Origin: Pilasporangium apinafurcum
Taxonomy: Eukaryota; Oomycota; Peronosporomycetes; Pythiales; Pythiaceae
DNA length: 64,000 nucleotides
Reading direction: 5' to 3'
NCBI GenBank assembly: GCA_001600495.1
Contig: BCKE01000033.1
Location: forward strand, 296,344 to 360,343
A program made the translations under genes and the position numbers. Shown piece after piece: positions 1-64,000 of the stretch. The notes beneath the pieces were generated by a model. The model had not been told where the DNA came from. It saw nothing but the letters and a program-made list of their open reading frames with translations, and ran no database searches. Each line of letters starts with the position of its first letter. Within the stretch, counting starts at the first letter, position 1.

Positions 1-697
1 GGCAAATAGATGTGATGCGCAGCATGTGTGCGTGGTGGGTTTTGGAAATAATAATCCCCGTTCGTGACATATAACCTCTCGAGACCCCAAAATTCTCTAA
101 CGTTGGCACCTCCCTTTCGCGTGAAATCGATTCCTGGACACAAAAGCCCACGACACTGGTCCCTGGCATCGGTTTCTTTTTGCCTGAATATTCGAGATAG
201 CAGAAATCGAGCGCATTTTGGTCCTCTCGTCGCTGTTTGCTCTTGATGGCATGCCATTTGATCGCTCGATAGGCGTATCCAGGTCGATATGTCGCTCTTG
301 ACGAGGGAAATGTGAACAGTGTGCGGCCATCCACAAACGAACTGCCATGAAGATACGCCATCGTTTTCCGGAAATCCTTGGTTGTCACTTTCGCAATCGC
401 TTGTAAGACCTCCTCTGGCCGTGTATCTGCGACTAATACACTCGATTTTAAGAGCATGGACGCATATGTAGCCTTCGTGGATGGTCGAAAGTCCAAAAAC
501 TGAGCGCGTTGACAGTGATCACCTAATTTCGTGCGTGTATCTGCCCATTTGTAGGCACAATCGGCATCTTCAATGATGCGGATGAGTTGCCCGACACGTT
601 CTTTGCCGAGCCGTTTATAGTACTTGATCTCATCGGTGTTGAGTACGATCTGTGGGAAGAACCCTTCCGTGAGTGGGAAATCGAGCGAGCGGTGCAT
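1..697 (-). CDS. START-domain protein, 5' part (runs off the left edge)
   Basis: An uninterrupted frame of 232 codons starts at the ATG at 697-695 (MHRSLDFPLTEGFFPQ) and is still open at base 1. It aligns without gaps over most of its length to the first ~230 residues of the neighbouring START-FYVE protein at 1864-4449. Shared blocks include GKERVGQL-RIIEDADC, DFRPSTKA, PEEVLQAIAKV, GTSV-GFCVQESIS and SRTGIIISKTH. That region is a START-like lipid-binding fold in oomycete proteins, and a FYVE finger would be expected beyond the edge. The two genes are tandem, same-strand paralogues, perhaps 60-70% identical by eye. No frameshift or stop is seen, so it looks functional as far as it goes. Ligand and location are unknown; binding to endosomal membrane is inferred from the family. 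Confidence 0.8.
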   Translation of the reverse strand, partial: MHRSLDFPLTEGFFPQIVLNTDEIKYYKRLGKERVGQLIRIIEDADCAYKWADTRTKLGDHCQRAQFLDFRPSTKATYASMLLKSSVLVADTRPEEVLQAIAKVTTKDFRKTMAYLHGSSFVDGRTLFTFPSSRATYRPGYAYRAIKWHAIKSKQRREDQNALDFCYLEYSGKKKPMPGTSVVGFCVQESISREREVPTLENFGVSRGYMSRTGIIISKTHHAHMLRITSIC

Positions 698-1863
698 GCA
701 AGCGACGCAGAAGGGAGGAATTGGTTGTGATATGTAGAGAAGAGAATAGCGAGAAGATTTTTTCTGTACCTTAGAGCCGCTCTGGGCTCATAGACGTAGA
801 TAAGAAGGGGGAGGAGCAGAGAAAGCGGTGGTGGAGAGACAAAATTCTTCACTCTCCTCCTGCGCGGGCTGCGAAATGAATAAATGAGGTACGCCAGCTA
901 CGCTTTTTCGAGCAATCACAGAGGAGAGGAGGGGATGAGGGTGGAGCGGAGCGGACGCAAGGATCGTCGAGTTGTCGTCAGATGGATCCCTCTCCAATCT
1001 CCAACCAGCGATTAGGGAAACGTATGGTAACACTTTGTTGATGGGCGAGCTTTCTTTTCTTCCAACAACCCGCCATGGATTCTAATATCTATGAACGAAC
1101 CCGCTACGCGCATGCACGAGTCCACTTGAAGAAACCAAAAAAACAAAAAAAACCAGGATCGAATACGCTGGAAATGCTATGTGCTTGTCCTGCATGGATT
1201 CCTGTGACAATGGCGGATTTGCAACATCTCTTTTTTGTTTTTTTTGTTACCTACTTTTGCCACTTTTGTGTCTGTTGTTTCTAGGTTCCCAGATGGGGAA
1301 GTTGAAGTGGCTTTCGGAAAGATACTTTTTTTCCGTCAGTGCCGCTATCTTTAGAGGCGTTTTGGACTGCGCAATGAAGAATGATGCAAATTACGCCGTG
1401 ATCGCGGATGAGTGTGTTGAGTCCCGACGTTTTATCGCTGTATCCACATCTATCTCCGTGGTGGCATGTAGGGGAAGGTTGAGTGAGAGGCAGAGAAAGC
1501 GTAAAAACGAGAGAAAATCTCCAGCGCGGCAAGGAACACACACATGCGTGTGTTCAAATGGAAATAATGGAAGATTCATGTATATGAGTGTCATCATACG
1601 ATTCGGAATGAATGGTGGCGATTGTCAGAGGAAAGGACGCCACTTCGTCCACCCATGCACAATCAGCATCTAACAGGTGGGTGAATGAGTGTTTCTCATC
1701 TTCTTGTATCTACGGGGAGGTGGAAATGGGATGCAGCACTCACCACAAGAAGCAAAACACTGATAGTCCTCACTCATTATCAACTTTTATATATTGTACT
1801 TAGTATTATATCCTCTATGTATTGCTTATCATCAGACGCAACTACAATTCCCGGCACCGTGCC
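698..1863. other. Spacer between the tandem START genes
   Basis: About 1.17 kb without a supported gene. It has T-rich and A-rich runs around 1135-1160 and 1225-1260. Open frames of up to 164 codons on both strands (such as 1179-1673, plus) lack family similarity, have low-complexity starts and overlap competing frames, so I treat them as chance. It presumably holds the upstream promoter of the partial START gene and the 3' end of the START-FYVE gene. Confidence 0.5.
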
Positions 1864-4449
1864 TCAAAAGTCAAACTTCTCCTGTGAAGGAGCACCACTT
1901 GATTGACCGCTAGAGCATCGACTTCGCGGCTCCTTGGCCAGACCATGCATCAGTTCCCGCAGCTCGTCGCTCTCATCCTTTCCATTCCGGTATTTCCGCC
2001 AGGTTGGGTGCGCTTGCGGCATTTCCTCCACGGAATCCCCATCGTCCGACTGGGAAAAGTATGCGTCTCCAGCGTTTTCCAATGAGAGTGGCTCGTCGTC
2101 CGATGATGAGAGATGCATATCATCACGGGGATCGCTCTTCTCCAGACTCAGCCGCTGAAATTTGTTGATGCGGTTCTCATCGTAGATGTAAATGGTGGTG
2201 CCAGACAACGGCTTTGGTGGAGGGAACGACTCCCGCTGTTTAGTGAATGGTGGAATAGTTGGAGCGGTTGTCGGTGGAGGTGGAGGAGGATCACGCTTGC
2301 CGATACTGCCGCGAACCGATCCCTGAGCATTCGACAGGCGTCGCATTGGTGGTTTGGTCAGTTCGCTCGAGTTCATCACTCCGCGCAGATTCGCGACCAT
2401 TTCCGACGTGATCTTCGAATTGCTCGTATCTGACAGTCGCAATGCGCGCGGTGGAGTCGCCATTTCAACTTGTTTGACGCTGCTTTGCTTGCGACTACGA
2501 TCTGGTTCTGGCTCCGATTCCAGATCATCGAGCTCTTGGACGGCATGTTCAGAAGCTTCCAATCGCTTCTGTAAGCGGCCAATCTTTTGTGACAGTCGTT
2601 CAATGCCGCGGTTCTTGTTAATTGTCAGTACCTGTGGTGGACGAACATTTTGTGTGTCGTAGTTGTCCACTATCTTCGAGACAGACTTGACCGGACTGGC
2701 GTAGTCTTGATGTGATTCGCTGGCCCATTGCAGTGCCTTCTCCAGCGCTAACGAATCAATGGATTTGTTGTCATCGGTGTCATGCGCAGAAGAATCTCCA
2801 TCTGCTGGATTGGGAGAGTATCGCGTCCTATCCGACACTCGCTTCCGTCCATATTCATACAGAGGAGGACTTGGATACGAGTGTGATGGCTGATCGGACG
2901 TGACGCTTCTGTCATCCATTGGATTCGAATCAAAATCGGTGCCTCGCTCTGAATTGCTTTCAGAGTACGGAATGGAGCCACCAACGTCGGCTAGCACAGC
3001 ATCAAATTCCGATCCCGAGAGATCCAACGTCTCGCGAATTTTGATGATCCGTTCGTAGATGTCATCATATCGTTCGCTATCTACGACCATGTGATTGGCT
3101 TCGCCAGCGTCGGAGATTGCTACATCGATTGTGTCGCGGATTTGACGGATATGGTCGACCAATCGACTCAGCGCCTGTTTCTTCTCTGCTGGCGTGCTCG
3201 CGACACTCGAGCGATATCGTTCTCCCATCATGGGGACGCTCTCTTTGCTGCTGCTATCGTTGGACGTCGGAAGGCTATCACCTGTGCGGCGATTGTGCCG
3301 GAAATTCGAAATCACTGCCTCGTTTGAGCTTTTGTGTCTTGGGTATCGAAGTCCTTGAATATATGTATCGGTACCCGCATTGGAAGTCGTCTCGTCACAT
3401 TGATCCACGGAAGAGGACGTTCGATCTTGACTGGACCCAGCCGCAGCCATGCAAAGTGAGCACACACGCAGTTGCGTGATATCGCTCAGTGGTTCCTCCA
3501 GTTCTCGCAGAGGTGCACAGCTCGAGCACACGACTTCACCGCAGGTCTGGCAGTGATGCTTTCGGTGGAAGTAGAACCCACGCAGACACACTGCGCACGC
3601 CTTGCGATCAGCAGGGGCGACCCAGTCCCATTCCTCCAAGTACTGCAACCTGCCCATCCGCTGGCGTTCCAGTAACCCTTTGACTTTGTGAATAGACGCA
3701 ACATACTCTAGCAACATCTCCTCCTGCATGTGTCGGAGAGTAGAGGGGAGAGCACCATCGATTTGGACAATGGACGTGACGTTGAGAATGTTGGATTGAT
3801 GGGTTTTTGTGATGATAATGCCCGTGCGCATGAACCAGCCGCGCACGATGCCATACTGTTCAAGACTCGGAACCTCTCTATCTCTCGAGATCGATTCCTG
3901 GACGCAAAATCCAAGCACACTCGTGCCTGGACGAGGTTTCTTGCTGCCAGCGTACTCTAAGAAGCAAAAATCGAGATGCTTCTGGTCCTGTGGTCGCTTT
4001 CCTTTGAGCGCACACCATTTGATGGCACGATATGAATACCCTGGGCGATTCGAGGAAGAGGACGTGGGGAAGGTCATGAGTGCCTGACCGTCTACGAACT
4101 GATCGCCATACATGTACTTCATAGTGCGCCGGTAGTCCCGAGTTTTGACCTTAGCGATAGCCTGGAGGATCTCCTCCGGTTCGACGTCTACGATGTGTAC
4201 ACTGGACTTGAGAAGTGTTGATGCGCTGGACGCCTTCGTTGACGGACGAATGTCGAGGAACTGTGTTTTTTGGCAATGGCGGCCGCTTTTTGTTTTAACG
4301 TCGGACCATTGGTAGATACAATCGGCGTCTTCGATAATACGCACGAGTTGACCCACGCGTTCTTTACCGAAGCGCCGATAATGCATGAGCTCGTCCACAG
4401 TGAGCACCATCTGCGGAAAGAAACCTTGGTAAAGTGGGAACGTCAGCAT
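1864..4449 (-). CDS. START-FYVE domain protein, 861 aa
   Basis: A single-exon frame starting at ATG 4449. Residues ~1-260 form the START-like lipid-binding region conserved with the partial paralogue at 1-697. Residues ~275-335 are a FYVE zinc finger with the usual signatures: WDWVAPADRKACAVC (WxxD-like N-terminus followed by CxxC), RKHHCQTCG (basic R(R/K)HHCRxCG motif) and RVCSLC. FYVE fingers of this type bind phosphatidylinositol 3-phosphate on endosomes. The remaining ~520 residues are Ser/Asp-rich and probably disordered, with a likely coiled coil near NRGIERLSQKIGRLQKRLE and a proline run (DPPPPPPTTAP). Oomycetes carry large families of START-FYVE proteins, so this is a typical member. 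Cargo lipid and biological role cannot be read from sequence. Confidence 0.9.
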   Translation of the reverse strand: MLTFPLYQGFFPQMVLTVDELMHYRRFGKERVGQLVRIIEDADCIYQWSDVKTKSGRHCQKTQFLDIRPSTKASSASTLLKSSVHIVDVEPEEILQAIAKVKTRDYRRTMKYMYGDQFVDGQALMTFPTSSSSNRPGYSYRAIKWCALKGKRPQDQKHLDFCFLEYAGSKKPRPGTSVLGFCVQESISRDREVPSLEQYGIVRGWFMRTGIIITKTHQSNILNVTSIVQIDGALPSTLRHMQEEMLLEYVASIHKVKGLLERQRMGRLQYLEEWDWVAPADRKACAVCLRGFYFHRKHHCQTCGEVVCSSCAPLRELEEPLSDITQLRVCSLCMAAAGSSQDRTSSSVDQCDETTSNAGTDTYIQGLRYPRHKSSNEAVISNFRHNRRTGDSLPTSNDSSSKESVPMMGERYRSSVASTPAEKKQALSRLVDHIRQIRDTIDVAISDAGEANHMVVDSERYDDIYERIIKIRETLDLSGSEFDAVLADVGGSIPYSESNSERGTDFDSNPMDDRSVTSDQPSHSYPSPPLYEYGRKRVSDRTRYSPNPADGDSSAHDTDDNKSIDSLALEKALQWASESHQDYASPVKSVSKIVDNYDTQNVRPPQVLTINKNRGIERLSQKIGRLQKRLEASEHAVQELDDLESEPEPDRSRKQSSVKQVEMATPPRALRLSDTSNSKITSEMVANLRGVMNSSELTKPPMRRLSNAQGSVRGSIGKRDPPPPPPTTAPTIPPFTKQRESFPPPKPLSGTTIYIYDENRINKFQRLSLEKSDPRDDMHLSSSDDEPLSLENAGDAYFSQSDDGDSVEEMPQAHPTWRKYRNGKDESDELRELMHGLAKEPRSRCSSGQSSGAPSQEKFDF

Positions 4450-5574
4450 CTTGATCGTCTTTCACAGTCTCGATCGACTTTGCTCGGTTTATCCTACTCT
4501 TATTGTGGAACAAAATGCGACTGTAAGTATACTGTCGAGGAGCGACAGAAGAAAAACACAGCAGTACCTTTACTGGCTCGGTGCGTATTTCAGCGGAGGA
4601 GCGGTGCGTAGCAGCTACACCAGTTGAATGGGAGGGGGCTGACTTTCGAAAAAGAACCGCTCGAATAAACAAAAAAATGGAATGAATTCGCACAGGGTCA
4701 GTAGATGACGCAGCGACAGCACGTTTAGCGCGTAGGAATGCCAAGAGTTGCTAAGCGGAGGCCAAAGAGGAGAAGAAGGTGGACGTCGTGAGCGTGTGGT
4801 GTCGTCGGTCAAATTCTCTGTCCAAATTATGTATCGTGCGAGCCAAAGCTTCAAACTGTCTCGTGACTCGCATTGGGCGGACCCACCCGTTTTTTTTCAA
4901 CATGACCCACCCATTTTTATTATTTTTTTCTAGTTATGAACACATTCTGTAAACTTAGTGTCGAAGAGAACAGCTAGATTGAAGTACATATATGAGGATG
5001 TTTGGCACCTGCATCACACCCAATTACAAATAGTTGAGTGTACATCTAGTGATTCTTGATCTGAAAAGCTATCGGCCAAACAATACTCAACCACCCGTGA
5101 AGCGCCATACGCTGACGATAGGTCACGGATGCCAGATAGCGCCAGAAAAGACTTTCCACAAACGGCGGTTCACAACCAATGCCAGATTCGAACCGAAGTC
5201 GAGTTAATATCTACCATTGAAGAACCTTCTATCAAGATTTACATTTTTAAGACGCTCCAGTTTCAGAGCCGTTGGCATTGGAAAGCATATTCGTGGTTGC
5301 AAGCTCTTCCTTTCCGGGTTTACTGAGAACCCATGGGTTTAGTGAATCCGTTACATCATCGAGTCAGAGCGCTTGAATCCATCACAAAAAAGGGTCGACC
5401 ATTACTGAGTCAAGCAAGTGTCCCTAAAAGTCCTAGCAGACCAGTTGGTGCTCGAATGTTCAGCGGATCTATAGAATTTGTATTACACTGGGATAATCTA
5501 CGGTCTAATCTACTGCCCTATGTTATGATATTCGGATTGTACAGAAGATTTGTTATCTATTTCAGTGCAGGATA
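4450..5574. other. Spacer with a weak, interrupted open frame
   Basis: About 1.1 kb upstream of START-FYVE. From 5060 to 5635 on the plus strand one frame is open for ~190 codons apart from a single TGA at 5324-5326; its end overlaps the RING gene's 3' end. It contains a Trp/Phe-rich stretch (QFQSRWHWKAYSWLQALPF) but matches no family I recognise. It could be a decayed gene or chance. T-rich runs lie near 4880-4930. Confidence 0.35.
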
Positions 5575-6645
5575 TCAGGACTGTGTGCTTCGAACTTTAA
5601 CCGCACTGCGACATTCAGGACATGTGGGGTTATGATGCAACCAGGTCATGACGCACTTTTCATGGAAAAAATGCGCACAAGGTAACTTGACAGGGAATTC
5701 GCTCGGTGAGGTGCTACATTCAGCATCTGATGGTGCTGGCTCTTGAGATGTCGTGAATGAAGCAGAGGACATCGACTGCCCAGCACTCTGATCCGCTTGA
5801 GCTAACGTTTCGAGGCAAATGCTGCATGCCCGCTCACATTGCGCATATTGCAACTCGTTGGTGTCTTCTAGACTCATTATCGCGTTCGCATAAGTGCAAT
5901 TTACAGCGAATAGAACCTCTGGATACGCCAGGAAGTCACGTAGCAACCCATAAATAGTTGAGATTTCTCTTCCAATTGGCTCTGGTAAAGTTGATTGCAA
6001 TCCAAGCACTGGTGCAACCATCTGCACAAATTCCCAGCACTCGGTCAGAAATGCTTCAAGAGCGACCTTGTTGTCATTCACGGTGCTCGCATCTGCTTGA
6101 ATCGCAAAAGCATGCTGGAGACACTGGAATCGATCGAAAACGTCACTGAGTGAGCACATGAACGTTTTAAAAGGTCTCCAACCATTATCTTTCTGAGATA
6201 AGTATTGCGTTACGGTCGACTGTCGAAGGATCTCTTCAACCTGAGAAAAGAACTTGTGGAACTTCGCATGGCTTATTGGAATCATCCAGGATTGGCACTC
6301 TTGCCCTCCGCTTGGCGTAGGTCGTTGAGAAAGAACGGAAGTCGTTGATGACTTTATCGTAATCTCCACGCGATACACAATAGACACACCGACGCATAGC
6401 GCCCGAGCTTGCACACAGAATGCAAACTTGGTTGGGAACTCTTCATGAATCATCTTACGAATCCGGCGCTCAATGGATCGTGTAGGAATACTTATAGCGG
6501 TTGGTTCTATTGGTCGAAGAAATTTTGTCGATGATGTTCCAGATGGGACAGATGGTGGCTGTGCCATTTCACCGCATATCCGTTGTTTCTTTGTTGATGA
6601 AAGCATGATAGCCGATGCTCTTCTGCTGCTTGCGCTTCTCTTCAT
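5575..6645 (-). CDS. RING-H2 finger protein, 356 aa, possible E3 ubiquitin ligase
   Basis: A single exon from ATG 6645 to a stop at 5575. The C-terminal ~80 residues carry a RING-H2 pattern: CSICLET, then LPCAHFFHEKCVMTWL, then CPECRSA. The loop between the second and third metal ligands is about 40 residues, longer than usual and Ser/Thr/Pro-rich. RING-H2 proteins recruit E2 enzymes for ubiquitin transfer. The middle (~60-260) has a PX-like look, with a basic RRIRKMIHEEFP start, alternating hydrophobic strands and a helical second half, but I cannot confirm a PX domain. No membrane segment or signal peptide is evident. The N-terminus is basic and Ser-rich. Substrate unknown. Confidence 0.8.
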   Translation of the reverse strand: MKRSASSRRASAIMLSSTKKQRICGEMAQPPSVPSGTSSTKFLRPIEPTAISIPTRSIERRIRKMIHEEFPTKFAFCVQARALCVGVSIVYRVEITIKSSTTSVLSQRPTPSGGQECQSWMIPISHAKFHKFFSQVEEILRQSTVTQYLSQKDNGWRPFKTFMCSLSDVFDRFQCLQHAFAIQADASTVNDNKVALEAFLTECWEFVQMVAPVLGLQSTLPEPIGREISTIYGLLRDFLAYPEVLFAVNCTYANAIMSLEDTNELQYAQCERACSICLETLAQADQSAGQSMSSASFTTSQEPAPSDAECSTSPSEFPVKLPCAHFFHEKCVMTWLHHNPTCPECRSAVKVRSTQS

Positions 6646-7893
6646 CTCTCAATTCCACCACCAATGTGAGATATTGTATGCTTTCCACTCTCTCTCTCTT
6701 TCACGTTAGAGAGTCTGTGGAAATTGGCAAATGCAGGTCCCGCAGCAGAAATTACTTTCGGTGTTCCCATATCGTTTCTTCAGGTACCAAAATCTCATAC
6801 CCATGTCTCATGATATATCTGCCATATAGCCTGTAGTGAGTTTGAGAGTGGTGCAAGTTCCATACATTGGCTTCCACTGATATACGGATCTTTCCTATTA
6901 TTTAGAATACCCTTCACAATGTGATATTTCTTCTCTATAGTATTGTGGTGGGAGAGTTGAACTTGTACCTACCAGGGTTTTGTGTTGGAGGGTTGCCACA
7001 AATATGTCCCCAAAATCAAACTCCCTCTTTGAATAAGTTCCTCTATAAATACATACAAGTATTTGTAATAAAAAGTTCAAATTCACTTTCAATAATAAAT
7101 ATACTATATAATTTAATACATTTGGGAAGATGTAGCAAGTGATATAGCACCAAGGTCCACCAGGCTGCCAGCCATGTGAAGCAAGTGAGTGGACCATCTG
7201 AAAGATCTCACCAGCATACTGATATGGAAAACTTGCCGCAGAGAGAGAAAACAGCGAGGTAACAATCGACAAAGATCCGTTCGATTGTCTAGTACAGTGC
7301 ATTGTATCCGCACAGTACCGGAGCTTTTACGGTAAACCCATTTTTTGCGACGCTACAGTTCAAGTCGCACCTATGCTCTGGAGAGTTGGACGAATGAGAG
7401 ATGGGTCAGTACCGTATGCAGTTTCTCATCGCCTCATATGAGCAGCACTGTATCCTACGCTGGTGGCTAAACTATGATTTTCATCGGACTTTCGCACTCG
7501 ATGGTCACACTAAAGAATCGCGCTCTTTTCTTATGATTTTGATATCTGGATGAATGATAAATGTCTGCGACTATACATATGCTAATTCGTCTTTTCGTGC
7601 TGAATTTGCATGGATTTGAAATTTTGACAGTGCCACTGCCAAAAAATAATTGGACCCATTCTGGTCGGGAAGCAGCCAGCACCGATCTTATTGGCTCATC
7701 TCCACGCTTTTCTCAGGGGATCGCTCCTTCGGAATGTTGAATAACTTGCATTTTCAATATTGAATAGCTCCTAGAGTGGCTTTACTTTCCAGCGGCAACA
7801 TCAGGCCATCTCTGCCGTCCCACCGCAACAGTAGCTTATGTTTTATATGCCATACACAAAGCATGTGCATAGAAGAAATCTTCCTCTTGGATC
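6646..7893. other. Spacer, partly AT-rich, no supported gene
   Basis: About 1.25 kb. 7020-7130 is strongly AT-rich. Short overlapping frames on the minus strand around 6898-7313 have no recognisable family and no splice sites that join them convincingly. A short CT-rich run lies just upstream of the RING start (~6690-6705). Confidence 0.45.
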
Positions 7894-8871
7894 TTAGGCA
7901 GTCCTAACGATATTATTTCTTTTAGCAACATATGTCGGTATCGAATGTAGTAGATTTGACGGGATCACAAACGCCAAGAGCCAAAACTTATCTTTCCGTC
8001 CCAACAATCGCTGCAGCTTCCGCTTCCAATCACGTTGTAGATAATGCTTTGAAGTTTCTTTGTAGGAGAATGAACGTGATTTGCTCTGAGAACGTAGCAT
8101 GAATTCGATGGTGGTTTGCTGCGTTAACACCAAGTAGAGATGCCATCCCCAATAACAAAAAAGCACAACACACAATATGCTTGTGCTAAGGAATGCAAAC
8201 ACAACGGCGAATCTATGCAGTAGCTCGTCGAAATCTCGATGGTGTTTGCGATCCTGAAATGTTTCTATAAATGGACCTGCTGATTGAATCGACACGTAAC
8301 CGCAGCTTATCCACAGATACATCAAGAGCAACCAAAAGTGTCCTGATGAGCACAAATGAGTGCAAGATTAAAACAAAGCTGTCAAGAATCGCAGATAAAG
8401 CAACTTACGGTAGTTGCCGTAGCCAACGCAATTATTTATCCAAGGGCAATGATGATCCATTTCGTAGACACATCGTCGACACACCCGGCAATGGTGCGAG
8501 CGATGTGGTTTTGGTTGCACGCACTTGTGACAAAACACCGCGGGTTCACCATTATCGTTGTTGTCATCCAATATTTCAAAAGCATTCAACTCCACGTATC
8601 CAGGATTTGTGTAGATCGCGAGGGAGTAGAGAAGGAACAATTCTACCAACAAGAAAATACTCCAACCATAATGCAGCAATCGGCCAGGAACGCCAGATGA
8701 AGAGGCTAATGTCAATGGCAGCAGTTTGGTGAAATGCACAACGCTGATTCCACTAATTAGTACGTATCCTGTCGCAACAAATACCGATCCCACACTCTTC
8801 GCATTAAAACGCGCGACAAGCCTGTCCCTCCAACGTCGTCCTTGCTGACAGACAGAGAATGCGTCATCCAT
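7894..8871 (-). CDS. DHHC palmitoyltransferase, 2 exons, 303 aa
   Basis: S-acyltransferase that attaches palmitate to cysteines of membrane proteins. Exons are 8871-8409 and 8342-7894; the 66-bp intron (8343-8408) has a GTAAGT donor and CAG acceptor, and splicing gives the continuous GNYRHFWLLLMYL. Domains in order: two membrane segments (~28-55 and ~68-88), a TNPG motif (DPG-like, ~88-91), the cysteine-rich domain with CHKC, HRSHHC, CRRC and catalytic DHHC at 139-142, then two more membrane segments in exon 2. QQTTIEF after the last segment supplies the family's TTxE motif. Four membrane spans and ~300 residues are normal for the family. An upstream in-frame ATG at 8940 exists; I prefer 8871 (MDDAF) because the extra 23 residues look unlike coding sequence. 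Probably Golgi or endomembrane. Confidence 0.9.
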
Positions 8872-10231
8872 TTTGCTTGTCGTTATGTGGGTGACGACAC
8901 AAAGAACTTTGTATGTACTTATACATCCGGATACCCGCATGTATACTACAGCTGCTATATCGAATTTGACAGGGAGACACTTTTGGGTGGCTGGTGATGA
9001 CGGCTGGCCTTATTTGACTAAAAGTAGTCGAGCAAACGTCTCATGTAAACAAGACTCCATACCCCCCCATACAATTGCGTGCATTCACTACGATTGGCAC
9101 AAGAATATAGATGTAGTGCCAGTTCAGATTTTAGGTTCGGATGAGGTGGCCAGGAATCACCGGCTACTATTTTGGTATCACACACGAGCCGTAATTTACT
9201 GGTGACGGTGTAAGATATAAATAACTTCGATTGGGAGGGTGACCATTCGTCCTGGAATGTTGGTAATAGGAGTAGTGAAGACACCCGATTATAGTTCGTT
9301 TTCTGCATTGGTGTTATGCCACCCATTCTGGTTCATGGATTAGTGCATTGGTTGGCAATCAAAATGTTATCTATCGCACATTTAAATATTTATAGTATGA
9401 AGCATCCATCGATTTTTTTCTTTTTTAAAAAACCATCAGTTTAGTGAGGCACGCATTTGAGACACCCTAGCAGCCATGACAAATTCAATCTTTCATGTTA
9501 AAAAATTGTTCCACACAGAACCAGACTTTGATCACTTTCCATACCTCAGTTAGGTTCTTTATTTGGGGAGATCTTCTATTGTTTTACAACCCTATCAAAG
9601 CGCACTAATCGAATCAGGTTCTATATTTGGGTGTTTACGTTAATTCTGCGTGTATACTGGCGTATACCTTCGCTTTTGCGTGCGCGTTGTGTGACTTAGC
9701 CGCCATTACTCACTCCACACCCCCGTCCGCTGTCCACACCACGCCCACCACTCCCGCCATTCGCGCGTCGTGTGTGTGTGTCTGTGTGTGTCTCTGCGTG
9801 TACGAGTGCGGTCTCTGTGGGTCTACATCGAGTATCTCCTATCAAGTGTTCTCCTTTCCGGTGGGGGTGCTGTTGTCCACAGATCTGGAAGCGTCCACGA
9901 GGGTTGGTGTTTTCGAGTGAGCCACATCCATCCATCCACTGCGTGGCTTTCTTGGAATTAGCGACGGAAGTAGAAGACAAAAAGTTGCGAATCGTGCTTT
10001 CCCATCAATCACTGACAAGTCGGTATGTACATTTATTTAGAGGAGGAGGGGGAGGGAGGACGATGGGTTGATGTGGGGGAAGGTGGAAGGAAAAAAAGGC
10101 AGTTTGGAACTTCCACTCGAGCGCGCACGCACTCGCTCCCCCACTCGACGCAGTCGTCCTGTCTCCGTGAGTTGATTTGCTCGTGTGTGGAGGAAGTGAC
10201 GTGTGGGTATTTTTGCTCTTTTGATAGAACG
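8872..10231. other. Divergent upstream region of the DHHC and PUF genes
   Basis: About 1.36 kb between two divergent genes. It contains a TG-rich tract around 9765-9800 and polypurine runs at 10038-10100, typical of a long 5' leader. A minus-strand frame at 9018-9326 (102 codons, ATG start) has fairly protein-like composition but no recognised family. The 5' UTR and promoter of the PUF gene should lie in the right half. Confidence 0.45.
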
Positions 10232-13200
10232 ATGGAGTTTGTGAGAGGAGGGGAAGACGACGTCTCCGCTGCGAGAAAACTCCCAAACGCCAAGGTGTCC
10301 CCGCGTGCCGGGGATCCACACGACGATGATGCGTCACTACTACAAACGGTTGACTCGACGTCGTCCCGGAGTTCGACAGTCTATGACGAAGATGACCAGC
10401 AGCCGCCGCCGCGTCCTGGTTCGGCTCCACCGAACTTGGCATTCGAAGCCTCGAATTTCTTTCGCTTTGGCGGCTCGTCGGATTTTTTCTCGCACATGTA
10501 CGCTCGTGATGTCGTTGGGGTTGTCGTAGATATAGTGAAATTAAAACTGACATCGAATGTATGTATAGGAAGTACACAACGGAGGAAGAAGATCCCACTG
10601 GGAGCAGTGGGAATAACAACGACGTCTTGCCACCCCATGTTCTATCACCGACAAACCAAGCGAGCCATCATGAGGAAAATGCATCGATCCCTCCAGTGAT
10701 ACCCCATCCACCTCGCTACGGTAATCAGGAGACGAAACCCACGGCAGCGGCGACACTCGCGCGTCCGAACTCGAGTGGAAGTGTGTCAAACCGTCGAAAG
10801 AACAGCATTGAGATGTTTCTCTCACAGTCGCCCAGTCAGGCGCTTGGTGGAGATTTCCTGAAACTAAGTTTGGATGATCGGCAGATGAGCCTACAGGAAC
10901 AGGAACGCGGTGGTACGACTCATGCGTACGCGTCGGGACAATTCGCGTTGAACCCCGTTCAAGAATCGCCCAACAACTTCAGTCGCTTGGGAGCGTCATC
11001 GTATCGGTCGCAGCCGCAACAGCAGCAGCAGCAAAGCCGCTACGCAGGTGTAATGGCGCGATCGGAAGGTGTGATGCCTCCGCCAATCCCCTCGCGATCC
11101 ATTAGCACTGGCTCGAGCCATTACTCGTATCAGCTGAGCCCACGCCGAACACCGTCAGAGGATTCGTGGGGAGGCAGCCAAGATGGCAGCAGTCAGCATG
11201 ACTCGAGCTATTATCAGGAACCCCAACACCAGATACAGGATTACTATGGAGCAACCAACCAGTCATCGTATGCAAATGTGGGGCGAACAAATCCATACCA
11301 TTCACGCCAGCAACAGGATGTTGCAGCGATGTATCGCAATACTCCCGGTATGCCTTCAAACAGCTCATATGGATACGGCACACCATCGCGAGCTCACCTG
11401 TCAAGCCAGTGGAGTAATCCTTCTAGTGGTCCGCACCACGGAATGTATGATACAAATGGATATATGAATCAGCATTCCCATCTCAGCCCTATGCAGCCGC
11501 ATCAACCACCGATGCACTATCAGCAACATCAACAAGCCTCCTTAGGTATGCGAAGTAACACTCCTGGTCGATCGAGTTCACGCCAGCATCCGACTACGTA
11601 TTCTCGCATTGCGTTGACGCCACCGTTGCCAGAGGCATCGCCGCCACATTCCCCCCGGAAGGGATTGCCTATGAACGGAATAAGCCTGGGAAATATGAGT
11701 ATGACGAAGCAATGCAAGTTTTTCCTTCATGGTCATTGTCGAATGGGTGCAAAATGCAAGTTCTCGCACCAGACCGGACAAAACCAACAACAGGAGCATT
11801 CCCTCCACCATGCGTCCCAACAGCAACACTTGATGATGTCGGGTAACCGTCAGATGATGTATCAAGGACGGATGGCTATGTCGCCTCCCACGCACCATCT
11901 AGTTCAACAGCACCATGGGATGGTTTCAGATGATGGGACGCACCAAATCAATGGCCAGTATTCACGACATCATCAGTCGAGAATGGGATCGTATCGCACT
12001 GGGGATCTTGCGAGTGTGAATGGTGTCGTTGGTTCACTAAATCTGATAGGATCATCCCAGAGTGGTGGTGTCAGCCCTTCGATGCTTTCCTCTCAAGGAG
12101 ACTCGGCGAACTTGAGCACTGCATTGAGTGTAGATGACATTCAAGGTCGAGTGTTTGCGATGTCGAAGGACCAAAATGGTTGCCGTCTTCTACAAGAACA
12201 ATTGGATTATGAAGATCGTAAAGATTTGCGTGATGTCATTTACCAGGAATCGCTGGATCATCTGTCGGAGATGATGGTAGACCCATTCGGGAATTACTTA
12301 TTCCAGAAACTACTGGAGCGTGTGAATGAAAAGCAACGGCTGGTGATTATTCGTCGCGTGAGCTCAAATTTGGTAGCAGCTTCGTTGAATCTTCATGGAA
12401 CTCGATCGGTGCAAAAAGTGGTGGAGGTATGTGCGACTTCGCCCGAAGTTATTGAAGACGAGAGCTGTGACCATGATGATGGACAAATAGCGAGGGGGCA
12501 ACGAACTACAAATCTTCCTGATATTATCGTGGAAGCCCTCAAGGACGATGCTGTGCGTCTGTGTATTGATTCAAACGGAAATCACGTCATTCAGCGAGCG
12601 CTCCAGTTTATGAAGCCAGAGTACAATCAATTTGTATTTGATGCTGTCTGCAAAGAATGTACGACAGTGGGAACGCATCGCCACGGCTGCTGCGTCCTTC
12701 AGCGCTGTTTGGATGCAGCTAATAAGCAGCAGAAGACGGAAGTGATTATGCAAGTGGAGAAGCATGCGATGAAATTGATGCAGGATCCCTACGGGAACTA
12801 TGTGGTCCAGTATGTGCTGGATTCGTGTACGGCGGAAGAAGCATATGGTGTAATTGTGAAACCGCTTGGCCATATCTTTGAGCTGTCAATCCAGAAATTC
12901 AGTTCGAATGTAATCGAAAAGTGTCTGGAAAAGGCGCCGGAGCGTGTGCGTCAAAGTTACATCAAGGAGATTACAAACTGTCCAAAGATGAACAAGATGC
13001 TGCAGGACCAGTTTGCGAATTATGTGGTGCAACGCGCGTTGTGTGTGTGCTCCGAGGAGCAGTGTGTGTTGCTTGTCAAGGCGATTCGCCCCCACTTGGC
13101 CTGCATGAAGAATACGTCTGGTGGTAGACGCATCACGGCGAGAATTCTCAAGCGCTTTCCGAATATGGATATCAGCTTGGACATGGGATTGTCCCCCACG

Positions 13201-13455
13201 GGTGAGGGAATGATGTATGACAATAACAAGGTCAGCCACCTCTCGGGTTTGAGCCTTCTTCCCCCTCCAGCCTCTGGTTATAATGGACAGCCTCAATCCC
13301 ATTTGCAGCAGAGCCACTTCAACCATCCGCATTCCCACAGCAGTTACATGCAGCCACATCCACCGCATCTTCAGGGTAGCGGTAGCCACCCATCACCCCT
13401 GGTGATGAATGACATGGTCAGTGGTGGCCTTGGCATGCACGTCAGTCGGTCGTAG
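10232..13455 (+). CDS. Pumilio-family RNA-binding protein with CCCH finger, 2 exons, 1050 aa
   Basis: Sequence-specific mRNA repressor of the PUF family. Exons are 10232-10497 and 10569-13455; the 71-bp intron has a GTACGC donor and a TATAG acceptor, giving FFSHMKYTTEEEDP across the junction. The N-terminal ~470 residues are low complexity (Gln/Ser/Pro/His). A CCCH finger of C-x7-C-x5-C-x3-H form (CKFFLHGHC...CKFSH) is at ~471-490. The PUF homology domain (~608-952) has eight repeats; the RNA-facing triads read NGCRLLQ, FGNYLFQ, HGTRSVQ, NGNHVIQ, HGCCVLQ, YGNYVVQ, FSSNVIE, FANYVVQ. These follow the canonical Pumilio order, so a UGUANAUA-like target is inferred. Repeat 5 has Cys where Arg usually stacks. 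An ATG upstream at 10025 is in frame but continues into purine-rich leader; 10232 is preferred. In oomycetes a PUF protein (M90 in Phytophthora) is linked to sporulation. Confidence 0.92.
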
Positions 13456-14021
13456 GCTGAAGATATGGCTCGTGTGAAAGAAAACACGAAGGCTTGGTCC
13501 CTAATACGGGATGCGGAATGATGAGAGAATGTGGTGTGTGCGGTGCTGTCTTGGTATGAAGAAAAAATAAGCGCGAATTGGAAGCAGGGACGAAAGGATT
13601 GAAGTGTGTGAACGAAAATGGAAGTTTTGCTCGTGTTATGTAGATAAGAAGGAAGAAAATTTGCATGATGGCTTTTGTATCAAAGGAGAAAAAGTGGAGA
13701 GAAAGTAGGCGTGTGAGTGAATGGACAGGTTCATGTACAAGTAAACTGTAGCAGTAAGTCCCCCAGGCATAGCCAGCTAGCTCAACAGAGAAAAACAAAA
13801 GAAAAAACACGAGAGATAGTGAAGAAATGAAGACTGAAGATTGGGACGAGGAAGCGAAAACACAAGTCAGCCCAACACGCGCCATGCGCCTCTTGTTCCC
13901 CGGAAATATGAAAAATGAAGCGTTGGTATTTCAGGTTTGGAAGATGAGCTTAAGACTATTAATCAGACATGGATAGTGTGTGCGAAATTCAGTCGCCTCT
14001 ATTTTGGTTTCTCTCTCAAAA
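13456..14021. other. Convergent 3' region of PUF and TAPT1 genes
   Basis: 566 bp between two converging genes. AT-rich and without a supported gene; a 147-codon minus-strand frame at 13442-13885 is T/F/L-rich and overlaps the PUF stop, consistent with 3' UTR sequence read backwards. Confidence 0.5.
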
Positions 14022-16067
14022 CTAGAACTTGTAGCGCTGAATGGACTCAAAATGCCGCACTGCTCGCGGGCTTTTTGGTCGTGTGTCGTCTAATCTCCCC
14101 GATCGACAGGCATAGATCATCAGTACAAGACTTAGCAGTGCTTTGAAGGCGGCCAGACAAAGGAAGAACGCGAAGATCACACACACACCACTCACTGAGT
14201 ACCATTGGATCATGGAGGATGAGTCAATGAGCGCCTTGGAGACCATGCGCAGCACTACGCACGCCAAGGGGAGCGATACGAGCCCAAGCCGACGAGAGAC
14301 ATGATGCGTGTGGTCCAGAATCGTATCTTCGTTCTTCCATCCGGTGAGGTCTCGACAGAGAATTGTGATGAACTTGGAGTACACTGAGGGTGGAATTTGG
14401 TTGAACTTGGTGATGAACGCATGCTTCAGCCAGTCAATGACCATTTCTGCCACCATGACCATCGTCTACGAAAATCAGTCCATGCGTATGATGAGAATCC
14501 ACACACATTTAAGATAAAGATACCCAACAGTTACTTACAGTTCCGTAGGCTACATCATTAGCATTGGACTGTAGCATGATCAGAAAGATGATTAACAGCA
14601 GTTTGAAGCGCTCAACGATGTCGCTGCAGCTAATTTGGAAAAGATTCTGCTCCTCAAACTTTTTAAATACACAGCTCTTGAGTTCTGCAAAGTTGTTGGA
14701 GATGAGTAGCGTTAATAATGAGGTGTTGCTGGAGTTGATCGCCACGTTGATGGTCACGACCTGTGCAAAGAGCAGCAACGAATGGAGAAGTATGGAAGAG
14801 AGTTATGGCCACGACAGATTATCTTCGACATGAAAAAACGCAAGTTAGATGTCAGATCAAAAGACATCATAGAAAAGTAAAGAGGATATCGACATAGATG
14901 ATGGAGACGAGAAAATCGAGAAACATGCGTCCCACACGTCGCGGCTGATACTTGGCTGTATAGTAAAGCGAATCCAACACGTCTTGACCCAATGACGAAA
15001 AGAGGCGATCGAAAATCTACACGATGTAAACATCAGCTAGTCAGAGTAGAATAAATAGATCAGTGACACTAGATCAAGGATAAGCACCAACCAACCTCTA
15101 TCATGGTGAAGAGCACATAAAGTTTGATCATGGCCTGACCTCGGATAGCGTGGTAGACGCGCGACATATCCACACGCCAAAGTACTGACGTGCTGACAAC
15201 GATGATAACGGCGACCATAAGGTCGTAGAAATGTGTCCTTCGGAAGACACGTGTGTGAAACGAGGATGTGACGGCACACCCGCAGGCGAAGAGAATACGC
15301 ATGGGCAAGTACGTGAACACGTAGAGGAAGCTGTCGAGTGCGAGCAGGACGCCAAAGACAAACATCTCCATAGACATAATATGCTGTTAGGTCACGAAAA
15401 AAAGATCTAATTACAGAATGTATGGATGTACCTGCTCGATGTTGTATGGCACAACAAGGAAGTTCTGGACACGTTCTTGGTGAACACCGTCGGTAGGTTT
15501 GATATCGTGGACACCAAAGATTTCTTTGTAGAAGAAGTCTGACAAGCGGAAGGAAGCCGGGAGAGTGGGCGCCATTTTGCTTACACTCGCGGCGGCTGTT
15601 GCTGTTTCTGAGCTGTCACCATTGATCGGAGTTGGTTCTCTACTGGGGAGTTTGGCAGAAGGTGGAGGCGACGAATTTGTTTCGATTTTTAGATTGTGTA
15701 GTCGCTGCATGCGCTGTTTGGCGGTCGTCGGAGACGGTAACGCTACTGGATCAGTAGCCACTGTGTCAATTTCCTGCCCACCACCGTTTTCATTCGTGAT
15801 TGAGGATGTTGCTGTAGCATCAGAAGAAAAAGAGGATGATGCATCTTTTGCGATTGCACCATTTGTCTCCTGACTCAGCAACCGTGTGTTCGGCAGCATT
15901 TCCATTTTCTTGTGGTTGCCTGTGATGTTCCGTCTAGTGAGTGTGCTGCCATTCGCAGTCTTAATTTCTGTCGTTGTCGCTACCGGTGTCTCTATCATCG
16001 TTGTCTTCAGAGAAGAAGAAGAAGAAGAAGAAGAGGAAGACGCTTCCGCTTGGACCATCATCGTCAT
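14022..16067 (-). CDS. TAPT1: TAPT1/EMP65-family membrane protein, 5 exons, 581 aa
   Basis: Multi-span ER membrane protein family (DUF747) linked in animals to cilia and in yeast (Emp65) to ER protein quality control. Exons: 16067-15432, 15383-15096, 15016-14890, 14789-14539, 14465-14022. All junctions keep frame. Family landmarks across exons are FRLSDFFYKEIFG, QNFLVVPYNIEQ, ALDSFLYVFTYLP, IFDRLFSSLGQDVLDSL, VVLHSLLLFAQVVTINVAINS, SNNFAELKSCVFKKFEEQN, and VAEMVIDWLKHAFITKFN. Introns 1, 2 and 4 are GT-AG. Intron 3 (14790-14889) begins ATATCC and ends AC, the hallmark of a U12-type AT-AC intron; no AG-ending acceptor rescues the frame. The N-terminal ~150 residues are Ser/Thr-rich with a polyserine tract from a GAA/TTC repeat. 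Head-to-head with MED4, 127 bp apart. Confidence 0.92.
14790..14889 (-). other. U12-type AT-AC intron (third intron of TAPT1)
   Basis: Read on the minus strand, the exon ends ...TAT GTC G and the intron starts ATATCCTCTT (7 of 8 bases of the minor-spliceosome donor ATATCCTT). It ends CCATAC, and the next exon begins TT CTC CAT TCG. Joining restores SIIYVVLHSLLLF, as expected for the family. A branch-site-like GCCATAACT lies just upstream with its TAAC 12 nt before the acceptor, the spacing typical of U12 introns. The 100-bp length is plausible. The stop TAA sits inside the branch motif, and no AG occurs between it and the exon, so a GT-AG model cannot preserve the frame. Confidence 0.85.
16012..16034. 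repeat. GAA/TTC microsatellite in TAPT1 coding sequence
   Basis: About seven GAA units on the plus strand, read on the minus strand as Ser codons (polyserine, near residues 11-20 of TAPT1). Length may vary between strains. Confidence 0.8.
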
Positions 16068-16194
16068 TAATGAGGAGCTCTGGTGTAAACGTAACAGGGT
16101 ACATTCGCAACTATCCCACTAAATAGTAGCCCCTGGGGTTACACTTTCCTCCCATGGAGCATTTTGCTAAAGACTAACAGCGGAGGAAGCGCAG
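16068..16194. promoter_or_regulatory. Shared divergent promoter of TAPT1 and MED4
   Basis: Only 127 bp separate the two start codons, so both promoters must lie here. ACACTTTCC at ~16141-16149, about 45 bp before the MED4 ATG, resembles an oomycete initiator (YCAYTYYY) with one mismatch. No TATA-like box stands out. Confidence 0.5.
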
Positions 16195-17662
16195 ATGACG
16201 AGCGTGCGGGAGGATGTCGAGGTGTTTCTGCATGAGCACCGTTTCCTGGTGACCAAACTTCTGGAATCGCTTCACACAGCGTCGCTTCCGCCGTCTACCA
16301 TTACGGCTACACGGCTACGGACGGTCAACGAGACGTTCACCAAAGTATTGGAGAAAGACCGCGATGTTTTGGCGGCTGTCAAGAAACGTATGTAAACCAT
16401 TTTCGATTTGTTTGTGCGATTATCTTAACTGTATGATTGACTCGCTATGTTTTCGCGTGATGATTGATGCAGTCGCGCGGCACCAGGTGGCACAGCAACA
16501 GTTGCTAGCACTGCAGGACGAAATCCAGAACAAAAAACAGAAAATCATCCGCTATGCTGCTCAACTTCGACGGTCGCAAGAGGTAAAAGCAGAACAACAT
16601 ATTTTGATTGTCGAAGCGAAATAAGCGCTGTATACAAACGAGTTATTGATGGGAATAGGATATTGCAAATGTGCTGAAGAAGCATCAGACGACTTTGGAG
16701 AACGCCAAGATGAAAACAGCAGGCAAGTGGGAGACATGAATGGGCATCATATCAACCTTATTTGTCACTCTTGATGACCGCTTTCTTCTATCGTGCAGCC
16801 GTATTGGACACACGTGATGTGGTAGCGTATGCGCATCGAATTGCTGGAACAACCTCTGCACCCAAAGAATGGAAACCTGGAGTAAGAACTGCTTCATATG
16901 ATTCCATATCTAGTTTGAACGCTTTGTAATATCCACTGAACCTGTTGGATATAGTTTCCGATGTTTGGCTTTATGCCTCCAGCACCACAAGAGCACATGA
17001 TGCGCGCTGGTGTGCTCAGCCGCGGAATCGTGGATGAGATTGTCACACAAGAACCAGAAAAGTACACATCCACAGCCGCAGCGCGAGCGAAGGAGCGAGG
17101 AGAGGCAGAAACACCACTCGACAAACTGCAAATCCCCATTGGCTTAGGCGCCAGTGACGCACAAATCCGCAAACAGATGCCGCCAGGATGGAATCCCGGC
17201 GATCCGGTGGATCTGCCGTTGGAGGCATTGCTTCATTACATGGGTCGAAGCTTCTTCACGGTAAGTTACTATGGTTCCTCTTTCTGTACAACATGACTCT
17301 GATTCTGATTCAATGTCTTGGTATTTGCTCAGGAACATGGCATCACTCTGCCAGAATCTTGGAAAGCTGGTGATCCGCTGCCTGCAGACGCTATGGAGAT
17401 CCTGCGGAAAAAATTCAAATTCCCGGAGAAGCGTGTGCCATTGTACGATGATGAGGTTGTGGATGACGTGGAAAGTTTGCGGAAGAAACGCAAGTTAGAA
17501 GATGCGGACGAATCGTCGGCGACGGACGCGAACGTTGGTGGGGAGACAGCATCGAGCGACAGTGACAGCGATAGCAGCGACAGCGATTCGGACAAGGAAA
17601 CGACACAGAAGATCTCGTTGAGTCTTTCGTCCGATGAGGACAGTGATGAGGACAGTGATTAG
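16195..17662 (+). CDS. MED4: Mediator complex subunit 4, 6 exons, 361 aa
   Basis: Subunit of the middle module of Mediator, the RNA polymerase II coactivator. Exons: 16195-16387, 16473-16582, 16659-16722, 16799-16881, 16955-17260, 17333-17662. Recognised from the coiled-coil N-terminal half (QQQLLALQDEIQNKKQKI) followed by the family signature DVVAYAHRIAGTTSAP...WKPG and then a Pro-rich segment with FPMFGFMPPAP. Intron 3 (16723-16798) is a GC-AG intron: exon end CAG followed by GCAAGT; only this donor gives AAVLDTRDVVAYAHRI in frame. Other introns are GT-AG. The C-terminal ~60 residues are an acidic Ser/Asp tract. The C-terminal extension after the MED4 core is longer than in animals and holds a repeated W-x-GDPxPxxA-like motif (PPGWNPGDPVDLPLEALL and PESWKAGDPLPADAMEIL). 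Confidence 0.88.
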
Positions 17663-18059
17663 CATCGTAAAAGCTCCTCGAAATAGTGACGTAGAAGTAA
17701 CACTGTGGTTTGCTGATTATGTAATGTTGAAGGCCGTATCATTTAATGTTTGGATTGCATTGATACTTAACCAGCAATAAAGGGTCGAACATGGGTACAC
17801 AGCAGGAAAACTTTTGTAGCTCGTCGTTTGACCAAAATAGCACAAGCGAAGGTGGTTATCTCCGTCTTGTCCCGCGTGGCTGTATAAGGAAACCAAGCAA
17901 CAATAGCTTCTTCCCCCTTCGTTCTGACCACTGGCTCGGCGTTTGCTTGAAATTTGGTTAACCCACTCGCGCTAGTGCTATCTCTGGCTTCATTCCCAAT
18001 TTTGCCATCCCCTCGGTGCGTCTTTCTCTTTTCTTCTTGCAAGCCCCACTTTTTCCACA
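17663..18059. other. MED4-PP2C spacer
   Basis: Nearly 400 bp: 3' end of MED4, then the promoter and short 5' UTR of the PP2C gene. No further gene seen. It holds the best oomycete core-promoter match in the window at 17990-18006. Confidence 0.6.
17990..18006 (+). promoter_or_regulatory. Oomycete initiator plus flanking promoter region (PP2C)
   Basis: TCATTCCCAATTTTGCC matches the oomycete core promoter TCATTYYNCAWTTTNYY at all but one position (A for C at position 9). Transcription would start near 17992, giving a 5' UTR of ~65 nt before the ATG at 18060, which is the usual distance. Confidence 0.8.
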
Positions 18060-19265
18060 ATGGCATTACGTCAAGGGATCACCAAGAATGGTTCCATTAC
18101 CAAGATTCGGCAGCAGGAAGCTACGGCCACGAATGTCGCGTCTCCCAAGGGTATTTCCACCAAGACACCAGGCATCTCGCCCTCCAAGGCCGGGCTGAGT
18201 GATCACACGCTTGGACTCCAGCGCCGCCGGCTATCGGTTGTCAGCGACAACAAATTGGTCGAAGGGATGGCGCAGGTCACAACGAACGATGTCGACTACG
18301 TGGAAGACGGTAGTAGCGCCGTCGCAGCCTACGCTGGGCTCTCGAAGAAAGGTTACGCACCGTACAATCCACGCAAGAAGAACCAGGATGCGATGATCAT
18401 TCGCCACGACCCAGAGTCGCGATCACTATTGCTGTGCGTATTTGACGGCCATGGTGAAGCAGGTGACGGTGTCTCCTCGTGGATTCGCGATCGCTTCCCT
18501 GCAGAACTGTTTAAGCATCCAAAATTTGCAGCCTCGGGCGACTTGAATGCGGACGCCGACAACATTCGTGTGGCCATTGGTGATGCGCTTCTGGCTGTGG
18601 AGAAGAGTGTGCTGCGAGACCCCACGATCGACACGGAATTCAGTGGTACGACCGCCGTTGTGTCGGTCATCCGCGGGAATCTCGTGGTCGTGGGCAACGT
18701 CGGTGACTCTCGTATCACGCGAGGTTTCCTTGCCAACGGTCAGGTAGCCTGTGATGGACTATCGGTGGATCACAAACCGGATCGTCCCGATGAAAAAGCA
18801 CGGATCGTCACCAGCGGTGGTCGTGTGTTCGCAGTCGAGTACGATGACGGCATCGACGGTCCACCACGTGTGTGGCTCGGTCACATGGACGTACCAGGGT
18901 TGGCCATGTCGCGATCGCTTGGAGATGCTGTGGCACACACAGCCGGTGTGATCTCCGAGCCAGAGTACTTTACACGGATGTTGGACGAAAATGACCGTTG
19001 TTTGGTGATCGCAACTGATGGTCTGTGGGAATTCATGTCGAATGAGGAGGTGATTGACATGGCCATGGCACAGAAAGATCCGAAAGTGGCTGTGGACCAG
19101 CTCATCATGGAAGCTAACCGTCGGTGGATGAAGGAGGAACAGGTCATTGATGACACGACTGTTATCGTTGTCTATGTTAACATCAGCGACATGGTGTCCA
19201 CTACCCCCGCTGTTGCTAGTGCAACAGCGACACCAGCACCAGTAGACTCCACTCCAATCGCCTAA
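18060..19265 (+). CDS. PP2C-type protein phosphatase, 401 aa
   Basis: Mg/Mn-dependent Ser/Thr phosphatase (PPM family). Single exon. Motifs in order: KNQDAM (metal-binding Asp, ~107-112), VFDGHGEAG (~127-135), FSGTTAV (~194-200), NVGDSRITRG (~213-222), SVDHKPDRPDEKARI (~235-249), AMSRSLGD (~282-289), ISEPEY, and ATDGLWEFMSNEEV (~318-331). All metal-coordinating Asp residues expected for an active enzyme are present. The first ~95 residues are basic and Ser/Thr-rich with no clear targeting signal, and the last ~25 are an Ala/Thr/Pro tail. The start is supported by the core promoter ending 54 bp upstream. Substrates are unknown. Confidence 0.95.
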   Translation: MALRQGITKNGSITKIRQQEATATNVASPKGISTKTPGISPSKAGLSDHTLGLQRRRLSVVSDNKLVEGMAQVTTNDVDYVEDGSSAVAAYAGLSKKGYAPYNPRKKNQDAMIIRHDPESRSLLLCVFDGHGEAGDGVSSWIRDRFPAELFKHPKFAASGDLNADADNIRVAIGDALLAVEKSVLRDPTIDTEFSGTTAVVSVIRGNLVVVGNVGDSRITRGFLANGQVACDGLSVDHKPDRPDEKARIVTSGGRVFAVEYDDGIDGPPRVWLGHMDVPGLAMSRSLGDAVAHTAGVISEPEYFTRMLDENDRCLVIATDGLWEFMSNEEVIDMAMAQKDPKVAVDQLIMEANRRWMKEEQVIDDTTVIVVYVNISDMVSTTPAVASATATPAPVDSTPIA

Positions 19266-19411
19266 GAGCAGGATTAGCTGCATTTCATTTATCTATGACA
19301 TACACAGCTTATTACGAAGTAACATTTATCTTCTTTCTATTCATGAAGAAACGATATCTTTATGCTTAGTACTAAGTACATGAACAACTACTTTCACACA
19401 ATTCGTTTTCT

Positions 19412-22381
19412 CTATTGTAGCTTTTTGCTATCTGATGCTGTCGTGTGTCGGTGAAGATCTTGGACAAAGGCGCGCGCCAGCAGGAACAGCAGCGGAATGA
19501 ACACGATCTGCGCGTTCACGATCCCAAACATGGAAATTGAATTGCCGATCTCCTTCCAGCTGCCTTCGTTCTTGACGAGGAAGAGGAAGTGCAGCGCAAG
19601 CACATCCGACATACCGACGACCAAGAGGAAGTAGCGTGACGGCGGATGCGGGGTCGTGGAGAGCGACAACACAACATGGAACGCACAAGCGACGACCATG
19701 AACGGGATGAGAATCTTTATGACGAGCAAAGCCCCCATGAGAAATGGCGAGAAGATCGTCACGAAACGGTATGTAGATGAAATCTCAAAGCTGCTCATGC
19801 TCGCGACATTGCCCGTACCGAAGAACGCGATCTTGATAAGTAACAAAAAGAAAAACGCACGGCGAATCTCCTGGGAAATGGAACTCGCGGACTGTTGTTG
19901 CTGTTCAGCTTCCAAGACCACCCAGCTGAAGAGCACGGCACAGAGCGCAATATAGAAAAAAACTTCGTACGAAATGCTGAGCAGCACGAACGACGGTGCG
20001 AACGTGAACATCACCTCTACTAGCCGTTCCAGCTTCGCGTGAAGCCACATTTCACTATTCAATCGGGCATTAGGATCGGCATTATCCCAAGCGCGGGTGG
20101 TTATCTCTTGGGTCGGAAGAAGCGCTTTCGTGGACAGACGAATAACAAGAGCGACAATTGGTGCGATAGCCAGAACCCAATTGCTGACCGTGAGCCATAC
20201 AGGTGGTTTATTTTTCTGAGCGAGGTTTTCCATTGTCAAATGTAGGGCTACCAGAGAGAGAATGAGTGGTGTAAACACAACGATCCACCTGCCGAGCTTT
20301 GAACTGCTATGAATATGTTCATCCACGACCAATCGAAGCATAATAGCACCAAATACGAGAATCAATAGCCCGCCCAAAAGCACCAGGAGTGTGTGCTCGC
20401 CATATTCTGTTGGCAAGTACGGAAACACGGAGATGGAGAGGCAACTCGCCGTCCAACAATAGAGCGTTGCAGGCTTACTATGTCTTTGTTTGTTTTCTTC
20501 TTCACCGGGACTAACGATAGCTTCCACAAAGGGCCAGAGCGCCAACAGCGTGAAGACAATACCGAATATAAAGCGTCTCTCGTATCCCAATACCACCAAT
20601 TCGAGACAGAGCAGGATCAGCACTCCCTCGATCCATCGTTGCTTGCTTTCTGCAGAGCAAGTGGTAGCTTGGCCTTCTGCTTCATGCATTAGCAGTTGTC
20701 GATGGTTCCACACAAAGTTCCAGAAGATGATTGGGAAACTCACGTACAGGTAATATGTCACGGGTGAGTTTTCCAGCAAAAAATACGTAAAGACGGAAAA
20801 TATAAGAAACCAGAGCTTCCCATCGCGGGGACTGACCAATGCTTTAATGTGGAAACACGATGGATGTAGATATGCGATGGTAATCAAAGCCATCCAGCCA
20901 AGATACCCAACGACAATTAAACTGAGAAGAAAGAACCAGTCATAGCGCTGAAAATACTCCAACGCCGCCAAGCAAATCTCAATCAGTTCCTGACTCAGTG
21001 TCTCCACCTGCTGCGTATTATCCGAGTCCCAAAACGTCTGCAGTTGTTCCAGCACAAGCGGTGCGTGCTGACGAAAGGTACGAAAGGGCTGGAAAAAGAA
21101 TAGCGTCTGTGCCTCTTTCTCCTGCTCCTTTCTCCGCGCGTGCTGGTAGAGTTGCAATGCATTTGACATGACGGCTTTGGCGCGGTATTTACCCTTTGCC
21201 AAGTACGTAAACGGCAGGACACCAACGGAATTCCGAGGGTATGGTAATCCCAATAGAGAGCTGATCAATGGAGCGACATCTGCCTGCATGACATCCTTCC
21301 GCACGAGATCAATCAATGACCCCCATTCGACCGTGGCCAATTGTTCCTGTGCTATCTGTGCCTGCAGTTGCGCTTCTACTTGCGCTTTAGACTGGGTTGG
21401 CAAATCAATTTGAAAGACTTTTGCGGCGGTTGCTGTTTCTCCCCCATTTTTGTCATTACGTGTTGGCGCGTCAACACCTGCACCCCACACCACCAACGGC
21501 GTGCGTGTATTCGCTGGGTCGCCATCACCATGTGCGCCTTTGTTGCTCATACCATGGTCCGCACTGAAGACGTACGCCGTTTTGCCGTCATAATCGTAGA
21601 AATCTTCCACCAGTCGATAAATCTTCTCCACCAATTCGTCCACAAGTGCAATGTTGTTGAGGTAATCCGCTGAATGTGGTCGATGAGCGTGACCGTTTGA
21701 GTCGATACCTAGGAAATGGCAAAAAAAGAGCACCTGTCCGCGGTGAAGTTGTTCACGCAGTGTGGCGTTCTGTTCGGCACGCGCCAGCAGTCCTGCAAAT
21801 TGCTCATAGACCCAGACGTCCAGTTGCGACGCGTCTGTCGCAAAGTCTTCCTCCTCATGCGAGTAGTGCCACTCGGTCGCGTGTGGGACATTTCGTGCAA
21901 ACATAGGGACGATGTCCGGGCTACCGAAGAGCCACGAGTGTGTACTTTGATTGAAGATCGAATCAAAATCTACAGGGTTGTCCTGCCAGCCTTTGGTCAC
22001 AGCGCTCACGTCCTCATACATACCTGCGAAGAGCGCCACGTGGCCCGGTCGGGACTCCGTTGGCACGCGCGTATGCGAGACACCCCAACTGCCTTGCTCT
22101 TCTGCCACGCGTCGTAAGAAACTCACGCGACGCTCAGCCTCTACATTTTCAGAAGTGGTAGTAGCGTTCGCCTCAAAAAACTTGTCGGCGCGACAGCCGT
22201 CAGCGACGAAGACCACGAGCCGCTGCGCCGGTGGTGAGAACGACGTGTCGGTATAGACGACGCTGGGGATATTGACTACTACGGGCGATTTGAAGTAGAT
22301 ATCGAAGATGCTGAGCACGTAGAGTGCGTGGAAGATCACGCCGAGCACTAGCAGCTCAGTGTACGAAGAGGAGGAGCGCAT
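19412..22381 (-). CDS. PIGN: GPI ethanolamine phosphate transferase 1 (PIG-N/Mcd4), 989 aa
   Basis: ER enzyme that adds ethanolamine phosphate to the first mannose of the GPI anchor. Single exon; length fits the family (~930-990). An N-terminal signal-anchor (~9-30) is followed by a lumenal alkaline-phosphatase-like domain: VVFVADGCRADKFFE (~56-70), RVPTESRPGHVALFAGMYED (~105-124, nucleophile Thr), CHFLGIDSNGHAHRP (~221-235) and FSADHGMSNKGAHGDG (~272-287). From ~490 to the end there are about 14 hydrophobic membrane segments, the PigN C-terminal domain. Most family members have DGLRAD; Cys replaces Leu here, a probably neutral change beside the metal-binding Asp. The gene diverges from DNAJC11 across 132 bp and converges on PP2C. 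Confidence 0.95.
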   Translation of the reverse strand: MRSSSSYTELLVLGVIFHALYVLSIFDIYFKSPVVVNIPSVVYTDTSFSPPAQRLVVFVADGCRADKFFEANATTTSENVEAERRVSFLRRVAEEQGSWGVSHTRVPTESRPGHVALFAGMYEDVSAVTKGWQDNPVDFDSIFNQSTHSWLFGSPDIVPMFARNVPHATEWHYSHEEEDFATDASQLDVWVYEQFAGLLARAEQNATLREQLHRGQVLFFCHFLGIDSNGHAHRPHSADYLNNIALVDELVEKIYRLVEDFYDYDGKTAYVFSADHGMSNKGAHGDGDPANTRTPLVVWGAGVDAPTRNDKNGGETATAAKVFQIDLPTQSKAQVEAQLQAQIAQEQLATVEWGSLIDLVRKDVMQADVAPLISSLLGLPYPRNSVGVLPFTYLAKGKYRAKAVMSNALQLYQHARRKEQEKEAQTLFFFQPFRTFRQHAPLVLEQLQTFWDSDNTQQVETLSQELIEICLAALEYFQRYDWFFLLSLIVVGYLGWMALITIAYLHPSCFHIKALVSPRDGKLWFLIFSVFTYFLLENSPVTYYLYVSFPIIFWNFVWNHRQLLMHEAEGQATTCSAESKQRWIEGVLILLCLELVVLGYERRFIFGIVFTLLALWPFVEAIVSPGEEENKQRHSKPATLYCWTASCLSISVFPYLPTEYGEHTLLVLLGGLLILVFGAIMLRLVVDEHIHSSSKLGRWIVVFTPLILSLVALHLTMENLAQKNKPPVWLTVSNWVLAIAPIVALVIRLSTKALLPTQEITTRAWDNADPNARLNSEMWLHAKLERLVEVMFTFAPSFVLLSISYEVFFYIALCAVLFSWVVLEAEQQQQSASSISQEIRRAFFFLLLIKIAFFGTGNVASMSSFEISSTYRFVTIFSPFLMGALLVIKILIPFMVVACAFHVVLSLSTTPHPPSRYFLLVVGMSDVLALHFLFLVKNEGSWKEIGNSISMFGIVNAQIVFIPLLFLLARAFVQDLHRHTTASDSKKLQ

Positions 22382-22513
22382 GATTGTCGCAATGCTTCAT
22401 TGCAGTGTCAAAGATGTCAAAACGCATCATACTGTAATATATCATAATAAAGAGCTATTCCTTAATAGAAGACCGTTGGTGATACTATCAATCAGTGGGT
22501 CTGTTGGACGACA
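22382..22513. promoter_or_regulatory. Shared divergent promoter of PIGN and DNAJC11
   Basis: 132 bp between two start codons on opposite strands, AT-rich in the middle (~22430-22465). No clear initiator match on either strand. Confidence 0.5.
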
Positions 22514-24698
22514 ATGCCGCGTGACGCAGAGGACGGCGATGAACGCTCTTGGCGGCTATTCGAGCGCGATTACTTTGCGCTTCTGGGTGTCAGTCGTGAT
22601 GCCTCCAGCGAGGAGATACGTAGCCGATATCTGGCACTTTCCCGGGAGTTTCATCCGGACAGACGGCGGAAGGCACAGAACGCGGAGATCATCACGCTCG
22701 CCAACACGCAGTATCCGCTGCTGGACCGAGCGTACAAAGTGCTGAGTGATCCAGTCAAGCGACGTGTTTATACCATCTATGGCGAGAAAGTGAGTCAATA
22801 TGGGTGTAGGTAGATCTGAAGAATGCGATGCACATCTAACAAGAATTTGGAAATACAGGGTGTCCTGGCGCTAGAGCAGGATGCGGAGCTACAGACTGCT
22901 GTGGGAGCGCATCTCAAGTCCTCCGAGGAGGTAGAACGACATATCCTTTCTATCGCTGTTGATTGGTAACTACGTATCACTGATTGGCTTGTCTGCTCAG
23001 ATCCAACGCCACGTGGAGGACGTGCTGCGGCGGTTGAACCAGCAGACGCTCGAGGGCCAGTTCTCGAGCTTCAGTGAGATGTCCATGCACGTCGATGCGT
23101 CCGATTTCGTATGCGAACCCATGCGTGGATTACGCAGTCTGCTACAGCCTGGTGGACGGTATGTCGAGCGTACGGAGATGACGATCCACCAGCGCACAGT
23201 CTTTCCGCTCTCGCGACAGACTAAGCTCACACTCGGTGGTTACATGTACGACAAGAACGGACTGGGCATGGGCTCATTCACGGCCCAATTGGCGTACGCA
23301 TCGACAGACCCGAACGTCCCATCGGTCTCGCTCTCAAGCGAACTGGGTTGGACACCGAAATTGCAATGCCAGATCAGTCAACCAGTGTCTACTCGCACTG
23401 TGTTCATCCTTGTCCCAGAACTAGATGATCACGGTCTCGATTTCTCTGTCGGTGCAAACCAACTGCTTACCTCTCACCTGCATGGCGCCATGATGTGGAG
23501 CACGCGTGAGGGGCTTTCAGCCTCGCTCACCAACGACAACACCCAGGGCATGCACGCTGCCGCGGCAGTAGCGGTTGGTCGACGCGGACCGAACATGTCG
23601 CTGCAGATCCGACGTGCATTTGTAGCGTCTGCTACGGCGCTGAAGCTATCGCTGCGCGCTGGTCTAGCGACGGGCGTGTCGTTGGCGATCGGGGGAAGCA
23701 GAGATGTCTCGCGCCGCTCACGCGTGGCGCTGGGCGTGCTACTGGCAAAAGCCGGTGTAACACTGCGCGTGGGGTTCACCCGCGGCAATGTACGCTTCGT
23801 GATGCCAATTTTCCTATCACCATTTTCGGCGCAGTCGGCATTCTCGACGTTTTGCATGGCCACGACACCATTCCTAGTCGCGGCGGTCGTGGATCAGCTG
23901 GTCAAACCTGCGCAAGAGCGCAGACGACGACGTGATAGGGAACATACACGCGCACGACGCGTGCAGTATCTCCGCAACGCACAGCAAAGTGCACTGGCGC
24001 AACAGAAACTCATGGAGCGCTATGCACAGGAGAAGCGCGAGCAAGAGCAACAGCGCAAGGATGGCAAAGGTCTTGTCATTATATTGGCAAGGTATGGGCG
24101 AAATCCGACTAACCCCGATGCAATAGATCGGGCAGAGAGCGAAAGGATGCAAAATAATGCACACTTAGAGAGTGAAGAGAATGACGATGCAGTAGGCGCT
24201 TCAGAGGAGAACCAAGCGGCAGTATTGTCCAATACGGCATTCCTGGAGCAGAAATGGGTGGACGTGACAATCCCGTTGCAGTTTTTCGTCCAGGTACATC
24301 GAAGCTGTTGCTGAGTCGATGTTTTAGCTGACTTTAAAGATTGATAGTGTGCCTGTTTTTGTTGTTTTATGTTGTTATGCATTTAGGACTCATCACTTTC
24401 GCTGCATGGCTCGTCGAAAGCGGGACTTCTGGGCTTTTACAATCCCTGCATTAGCGAAGAGCAAACCGTCGAGGATGCTCCTTTAGCTACGCATACCAAA
24501 CCACAATTGTAAGTGCCGTTTGTTCGGATCCTTTTATGAATACGATTGTGTATGCTTATCTTTGCTGCGTGGAAATGCAGATATGTCCGTTATGCATACG
24601 ATGGGAACGTGTTTGAAGCGACATTTGACGATGAACAAGTGGTGCAATTACCCTCGAGATACGCCCAAATGATGGGCCCGCTCGGGCGTGTTTATTAA
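22514..24698 (+). CDS. DNAJC11: DNAJC11-like mitochondrial J-domain protein, 5 exons, 626 aa
   Basis: Homologue of DNAJC11, a J-domain protein of the mitochondrial outer membrane linked to MICOS and cristae. Exons: 22514-22789, 22859-22930, 23001-24293, 24387-24508, 24581-24698. J domain at residues ~17-90: DYFALLGVSRDASSEEIR, the HPD motif in SREFHPDRRR, and AYKVLSDPVKRRVYTIYG. A long beta-rich region (exon 3) matches the family's barrel-like middle, followed by a basic coiled coil (KPAQERRRRRDREHTRARR) and the C-terminal DUF3395 part (WVDVTIPLQFFVQ, AGLLGFYNPC, YVRYAYDGNVFEATFDDEQ). All introns are modelled as GT-AG. Intron 2 (22931-23000) also contains ATATCCTTT and an in-frame AT-AC alternative (22941-22980), so that junction is the least certain. 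Confidence 0.88.
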
Positions 24699-24735
24699 AG
24701 TGAATTCCGCTGAGAGTTAGTAGTGTGTTTGTCAA

Positions 24736-27045
24736 CTAACTCTGACCAGTCTGTGCTGTCAAATGTGTTGCCTTGGTGCACTCTACAAACTGATCTAGGA
24801 GCACATAGAGCGGCAGATCGTCAGACGGCAGAGATGGCGAGGACTCGTGTCGCTGCTTTAGTCGTTGGGCATAGAGAACAGTGGCGAGCGTGTCGAGAAA
24901 TTCTGAATAAACGAGTTCCATGTCAAGAATAAATGGATCCACCTGCCTCTCGTCCATTCTACTGCCATCCTCTTTGTCCTCTATAGGTGCCGCAATTGTA
25001 AATTCTAGTGCATCCAACGCGTCCCGAACTCGAAACTCGCTGGAGAAGAATGTAGGCACTTCGCGTCGCAGCATGGCCAGCAACGCACGAACAGAAACAG
25101 CCACTACGTCTTTCTCCTGTGGTAGCTCTTCGTCTTCGTCTTCAACACCTTTCTGACAGATACCCCCACTAGAAGTCAAGCATTCGCAGAATAGTCGCGA
25201 CAGTATATTGTGACGCTTCTTATAGACACATTGGAGATCTTTTCCGTATAACTGTGCATGCAGATGCGTGATCCATGACGAAGAAGATAACGAATTTGAC
25301 GGTTGGTGCTGTAGGTGACCAGCAGATTCGAGTCGTTGGCGTGCCATTTGCTCGTATAGTTCTGTGAAACTTTCGGCGAGCGAGATGCTATCACGCGTGG
25401 CTCCAGTACGAATCTTTTTCCAAAACGAAATGCGGACGAGCAGCTCCACAAACTCACGAAAGAGCAGCAATTGGTCGAACGGCACAACGCCCAGACGGGT
25501 CGAGTTAAAAGGAATGTAGGGAAGGTTGGCATAGTGATCCAGTTTTGACGGCAGTTCGTTCACGAAGAAGTGGACAAACTCAACTATGCCGTCAGAGTGT
25601 TGACGAGCAGCATCCAACACGCTTTGACGCTGCGCCATGCGGATTTGCTGTACAAACGTCAGCAGTTGACTGTTGTTAAAATGCAATCCGGAGTCTGCGA
25701 GTAGCTTCCGACATTCGAACTGCTCCATCAGCGTCACTGACTCGTTCGTGGTGGATCTGTTATTTCCTTCTTTCGTGTATTGTCGATAGAGTTCTCGCAG
25801 CTCCGAGTTGAGTCGCAGTGCAGCATTTCCAATGGATTTACGAGCTTTGACATGGAGATCTTTCTCTTGCGGCAAGAGGTCGTCGACATAGAGTAGCAAG
25901 CGAGTAGAGCTGTTACTAATTGTATTAGCAGCTGATGATGACGAAGAATTGCCGTCTGTGGTTGATTGGCCACCTCCAACTATCGAAGGTTCACCGCATC
26001 GATCCTGCTGAAATCTCCCCATAAATACATGCCCATCCTCGTAAAAGAACAATCCACGCCCGTCCTTCACATTCTCATGCCACTCGCCCTCGTATCTCGC
26101 ACCATTGGCGTAGTAGAAAACGCCCGATCCGTGTCGCAGCCCATTCTGAAATTCGCCTTCGTACCAATTCTTCGCGCGTTGCGTCCGATTCAGCCCCCAT
26201 ACGTGTCGGCCGAATCCCTGCTGTATATCCCCATGCCACTCGCCGTCGTAGATCTCCGCTGCCTCCCCTTCCTCCTCTGCCTCTGTTTTCTCCAGGTGGT
26301 TATGTATATTGGTTCGATTGTTGTTACTCATCCACATCATCACGCCGTGGCCACATTTGACGTCTGCCACCCACTCGCCAACAAACAGATTTCCATTGGC
26401 GTATCGCATCTGCCCTTTTCCGTGACGTTGGCCGCGAACGAAGTCGCCTTCGTATCGGACATTACGCGCATCATCATAGACCAGCACTCCTTTGCCGTGC
26501 GGTAGTCCGTCTGCCCACTCGCCTTCGTAGCGCGCGTTACTTTGTGCCATAACGTTGTTGCCGGGATCTTCTTCGTGATAAGCGAAGAGCAATGGTTCCG
26601 ATAGATGAGCTGCTTCCTGGTCATCCATTTCATTCACATCGATTGATTCTGTGGTGGGAAGACATGGCACTCCCAAGTTCCCACAAATGTACACACCCTG
26701 GCCGTGACGCTTGGCCCGGAGCACACACCCGACATACGAGCTGCCGTTGGGCCATGTATAAGTTCCGTGGCCACTGATCTCATTCTCGCTGAAGTCACCC
26801 TCGTACACCACACCATTGCTCCACTCAATGCGTCCTTTGCCGTGCATGCGTCCGTAAGCAAAGGTACCAGTGTAAACGAAACCTGAGCGGAAAGTGATGA
26901 TGCCCTGACCATGGTAGACCGGGTCGTCACACTCGGGCACCTGCAATGTCTCGCCCTCGTAGTGCGCCACAACATTTGCCAGCACACGAGGATCGAGTGG
27001 AATCAGTTTACGAGTCGTATGTGGAGGTAGTAGAAGCTCCTCCAT
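24736..27045 (-). CDS. MORN-repeat protein, 769 aa
   Basis: Single exon. About ten MORN repeats occupy residues ~40-375, with the pattern Y-x-G-x-[WF]-x(5-6)-G-x-G-x(4)-x-G: YTGTFAYGRMHGKGRI, YEGDFSENEISGHGTY, YEGEWADGLPHGKGVL, YEGDFVRGQRHGKGQM, YDGEWHGDIQQGFGRH, YEGEFQNGLRHGSGVF, YEGEWHENVKDGRGLF and others. MORN arrays often bind phospholipid or act as membrane-cytoskeleton or flagellar scaffolds. The C-terminal ~390 residues are helical with no recognised domain. The start is ATG 27045 (MEELLLPPH); upstream in-frame sequence has no ATG. The stop is 37 bp from the DNAJC11 stop, so the 3' UTRs must overlap. Exact role unknown. Confidence 0.88.
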   Translation of the reverse strand: MEELLLPPHTTRKLIPLDPRVLANVVAHYEGETLQVPECDDPVYHGQGIITFRSGFVYTGTFAYGRMHGKGRIEWSNGVVYEGDFSENEISGHGTYTWPNGSSYVGCVLRAKRHGQGVYICGNLGVPCLPTTESIDVNEMDDQEAAHLSEPLLFAYHEEDPGNNVMAQSNARYEGEWADGLPHGKGVLVYDDARNVRYEGDFVRGQRHGKGQMRYANGNLFVGEWVADVKCGHGVMMWMSNNNRTNIHNHLEKTEAEEEGEAAEIYDGEWHGDIQQGFGRHVWGLNRTQRAKNWYEGEFQNGLRHGSGVFYYANGARYEGEWHENVKDGRGLFFYEDGHVFMGRFQQDRCGEPSIVGGGQSTTDGNSSSSSAANTISNSSTRLLLYVDDLLPQEKDLHVKARKSIGNAALRLNSELRELYRQYTKEGNNRSTTNESVTLMEQFECRKLLADSGLHFNNSQLLTFVQQIRMAQRQSVLDAARQHSDGIVEFVHFFVNELPSKLDHYANLPYIPFNSTRLGVVPFDQLLLFREFVELLVRISFWKKIRTGATRDSISLAESFTELYEQMARQRLESAGHLQHQPSNSLSSSSWITHLHAQLYGKDLQCVYKKRHNILSRLFCECLTSSGGICQKGVEDEDEELPQEKDVVAVSVRALLAMLRREVPTFFSSEFRVRDALDALEFTIAAPIEDKEDGSRMDERQVDPFILDMELVYSEFLDTLATVLYAQRLKQRHESSPSLPSDDLPLYVLLDQFVECTKATHLTAQTGQS

Positions 27046-27261
27046 CTTGCTGATTTGACGAAGGAGAAATGCCAAAAACACCGAATGTAACCGTGATATT
27101 GCCGCCTAAAATAAGTTAAATGAACCGTTACCTAACAGTGTGGGTCATTGGAGCATTTAATGAAATGATATTCGCCCAAATTAGCTGAAGTCAACAACCT
27201 AAATTAATAATCAGCATGGGTACATTCATGACCAATAGATGGATGCAGAAGTTATGGATTG

Positions 27262-29688
27262 CTAGATGACAACAGCACTAGATGGCAAAATGAGGAACCG
27301 CTTGATAGCTTGCTCCAGTTCTTGTCGATCGCTTGAGGACTGAAACGCAAACCAGGAGCTATCGATCGCGGAGTTGACGGTTGTAGCTGCACTCGCCGTG
27401 GATGAATTGCAAGCGTCGTCAATATTAGCTGATAGTGCTAGTAAATGAACACGCTCCAAGATGACCTCCAATGTGATATTTGAGGATTTGGATTCTGTTA
27501 TTGCTGCCGTGCTGGGATGATGTTGGGATTTCATGTGTCGTATTTCTGTTGGAAATAGAAGCTGCGCATATCGTGCCACCAGATCGTCTTCTCGTTTCGG
27601 ATTCTTTTGATAATAGTGTTTGATTTGTCTCACGGCAAACGTTTGGTTCCAAGCTGATGACCATGTCGTGTTGTCCTGACTACTTCTCTTTGCTGCTGTC
27701 TCAGCACGCTCACGCATGTATTCGGTCGCCGTTTGTACAGCTGGTACAAACGTCAGAACCGCACGAGCTACTTTGGATAGTTCTTTCGCATCTTGTGCGA
27801 AATCTTTCCAAAAGACCTCGGGTGCTTTGCCTGCACTCATTTCCCAAGCGATTTCGTCGGTGAACTGTCCCGCTTTTTCCGTGTAATTTCCCAATTGAGC
27901 CAACAATTGCGTCCGTGAGGTACTATCGATGACATCGAACTGATCTTTCGGAAATGTTCGCTGAGCGACCTGCACAACCACTGCCTTCGCTTTTCGCTTC
28001 CCAGTGGGTGACAACCCAACGCCACGGACACGTGGATCCAGAAGCATACACGCCAAGTGGTGATCGTCACAATGGAGACGGATAGAATCAACAACTACTC
28101 TAGCAAACTTCTGTTTAGCTTCGGTGCTGATGAGCGCAGACATTTCCACAATGGATAGGAGCCATATCCACAGCATCATATACTGACCCGACGTCATGGC
28201 TTTCCCTTCACTCAGCGCAAATATCCAGTTGAAAGGCGCCAGCAGCGCGTCCAACTCTTTCAATTTTTCCCAAAAGTCTTTACGAGGTGGAGGAATTCCA
28301 TCATTTGAATCATTCCCCGACTGTTTCATCCCCTGGAGTCCGCGAATGGACTGCTCCTGACTGATTAGGCGCTTCACCATAGCTGAAACGAATGACCACT
28401 GATTGCATTCCGACAAAATATCGTCGAAAACGAGAAATGTAGAATTACTCCCTTGAGGGAGATTAGTCAGTGAGTGGACCATTGTGGCTGCTTCCTCCAA
28501 TAGTTCCACCACTGACGGCGCCAAACGCAGCAGTTTCTCTCGGAGAACAAAAGACTGGCGAAGCAAACACGTGCCAAATAACGTCGGAGAATGCGCGCTT
28601 GTATCTGTCTGGTTCATCTGTGTATGTTCCACAGTATTCTGCCGTAGTTGGTAGTAGATGTGAGCAAATTCGCAGCAGAGATTGACAATGGCACCTTCGT
28701 GTTTCATCCGCTGTCGCTGCTCACGTATCATCGTTAGCACTGATTCTAATGAAAGACAAGCAGATTCTTCAACAGTTGCAATTCCCATCACTCCGCTCGT
28801 GGTAGAAACCTCACTGAGCATCATAGAAAGTCTTCGTTCATTTAAAGCGAGCCATTCCTGCTTTCCTGGTGCAGCGCCGTGACGACAAATGAGCGTTATG
28901 CTCTCGCTCTGCGCCAAAGTCTCATCCCCAATACGACACACTGTGCTGTGAAGAGCTGGCACCACCACCGTTATGGCTACTTCTCTAGAAAGACGCGGGA
29001 GTCCAGGAGGATGGAGAGCCGCGAATGCATCCATTAATGCTTCGTCCTCGACGAAACTCACCGGAATATCGTTCAACAGGCATGCGAGTACCAATTTCTC
29101 ATGCACCTGTGCGACTTCCACGTCCGACACCTCAGCACCACCAGCGCTAGATGCGAATCGCGCAGATGATGAAGTAAGTGGAATATGCGAAATATGCAGA
29201 TGAGAAAGCTGTCCATCATGTTCAGTCTGCTGCTTCAATGCTGACGAGGACGTAGAAATTGCACGACTTCCATCTACAGTGGAGGGCGTTGTGGTCATTG
29301 CAGAACCAAGAGCTGGAGGGGTATCTGACATCACTTTGCGTTTCTTCAGCGCAGAGGCTTCATCCAAAGCTAATGCTACTTCCCGTGGTGTCAATGCACA
29401 TTTGTGCACGAGATGCTGTACCATCCGCGCGGCCACCCCTGCGCACCGGCGTGCGCAAAAGTTGCAGGTCGCATGCACTTTGTTCTGCTCCGTGCGTAGT
29501 GGCGTGAAGAATTCCCACACGGCACTTGGGCGACGGCCGGCACGACTTTTCCTGTTGTTATTGCTTGTGCAGGTCGGCTGTATCACTATATTGTCATCTG
29601 CTGACGTCTGTTGGTCGCCTGCTGGCACGTTCCCATTCTCCCCATGCTCTTCCTCATGATCATCATAGAGATTTACGGCGCTGCTCAT
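27262..29688 (-). CDS. BED zinc-finger protein derived from a hAT transposase, 808 aa
   Basis: Single exon. A BED-type finger lies at ~55-100 (VWEFFTPL...CNFCARRCAG...MVQHLVHKC). It is followed by hAT-like blocks: LACLLNDIPVSFVEDEALMD with PGLPRLSREV (~210-250), FWEKLKELDALLAPFNWIF (~480), HHLACMLLDPRVRGVGLSP (~540), and a degenerate hATC dimerisation region near FWKDFAQDAKELSKVARAVL. Transposase DDE residues are not recognisable, no terminal inverted repeats flank the gene, and the frame is fully open, so it looks like a domesticated single-copy gene, perhaps a DNA-binding regulator. The start at MSSAVNLYDD (29688) is preferred to an upstream in-frame ATG because the likely initiator lies at 29701-29717. 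Function unknown. Confidence 0.8.
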   Translation of the reverse strand: MSSAVNLYDDHEEEHGENGNVPAGDQQTSADDNIVIQPTCTSNNNRKSRAGRRPSAVWEFFTPLRTEQNKVHATCNFCARRCAGVAARMVQHLVHKCALTPREVALALDEASALKKRKVMSDTPPALGSAMTTTPSTVDGSRAISTSSSALKQQTEHDGQLSHLHISHIPLTSSSARFASSAGGAEVSDVEVAQVHEKLVLACLLNDIPVSFVEDEALMDAFAALHPPGLPRLSREVAITVVVPALHSTVCRIGDETLAQSESITLICRHGAAPGKQEWLALNERRLSMMLSEVSTTSGVMGIATVEESACLSLESVLTMIREQRQRMKHEGAIVNLCCEFAHIYYQLRQNTVEHTQMNQTDTSAHSPTLFGTCLLRQSFVLREKLLRLAPSVVELLEEAATMVHSLTNLPQGSNSTFLVFDDILSECNQWSFVSAMVKRLISQEQSIRGLQGMKQSGNDSNDGIPPPRKDFWEKLKELDALLAPFNWIFALSEGKAMTSGQYMMLWIWLLSIVEMSALISTEAKQKFARVVVDSIRLHCDDHHLACMLLDPRVRGVGLSPTGKRKAKAVVVQVAQRTFPKDQFDVIDSTSRTQLLAQLGNYTEKAGQFTDEIAWEMSAGKAPEVFWKDFAQDAKELSKVARAVLTFVPAVQTATEYMRERAETAAKRSSQDNTTWSSAWNQTFAVRQIKHYYQKNPKREDDLVARYAQLLFPTEIRHMKSQHHPSTAAITESKSSNITLEVILERVHLLALSANIDDACNSSTASAATTVNSAIDSSWFAFQSSSDRQELEQAIKRFLILPSSAVVI

Positions 29689-29700
29689 TCTTGACACGTC

Positions 29701-29717
29701 CCAAATGTCCAAAATGA
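29701..29717 (-). promoter_or_regulatory. Probable oomycete initiator of the hAT-derived gene
   Basis: On the minus strand TCATTTTGGACATTTGG combines a perfect TCATTYY initiator core with CATTT of the flanking element, offset by two bases. It ends 12 bp before the ATG at 29688, implying a 5' UTR of ~27 nt and ruling out the ATG at 29736. Confidence 0.55.
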
Positions 29718-29887
29718 ATGGCACAGAATTTGTCAAAAATTAAAAAATCAATTACCCACTTTACAGTGATAAAAAACACATATTAACGCATGCAACCATT
29801 GGGTTTTAGTTAAAAGACAAAAGAGTAAGGAAGCAGGGAACATGAGCACCCATTTGCTGTTGTAACTACTGCATTTAGTTGTTGCCA

Positions 29888-32800
29888 TTAGGACTCTCTT
29901 CGATTAATAGAGTTGCGTAATGCAGCAGGGACAGCGTCCGATCGTGGCAGCGAACTGGATGCAATATAGGACTCGGCTAACGTTGTTTCTTCGTCGCAGC
30001 TGAACGCGTACCCTGTGTTGCGACGACCAGAATTGGCTTTGTACATTTTGACAGGAATCTGATCGTCTGTGACTGAAGAGCTATATACACTCGCGGAAAA
30101 GCTTTCCGCATAGGCAGCAGTCTCTGAAATTGAGGAATGCGTCTCGGAGGGGATTCCGCCACTGCTCAGATGTCGGAGTTGAGGCGGTGGTCCATGGTGC
30201 TGTTGTTGGAAATGCTGCTGTTCTTTGAATGCAGACAAGTCTCCCCGTTGTTGTTCGGCAGTGTATCGACGTGTAGTGATATCATCCAGTGACATTGAAA
30301 GTGTCTGCTCTTCCATTTGTGTGATGGTCAGGCGCCGCTTCTTGGCACCCATAGACTCGCGGATCACTTGTGCCAAGTCGGGGTGGAATGTCCTCTGGTA
30401 TTGGTTGTATGCAAAATGTCGACCCAGTGCTATGGAACAACCCATAACCAGCACAAGCACGTAGCCCCACGTTTCAGCTGTCGGGGCAAAGGCTCCGTAT
30501 TCGTCATAACCGACCTTGTACCCTGCGAAATACGGAGTTTCGGTTCCTAAAGCAGCAAAACCAAACCACGAGAGCACACTACCGATCCAACAGCCAAACG
30601 CTAGCCAAGTCCACGTATCGGCTATCAGCCAAATCTTGAGATTCACAATTAGAACGGTCATTGAGAATGCGACCATCCCGAATTCGACACGCGACTCGCT
30701 ACCGGGAGCAGATTCAGAGGCGTTAAAGCCAAACGACATCACCACGAAGATGATTAACGATTCATAAATTGCGGCTCCGATCCAACGACCAAAGGTATAG
30801 TAATTGAAATAGTATCGCTCAGGTCCTCTTCTGTACAAATTTGGATACTCGATGCCGAAGAGTGCAGGAAGATCTTTATCCATGACCCCAACAACAACGA
30901 TTGGCAGACCGGTGAACGCAACGTTGTACAGCTGTACACCCAGTTCCCAGTACATCTTCGATCCTGAAGCACCTGAGAGATAACCGTACCAGTATTGAGC
31001 AAGCACCAGCGTAATGTTCTTGTAGAACATATACAGTACCAACTTGGAAATACGAATATAATTCCAGCGGCCGTGCACCAGCAGTAAGCGTTCCAAGAAC
31101 CTAAACTGGGCGATAGCATAATCACTAGAGTTAACGGCTTGCATACCTTCTTGACCAGAGATCCCAACGCCTACGTGGGCGGCCTGAATCATGGCTACGT
31201 CATTTGCACCATCTCCTATTGCCAATGTTCGAGCCGATGTGATGTTGTCCCTTACAAGACGGACCATCTCAGCTTTCTGGGCAGGCGATACACGATTGCA
31301 GATCACTGCGCGGCATAGTTTCGCGAATTCCAGCAAATGTGGAGCCGTACCTGGTGCCAGCGCCCATTCCAATGCCTCGCCATCAATTATAAGTGAAATT
31401 TCAAGGCTTGGATCAGATCTTATCTTTTCGAGATACTCTCTCCCAGCAGCATTGAGACGGGCACGAATAGCTTCCTCATTTGGGCACGTAGTACAGTTCA
31501 CGATCACTTGCTGAATGGAATTATCCAGTAACGAGCAGGCGTAGGCAATGTTAATGGCAGTTTCTTCTTTATCACCAGTCAGCATCCACACCTTGATTCC
31601 GGCTGCTGTCAAGTTCGCTAAGCATTTCGGCACACCATCTTGGAGTTTATCTTCGATGGCAGTGGCTCCGATGAGCTCAAGATCCTGTTCGATTTCTTCC
31701 ATTAAATCATCAATTGCATTCGGCTTCCCGTCCTTTCGACGATCAATCTCATTCACATTTCCTTGTGCTTCATCATATCGCATCTTCCATTTCTGGAACC
31801 ACTTTTCATCCAATCTCTTCACGGCAAGTGCTAGTGTTCGCAAACCATCGTCAGCATACTTTTCCATGTGATCCCGAGTGGTGTTTTTGATCCTCTCCAT
31901 AGAGGAATCGTCTTTTAGACGTTGATAAATCATCATATCTGCACCTTTACAGTATAGTAAAAGCTCCCCACTGGGGCGACGGATGACAACAGACATACGT
32001 TTCCGCGTGCTGTTAAACTCGAGTACGTCCAACACTTCAAATACCTGTCGCTGTCCCATCACATCAATTGTAGCTTTACCGACACTTCGACTTTCAAATT
32101 TGTATCCAGCAAATGCCGCGCCAGCAACTAGTGCCTGTTCGTCCGGTGAAGAAGCTGATAGACGAACCTCGCCACTTTCCAGCGTCTCAGGGATGACCGT
32201 GTGGCAGACTGCTAAATGTTCAAAGAATTGATGAATACATTGCTGCTGACGTGGACCCGCTCCGCCTTTCATCGCATGAAATAGAGATGGATCTACAAAG
32301 TTGACATATGGCATTTTCTTCATCCCCGGCTCCATCTTCGGTTCGGGAGGTATTGGTTTTCCAGCACGCATGAGTGCAGCACGTCCAATTTCTGTAATAC
32401 CGGATCCGTATGAAACTCCATTGATGGAGGCTTTACGAAATTCCATCACATTGCATGTGAGCGTACCCGTCTTATCACTAAAGACGTACGAAATCTGGCC
32501 AAGCTCCTCATTTAATTCCATAGTCCGAACAATTGCAGGTGTATCGGTCTCTTCGTGATACATCTCGCGGTCCCAAGTCATAAAACGCGCCTGTAGAAAC
32601 TTGACGCTTGTCATGGAGACGTAAAGCGAGATGGGAATGACCTGATAGAGCAGCAGGAAGTAGTAGAACATCATCTGGATAAATGACTGCCATCGCGGTC
32701 TCTCTTTATCAGCTTCACTCAGCTGAATATACCACGTGTTGCGCACAATATCATACTGCCATGTAACATAGCATGCAGCGGCAACCCCACATGCCACAAA

Positions 32801-34021
32801 CAGCCCCACACACAAAATACCAATCATTTTATTGATTGAGAGCATAACATCGCTCCATTTGGATGGTGCGGCGCTTGCACTTTGCATGATCTTCGTATCA
32901 GGTCCTGTGTTGAGCACCAATCCGTACACCCAGTCCGTGTTACGAAGGTTACAGCCACGTAGAAGCACATTTTTGACGGAAATGGGCATAACTTCCATGC
33001 CGCAACCTTCGCTCACTGTCACTTCCACTTTTCCAGCAAACTTGTTGATGTATGGATTCGGCTGTTCACATTTCACGACTCCGCGCAGCAACATAAGTTC
33101 TTGAGGGTTCACAAGCGCACTCATAGTAGCTGGAATGGCTTGACGGAGCTTCAGATTCGTCTCACCATCGAGACTCTTGGTTTCCACGTAGCAAATTCCA
33201 CTGGCTGCTTCACCAACGGGTTCTGACACAGCCAGCACCAACACATCGGCTGGAATGACTTCGCGATTGCGAATTTGGAGGAAATCGCCGACTTTCACCT
33301 CAGACCATAACCGGTCTTCAATCTGTCCATTTCGTATGATGTGGCATTTGGCTGAATTAGCTTCGTAGTCCGATTGGTGGCGCCGCTTATCTTCCATAAT
33401 TGCGAATACAGCATCGATCGATATCACAAATAGCAGAACTGGCGCGTTGGTAGGGACTCCGTACGTGTTACTGATAGACTTGATGGACTGCAACACGCAG
33501 ACCATGAGAAAGAAGAAATTGGCCACTTTGGTGAAGCTTTCCTTAAGGAATTTCGGTAAAAAGGTGATGATCGTGTATTTGGACGTCACGATCACATTCG
33601 TGCATTTGTCAAACACAGCATTGCCTGGAGCATAATTGAAGTACACTTCGCGTAGTTCCTGTTTAGGTTCTTCCCCTGCAGGTCCAGGAGTGGGTCCAGT
33701 GAAGTCACCGATATCTCTTCCTCCATTAGCATTGTGTGCACTGTATGTATCGGTCCTGTGGTTACCCTGTGGTTTCTTTGGTTTTTTTATCATACGCCGT
33801 TGATCACCTGAGGATGATTCTCCGGCGATCAGCCGTTGGTTCTGTCCAATTGCAGGGCTCTCAAGCTCCGCATATACATCTGCATCGGTGTTCTCCGTCG
33901 TACCATCGCCATTAGAATTATTCTGAGGATGTGGCTGAGGAGTTGCGCGCAACAATTCTTCGTCTTCTACGCGCTGGCCACCGAAGAGTCGCGCCGTTCC
34001 AGTACGTCGCGGAGTTTTCAT
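29888..34021 (-). CDS. P4-type phospholipid flippase (Drs2/Dnf-like), 1377 aa
   Basis: ATP-driven pump moving aminophospholipids to the cytosolic leaflet of Golgi, endosome or plasma membrane. Single exon. Motifs: YAPGNAVFDKCTNVIVTSKYT near the first span, SLDGETNLK actuator loop (~283-291), YQVIPISLYVSM in TM4 (P4-specific PISL, ~459-470), FSDKTGTLT phosphorylation site (Asp ~516), LTGDKEETAINIAY, and GDGANDVAMIQAAHVGVGI (~945). Ten membrane spans are expected; the C-terminal tail (~200 residues) is Gln/His/Ser-rich and may be regulatory. The first in-frame ATG is at 34021 (MKTPRRTGTARLF); the frame is open seven codons further without another ATG. P4-ATPases normally need a CDC50 partner; none is encoded here. 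Confidence 0.95.
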   Translation of the reverse strand: MKTPRRTGTARLFGGQRVEDEELLRATPQPHPQNNSNGDGTTENTDADVYAELESPAIGQNQRLIAGESSSGDQRRMIKKPKKPQGNHRTDTYSAHNANGGRDIGDFTGPTPGPAGEEPKQELREVYFNYAPGNAVFDKCTNVIVTSKYTIITFLPKFLKESFTKVANFFFLMVCVLQSIKSISNTYGVPTNAPVLLFVISIDAVFAIMEDKRRHQSDYEANSAKCHIIRNGQIEDRLWSEVKVGDFLQIRNREVIPADVLVLAVSEPVGEAASGICYVETKSLDGETNLKLRQAIPATMSALVNPQELMLLRGVVKCEQPNPYINKFAGKVEVTVSEGCGMEVMPISVKNVLLRGCNLRNTDWVYGLVLNTGPDTKIMQSASAAPSKWSDVMLSINKMIGILCVGLFVACGVAAACYVTWQYDIVRNTWYIQLSEADKERPRWQSFIQMMFYYFLLLYQVIPISLYVSMTSVKFLQARFMTWDREMYHEETDTPAIVRTMELNEELGQISYVFSDKTGTLTCNVMEFRKASINGVSYGSGITEIGRAALMRAGKPIPPEPKMEPGMKKMPYVNFVDPSLFHAMKGGAGPRQQQCIHQFFEHLAVCHTVIPETLESGEVRLSASSPDEQALVAGAAFAGYKFESRSVGKATIDVMGQRQVFEVLDVLEFNSTRKRMSVVIRRPSGELLLYCKGADMMIYQRLKDDSSMERIKNTTRDHMEKYADDGLRTLALAVKRLDEKWFQKWKMRYDEAQGNVNEIDRRKDGKPNAIDDLMEEIEQDLELIGATAIEDKLQDGVPKCLANLTAAGIKVWMLTGDKEETAINIAYACSLLDNSIQQVIVNCTTCPNEEAIRARLNAAGREYLEKIRSDPSLEISLIIDGEALEWALAPGTAPHLLEFAKLCRAVICNRVSPAQKAEMVRLVRDNITSARTLAIGDGANDVAMIQAAHVGVGISGQEGMQAVNSSDYAIAQFRFLERLLLVHGRWNYIRISKLVLYMFYKNITLVLAQYWYGYLSGASGSKMYWELGVQLYNVAFTGLPIVVVGVMDKDLPALFGIEYPNLYRRGPERYYFNYYTFGRWIGAAIYESLIIFVVMSFGFNASESAPGSESRVEFGMVAFSMTVLIVNLKIWLIADTWTWLAFGCWIGSVLSWFGFAALGTETPYFAGYKVGYDEYGAFAPTAETWGYVLVLVMGCSIALGRHFAYNQYQRTFHPDLAQVIRESMGAKKRRLTITQMEEQTLSMSLDDITTRRYTAEQQRGDLSAFKEQQHFQQQHHGPPPQLRHLSSGGIPSETHSSISETAAYAESFSASVYSSSVTDDQIPVKMYKANSGRRNTGYAFSCDEETTLAESYIASSSLPRSDAVPAALRNSINRRES

Positions 34022-34625
34022 GGCACACTGCACGGCCGCCACCGAGCGCTGCAGTATGTGAGGCCGCTTTTAAACGTGTATGTGCGTGAGTATATGGATA
34101 TATACAGAGCAAATGCTGCAATAAATAGCAGGTGATGACTACGTGCGCGCGCTGGTGCGGGAGTTTCTTCTCGCTACAAAGTAGAAAAAAGAGCGAATGA
34201 GAGTAATAATAGCCCCTACTCACCCTTTTTCTATTCAGTCCGACAACCCTAAACACTCCCTAAACCTGTGAGCATGAATGTCCGTCTCTACACTCACAAA
34301 ACCACTCCCACTATCCCTAGTCTTACAGTACCACAGTGAATAGGGGAAAAGTGCTATATTTGCATCAGCTGGTGCTTTCTCTCTCTCTCTCTCTGCGGAT
34401 CAAAAGTATTTTGATTATATAGTGGGAGGGGGTACTATTTTAGCCCGAACGTCGAATCGTGGCGTTAACAAAAGATGGTGGAGGTGTCGTCGAATTGCTA
34501 CTTATAGGCAAGGTCCACCCCTTGCTTGGATATTCGTAACTGGGATCATATCGGTTAAGTTAATTTCGTACTGAAAGAATTCCATTGCAAAACGTCGTTG
34601 TAACCAGAATATAAAGGGTGACAAC
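34022..34625. other. Divergent upstream region of flippase and SFT2
   Basis: About 600 bp between two divergent start codons. It has a (CT)8 run at 34379-34394 and no supported gene. Promoters of both neighbours should lie here; no clear initiator-FPR match was found. Confidence 0.55.
34379..34394. repeat. (CT)8 microsatellite
   Basis: Eight CT units in the flippase-SFT2 spacer, about 230 bp before the SFT2 start. Simple repeat with no evident function. Confidence 0.85.
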
Positions 34626-35806
34626 ATGAGTCAGAAGGGAGGAAGTGCTTGGGAGCAATGGGGCGGGAAGCGACCCGCTGGCGGCACGCAAGACGCGTTC
34701 CAGAGCCTTCTCCGTATGTCACCGCTATCGACGGCGTCCACGGCCAGCACTGACAGTGAAAGGTATTCCTTGAAGAAAATGTGGGATTCTGCGCGAGATC
34801 TAACTCAGAAAGCGATAACGACACCATCGACGTCAGCGACGGACTTAGAAGCGATGGAAGAAGGAGCTGTTGTCGTCGAAACACAAGATGTCGATAGTTC
34901 GAGTGTCAAATGGCCGTTGTGGCCGCGGAAGAAGGTAGATGCCACAGAAGCGTCTCTGCTTCCAACTATGAGCTGGTATCGATCCCTACCTGCACCTTTA
35001 CTATTATACTGAAGCGTATATGAATCTCATCGATGTTTTACATCTTTCCGGCTCGTAATTAGGAATATGCGTTTCAAGTACTTCGTTGGCCTGACGCTGA
35101 TGGGACTGATGTTCTTCGGCATGTCTTCTATCTTCATGCCATTGGTAAGATACACTGATCACTTAACTGTGCTTTGGCAATGGGAAGTACTTACGTGGTC
35201 TCCTTGTGGCTGATCTACAGATTATGATTCGCCCATCCAAATTTGCGTTGAGCTTTACACTGGGTAGTATGTGTTTGATGGGAGCGTTTGCGATGTTGAA
35301 GGGACCAGCTGTATATGTTGCTAGTCTCTTGGAACCAAAGCGACTACTGCTCACGACAGCCTACTTCTTGACTTTAGGTACGTTCTTGGTTTACATGAAT
35401 GTGAGAGCTTGGGTGCTGACTGCTTTCCTCCTCGTCCTGTAGCATCTACGCTCTATAGTTGCCTGGTACTGGGTAATTATGTGTTCGTAGTAATTAGTTC
35501 CGTCTTACAGGTACGTTTAAAAAAAATCCTTCAAATGCATAATAGCGTGATTTTACCGTGTATTCATGGTATTGACATGTCCACTAGTTAATGACATTAA
35601 GCGCCTTCGCGCTGTCTGCGCTTCCAGGAGGAAATGCAAGCTTAAAAGGTACGTGAACAGCGTTATTGTTGCCGAAAAATACCACAAGGCGCATAGTTTT
35701 CTAATGGAATGCTGTTGGTGTTATGATTATTTGTGAAGCCTTCGGAATGCTCTTTATGAAGGCCGCTAGACGAATGATTCAGGCATTTGCGCGCCTTCTC
35801 CGATAG
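34626..35806 (+). CDS. SFT2: SFT2-family vesicle transport protein, 6 exons, 261 aa
   Basis: Tetra-spanning Golgi protein acting in fusion of endosome-derived vesicles (Sft2/SFT2D family). Exons: 34626-34975, 35063-35144, 35221-35377, 35443-35510, 35588-35648, 35739-35806; introns of 65-90 bp, all GT-AG, and every junction keeps frame. The core starts MRFKYFVGLTLMGLMFF (span 1), then RPSKFALSFTLGSMCLMGAF (span 2), LLEPKRLLLTTAYFL (span 3) and TLYSCLVLGNYVFVVISSVLQ (span 4), with the family's ALSALPGG before the end. The ~115-residue N-terminal cytosolic part is Ser/Thr-rich. The last exon encodes a basic amphipathic tail (MKAARRMIQAFARLLR) after the ALSALPGG segment; usual SFT2 proteins end sooner. 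Confidence 0.9.
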
Positions 35807-35945
35807 ATTCAGTTGCATTCACACATAAAGATGATCTTTATATATACAAAGCTATCTTCTATGCGCATGAGCCCCTGTATTTATGAGTCATTGTGGCTTT
35901 GACAAGAACGTGTAATGCATCCATTTTTCATGCCAGAGATAGCAG

Positions 35946-36295
35946 TTATTGTTGCTTTTTCCGCGCAGCTTGGTCATCAATATCGCTCCATGCCTGCCGG
36001 ACACACAGATTCACATTTAAGAAAATGATTGTCACTCAGGTTAATTCGTCTCGTAGAATCAGTTGCAATAGTGGCGCACTCACCAAACGGTCATGTGTGG
36101 CATTCATCGGATCGTGCTCAGGCATATTCTCATCGAGCCACTTGATGCCGCCCATCAGCGCCACGCAGAGTACCGCGTACGCCGCACTGCAATACGGAAA
36201 ACAAACGATGAGTTGCATTTGCATCCTGTAAGTTCACACACTCGGTCCTCTTTGTACCTCTGCTTGGTCGTGATGTTCTTGAACGGCAGAAACAT
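35946..36295 (-). CDS. Small spliced single-span membrane protein, 3 exons, 62 aa
   Basis: A short gene found by splice logic. Exons: 36295-36258, 36186-36084 and 35993-35946; introns of 71 bp (GTACAA...TTGCAG) and 90 bp (GTGAGT...GGCAG). The spliced protein begins MFLPFKNITTKQSAAYAVLC, has one hydrophobic segment (AAYAVLCVALMGGIKWL) and an acidic, charged C-terminal half ending AARKKQQ. All three exons join in frame with ATG and TAA in place, which is unlikely by chance. Size and layout recall small subunits of respiratory or ATP-synthase complexes or other tiny membrane proteins, but I do not recognise the family. Its stop lies 139 bp from the SFT2 stop, tail to tail. Confidence 0.7.
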
Positions 36296-36412
36296 TTTTA
36301 CGCTAACGTGACACCTTTTTCTTCGGAATTTACCCAAAAACCAAGTCGAGCATTTGTTTACTTGTGTGTCAGTGTGTTTTTGGATTATTGGAAACATGTG
36401 ACGTGTGAGCGG

Positions 36413-39400
36413 CTATGAAATGGAGGTCATTGGTGCGGCAGGTGTGGTGCTAGCACAGCTGATCCGTCCTTTCATGATAGAACCAAAGCGTTTCACCTGC
36501 CGAATCTTGCCGAGCAAACCACTCCCACCGCGACTATTGCTGTGACCACGCGTCGCGATCGTTGGAGATGCCACTGAAAGGTACTCATGGAGTGTGGTGA
36601 GTTTGTTCTCGAGGGAGACCGTCGATTTAATTGTGAAGCCATTCGAGTCCTCCCACATTCGCTCCTTCTCCTGCACAGATAAAACTTTATGTCCCATGCG
36701 AGCGCAGATGAACTGATGCAATCGCTGTGCCTTGTCATGGTCGATTTGCCATTCGAGACGAGATGCGGCAGGTAATGGGAACGAGGTCGTGGACTTTGTT
36801 CGGTTTGGAGAGATCGGCTGATGCTGCAATGCTGCGGATGAAGTTGATCCACGTTTATCCGTGCTGTCCTGGAGTGTGACCCGCCGATCCGGTTCCACCT
36901 GTACACACCATTCGTAGGCGTCTTCTAACTTCAGCCATTGCTGGGTCGGAACAACACATAGCAGAGCGTTCTTTAGAGGCGGTACTAAGGACAACGCACA
37001 CTTCATCGCATGCGCTTCTGAGGAGAAGAGTTCGTGTACACAAAGAAACGGTTCTTCGCATGTAGAATTCGCGATCTCTCGGTGTGACAAGGCCACACTT
37101 ATCACCGCAAACTCCCGCGGGTGAAGCGATTGTGCTGGCTTGGACGGGCTCTTGTAACAATTGTTACACTTCGATGCATTCTCCTTCTTCTCATCAGTTC
37201 TCGTATCTAATGATGTCAATGGAATCTGCTGGAAGGATGTGAACAGTGTAGACATCAGGTTACTCGATGGATTAGTCGGGGAAGAAAAGTCGCTTCCCGG
37301 TTCCAATCCACCAGAAGCACGATTATTGGCACGCGAGGGTGTAGTGTCAGATGGAGGAAATGGCGATACAGTTCCAATCATCCCCCATTTCTCAAATGTG
37401 TGTTTCTGGATGAGCTTCTCCGCTAATGGCGTCAGAGTCGGTCGAGGTAGTACAGCCAACTTGTTTTGGGATAGGAGGTAGTAGGTGGTGGCCGACTTAG
37501 TCGCCGGTTCCTCCGAATCAGAGCGGTCCGCTTCGTTTAGTTTCACCATTTTCCGTACCGTTTCTTCAGCTTCCTGAAGAGATGAGACAGTGCGTTCGAT
37601 ATAAAAGCTGAGAGCGTATACCTCATGTTCAACTTCTTTTCGACGTACACTGAGGAGCACAGATCTGCTATCTGTGGCGTTGTGGCCGGTTGTCCTCCTT
37701 CCATGTTTGGCGAGCGCATCTTCGGGATTCAAAGAGAGACGTCTGCTGTCGCGATGCGAGATGGATCCCTTTGTTTCAGTTGAAGTCTTGCTTTTTTTTG
37801 ATTTTTGATTGTGTCGTGGAGACGTTGGTAGAGGGCGAGAGAAGATGAAATTTTCCTGCAGGAATTGGTGCATGTCGTGCCGTTTTTCTGAGTCAGGGAC
37901 TCTGGGCGTGGACAATCGTCTAGCTGCTGAAGTAGGTGAACTTTCGATAGCAGCCGCGGCAGCTGCTCCTACCTGACTGACCCGATGACGACTTGCTGCT
38001 CGCTCTCTTACCTCCATTTGATGGTTCTGCGTATGGTTTTGGAGCATCTGTTGGTCTAAGTACACCAATGGGTTGCCTTCGTTCAGTATCTCTCCATTGC
38101 AGCACTCCATCTCCTGCAACACGTCCACCAACTGTTTCTTTCGCGCTTCAGAGGGCGCTGCATCGGCATTAAATGATGTCACGTAGTGGCCGATCGTCTT
38201 GTACTGAGAGAAGCATTTCTTCATGGCCTTGTCCTCTGGCTGCAACAAAAGGAACTCGTTCGTCTTGACCAAGGCAACAGATATACGCGAAGATGAGGTC
38301 GACGGCAACTGCGAGTCCGCTGAAGACTCAACACCATCCTCTGTAGCTGTTTGCGCGCTTAGCTTCTCTTTTAGCGGTTGTGGTTGGTCCTGCACTTTCA
38401 GCCGCTGGGTACATCGGGATGTTTGGGGGATCAACTTGGCGATCCGGTCACCATTGACATGTTCCTGCAGAATTTTTTTCTTGTAGGTCTCCCACTTGTG
38501 CGCCTTGTGAAAGGAGTCAAGGTAGACAATGCTCTGTGCGTGTAAGTGCGCCGACGCACGAAGTGTCTCGCGAGCTGCCCGTGATAGACGATGGAAAACG
38601 TCGTACTTAGAGAGTAGTAGCACCTCGACTGGTGTCGTGGCTGTCACTGTCACCTCCCGATAGATGGCTTCGTTGAAAGTAGCCCCAGCCGCTCTACAAA
38701 TGTATACACAAACGAGTTATGCCAGCTTTCATTCAGATCGTGCACACAGAAAAATAATATGGCAACATAATGCTTACGCGTCGTCACCAATGACACGGTA
38801 CCGGCCGATCCGCTCGACAAACACGACGTGCGTTTCCTGTGTCACTGGGTCTGCGATGTCCTTCGTCACGCTCAGCTCGCCGCGCACAATGAAGTACACA
38901 TGTAGTGCCTTCTCACCTTGTTTAAATAGGACGCTTCCCATTGGGAGCTTTTGCTCCGAGAGCACATATGACATCTCCTTGAGCAACTCACTTGTCCACT
39001 CCGGCGTTTGAAACATGGGGATCTTGTCCAGCACACCCACACGCTTCGACAAGTCCTCCTTCTGCATTCGACGCAGTGTCGAGTTGTAGTCACGCTCGCA
39101 GATAACAAGGAACTTGCATTCCTCCCGAGTGCACACTGTGGCACTACGAATACCGTGACCTTTCATCAGCGCTAGCTCCCCAAAATGCGAACCCTCTGTA
39201 AGATTGATGAGCTTTGTCTGCTGCGCGTTGCCTCGAAAATCCTTGGAACCGACGATCACATCGACTGAACCACTGAAGATGATGTAGAACAAATCGCCAA
39301 CTTCTCCCTCTTTGAACACGAACGCTCCCGCCGGCAGCGTTTGAAAGTCCACGACTGTGCAGAGTTCACGCACGAACGATTTAGGAAGCGCGCGGAAGAA

Positions 39401-40846
39401 TTTGAGCGTTTGGAGGTACTCGGTCAGCATATCGACGTCCTGTTTCGTACGACTGCTTTTCTTCTTCACAAGTACTTTGACCACCTCTCGCAACGGCTGA
39501 TGTCCACTGCTTTTGTGAGCGAAAATGCCGTTGGTGATCTGCATGCGCGACAGAAACTCAAGTTGATCTTTCTTCAGCATCATGTTGTAATCTGCCCGTA
39601 AGATCTTCACAAGCTCCGTTGTGGTTTTGGCGACAACGGTAGCAGCGCGCACGTCGTTGTTCAGCAGCGAGCGTTCGCCAAAATAGTCGCCCTTGGACAG
39701 TTCACACACAGTGACCTCGACTTTCTCGCCGAGGATGCGTTGGCTCACAGAAACTTCTACGATACCGGCAAACACGAGATAGAGTGCATCACCGTCGTCA
39801 CCCTGACGGAAGACGATCTCGCTCGGATGGTAGCTCACTAACGTCATTCGACGACAGAGCAAATCCAACTCTGTCGGCTGCAGCCGCTCGAAGTCGGTTG
39901 TAATCTTGAGTTTCGTCATCTGGAACCATGCCTTCAGCGCCTGTAAATCAGTATGCGATCGGTTTTCGCTGCTCTGGGCAAATGCACGACGACAGGACTC
40001 TTCCAGCAATAATGTACGTCCATACAGCTGTCTATTTTTTGTGCCTCGGAGATCGAATCCGGACTCGACACCGGGAATTTCATCGTCATCAGTGTCGTCA
40101 GAATCGTCTCCACGCGTGTCTTCTAACTCCTGTGTCTGGTTTCGAACCACGGCAGTCTTTATCCAATCCTCCATTACTGTAGAATGCTGTCCATTTGTTT
40201 TCGCTCCCGATCCTGCAGCTGTATCTGCCGGTGACAGTCGATTCCATCGCTTGGCCACCATCGCTTGCTTGACCAGATTCTTCACCTTGCGGCTTTTGAG
40301 CATGTGAGCGAGCGACACTCCGCGCTTGATCTTACCCGTTGGTGTACTACCCACCGCAGCAGGCTCCTGGCTATCTGTGGTGACCTTGGGGGTGACTTTA
40401 CTCAGCACAGTTGACCACTGGTCGCGACGTTTTGTGAGCACTGGTAAAGCATCTGTGCCATTGGGACCTTGTCTTCGTTGCTCTTCGTCCTCTTCCGTCA
40501 GCGCCGCTGATTGCTGTAGATGACGGTCAGATATGACAGAGTGCGCCACTCCCTTTAACCGCATATGGGCAGCTGCTCTAGGTGCGGTCAGATCCAAAGG
40601 CTGGCCAGTTGTGGGTGTTGTGGTTCTGTCTTGGGCGGGCGGAGGCAGCGTTGGTGATGTTGTCGGTGCTGGTTGAGCCGCGACTACAGAGACGAACCGC
40701 ACGGCTGTCTGCATTCTGTTCAACTTGCGTGTACCTGATGACGAGGAGGGAGGCGATGTTGTGTGTGGATGCAGATTGGCCATCGACGCCATCTTACTCT
40801 TGCGATGGGGTGGTAATACGATGACCTCCGTCATGTTGATTGACAT
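36413..40846 (-). CDS. Protein with three cyclic-nucleotide-binding domains, 2 exons, 1449 aa
   Basis: Exons: 40846-38778 and 38693-36413; the 84-bp intron (GTAAGC...TTGTAG) splits the third domain, and joining gives VIGDDAAAGATFNEAIYREV. cNMP domains: ~314-420 (LYLVFAGIVEVSV, YFGERSLLNNDVRAATV), ~482-600 (LFYIIFSGSVDVIV, HFGELALMKGHGIRSATV) and ~604-725 (VYFIVRGELSV...). The first two keep Glu and Arg of the phosphate-binding cassette (FGE...RxAT), so they could bind cAMP or cGMP; the third lacks them. There is no kinase, channel or GEF domain. The N-terminal ~310 and C-terminal ~720 residues are Ser/Thr-rich and largely disordered, with Arg/Lys-rich patches. Probably a cAMP-responsive scaffold or regulatory subunit; role unknown. 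The start is the first ATG (40846). Confidence 0.88.
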
Positions 40847-40948
40847 GTGAACCAAAGTGTAGCCATATTTAGGGTGCGCCCTAACTTAATCGTAACTGTA
40901 CATCACGTTATATATCAGTTAATTAGCTGGTTTGTAACCCATTGCTGG
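40847..40948. promoter_or_regulatory. 102-bp divergent promoter with a telobox-like palindrome
   Basis: Lies between the ATG of the cNMP-domain gene (40846, minus) and the ATG of the zinc-finger gene (40949, plus). 40869-40884 reads TTAGGG-TGCG-CCCTAA, an inverted repeat with 6-bp arms around a 4-bp centre. With the flanking T at 40868 the left arm is TTTAGGG, the telomere-type heptamer. No TATA box is seen. Confidence 0.55.
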
Positions 40949-43633
40949 ATGGAGATGACAGCACATACGATGAAGTTGCCGCCATCGCCGACCGACGCTA
41001 GTGCTGGGAATTCTTTGTCACAACCAGATCCTTCGCCTTCATCACTACCACCGGCGAAAATACCTTCGGCTAGCGGTGTCTGTGTCATGGATCTCGCTGA
41101 TATTCTCAACACAGTGGAGGAAGAAACAGAGCAGCAATCCTCCGTCACTTCCACATCTCTTGGCATAAAATCTGAGAGTTATGTGAAGAGCAAAGCACAG
41201 CAAATGAATGCTTCTGAGACGCTCAATTCTTCTGATTTGATGATGGATGTGGATGATCAAAAGGACATAAACGACGAAGCGGCAGAATTTCTAACGTTTG
41301 TGCAGGTGATGCACACGGAACCATCATCATTGTGCGAGAGCGAAGAACAACCCAGCAGCCAGCTACGTGCAGGTGATCAAGAAGAAAAAGGACAAAAAGA
41401 AGAACCAGTATCTGAGATGGCGATGGAAGGGATTCAACTAACTACTGAATCACCAGTTACGCAATTACGGCGTCGAGGAGGTAAAGTAGTGGCTGAGAAA
41501 GGACCCTTAACGACTATATCCGATGGTGCTATGATTACGACAGAGGCATCTGCAGATGGGATCGCCAATTCGACCAGAAAACGACCGCAACGACCGCGCA
41601 AAACAGCGTCAGCCCCAGCGACGATGCCACCATCTAAGAAAAAATCTCGAGTCACAACTCCACCTCCAGCAGCGAAAAAGAGTAAGAAAGAGCAATCGAC
41701 GGAAGAAGATTCACCTTCGGTTGGTCTAAACGAGAATGCTCCATTGCCAGTACGAGGGAAAAAACGCCGTCAGCCAAACGGTGATGGTAATGATGGACCA
41801 CCTATCATCACAAACTTGCCACCCCTCCCATGGAGCCCATCTATTTCGTATAAGTCGCGTTCATCTTCAAAATCCAACCTCAATGGCGTTGAGAATGACG
41901 ACGACTCGACAGTTGACCGGACATGTGAGTTTTGCAATAAGAGAGAGAACATTTGCTGCATCATGCGGTGTTCAGGCTGTCGACGCATGTACCATGCGCA
42001 ATGCCTGGTAAACTGCTTTAGATCGTTCTGTGCCAAGGATCAACCAATCGAGACCCAACTAGATGTATTACGGACGGTAGAACGTCGTGGTGCATTGCTC
42101 CGCTGCGCGCCGTGTCAGGCGGCATTTGTTGAATATTACCGCAGTGGTGGTCTACACTGGGAATGCAAGTGTCCGACGTGTGTCGCACCGGAGAAACTGG
42201 TGGTATATCGCCGTCGCACACTGTTAAAGATGATTCAAGACTTGGAGATCGAGAAGAAAGCGAAGCAGGATCGCAAAAAGAAACCCCCAGCTCCAAAACA
42301 GCAACTTTCCGAAACTAAGGCATCAGATGCTGTTTCTTCTTCGGGATGTTCGAATGCATTATCGCATGCAGCACGCGGGAGTTCTCGTCGTCGAAATAAG
42401 TCTAACGATGTTGGCTGCAATCAGGAAAACTCTTTTGGTGCAACTCGAAGCAGACGATCTCGAATAATCCAACGAATAGACAGCAATAAAACAACCGAAG
42501 CTGAAGACGGCAGCACCAAGGATATGGAAGTAGATCTGACGACTGCTTATGAACAAAAAGAAAGTAACGATGCTGCACCACCAATTCCCATTGATGATGG
42601 CACTCAGGAACCGGAGGAAAAGAATGAAACGGTTGTCATAAACACTGATGTAGAAGCGGCAAGTGTGGGTGCAAAGGAAGACATATCAACTTCAATTCAT
42701 GACAGCAATACACGAGCAGTAGACATGGAGATAACGCTACCTGTGTTAGATGAAGATCAGCTTTACGCATCAGTGAATGTGTCGATCGAGGGCAACTACC
42801 GACACTTTAAAGTGGCATGTACAAAAACACCAGACCCCAAAGTCGAGGGAAAGCAAAAATCGGGCATGTACCAATGGCACTCAAAGGAAGCGCCAACTAT
42901 TAAATGTGAGTGTTGTGGGAAAGTATTTCGGCCGAAGCAGTTTGTAGACCACACTGATGCCCAATTCATGAAGGAACATGGTGTCAAACCTATGCAGTTT
43001 CTCTTTGTTCATCATCACGACGAAGCAGTTCTCTCACCGTTAGATGTATTTCTCAAGATTTTGCGCAACAAGCATGGGATGCATGCTAATGACTCCAGCT
43101 TTTTGTCCATGGCTACGAAATCTGATGACCCGCCAAAGAAACCGGTGGAACCATCTGCAGTGTTGGAGAGAGTAGAAATTTTTAAACTGGATGAGCCTGT
43201 GCACTCTGATGACAGTCATTTCCCTATTACACATGCGATCCGAGTGGTTGGTATCGATGATAAATTTGTTAGAAAAATGATGGACGATCGCCTGTGTGAT
43301 CGAACGGATGCTGCGAAGCGATCGACATACCCGTGGAAGGAAGGATGGCTCTCCTTCTGTGTACATCGATTATCGGACACTGTTCGTTGTATCTGCTGCC
43401 ACGTCAACATGACTTTTGATCAGTTCGTCGACCATGCAGATATTGAAGCAAAGAATCCAAAGTATAAGTTGGACCACATTTTTGTGCCAGAAAAGAGTGA
43501 CAATGCATTTCTCATCCGATTCGAGGCGTTCTCCCGGGCGTTTCACCACCTATTAAAGCAGAACAAGTTGGAAAGCTTTCTCAAGCGAGTAGAGCAAAGG
43601 TTTCCCACGAAGAACCAAAGTACAAATTGTTGA
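40949..43633 (+). CDS. PHD-like zinc-finger protein with two TDBD-like modules, 894 aa
   Basis: Single exon from the first in-frame ATG (40949). Residues ~1-320 are acidic then Lys/Pro-rich, with NLS-like KKKSRV, KKSKKE and GKKRRQ. A Cys/His cluster at ~326-430 (CEFCNKRENICCIMRCSGC, MYHAQCLVNCF, CAPCQ, CKCPTC) looks like a PHD-related finger. Two later modules share CxCC-x(8-9)-FVDHxD: IKCECCGKVFRPKQFVDHTD (~650) and VRCICCHVNMTFDQFVDHAD (~812), each followed by a hydrophobic strand (LFVHHH, HIFVPE) and an aliphatic helix. This resembles the Tify-domain-binding domain found beside PHD fingers in plant chromatin proteins. Probably a nuclear chromatin or transcription factor; inference. It ends 38 bp from the stop of the next gene. 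Confidence 0.8.
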   Translation: MEMTAHTMKLPPSPTDASAGNSLSQPDPSPSSLPPAKIPSASGVCVMDLADILNTVEEETEQQSSVTSTSLGIKSESYVKSKAQQMNASETLNSSDLMMDVDDQKDINDEAAEFLTFVQVMHTEPSSLCESEEQPSSQLRAGDQEEKGQKEEPVSEMAMEGIQLTTESPVTQLRRRGGKVVAEKGPLTTISDGAMITTEASADGIANSTRKRPQRPRKTASAPATMPPSKKKSRVTTPPPAAKKSKKEQSTEEDSPSVGLNENAPLPVRGKKRRQPNGDGNDGPPIITNLPPLPWSPSISYKSRSSSKSNLNGVENDDDSTVDRTCEFCNKRENICCIMRCSGCRRMYHAQCLVNCFRSFCAKDQPIETQLDVLRTVERRGALLRCAPCQAAFVEYYRSGGLHWECKCPTCVAPEKLVVYRRRTLLKMIQDLEIEKKAKQDRKKKPPAPKQQLSETKASDAVSSSGCSNALSHAARGSSRRRNKSNDVGCNQENSFGATRSRRSRIIQRIDSNKTTEAEDGSTKDMEVDLTTAYEQKESNDAAPPIPIDDGTQEPEEKNETVVINTDVEAASVGAKEDISTSIHDSNTRAVDMEITLPVLDEDQLYASVNVSIEGNYRHFKVACTKTPDPKVEGKQKSGMYQWHSKEAPTIKCECCGKVFRPKQFVDHTDAQFMKEHGVKPMQFLFVHHHDEAVLSPLDVFLKILRNKHGMHANDSSFLSMATKSDDPPKKPVEPSAVLERVEIFKLDEPVHSDDSHFPITHAIRVVGIDDKFVRKMMDDRLCDRTDAAKRSTYPWKEGWLSFCVHRLSDTVRCICCHVNMTFDQFVDHADIEAKNPKYKLDHIFVPEKSDNAFLIRFEAFSRAFHHLLKQNKLESFLKRVEQRFPTKNQSTNC

Positions 43634-43671
43634 AGCGTATTACGGAGTATTTATGCCTTGATGTCTGAGTA

Positions 43672-44953
43672 CTACTTGCGTGGAGCTATCGTGATTGGTC
43701 CCTGGTTGGCTCCAGAGAGACCCATGTCGGCGAGAAACTTGTCCATTCGTGCTGATTCTTTTGCCTAGGAATCAAGTTAGTCAGAATTGTTGGCTCCGCC
43801 CAGCTGACGCCTAGGGGAATAATCTACAAATAACGTACCGCCAAACTCGCCACTTTCTCATTTCGTTCTTGTTCTTTTCTGTTACGAGTAGCTTCGCGCT
43901 GTGCCAACCGCCGCTGCAGATCATCCGATCCTCTTGATCCACCGCCCATGAGGAAATCGTCACTTAAGTCCAGTCCGTCACGAGTCTCCTCTCGATCACG
44001 TGCAGCTGCGTGGATTTTGTAAGCAGTTTGTCGTTTCTTCTCAAGTTGTGCCTCACGGCCTGTTTCTTTTGGAATCATCTCTTCTAGTGCAGTTGCTACT
44101 TCTTCCCGATGATGTCGACGAGCCCTCTTCCTGTCTTCACGCGAGTAATCGTCATCTCTGTGATGACGACTCCCACTCCCACTGGAATGCTGGTGATGGC
44201 GCCGTTTATCCTGCTCCTGCTCTGGTGATCGTTCTCGTTCTCTTTTCCTGTCCGTTGTCGAATTACTCACACTACTGGGGCCGCTCGTGAGCAGATCGGA
44301 TTTCCGAGTGGCTATTCCCACCGAGTCTCTTGCGCTAGCAAGATCGAACCTTTCCTTTTCGTTCATTTTTTTTAGAAATCCCCACTGGTGCCGCGTGCGC
44401 TTCGTCTGCTCCAGCACCTGCTCTGGAATACCCGTGTAATACATGCGTTCCAACCGTCCGCTGTTCCATTTTTTAACGAATTTTGACTGGAAGAGATGCA
44501 TCGCGTCATCGCTCGAAAGGTCTTCGACATACTTCTTTCTGTTTAGCAGGAGTTATAAAGGTGCGTGAGAGAATTCATCTTTTGAACAAGTAGCTACAAT
44601 CAAAAAAGCTCTCACTTTTCCTGCGCGAGCCATACGCGAAATTCTGTTGCACGCAGAAAATAGTCATCTTCTGAAATCTCTTTCACACCATGTGGCAATC
44701 CTACATATATCAATACAGCAGCAAACCAGTCAATAATGACTATGTAGTCGTTCAACTGTTCTCTGACATCCAATACTCACTGGACGAATGCTTGCGATGT
44801 TTGGACTTTTTTGATCGGTGCTTCGACGACGACGATCTTCTGCTCTCCTCTGCCCAAGTATGCATACATCCAAATGGGTCAACACAAGATAATCCATAGA
44901 CCACAATAATAAGACCAAGGGTCAGCTTCCATACCATCCCGATGCTTTCCCAT
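43672..44953 (-). CDS. SCI1-like Arg/Ser-rich nuclear protein, 5 exons, 321 aa
   Basis: Related to plant style cell-cycle inhibitor 1 and its animal counterparts. Exons: 44953-44935, 44849-44781, 44700-44616, 44538-43839, 43764-43672; introns 74-85 bp, GT-AG, all in frame. Begins MGKHRDEESRRSSSSKHRSK. The conserved core follows: ISEDDYFLRATEFRVWLAQE, KYVEDLSSDDAMHLFQSKFV, KKWNSGRLERMYYTGIP, then TRHQWGFL. The second half is rich in Arg/Asp/Glu/His with NLS-like runs, then ends with KFLADMGL. The family is nuclear and has been linked with splicing bodies and the cell cycle. The 19-nt first exon and final 93-nt exon were placed by frame and splice sites. Family assignment is good; function is inferred. 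Confidence 0.8.
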
Positions 44954-45241
44954 GATGTTGCTTCTGCTGTTGCTTCCACTCTCTGTATCTGATTCTGATT
45001 CACTTGCTTACCTGAGTCTTTCCGTCGCAGTCCTCGATGTCTGATTCCAGTCTCCTGTTGAAGCGAAAATTTCCAGGTTTGCGTGGGTGAAGACAGATGT
45101 CATTTGGAATATGTGAGATAAAGTATACTTCACCCCTCCTGTGACACTTCGTAATCATCATTCTGAGCATCAGCAACCCAACCGCCAGTGCTGACCAGAA
45201 GACAGAAGCGAAGAGAGAGGAGAGAAGCGCAAGCGACGACG

Positions 45242-47284
45242 ATGGTCAACTTCTGCTTCGAGTGCGGCGCCAAGAACAATGGTGGTAAGTTCTGCGCCGA
45301 ATGCGGCACTAGATTTACCACTGACAGTGCATCAGCCGCTGCTGCTGCTCCACCACCACCACCACCACCGGCGATTCCTGTGGCTGTCCCTGTGGCCGCT
45401 GGAGCTGCGATGGCAGCTACAGCAGCGCAATACGCACCTACGAATCCGTATACATCGAGTTCCTATCGTCACAACCCACTCCAGCAAAAGGAGCGCACGA
45501 ACAGCTATAGTTCCTCTTCCTCCGCCGGTGGAGCACCGTCATCAGCTGACCTTTCTGTAAAATCAAATCCCTTTCGCAACAGCACAAGTAGCGCGTTTAA
45601 CGGCAGTAGCAGCAATGGCTCGTTTATGGCGCCACTATCACCGCCAAATGATCCCGTTCCGTCGGCTGCGTCGGGTGCGGAAGCACAGCAATGCTACGAG
45701 TCTTGCGTGACCACGATCCGCGCATCTCGCGGCGGCAACAATGAGCAGGGCGTGAAGACCTTCAAGCAGAACTGCCGACTGTATGGACTCAAGCAGATAG
45801 ATGTGCGCACGTTTTACGACAGTCTTGTGCATGAGCTCGGCGCCGAAGGAACACTCGAGTTTGTCCCGACGCTGGCACGGCTCGTGCCAGATGATGATCG
45901 CCGCAAAGAGCTCGTCAACTACAATTCCCAACAGCGGAGAACGACGATGGCGAATGGAAGTGGAACGTTTGGTTCAACTTCCTCGTTTGCGTCTAGGTAA
46001 AAATACAGAATTTGATCTAGTGGCAATGATAATAGTTGGCTGATACTCATATGCTACGCAGAAGAGATTCATCGTCGTCAGCTGATTCCAACATGTCCCG
46101 ATCCAGCTCAATGAGTAACGCGGGACAGAGCAAAGGCATTTTAAAAAATCGCTATGCAGACCATCCGAACTGCGACGTTTGCAACGTGCCATTCGACGTC
46201 TCCAAGCGTCGTCATCAATGGTACAGATTAGCTAATCATGAATCTACTCAGTTGTGGACTATGCTAACTGATTGGTATCTATGATGGTAGTCGGGCGTGT
46301 GCCTTGTATATTTGCAGCTCCTGCTCCCCCGTGCGACTACTCGTTCCACCAGGGAAACAGATTGAGAACTCGAAGGGCTATGATCCGTCCGTGCCTCAGC
46401 GCGTCTGTATCCAGTGTGCGCCGGAATTACATCAATGCCAGGACGAACTTGTAGCGACGTATGCGCAGGCACATTCCGAGAACGTCCACGACACACGCGG
46501 TCGTCTGCACGTGCCATACAGTAACTCGCTGATGAAGGAATGTGGCAATGCCGCTGATATTATCGGCAATTTCTTCCGTGATGATTGGGGCGCCTCTGCC
46601 GACCGGGCCATTCCGGTTGCATTCCTGCAGAAAGCGCACGGTCTGGCGATCATGACGATCGTTAAGGTGGGCTTCCTTGTAACAGGTAAAATTGGCACAG
46701 GATTGGTCGTGGCCAAACTCCCAGATGGCTCGTGGTCAGCACCGTCGGCCATCGGTACTTTGGGTTTGGGTGGTGGCTTTGAGATCGGAGGTGAACTGAT
46801 AGAAGTGATGATCATCTTGGGCTCGGAGGGGGCTGTGAAAGTCTTTCACAAGCCGCAGGTGAACTTGGGTGCTGGATTGGACATAGCTGTGGGGCCCTAT
46901 GGTCGCTCGGCACTCGCAGCAGCTGCTGCCAGTACCAGTGGGCTTAATGCCAACTATAGTTACTCGCAGAGCAAAGGTCTATACGCGGGTATATCGCTTC
47001 AAGGCGCAGTGATCGCGACTCGCAACGATCTAAACCGCAAATTTTACGGCCGTGACCTGCAATCGAGTGAAATCCTCAGTGGGTATGTCGAGCAGCCTAG
47101 GGCTGCCAAGCCACTCTACGACGCTATTGACCGAGCGATGCAGGGTATCGAACAGCACCACGAGGAAATCCAGCGCCGCTCCTCCATTATGGGACCTTGT
47201 CGGCTTTGCAACTGCCCTATGTTCGTCGCCCACACACGACAGGTATGGAACAAGAACTGTAAGACCTGCAAGCATGTGCATTAA
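45242..47284 (+). CDS. FYVE-like and SYLF domain protein with terminal zinc ribbons, 3 exons, 635 aa
   Basis: Exons: 45242-45996, 46062-46220, 46291-47284; introns of 65 and 70 bp, GT-AG. Residues ~4-24 are a C4 zinc ribbon (CFECG...CAEC). A Ser/Ala/Pro linker leads to a helical segment ~145-225 (TFYDSLVHELG, FVPTLARLVPDDDRRKELV), similar to the tail module of ZNF598/Hel2. A FYVE-like finger at ~285-350 has CDVC, RRHQCRACALYICSSC and RVCIQCA; it lacks WxxD and has Gln for the second His of the basic motif, so PI3P binding is uncertain. The SYLF (Ysc84/DUF500) lipid-binding domain spans ~380-590 (FLQKAHGLAIMTIVKVGFLV, LGLGGGFEIGGE, GRSALAAAAAST). The C-terminus has another C-x2-C...C-x2-C motif (CRLCNC...CKTC). 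Likely endosomal-actin membrane factor; inference. First ATG used. Confidence 0.88.
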
Positions 47285-47550
47285 ATGGAATCCAAATTTA
47301 ACAATGCTGAGTCAATATAAACGTTCCCAAATCTTGCTACTACATGAATTGTGACTGTCCTTCGTGTCAACACGACCAGGCAGATAAACAGACAACTGAA
47401 GATAAAATTGCTTGCCACATTCAATTCATCCAAAACTAGTTTATTTTTCTTTCTTTCTCCATGCAAATACTCCCTACGATGGGTAAACACAAAAAACAAA
47501 AGCAGCACACAGAGCACCTTCCTAATTTCTTCTCTCTGTAGCCATCAAAT

Positions 47551-50500
47551 CTACAGAGGCACTCCTCCCATCGGCGGATGCGCGTTCGCAGGAGACTCGT
47601 ACATCTGGTAGTTGCGACCCGGACCGCCGTTGCCATGCACGTTTGATTTCGAGCGCGCGCGGCTCATGTTACGGTTACGAGCGTTGCCCGGCGTACGACT
47701 TGAGGCGCGTTGGCGCTGCTGTGCCTTCTGGCGATCCTTCTCCATCTCCTCTCGGGTGCAAATGACGCCGTTCTTCTTCGTGCCAGCACCTAACAGCAAT
47801 ACCATAGTGACGACGCAAAAGCCAGCCAGCGCGTAGAGGTAAAAGTACTCGTTCTCCGTCATCGACTCATTTGTGTGCATGTACACATAGCCACAGGGGG
47901 CGCCGAAGAACACAATAAACAGAAAAATCGTCGACACAGCGCGACCACTCGTGGTGAACATACCAACACATGCCGTCCACACCGTCGCACTGGTACCAAG
48001 ACCGAGGAAAAAGTATAAGAGCATCACAATGAGACTCATATACAGATCTCCATCGGTCATGTCGTCAAGGAAGCCAGAACTTTCGTTAAAGCCCAATGCA
48101 CCAGCGCAGAGCGCCACAGGGATCAACGTGCCAAACAAGACCGACTTGTGGTCAAGCTTGTCAATGAAGAAGAACGACAAGACAGCGCCGGTCAGTTGTA
48201 ATGCAGCCGAGTTCACGTACATTTGTTCTTCATCAGTCAGTGTCGAAGCCTTATAGCTCACAAAGGCGTTGAGGAATCCTGTCGACAGAGACGACACAAG
48301 CATCAAAAACAAACCGATCAGGAACTTAAAGCTCGATCCACCGCCGCCACCATCGCCACCAGTCTCTTCCTCACGAATCATCTTCAACTCATCGGCGACA
48401 TCCGGCTTACGACGTAAGATCACAAGGTTCGCTTCACAGGCCTCCCAGCCCTTGCGCTCCTGAATCCAGTAAGGACTTTCTGGGAAAATGTTCACCGCTG
48501 GAGTAATAATTGCGATGATAACAGTAGCTGAAAATGCTTGCCAAATCCAACCAAGCTGCTGCACTGTGGCAAAAAATCCACCCATGAGACCACCACCAAC
48601 GAAACCAACGCCAAGAAGAAGCATCGTTTTCCCACGCAGTTCCTTCGTCGAAATCTCGTAAATGTAAATCGCCAGCGACGGTAAAAGGATGCCCAGTGAA
48701 GCACCCATCAAGCCAATACCAGGCAAGAGTAACGTTTTGCGAAGATCATCTTTCGCACACACTGCGACCATACCAAGCGTGCTGAATAGCCCACCTGTGA
48801 CAACAGACAAGCGTCGTCCAATGAAATAGTTCAAGAAACCGGCCATGATGGTTCCAACGACACACGCCCCATAAAACAAGAACGTTGTCTTGCCATCGCC
48901 AACGTTTCCGCTCAAAATGCCGTCATAGCTGACCACGTAACTCGCAAAGCTGGCCGATTGCTCCAAGGTACTCATCAAATAGAAGAGCCACCCACAACCA
49001 CCTCCACCAAGCAGACCCATGAAGGTAGCCAAGGAAAAGGCGTACTGAGAGGAAGCAGACATGACCTTCGAGAAACCTTCATTGTACATCATACGTGTCT
49101 GAATAACGTTGAGGAACGGAGTGCAAGACATGATCAACAGCGGAATGAGCAGGCCCGTGCAAAAAACAAAATCAAACAAGAACTGGAGTTGCTGGAAGAC
49201 GACTACACTTGCAATCGACGAATGCTGGAAACTCCACATTTTCATCATTTCGTTGATGCCATAAAGAGCAGCCACATAACCAAAAAAGAGAGAGATCGAG
49301 TACTTGAATGTCTTGTCAAACACAATCCACATCGCCAAAAAGTACGCAGTCACTATACCGAACAGGATCAAGAAGTAAATCAATGCTCGAATCACAGGGG
49401 CAATAGATCGCATTCCCAAACCAATGCCATGCACGAAACCCAACAAGACAATAGTAGCGACAGCAGCTCCGAACGTGTAAGCAACATACATGACATCCTC
49501 AGTTTCCAGAGTGGATACATAGAACATGAGCAAGAAGTGGCGGCTCTCACGGATAATCACAGTGATACGCGAGATCATATTAGAGTTGTGGAGCTGCACG
49601 AGGTCATCCTTCCACCAACCAACCCATCCGCCCTTATTGGCTGCATCGTCATCTTTGAAATCCTCATCAGCAAACATCCATTTTGCCCACAATGCAATAT
49701 CCACTTTGGTCTTCGCCCAATCCAAACCATCTGAGTTGAACATGAACGGTCCAACAACCCAGAGTACGGCGATGAACCAAATCGAAAACGTTTGCACACC
49801 GTAGCCCTGAGCGGTTTCACAGTAATCTTGTGCAAATGTATCATCATTCGCCGAAGCTTCGTTCTGGCAAATGTAAAAGTTACCAAACACCAAATAAACG
49901 AGACACAATCCGATCAATTCGAAAGCTTTCCGATAATGTGTGGCTGCATATGCTTTGTATAATAGCACCATAGTCTCTCGCGTAATCTTGAAACCACGAC
50001 CTGTTGCCTGATATTTTGCTCCACCATGTAGGATATTGTTATCGAAATAGTGCATTGTTGTTCCGACTTGAAAGACAAAAAACGCCGGACCCAACGTAAT
50101 AATCATCTCAATGAAACGGTACATACCACGCACCAACCCTCCTTCACCAAAGTATACCATCATGAGCGGAAGCATGAGGAATGTACCTGCTTGAATATAA
50201 AATTGGGTGTTGAGTACAGCCTTCAAGTCCGTGAATACACGCGTGTCGAATTCATTGTCAACGTTCATGTTGATGATGTCGGTCGAGTTCATATTAAACA
50301 CAATCTGATCCTGGACACCAGCTAACGCCAAGTACACTTTGCTGTACATGTACACGTACGTGGTGACAATCGTCATCCAGGTGGCGAAGTAAAAACCAGT
50401 GTGCGAATAATACATTGAGTTCAGGCGGAAGAAATCCATAAATTGACCCATGCGATGACCTTCACGCGCAAGGGACATTTCACCAGCACCATTTGCCAAT

Positions 50501-53500
50501 TTACCTTCAAACATGGAAATTTGCGAAAGAGCCACATCACGACCTTTACCACACTGCATGAATTCAACATGCGTCACAACACCACCACGTAGCGTCGCGT
50601 TGAAACCAGCAAACACATCTTCTGAAAGATTGATACTTTTACTCGCTTTGGAGACACCACCTCGAGTCAATGCAATCAATTTATCAAAGATATCTGGATG
50701 GCCGTAGTGCATACGAACATATAGTGGGTCGGCGAGCACACGCTGCGAAAGAGTCACAAACACAAGTTCTTGCCATGACTTGAACTTTGACAGCGACGAC
50801 GCATTTCCCGTGAAAATGTGCTCACGCATACCAATAATTGAGACCGGTTTCTTCGAAGGATGCAAGTCTGCCGTAACAAGTAGTTGTGGCATCTTCAGAC
50901 ATTCCTCAAAGTAATGCTGTTGATTCATATCAATCGTTTGCACGAATTCACCGCGAGTAAATGGCAACGCGTTGTTCTGATTTTCAGGTTTACCTTCACC
51001 AAGAATCGGGTCACCGGGTAACTCATAACGATACACTTCAGCAATTTCACCATGTTCGCTCTTGATCAAGACAGAGTCAAACTGTTTGGCCCCACCTTCT
51101 AAATTAATGCTGTCCACATATGCGACACGCAAATTCGGATACGTTTTGAGCAAGTAATCAATATCTTCAGCTTGCTGTTTTCCTTCGGCTCGATGTTTAC
51201 CGTACACTTGACAAGCACAAATATATGAAAACTTGAGTCGAACCATATCTTCTAATTGCGCTTGCTTCTCTTCAGCCGTTTTTCCTGGACTGGAGCCAAT
51301 TTCCAACCAGTGCAATATCTTGATTGCATCTTCGTAGAGCATCATGCCCTGAACAGTACGAGCGAGAGTCTGACCACGATACGATGCCCACAAACGAATT
51401 TCAAGCGGGTAGTTTGCTTGAGCTTCTTCAGCAGTGCTCACATCCACGCGTTCCAAAAAATTATCCCATTCTTCTGGGTGGATAGTAATCAGGTACTTAA
51501 GAATCGTAATGTTCTTGCCTGCTTCTTCCACCTTTTTGAAAACGGGATGATTAACCAACGGGTTGTTCAGTTCTGAAAGTGATGTCAATACACTTTCACT
51601 GTAAAATGGTGTCACCACAGAAAACGAATGCATCTCCTTTATAGCTGTCAGCTGCGGAATCTCCATCACCAGAGATTTCATGAAAAACCCAAGACGACGT
51701 TGTGCTTCAGGTACTCGAGGCATAGCATCGGCTTTGTCGAGTGACATGAGAAGGTATGCGCGTGTAGCTGCACCCATAGCGGTATCATTGTGAAACAAAT
51801 TCACTAGACCACGAGATGCAAACACATAGCCGTTGGCACTGGAACAAAACTTTGAATTGCTGAACTTGGCAGCAAGCTCTGGTCTGTTGGCAAAAATACG
51901 CAATGCATTCAGAAGATTTTCCATTTTCGTGACGAAATTACGGACGACTCCCATAGTATGCACACGTGACGATGCGAGGTGCGAAGATTGGGTATCAGGA
52001 TCAGGAAGATCCATTACCGCCTCCAAAAACTCCATGGACACAGCACGTAGTTGACTCAAGCTCTTAGCATCAAAGGTTTGCATAAACTTCCCAGAAGAAG
52101 CAATGCTTTCGATCGTACGCAGAGCATCCAAAACGTCTGCATCATCACTGCCAAGAAGAGCTTCCATCACATACATCCCAGCCGTGTAGAAGCTACGCAC
52201 AGCCGAAAGACAATCTTTCTTCATCATGTAGACATTAAGTTGCGAGTCACCTTTGCCCTCCTTGGCCAATCGCACTGTGTATTCCAAAGCCTCTGCCAAC
52301 TTCCCCGCTGAAAGAAACACTGGTTCAAACACATCGCCTGAGCTTTGTATATCGTACTGCAGAATAGCCGCTTCTTTGTCATCAACCAAATCGCCTTCAC
52401 GGAAAGAGTTCACAATTTCGTTCCATACGACGACGAAGCGAAGCATCATTTGAGACTGATAACCAGCTGCAGATCCATCACTTGCTGCATCGTTCGAGCG
52501 AGCAAGATTGGTGACGACCTTTTGGTCAAACAGCTTCGGTGCAACGCGAAAGGCTTTCGTGATTTCCTTAATACCATGAAGCTCTCCTGTTTTCATCATA
52601 ATACCCTGAATACCACCAAGTGATGCCTGGAAAGCAGTGAAATAAATCTGCGTATCATAATTGAAGATGAAGACAACGGGCGCCCACAGCGCAAAGATCA
52701 CACCCATATTGTGGAATGACACCACATTGCTGGAATACTCCATAGTCATGGTGTAAATAGCTAGAGATGGAAGCATCAACGGTCGCACCAAGATGAAGTA
52801 GGACACGAAGGCCTTGAGAGAAAATAGGATCATCCAGAACGTGATGTACTTGATTTGATACGACATCGGCGGCGCCATGTTTCTCCCAACGTAGCATGTC
52901 TCACCCTCCCGGATGAACTTGGCTGCAGATGTTTTCATCACGAGTTGGGGCATAAACGCTTGAGCTAAAAGCACCAGTCCACCAGGGGCGATGAAGCCCA
53001 TGGCGGCGACACTGGCTTGCTCCAAGAGTTCTGTATCTTTATTATATTGCAGAGGCTCGTAGATCATAAGTCCGAATAGCCCAGCAAACCCACCGTTCCA
53101 CAGCATACGAAGCACAAGAGCACCCCCGTAGTTGAAAGATCGCGAGGATGACTCGGACGACTCCTTCGACACCAGCAAATGCCACCCGTGGCACGCTTCC
53201 AAGACACACTTCAAGAACGCCATTAATGCGTGGGCAAACACCAGAGAGATGAGAGCAAGCTTAAGGTCTCGCTCTGTGTAAGGCTCCACCACTTCCCCAA
53301 TTCTTTCAAATTGAGCAAACCAGATCTGACCGCCACTGGGAGAGATCGCCACAGCAAAACTGAGCACTGTCAGCACCATGAGGAACATCATGTTGAATTG
53401 GAAGATTCGATAGTAATTGAGCACGAGTGTGAAAATACTGCGATGTTCGTAGTATGTCTTGCCATGGTTCTTGGTCAATTCTGCCCCAATCACGGTTACA

Positions 53501-54291
53501 TCAATGTTCAAACAGTGCTTCTTCCAAAAATACTCGTTGATGTCGTCGTAGTTGCGTACATGCACATGCTCCAAATGCTTCCCCAAACTATTCTTGCGCT
53601 GCATGTTGCTGCATTCCTTCCATACTGGGCGAACGACCTGTCGGAGGTACCACCCTTCGCTTTGCTTATCCTGACCGAGTGGATCCCCGTTCAGTTTGAT
53701 GAGCATTTGGTGGTAGAGATAGCAGAGACATTCCGGCATGAGACGTAGATTGCCTGCTTCGCCCCAGATGAGCAGATACAGCATGAGCTCCATATGCAAT
53801 GGGTTCTTAAGGTTGCCTTGCTGTGGAGGCATATTGTACGAGATAGTCTTGACCTGTAGAAACTGACACCATTCCACGTAGTTGGATACGAGTTTTTTGT
53901 GCAGCTCCGCGATGTGATGTCCGGCGGGATCGTTCGGTTTCGACCGTGCCTTGTAGTTCGCAAGTAAGAGTAGTACATGCTCGCGCTGGTTGTCGACTGA
54001 TCCGGACTGGAAACCAAACTTGTTGTAGAGCACTTCGCAGCAAAAGTCGATTGAGATTTCGTCATCGAAATCGCCCTGCATGCCCCCACCCGTCATCGGA
54101 TTCGGGTGGTGATGGCCATTCGTTGAACCAACGACGTCCATCATGGAAAGTCGACCTGAGAATGTTTCGCGCGGGTCATGAGGCTGTTGATGCCCGAACT
54201 GCGCGGTGTTGCGCTTTCGGTCCGCATCGAGCTGGAAGTAATTGGAGCCAGCGCGTCGGCGGTCCTTACTTGCGGCGGAGGCGTGAGCCAT
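47551..54291 (-). CDS. 1,3-beta-glucan (callose) synthase fused to MFS sugar-porter module, 2246 aa
   Basis: Single uninterrupted exon. Residues ~75-210 are the FKS1_dom1 region (MELMLYLLIWGEAGNLRLMP). Membrane spans follow from ~300. The GT48 catalytic region includes YVRMHYGHPDIFDK (~1194) and GKGRDVALSQISMFEGKLANG (~1250), then REGHRMGQFMDFFRLNSMYY. GT48 enzymes polymerise UDP-glucose into wall 1,3-beta-glucan at the plasma membrane. After the usual C-terminal spans, ~1740-2170 forms a second multi-span unit with sugar-porter signatures: FIGRRLSVV (GRR loop), YEISTKELRGK (E-x(6)-RG) and FPESPYWIQERKGWEA (PESPRWL-like). There is no stop or likely intron between the parts, so the frame predicts one polypeptide. 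The last ~70 residues are basic and Arg/Asn-rich. Whether the porter module transports or only regulates is unknown. Confidence 0.93.
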   Translation of the reverse strand: MAHASAASKDRRRAGSNYFQLDADRKRNTAQFGHQQPHDPRETFSGRLSMMDVVGSTNGHHHPNPMTGGGMQGDFDDEISIDFCCEVLYNKFGFQSGSVDNQREHVLLLLANYKARSKPNDPAGHHIAELHKKLVSNYVEWCQFLQVKTISYNMPPQQGNLKNPLHMELMLYLLIWGEAGNLRLMPECLCYLYHQMLIKLNGDPLGQDKQSEGWYLRQVVRPVWKECSNMQRKNSLGKHLEHVHVRNYDDINEYFWKKHCLNIDVTVIGAELTKNHGKTYYEHRSIFTLVLNYYRIFQFNMMFLMVLTVLSFAVAISPSGGQIWFAQFERIGEVVEPYTERDLKLALISLVFAHALMAFLKCVLEACHGWHLLVSKESSESSSRSFNYGGALVLRMLWNGGFAGLFGLMIYEPLQYNKDTELLEQASVAAMGFIAPGGLVLLAQAFMPQLVMKTSAAKFIREGETCYVGRNMAPPMSYQIKYITFWMILFSLKAFVSYFILVRPLMLPSLAIYTMTMEYSSNVVSFHNMGVIFALWAPVVFIFNYDTQIYFTAFQASLGGIQGIMMKTGELHGIKEITKAFRVAPKLFDQKVVTNLARSNDAASDGSAAGYQSQMMLRFVVVWNEIVNSFREGDLVDDKEAAILQYDIQSSGDVFEPVFLSAGKLAEALEYTVRLAKEGKGDSQLNVYMMKKDCLSAVRSFYTAGMYVMEALLGSDDADVLDALRTIESIASSGKFMQTFDAKSLSQLRAVSMEFLEAVMDLPDPDTQSSHLASSRVHTMGVVRNFVTKMENLLNALRIFANRPELAAKFSNSKFCSSANGYVFASRGLVNLFHNDTAMGAATRAYLLMSLDKADAMPRVPEAQRRLGFFMKSLVMEIPQLTAIKEMHSFSVVTPFYSESVLTSLSELNNPLVNHPVFKKVEEAGKNITILKYLITIHPEEWDNFLERVDVSTAEEAQANYPLEIRLWASYRGQTLARTVQGMMLYEDAIKILHWLEIGSSPGKTAEEKQAQLEDMVRLKFSYICACQVYGKHRAEGKQQAEDIDYLLKTYPNLRVAYVDSINLEGGAKQFDSVLIKSEHGEIAEVYRYELPGDPILGEGKPENQNNALPFTRGEFVQTIDMNQQHYFEECLKMPQLLVTADLHPSKKPVSIIGMREHIFTGNASSLSKFKSWQELVFVTLSQRVLADPLYVRMHYGHPDIFDKLIALTRGGVSKASKSINLSEDVFAGFNATLRGGVVTHVEFMQCGKGRDVALSQISMFEGKLANGAGEMSLAREGHRMGQFMDFFRLNSMYYSHTGFYFATWMTIVTTYVYMYSKVYLALAGVQDQIVFNMNSTDIINMNVDNEFDTRVFTDLKAVLNTQFYIQAGTFLMLPLMMVYFGEGGLVRGMYRFIEMIITLGPAFFVFQVGTTMHYFDNNILHGGAKYQATGRGFKITRETMVLLYKAYAATHYRKAFELIGLCLVYLVFGNFYICQNEASANDDTFAQDYCETAQGYGVQTFSIWFIAVLWVVGPFMFNSDGLDWAKTKVDIALWAKWMFADEDFKDDDAANKGGWVGWWKDDLVQLHNSNMISRITVIIRESRHFLLMFYVSTLETEDVMYVAYTFGAAVATIVLLGFVHGIGLGMRSIAPVIRALIYFLILFGIVTAYFLAMWIVFDKTFKYSISLFFGYVAALYGINEMMKMWSFQHSSIASVVVFQQLQFLFDFVFCTGLLIPLLIMSCTPFLNVIQTRMMYNEGFSKVMSASSQYAFSLATFMGLLGGGGCGWLFYLMSTLEQSASFASYVVSYDGILSGNVGDGKTTFLFYGACVVGTIMAGFLNYFIGRRLSVVTGGLFSTLGMVAVCAKDDLRKTLLLPGIGLMGASLGILLPSLAIYIYEISTKELRGKTMLLLGVGFVGGGLMGGFFATVQQLGWIWQAFSATVIIAIITPAVNIFPESPYWIQERKGWEACEANLVILRRKPDVADELKMIREEETGGDGGGGGSSFKFLIGLFLMLVSSLSTGFLNAFVSYKASTLTDEEQMYVNSAALQLTGAVLSFFFIDKLDHKSVLFGTLIPVALCAGALGFNESSGFLDDMTDGDLYMSLIVMLLYFFLGLGTSATVWTACVGMFTTSGRAVSTIFLFIVFFGAPCGYVYMHTNESMTENEYFYLYALAGFCVVTMVLLLGAGTKKNGVICTREEMEKDRQKAQQRQRASSRTPGNARNRNMSRARSKSNVHGNGGPGRNYQMYESPANAHPPMGGVPL

Positions 54292-55148
54292 GACTCGTGC
54301 ACGTTGATCTATTCGACTATTTTATTACCTTACGCAGGAAGGTTTTCCTAGACACAGAAGAAAGTGAGAGTTGCTGCTGTTTCGTTAGCGCTGCTGCGTG
54401 GGGTTGCCGCTTTTTCCGCTCTGACTAACTGCCACGGCGTTCGCTCGCACAGCCCTCCCCTACAATCCTACCTTCTTCCTCCCCTGCACACATACGTAGG
54501 TATTTCTGACTCTTATGGTCGTCCCCCACCCCTTCACTTCCCAGCATACAAACAGTTAGTTCCCGTTTAAATTTATTAAAACGTTTCAATCAACAACAAA
54601 AAGACATCAAAATAAACTTAAAACAAAAGAAAAAGTTATTTTACAAGGCAACTACTCCGTTTCGATAGGACAACATAGCTACATGATCCCTAACCATCGA
54701 TGGTAAAAGCCCTTTCTGCAACGCCATCACAAATTGAGGATCTCCATCTGTTTTCGTCCGAGTTCTAGGAACGAGTGAGGTGGGGAGGTAGCCGGTCAAA
54801 TATCCACAGATAACTGGTGGAGAGAGCGGCCATCAGTGTAAAACCCATGCAATTACGCCCAGCGAACCCTCAATTTCTGCCGATATGCGTAAATGATCCA
54901 TCCAAGAAGGCAGCAACATTGCACGTTTCCAATAATGTCCAAGGTACTCTTTACTTTTTGCAACAGAACAATCTCGCTCATTTCCTTCAATTTGACGCAC
55001 AGGGTTTGTCGAAGCTATACCGCACTGGTAACGATCGCTGTCCCACATTAGTCGACAATTCGTTTTAATGGGTTAAATAGAAAAACCCGAAACGTTTTTC
55101 CCGATCAGATTAAACAGAACCACAACATACCGTTTTTCAGCCAATAAA
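54292..55148. other. Divergent upstream region of glucan synthase and codanin genes
   Basis: About 860 bp. AT-rich around 54565-54650; short frames show no family similarity. It should contain both promoters. No clear initiator-FPR match recognised. Confidence 0.5.
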
Positions 55149-58100
55149 ATGTCCGTGAAAAATAGTGTGTATGTATGTATTGTTTGTATCGATTTAGAAG
55201 GGGATCGTTTGAAAGTGCACCAAAAGGCGGGAAGGTTGCATCAGCAGTGGAAGGAAGCCATTTTGATGGGAACGACAGTAATGGATAAGGTGGGCTCAAT
55301 CACCACCACCATTCCCATGCATCAGGAGAAAGATCTGTGGGAGACCATCCGCACTCTCAACAACAACGATCTCCAGGAGATTCAGCATGCGATTAAACGC
55401 TCATACTCGATTGATGCGCCAGCGGAGGTCCCAGTAGCTCTTGGCAACAACCAGTTATGGCCGATTGACAAGTTGCTGCACGTCTTTCTCGACCATTTGC
55501 ATCAAATGGTACGCCACCATCAGGCACCAACCGTATCGAGCGTAACAAGCGACGTTCAGCCACTTCCTCCTAATTCTTCCGGCAGCACATCCAAGATGAT
55601 TGCAGCAGTTGGATTTGAGTTGCACGGCGAAGACTTTCCTTCATTGCCATCGAACAACAGCAAACCTGATATAAAATCAACTGCAAATATGCAGACACCA
55701 GCGGTGAGACCTATGAAGCGGCGGATCACCACCACGCTTTTGAAAAATCCAAGCGCAATTACTCGTCCCGTTCTACCTCAAGCCTGTCACATGACTACTC
55801 CAGTCCCTTCTTCGACGTGGCCGAAGCGCGATCTCCTCGAGCGTCGAATGATGGCGACTCCAGAACCACCACTTGCGCCTCAGTTGAAGCCTAAAGCATC
55901 ATCAGAACTACAAACTGACTCGCCAGTACATTTGAATCAGATATGGCCAAACCATTTACTTCATCAAACCAAACAGCCACAGATTTCGCCACCTTTAGAC
56001 AAGAAAGATCCCAGTACACTAGCATGCTCAAGCCCCTCACGCGTCTTGTCTAAGAATGCAGCGGATCCACCTCCGCTCCAAGTTCGTGTCAAGAAAAAGC
56101 AGTCGCGTAGAGTAGGAGTCACCCAATTAGCGGACCCTACAGCGCCATCAGTTGCAGTGAATCCCGAGATTTCACATGTGCAACCGATGCAGAAATTTAC
56201 AGTGAACCATTCTGCCGCTCGTCTTTATGGGTTCCTGATCAAGAACCGCTACGTGAACAATTCATGCTCAGAACTGCAGATGGTAATGAGTCTTTTGTAT
56301 CGCTCCGATTGCTGTGGATCCAATAATGGTGGGACCACACATTCTGTGGAGAATTGTGACGAACCGAATGAGTTCTGTTCGCGGAAACACTCTTTGGAGT
56401 TTGCAGAGATCGTGTGTAATGAAATTGGAGTTATGCTAAGCCGCTTGGGTTCCGATTTGTTTGCCTTGATCCGAAAGAGTCTGCGTGATGCTGAAATATG
56501 TGCAGAATTACTAGACGAGTTACATGTAATCGCACAACGACAAGACGAGCTACGAGTCCAGGAAAGTGCAAGAATTGGCTGCAAACTCCCAATTGAACCA
56601 AAAGGTACGAGTTGTGCACTCTTTTGGCCAGCTTATATTTACTGACGTGTAGCTTTGCATCCATCCTGTAGATACCACCGTACGAGACTTTGCACTCCCA
56701 TTTTGTGAGGACGTTGATTCTCGATTGCATTATCGTAGTCCAACGGAGTCCTTGATGTTTACAAATCGTGAAAAAGTTCGCGATGGTTTTTTGAACCTCC
56801 TACGAAAGTTTCAAAAGCAACAACACAGTCTTCTTGGCATCGAAAACGCAAACATTGCAGCCACAGCAGTTGAAGCTGCAAGGAGTCTGCTTTCTACTGT
56901 GAGCGCGGAGAATCGGTGGTGGTTTGCCAAATTTTTTGTCATGGAGCTAATCCAGGTAGGATCAAATCCGTTTGGTGAAAGCGACAAGGATCTCGTTCGG
57001 CAGATCATGGAAGACAAACTTGTTGTGAAGAACCCAGATCGATTACGAAAGCTTCATCGTCGATTTTCGAGTCAAAAGCAATCCAATAAACAGCAATCCG
57101 GTCACAAGGGAACTAATTTGTCCAAATCCAGTGGGAATGCAAGCGATAATGGGCCCGCGAGGATCGACATCCATGTGAGCACACCAAGCTCAGGTACTGA
57201 TACTTTAAAGAACGTTTCTGTAGTGCTGGAGAGGATGCGTGGATATTTTGCGGAAAATCAGCTGTTCTTCTTTCATTTCTTGCACAGTTGTGACAGTTAT
57301 GAATTCTCTCAATTGGTGAAGCAACACCTAGATGGACAATTTTTTGCGATTTGGAAGCGTCCAGTGGCTTCTGATCCACGGAAAACATTCACAGATGTTG
57401 TGCTTAAACTTAAAGTTATAGCGAAATTTTTGGGATATCTCCGCTTTTCTCCGCAATGGCACAATTCATCAGCAATTGATCAATTGTCGCAGCAGAATGT
57501 TGCTTTCATGATCACCAAGAAGGAAGCCATCAGTACACTCGAGGCTACTGAACACTCGTCTGGCTTGGATGTCAAGAGTTTGCTTGAAGAAAGCATAATG
57601 ACATCGAAGATATCAAAATGCATCCCATGGTTACGTGACTACCTGTCCATGATGTCGTTGGACAAACTGTCAATCGATACGTCATATTTTAAGCAGCTTC
57701 TGCTGTTGTTAGAGCGGCTTTATCGCTCTCCTTGTCTTGACATGATGGGTGAAACGGGGCTGTATATTGGGCTGCAGATAGAACTCATCTTTCACAATCT
57801 CGGGTTGGATATCAGTGGATACTTTCGAAGCCACAGGTATCTTGGGCACCATCAAGATCTATTTCCGTCGAATAATATGCGTCATCAGTTTGAACAACAA
57901 TTGGCAACGGAGGATAACCGAGAGGACAACTTGCCGTTTTTGTGCAGCCAAGTATTTATCCAAAGTTGTTTGGGCGAATTGGAAGATCTTCGTGGCTTTA
58001 TTCAGACACGAGCAAATCCATCTCATCATATTTCGAGTGCAAGGCGTGGAATGGCTGCTACATTAAGCAATCATAAAGGAAATCCCATTCGAAAGCTACG

Positions 58101-59499
58101 CCCCTTGCAAGTGATGACAGAAGAAGAGATTGTCGAAGGGAACAATAAGGCCGTGAATCCGATCCCATCGTCTGCTGAAGGCAAGCTTTCTGAAGCCATT
58201 TTCAAAGTCCATCCTAACTTGAAAAATACGGTGGAGCATGTGGTTGATGCAGTCGCAACAAATGTGTGTGAACATGTGATGAAACATGTTGTCAGTCCCC
58301 GAGCAGATTTCCTTGTAGATTCATGTGCGGTAGAGAGCGGATGGGATGCCATCGACCGAGCGCCTGGAGTAAACCAGTCTGAAGCCGTGAGAGAAATGTT
58401 TCTTCAGCTTATGGACAATAAAGCGTCGTCAGCAATTAAAGAAACGTCTGCTGTTGCACTAGAGACAGCCTGTCGTTTGTGTGAGGAAAGAGTCCGTGGG
58501 TCACTCCATTTGTTGGTGCCTCCTTCTTCTCATCCAACACTTGTACAGTCGATTGTTTTGGTAGCCGTTAATCGAGCGCATGAGGCCATGAAGAACTTGG
58601 TTCCCAAAAGCACGCGAACAGAATTTGCGAAGCGAATTGCAACTCGTAAAAAAAGCATTGTAAAGGAAACATATCAGCCTGTCAATACCAAGAGCGACCC
58701 ATCAAATGAGCAGCCGCAAGAAGACCCTGTGGTTCGGGCGTTGTCTAATGTGTTCGACGACCACGCAGGGAAGGAGACGACGGATAAGGAGGAATATTTG
58801 ATTTCTATGAAACAAATCAGCGTGGAGATGTTCAGGACTCTTAATCGACCGAATTTAAATGTGGACAACTGGATAAAAATGGGAGTGACTCTATCGCGCC
58901 ATCTTCACAGCTTTAAGAAGAGTTGGAAGGCTTATGTGACTGAGGAGGAGGAGGCAGCTGCTGGAAGTGGACATTTGGATGACATGGTGCTTTGGGATCC
59001 AACGTGGCGTGTGATCTCGTGCTGTTTACGATTTGTTACAGGATTTTGGGTCTGTTTTGGCGAGTGTGTGCAGTTGGGGAAAGATCCCATGGAAGAACAG
59101 AGAGCCGAGCAAGTTTTGCAAGATGTGGTGAGCAAATTTACAGCTTTACTGCAAACAGTTGTGGAACTGTCGCTACCACATGCAGACAACGAGGTCGTTC
59201 TCTGTCGCCTCATCTCCATGGTGTTACGCGTAGTAACTCAAGGTCTCTTTTTACCACCCAACATTGTTGGTTCCAAAGCAATCTGGGACAAGCTAGATAG
59301 TGTGCATCGCTTTGCAGCGGATCCGATTGCGAGAATATTGATGACGCTGATGGATATTTTACCACCAGAGCTTTTAATCGATTGGTCACCGCTCACTATG
59401 ACCACACCTGACAAGAGACTTAACACAGAAGCACATAAGCAATTTTATCAAATTGTATGGGATCTTGTCGATTCAAGACACAAAACACCATCAGCGTGA
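55149..59499 (+). CDS. CDAN1: Codanin-1 homologue, 2 exons, 1427 aa
   Basis: Codanin-1 in animals binds histone chaperone ASF1 and controls histone supply; it is mutated in congenital dyserythropoietic anaemia. Exons: 55149-56604 and 56672-59499; the 67-bp intron (GTACGA...CTGTAG) gives IEPKDTTVRDFALPF. Matching blocks include FTNREKVRDGFLNLLRKF, FFFHFLHSCDSYEFSQLV, DVVLKLKVIAKFLGYLRFSP, DVKSLLEES...CIPWLRDYL, LLLLLERLYRSP and NTVEHVVDAVATNVCEHVMK, in the same order as animal codanin-1. The N-terminal third is Pro/Ser-rich with GEDFPSL, reminiscent of the LEEFPP-type segment of codanin. Length is close to the animal protein (~1230 aa). The first exon's start is uncertain: ATG 55149 is used, but a downstream ATG at 55267 is possible. 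Confidence 0.78.
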
Positions 59500-60268
59500 T
59501 AGGGAAGTGCAATTTTGAAGATACACGTAAAGTAAACCAATAGATTTCAATACTACAGTATATATGTAATCACTATGTTCATGTCAATTGCAGTTCTACG
59601 ACAACATACAACCCATGATTTCCACGAAATGCAGTCTCAAAATCACCAAGTGATGCTGCTATGTGACATGGTGTATTTGTCGCCATTCTGTTCCATCGGT
59701 GGTTGTTTTCAACGTAGCGATTCGACTTGCGTAAGATGTTTCAACCACTCGATCTCTAATATCAAATAAATAATTCCGGTTCCGAAGGACAACAACGATT
59801 AATGTAGCTTGATTGAGATAGAAACAAAGATCCCTCGACTCTAAAAACAAAAACAGCTAAGTATGACGTGTTTCACGAAAGGACGAGATGGCGACATGGT
59901 GTTGAACTGCCCTACCTATTGCGTCTACATTGGCGAGTGCTCATTTGTGTAGGACAGAACGTGTTAGCACGCTGAGACACTTCAATTACCGTGAATGTCC
60001 ATGTGGAAAACAGACTGCGTTTTCTGTTACTGAAATGAATGGTATATCGGCAAATCCATCCGTACGTGTCCTTGATGACTAATGACCAAACAAACGATAA
60101 AAAGAGAATTGTTGCAAGCAGAGTCAACAGTATAGCATGTGTAATGTAAAAGTACTCATAGAAGAACGTGACTGTAATGCAATTGTTGACACATACCAAT
60201 ACATTAACAATTTATGGGAATAAAACTCACGATGGTAAGAAATTTACATTCAAATCAATTTAATTCGC
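59500..60268. other. Convergent 3' region of codanin and Hsp78 genes
   Basis: About 770 bp. A minus-strand frame at 59912-60199 contains a hydrophobic stretch (THAILLTLLATILFLSFVW) but has no usable upstream ATG, and another lies at 59659-59850. No convincing splice model joins them into a gene, and the strand is already occupied by Hsp78's 3' end upstream. Treated as noncoding. Confidence 0.4.
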
Positions 60269-62641
60269 TCATTCCACTATCAATGGCTTCGCACGTTGTT
60301 GATCCCGCACCAGCTCTTCGTCGTATCGGGGATTCATCTTCACATGCAGCGTGTCGCCCGCCGAGACAGCACCCTCCAGCAACTTGAACGCCATAGGATT
60401 GAGAACTTCATGTTGTATGAGCCGCTTCAGTGGTCGTGCGCCATACTGTGGACTGTATCCGGTTTCTGCCAGCCATGTCTTGGCTTCTTCATCCACCTTC
60501 ATCGTAATTTCTTTTTCTTCCAATAGTGCATCCACTTCCTTCAATTGCAAATCCACAATCCCGCGAATATCCTCACGACGCAGGCGGTTGAAAAGCACCA
60601 GCTCATCAATACGATTGAGAAATTCCGGTGCATAATAGCCACGAACGACGCTCAGCACTTCTGCTTCGGCAAATGAGCTAGGTGAACCCTCGGGAAGACC
60701 TGCAAGGATATCGGAGCCGAGATTGCTCGTCAAAATAATCACCGTGTTGCGGAAATCCACTAATCTACCCTGAGAATCTGTGAGCCGTCCTTCATCCAGC
60801 ACTTGCAGCAGAATGTTGGAGACATCGCGATGAGCCTTTTCAAACTCATCAAACAACACCACTTGATATGGCCGACGTCGAATTGCTTCAGTGAGAGTGC
60901 CGCCTTCTTCATACCCAACATATCCTGGTGGTGCACCTACCAGTCGGCTCACACTGAACTTTTCCATGTACTCCGACATGTCAATACGCGTTAGAGCCTG
61001 TGGAGTCTGAAAAAGAAATTCCGAGAGTGCTTTCGTCAACTCTGTTTTACCCACACCTGTCGGTCCAAGTAGCATGAACACTCCCAACGGACGGTTGTGC
61101 GCATGCAGCCCTGCACGAGCGAGACGAACACAATTGCTCACAGCTTGCACAGCCTCTTGCTGTCCAATGACACGCTGATTCAGAAAATCCTCCATTTTCA
61201 GGAGGCGCTGTTTTTCTCCTGCCATCAATGTTGAGGCTGGGATTCCAGTTGCCTGTGCTACCACCTCAGCTACATGGTCACCCGTTACAGCGTCGCCTAA
61301 CACAGACTTTGTCGCCGATTTCACAGCTGACCCTGCTTCTCCTTGCTCCTGCTCTTCTTGAGCAACCTGTGCCTCCAATTTTGGAATGATAGAATGCAAT
61401 AACTCGCCTGCACGCGCAAAATTCCCATTGTTTTGCGTAGTGATAAGCTCTCTGCGCGCTTCTTCGAGTTTTCGTTTATTCTCCTTCATCTCTTCCAGCT
61501 TATCTTTTTCAGTATTCCACTCGTCCATCAGCGTCTGCAATTCCTTATTCGCCTTCTCGACCTCTTGTTCAAGCAATGCCATGCGTTTCTTGGACGCAGC
61601 GTCCGTTTCTTTCCGAAGTGCTTCGATTTCGATACGCCGCAAGATGATCTCCCGGTCGAGCTTATCAATTGGTTCAGGTTTACTTTCCTGCTGAAGACGA
61701 AGACGCGAAGCAGCTTCGTCCATCAGATCAATTGCTTTGTCGGGCATTTTCCTCTCCATCAAATAACGATTTGCTAGTGTTGCGGCAGTGACCAACGCGT
61801 TATCGGCAATCCGCACGCCATGATGCACTTCATACTTCTCTTTCAATCCTCGTAAAATGGTGACGGTATCTTCCACACTTGGTTCCGGTACCAACACAGA
61901 CTGAAAGCGACGAGCCAGCGCCGCATCTTTTTCAATGTACTTGCGATATTCGTCCAACGTGGTGGCGCCCATGCAATGCAAAGTACCTCTGGCCAACGCT
62001 GGTTTGAGCATATTTGCAGCATCTACGGACCCTTCACTACCGCCTGCCCCCACTAGTGTATGCAATTCGTCGATGAACAAAATCACTTCGCCTTGGCTTT
62101 CATCCACATCCTTCAGCACCGCCTTCAAGCGCTCTTCAAATTCACCACGGAATTTTGCACCGGCTACAAGTGCTGCCAAATCCAATGATACTACGCGCTT
62201 GTTCTTGATGCTCTCTGGTACCTCTCCTGTAAAATGTAGATTCATGTCAGGTACTAGACAACGAACAGCTGCAAGGATACATACGCATTACAACATACCG
62301 AGTGCGATTCGCTGCGCCAGCCCTTCAGCGATTGCTGTCTTCCCGACGCCTGGTTCGCCGATCAGCACGGGATTATTCTTTGTCCGTCGAGACAAAATTT
62401 GTACGGCGCGTCGAATCTGCTCCTCTCGGCCGATGACAGGGTCAAGTTTTCCATTACGCGCAATCTCAGTCAGGTCTCGACCATACTTCAGCAAACTCTC
62501 ACCGCGCGGAACGTTCTCTGGATTAATCCACGGCTGCTGCGGTCGCCCGCCCAATCCCATGGAGGCGAAACTGCGTTGCCACGTCGATACGGATGGTCTG
62601 AGCAGAGCTCGTCGATGACTACGACCAACAAGTGCGAGCAT
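60269..62641 (-). CDS. HSP78: Mitochondrial Hsp78/ClpB disaggregase, 2 exons, 766 aa
   Basis: Hexameric AAA+ chaperone that extracts proteins from aggregates with Hsp70. Exons: 62641-62299 and 62226-60269; the 72-bp intron (GTATGT...TTTACAG) joins [15 protein letters not shown], exactly as in ClpB. The N-terminus ([20 protein letters not shown]) is Arg/Ser-rich and amphipathic, a mitochondrial presequence. The Clp N-domain is absent, as in yeast Hsp78. NBD1: GEPGVGKT (~95-102) and [14 protein letters not shown]. The middle coiled-coil domain (~310-430) with [19 protein letters not shown] places it in the ClpB/Hsp104 group, not ClpA. NBD2: [12 protein letters not shown] (~500), [20 protein letters not shown] and [11 protein letters not shown] sensor-2. 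All ATPase motifs are intact. Confidence 0.95.
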
Positions 62642-64000
62642 TTTCCTTCAATTATCTGGAACCAATGCCAATTCGAAAATGATCATTTGGTTCAACATCC
62701 ACTCATCTCTCGTTTAAGTATCATAGAAATTCATATTTGTATAGTTAATTAGGGTTATAAGTGTTTCTCTCACGTGTCACTAATACGAGAATGTTCCAGA
62801 ACCTGTGACGTGTGACACAGAAACACAGATATGCTGTTTCTTTCACACAGTTGAAGAAATGAACACCAGCGTTTCATGCAGGGAATAGAGTGAGAATTCG
62901 AGAACTTTATAAGCATTACGATCCCCAAGAGACCCCTTCCTGTGCACATAAATCAGATCAAATGCTGTTACTCCTACAGCGAGATACTAATGGAAATTTT
63001 TGCTTTGACAACCATTCAACTGTTCCCTGTAGCTAGGAACTAATATAGCTCAATATGGTGTCGTCGAGACTTTTATCAATTACGTCTACACAGGTAGAAT
63101 GGATTCTTAGATATTTTCAGAACTGTTGTACGGTTCATCCCTGTACTGCTGAAGTAGCAAATCAGTTTCATTAATGAAAGAAGTTGATCCAATTAAAGTT
63201 GTGATCAAGGTAATGGCGGGGTATCAACCATATAGTCACACAATGTAGAAAATACCAGTACAGTCTGTCCATATTGGTCCAGCATTCTGTACGTTTATTG
63301 GTCAGTGTATTCTTTTGTCCTGTAACTACCTGGATATGATACTTCTTAATCTCCATTACCCTGTAGACTCACCTGGGTCTGAAGATGAGTTGGATTCGAA
63401 TAGGCCCCACAAAGCACAATGTCCGCAATGCATGTGGAAACACGAACTTTGCTAAGTACGGTTGCTTGTTGTTTACGATTGACCCGTAAATACATGTTTT
63501 ATCAAGCATGAAAAAATAGTGTGAAGTTTCATTTTTTGGACACGTTTATTGGATGAAAATAATATTAGCGAGTTTTTATTGGTTGAAATACGATGAGTTG
63601 AAAAAACATTGGTAGGCGAAGATGATGACTTGGTGACAAAATGAAAAGTGAATTAGATGAAAGGCTTGATTCGCTAGTGCTGGTTTTAAGCTTCCGTTGC
63701 ATGCATCCTTTCCTTTCACCTTCCATTTTATGTCCTTTACATATGTATAGGATACACCCATATTTATTTCCTACTCTTTTCCTAAACTATATACATGTAG
63801 CTATGCGAAACGATTACCGGATTTCGAACACGAGTCAAAAACATGCTTTGACCCTACATTGGCAACCACGCAAAAGGTCAGACACAGGAGACATTTGCCG
63901 CCGCTCACATCACAATTCCTCCAATGGCAACACAGCATAACCAAGTCAAAAAGTAATTCTCTTACACAAGTCACCTTGACATTCATCACACCTACGTGCT
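62642..64000. other. Right-end noncoding stretch, upstream of Hsp78
   Basis: About 1.36 kb, AT-rich, with only short unrelated frames on both strands. The Hsp78 promoter occupies the left ~60 bp. At the very edge (64000-63955, minus) a short frame reads ARRCDECQGDLC followed by a strong GTAAGA donor, which may be an exon of a gene lying mostly outside the window; evidence is slight. Confidence 0.4.
62668..62682 (-). promoter_or_regulatory. Probable oomycete initiator-FPR of Hsp78
   Basis: On the minus strand TCATTTTCGAATTGG matches TCATTYYNCAWTTT with two mismatches and ends 26 bp before the ATG at 62641. This implies a 5' UTR of ~40 nt. Confidence 0.5.

Follow-up and report, generated by a model that had tools for sequence, protein, structure and literature searches.

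A predicted U12-type AT-AC intron in the TAPT1 gene of a Pythium-like genome, at a position probably common to oomycetes and animals

Minor (U12-type) introns of oomycetes are already in print. According to the available part of PMC2846911, Phytophthora sojae and P. infestans each contain two AT-AC and one GT-AG U12-type introns, which were identified from ESTs. The genes named in that part encode a peptidyl-prolyl isomerase and ribosomal protein L31, and one AT-AC intron per species is left unnamed and could lie in TAPT1. The accessible portions of PMC10639083 and PMC5608401 report that 77% (196/253) of the minor introns of Blastocystis are of the AT-AC type, with a median length of 39 bp, and that Saprolegnia contains dozens of minor introns; PMC10639083 likewise covers those of Phytophthora. 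Human TAPT1 is entered in Table 1 of PMC3564746 as carrying a U12-type intron, and in the text available it is also one of 18 twintron genes, with products of 567 aa and 338 aa. In the literature covered on TAPT1 and on oomycete minor introns, we found neither a report of this TAPT1 intron in oomycetes nor one of a TAPT1 intron position shared by animals and oomycetes. The TAPT1 AT-AC intron described here is a further oomycete minor intron.

The analysis was carried out on a 64-kb window, by which we mean the whole stretch of DNA analysed (C33:296344-360343), from a 36.5-Mb, Pythium-like genome of 136 contigs. The window carries a TAPT1 (DUF747) gene, the features of which are listed in Table 1. 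A 581-aa version of the protein, with a longer exon 2, was used as the query for the Pfam and protein searches. It matched PF05346 with an E value of 6.9e-103 (345 bits against a cut-off of 25), which assigns it to DUF747, and the closest TAPT1 among the protein matches listed was that of Pythium oligandrum, a species classed in Oomycota, with 87% identity over residues 200-581. For intron 1, the boundaries 15431-15384 were dropped in favour of 15431-15366 because the resulting join is closer to relatives. The AT-AC segment had been called the third intron of the gene, and this was upheld, the remaining introns all being GT-AG. As a neighbour of TAPT1, a long open frame runs on the forward strand at window 10510-13455; it appears to resemble an RNA-binding protein that combines Pumilio repeats with a CCCH finger.

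Table 1. Features of the TAPT1 locus, minor-spliceosome snRNA genes and candidate AT-AC joins elsewhere in the genome (window coordinates unless a contig or residue is given; a slash marks a splice junction)
Feature	Location	Strand	Basis
TAPT1 (DUF747) gene, five exons, 575 aa	14022..16067	-	open spliced frame
TAPT1 exons	16067-15432, 15365-15096, 15016-14890, 14789-14539, 14465-14022	-	
Intron 1, GT-AG, 66 nt	15366..15431	-	join NIEQ/MFVFG, agrees with NIEQLFVFG of Globisporangium ultimum model P0003
Intron 2, GT-AG, 79 nt	15017..15095	-	sequence
Intron 3, predicted U12-type AT-AC, 100 nt, phase 1	14790..14889	-	sequence, family join, read-through in relatives at the same column
U12-type donor ATATCCTC, 7/8 to ATATCCTT	14882..14889	-	sequence
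Probable branch site GCCATAAC, 12 nt before exon	14802..14809	-	sequence
AC acceptor	14790..14791	-	sequence
Intron 4, GT-AG, 73 nt	14466..14538	-	sequence
Rival in-frame GT-AG intron (TAT/GTCGAT ... TTTGCACAG/GTC), 11 conserved residues deleted	14761..14893	-	sequence
U6atac gene	C10:186626-186755 (L002 1501-1630)	-	Rfam model, 85 bits, cut-off 33
U11 gene	C60:129752-129892 (L003 1501-1641)		Rfam model, 52.7 bits, cut-off 39
U12 gene	C3:700343-700511		52.7 bits, 0.3 bits under cut-off of 53
TBCC-domain gene (L006), AT-AC join inside match	residue 114 of 95-155		Pfam
Lysyl-tRNA synthetase (L009), AT-AC join inside match	residue 137 of 1-196		Pfam
SmD3 (L018, longer-gap pattern), join inside match	residue 84 of 6-117		PDB, solved SmD3 chains
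Inositol polyphosphate kinase IPK (L007), join at match edge			Pfam
Otubain (L005), join at match edge			Pfam

The coordinates and strand of intron 3, its start in ATATCCTC, the TAAC located 12 nt ahead of the exon and the AC end were all as described in the initial annotation, and the donor conforms to RTATCCTT or a near form. The branch site GCCATAAC agrees with TCCTTAAC at 6/8 positions, which is weak evidence taken alone. Without intron 3 the exon 3-4 junction reads SIIYVVLHSLLLFAQVV, which matches the TAPT1 family, and translation yields YVVLHSLLLFAQ, the same as in the family, so the AC end gives the correct family join. The seamless join SIIYVVLHSLLLF claimed earlier was also confirmed. 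When the intron is kept in, the frame reads SIIYVDILFTFL and then runs into stops. A U12-type reading is in keeping with the donor, with the AC at the end and with the exact position, and also with the minor-spliceosome genes and the other AT-AC introns of the genome; we conclude from the sequence that segment 14889-14790 is very probably an AT-AC intron of the minor (U12-type) spliceosome (probability about 0.95). We infer that splicing takes place at 14889/14790 and that the predicted branch point is used.

The intron motif was compared with chance expectation. RTATCCTY alone is not rare, with 7 occurrences in the window against 5.1 expected. The donor combined with TRAY and AC gave three matches in the window, two of which are TAPT1 intron 3, against 0.52 expected, and 5 of 100 shuffled windows contained at least three such matches. 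The bare motif, which was not significant across the window, was rejected as evidence by itself. At the site fixed by homology, the chance of finding ATATCCTY was 3.4e-5 and that of finding an AC end was 0.06. When both ends were allowed to vary by about 6-7 nt, 60 joins were free of stops; two of them were AT-AC and none was GT-AG, GC-AG or AT-AG, and YVVLHS was restored solely by the AT-AC join 14889/14790. Intron 3 therefore carries a motif that exceeds chance at the place where homology demands a junction.

We examined the same site in 255 TAPT1 proteins from three overlapping sets (the best 120 of 1,609, the best 120 of 194, and 19 of 19), scoring a protein as seamless when H occupied the third residue past the ...YV column. 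The majority (155) were seamless, 29 read x-I-[LFM], 30 ended earlier, one stopped there, 15 gave no match, and 25 were scored as other, a class that includes some proteins that are seamless and misaligned under the H rule. The x-I-[LFM] rows, several of which are near-duplicates, comprised 22 CIL, 3 CIF, 1 RIL and 3 DIL. Read-through at the TAPT1 site and phase as CIL, CIF or RIL occurred in 26 models, including animals, and carriers of CIL or CIF include Oncorhynchus gorbuscha, two frogs, a shark, an aphid and a tick. DIL was read in Thraustotheca clavata and Aphanomyces invadans, both Saprolegniales, and in the oomycete-like P0043. In this phase T/GTATCCTN translates to CIL and G/ATATCCTN to DIL, and the 26 CIL, CIF and RIL rows fit N/GTATCCTN-like donors; neither C-I-L nor D-I-L, being degenerate, determines the donor DNA. 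In the Lagenidium model P0007 the site reads DIQF, in conflict with ATATCCT. The 1,473-bp contig of P0010, whose 411-aa frame is unbroken, is seamless over the site, as an mRNA-derived contig would be. At this site and phase four models (P0225, P0229, P0230 and P0231) show CK or CM, the reading expected of a U2-type donor, indicating that the intron class is not U12 everywhere. A class switch is possible in these four.

The presence in animal models of the same rare intron class at the same place suggests that the intron is very old. Judged from these protein models, the TAPT1 minor intron is probably common to animals and oomycetes, and we consider it likely that it descends from a minor intron of their common ancestor. 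On the simplest reading, a single ancestral minor intron would later have changed subtype and, in some lineages, also class; independent gains at an identical phase and base position are possible but less likely. One minor intron would then occupy an identical position and phase in two eukaryotic branches that lie far apart.

The AT-AC intron is enclosed, with the frame kept, by a GT 4 nt upstream and an AG 29 nt downstream, and human TAPT1 is recorded as a twintron (PMC3564746, available part). A twintron in which the AT-AC intron and the enclosing GT-AG intron are both spliced, in competition, would be a compatible addition to the minor-intron reading. We consider this addition improbable, since the GT opens a valine codon and the CAG encodes a glutamine conserved in the oomycete models (FAQVV or GQVV), which accounts for it without splicing.

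Candidate AT-AC introns were also found elsewhere in the genome. The pattern ATATCCTTN35-65TCCTTRAC matched 10 times against once for the reversed pattern, a small count, and GTATCCTTN35-65TCCTTRAC, the GTATCCTT form, had no genome match (control 2). Strict GT-type minor introns of that size were thus not found in these searches, and others with different branch sites may exist. The 10 AT-type and 0 GT-type strict matches (controls 1 and 2) point to a possible AT-AC bias. A longer-gap pattern (RTATCCTYN66-96TCCTTRAC) matched 7 times against 6 for its reversed control, and only the protein-supported SmD3 (L018) was counted from it for that reason. All seven matches were inspected, three of them (L017-L019) on both strands. 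Ten spliced candidates, eight of the ten ATATCCTT-pattern matches and two of the seven longer-gap matches, were run against Pfam, the AC acceptor of each having been picked from several by open frame and likeness. The joins that fell at or inside a match are given in Table 1. In these five introns (L005, L006, L007, L009 and L018, each at about 1501 on the matched strand) the AC lies 12 to 33 nt downstream of the branch motif, so that the 12 nt of TAPT1 are at the short end. Half of the Pfam queries (5/10) had no join at or inside a match: L008, L010, L011 and the longer-gap L017 had open frames yet no Pfam match at all, and the ATG11 match of L004 excludes its join. L012 and L013 had been set aside before Pfam because of unconvincing exons, and the longer-gap match L019 gave no open join.

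The initial annotation proposed that the organism keeps a minor spliceosome, and named snRNAs and proteins by which this could be checked. Genes for U11, U12 and U6atac were found, U12 just under its cut-off, whereas U4atac was not found in the genome either with the Rfam model at two thresholds or with a pattern predicted from the stems of U6atac. Run at the looser threshold, the Rfam model of U4atac matched 11 of the 14 controls, none over cut-off, and zero sites in this genome, which may nevertheless contain a U4atac gene. The U12 and U6atac models matched none of the 14 prokaryote controls, and the U11 model, at E up to 10, matched three of them, none above cut-off. An Rfam scan of the 64-kb window gave nothing above the cut-offs. 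The U6atac gene has at least 8 terminal T and a TATA-like stretch about 30 nt upstream. The protein search covered CCDC84/CENATAC, U11-48K and PDCD7/59K. CENATAC has a role in AT-AC splicing, and CCDC84/CENATAC, the minor-spliceosome protein detected here, was over cut-off with an E value of 5e-21 (0/14 prokaryote controls). A U11-48K-type zinc finger was also over cut-off (E 8e-8) and provides weaker support, because its 25-residue model passes the cut-off in 1/14 prokaryote controls too, and PDCD7/59K gave a weak match below cut-off (E 7e-4). Together with the AT-AC introns elsewhere, these genes argue for a retained minor spliceosome, as the annotation proposed, with three of the four snRNAs it named detected.

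The 5' end of U11, AAAAAGGGUA, can pair unbroken with the canonical ATATCCTTTTT donor from +2 to +11, forming 10 pairs (one G-U), and 9/10 of these positions can pair in the TAPT1 donor. The predicted U11 duplex energies were -9.0 kcal/mol for the canonical donor, -6.0 kcal/mol for the TAPT1 donor and -2.2 kcal/mol for a U2-type donor of TAPT1, and the U12 duplex was -5.1 kcal/mol with the TAPT1 branch site versus -8.2 kcal/mol with one canonical site (L004). The U6atac found reads GAGCCGAGAGA, the Rfam consensus being GAAAGGAGAGA; its C14/C13 face donor +6/+7, which breaks the usual pairing at two positions and leaves 3/5 positions paired from donor +4 to +8. Over the same stretch the Rfam-consensus U6atac pairs at 4/5 positions with the TAPT1 donor and at 5/5 with the canonical donor. 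The predicted U6atac duplex energies (-5.9 kcal/mol for the canonical and -5.4 kcal/mol for the TAPT1 donor) predict nothing specific, since the U2-type donor of TAPT1 scores -5.5 kcal/mol as well. The divergent sequence could reflect a side copy of the gene, a change in this lineage or a shift of register. According to the available part of PMC4980772, a GG14/15CC change was engineered in human U6atac to suppress a donor mutant; by comparison, positions 12-14 are changed here and G15 is kept. If real and functional, the altered U6atac would offer a natural test of the U6atac:donor pairing needed for minor splicing.

In the mechanism we propose, the ATATCCTC donor would most likely be bound first by the 5' end of U11, and U6atac would take over the donor after U11. 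U12 would pair with the branch region around CATAAC, and the AC 12 nt downstream of this region would serve as the 3' splice site. Joining of ...YV to VLHSLLLFAQ would then restore a hydrophobic, family-conserved stretch of TAPT1. Rare AT-AC introns can be processed by the major spliceosome, and removal of intron 3 by this route would be in keeping with the U4atac search result and the altered pairing stretch of U6atac. We regard it as highly improbable, given that the donor is U12-like over +1 to +7, that the genome holds U11, U12 and U6atac genes as well as CENATAC, and that the same-site read-through in animals resembles T/GTATCCTN.

The earlier statement that no GT-AG pair works was too strong. 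A scan that took in every donor between a point 90 nt ahead of the AT-AC donor and the intron end, with acceptors to 120 nt past the acceptor, gave 13 in-frame, stop-free pairs. The statement stands for the closest pair, 14893/14761, in terms of family match: this pair cuts 33 coding bases beyond the AT-AC intron, producing a 564-aa protein that reads SIIYVVTINV, and it provides a frame but no family match because 11 family-conserved residues are deleted. That the major spliceosome instead uses 14893-14761, making TAPT1 11 residues shorter, is scarcely credible: the intron is in frame, has no stops and ends in a pyrimidine-rich CAG acceptor, and the Globisporangium ultimum model P0003 shows this type of product, but it costs 11 conserved residues, and P0003 alone has the deletion among the 209 of 255 TAPT1 proteins placed at the site (46 not judgeable). 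GTCGAT is a poor U2-type donor, and on these grounds, the conserved residues removed and the poor donor, we take the GT-AG product of P0003 as a gene-finder artefact. The prediction that gene finders restricted to GT-AG would break TAPT1 agrees with the 11-residue deletion of P0003 and with the models of Thraustotheca (P0020), Aphanomyces invadans (P0244) and P0043, which run into the intron. The intron illustrates how gene models err at the TAPT1 site in several oomycetes.

Beyond the minor-intron reading of segment 14889-14790, a wider proposal can be framed that we hold to be rather doubtful. The TAPT1 minor intron would predate the animal-oomycete split and would have changed its GT/AT subtype, and the minor spliceosome of this oomycete would be an AT-AC specialist based on a U11:donor helix of unusual length (10 pairs), the only detected U6atac lacking two standard donor pairs.

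As far as the available parts of the cited papers describe them, the known systems compare with this locus as follows. Phytophthora (PMC2846911) is likewise an oomycete with introns of the AT-AC class and minor snRNAs; the genes named there are those for peptidyl-prolyl isomerase and ribosomal protein L31, whereas the gene here is TAPT1. The introns of Blastocystis and Saprolegnia (PMC10639083, PMC5608401) are also stramenopile minor introns, those of Blastocystis being far shorter than the 100 nt of TAPT1 intron 3. In human TAPT1 (PMC3564746) the gene is the same, and the animal models point to a T/GTATCCTN donor that is U12-like and agrees in position and phase, the position being taken from these animal models and not from human coordinates; the intron is AT-AC here, whereas in animals it is apparently GT-type.
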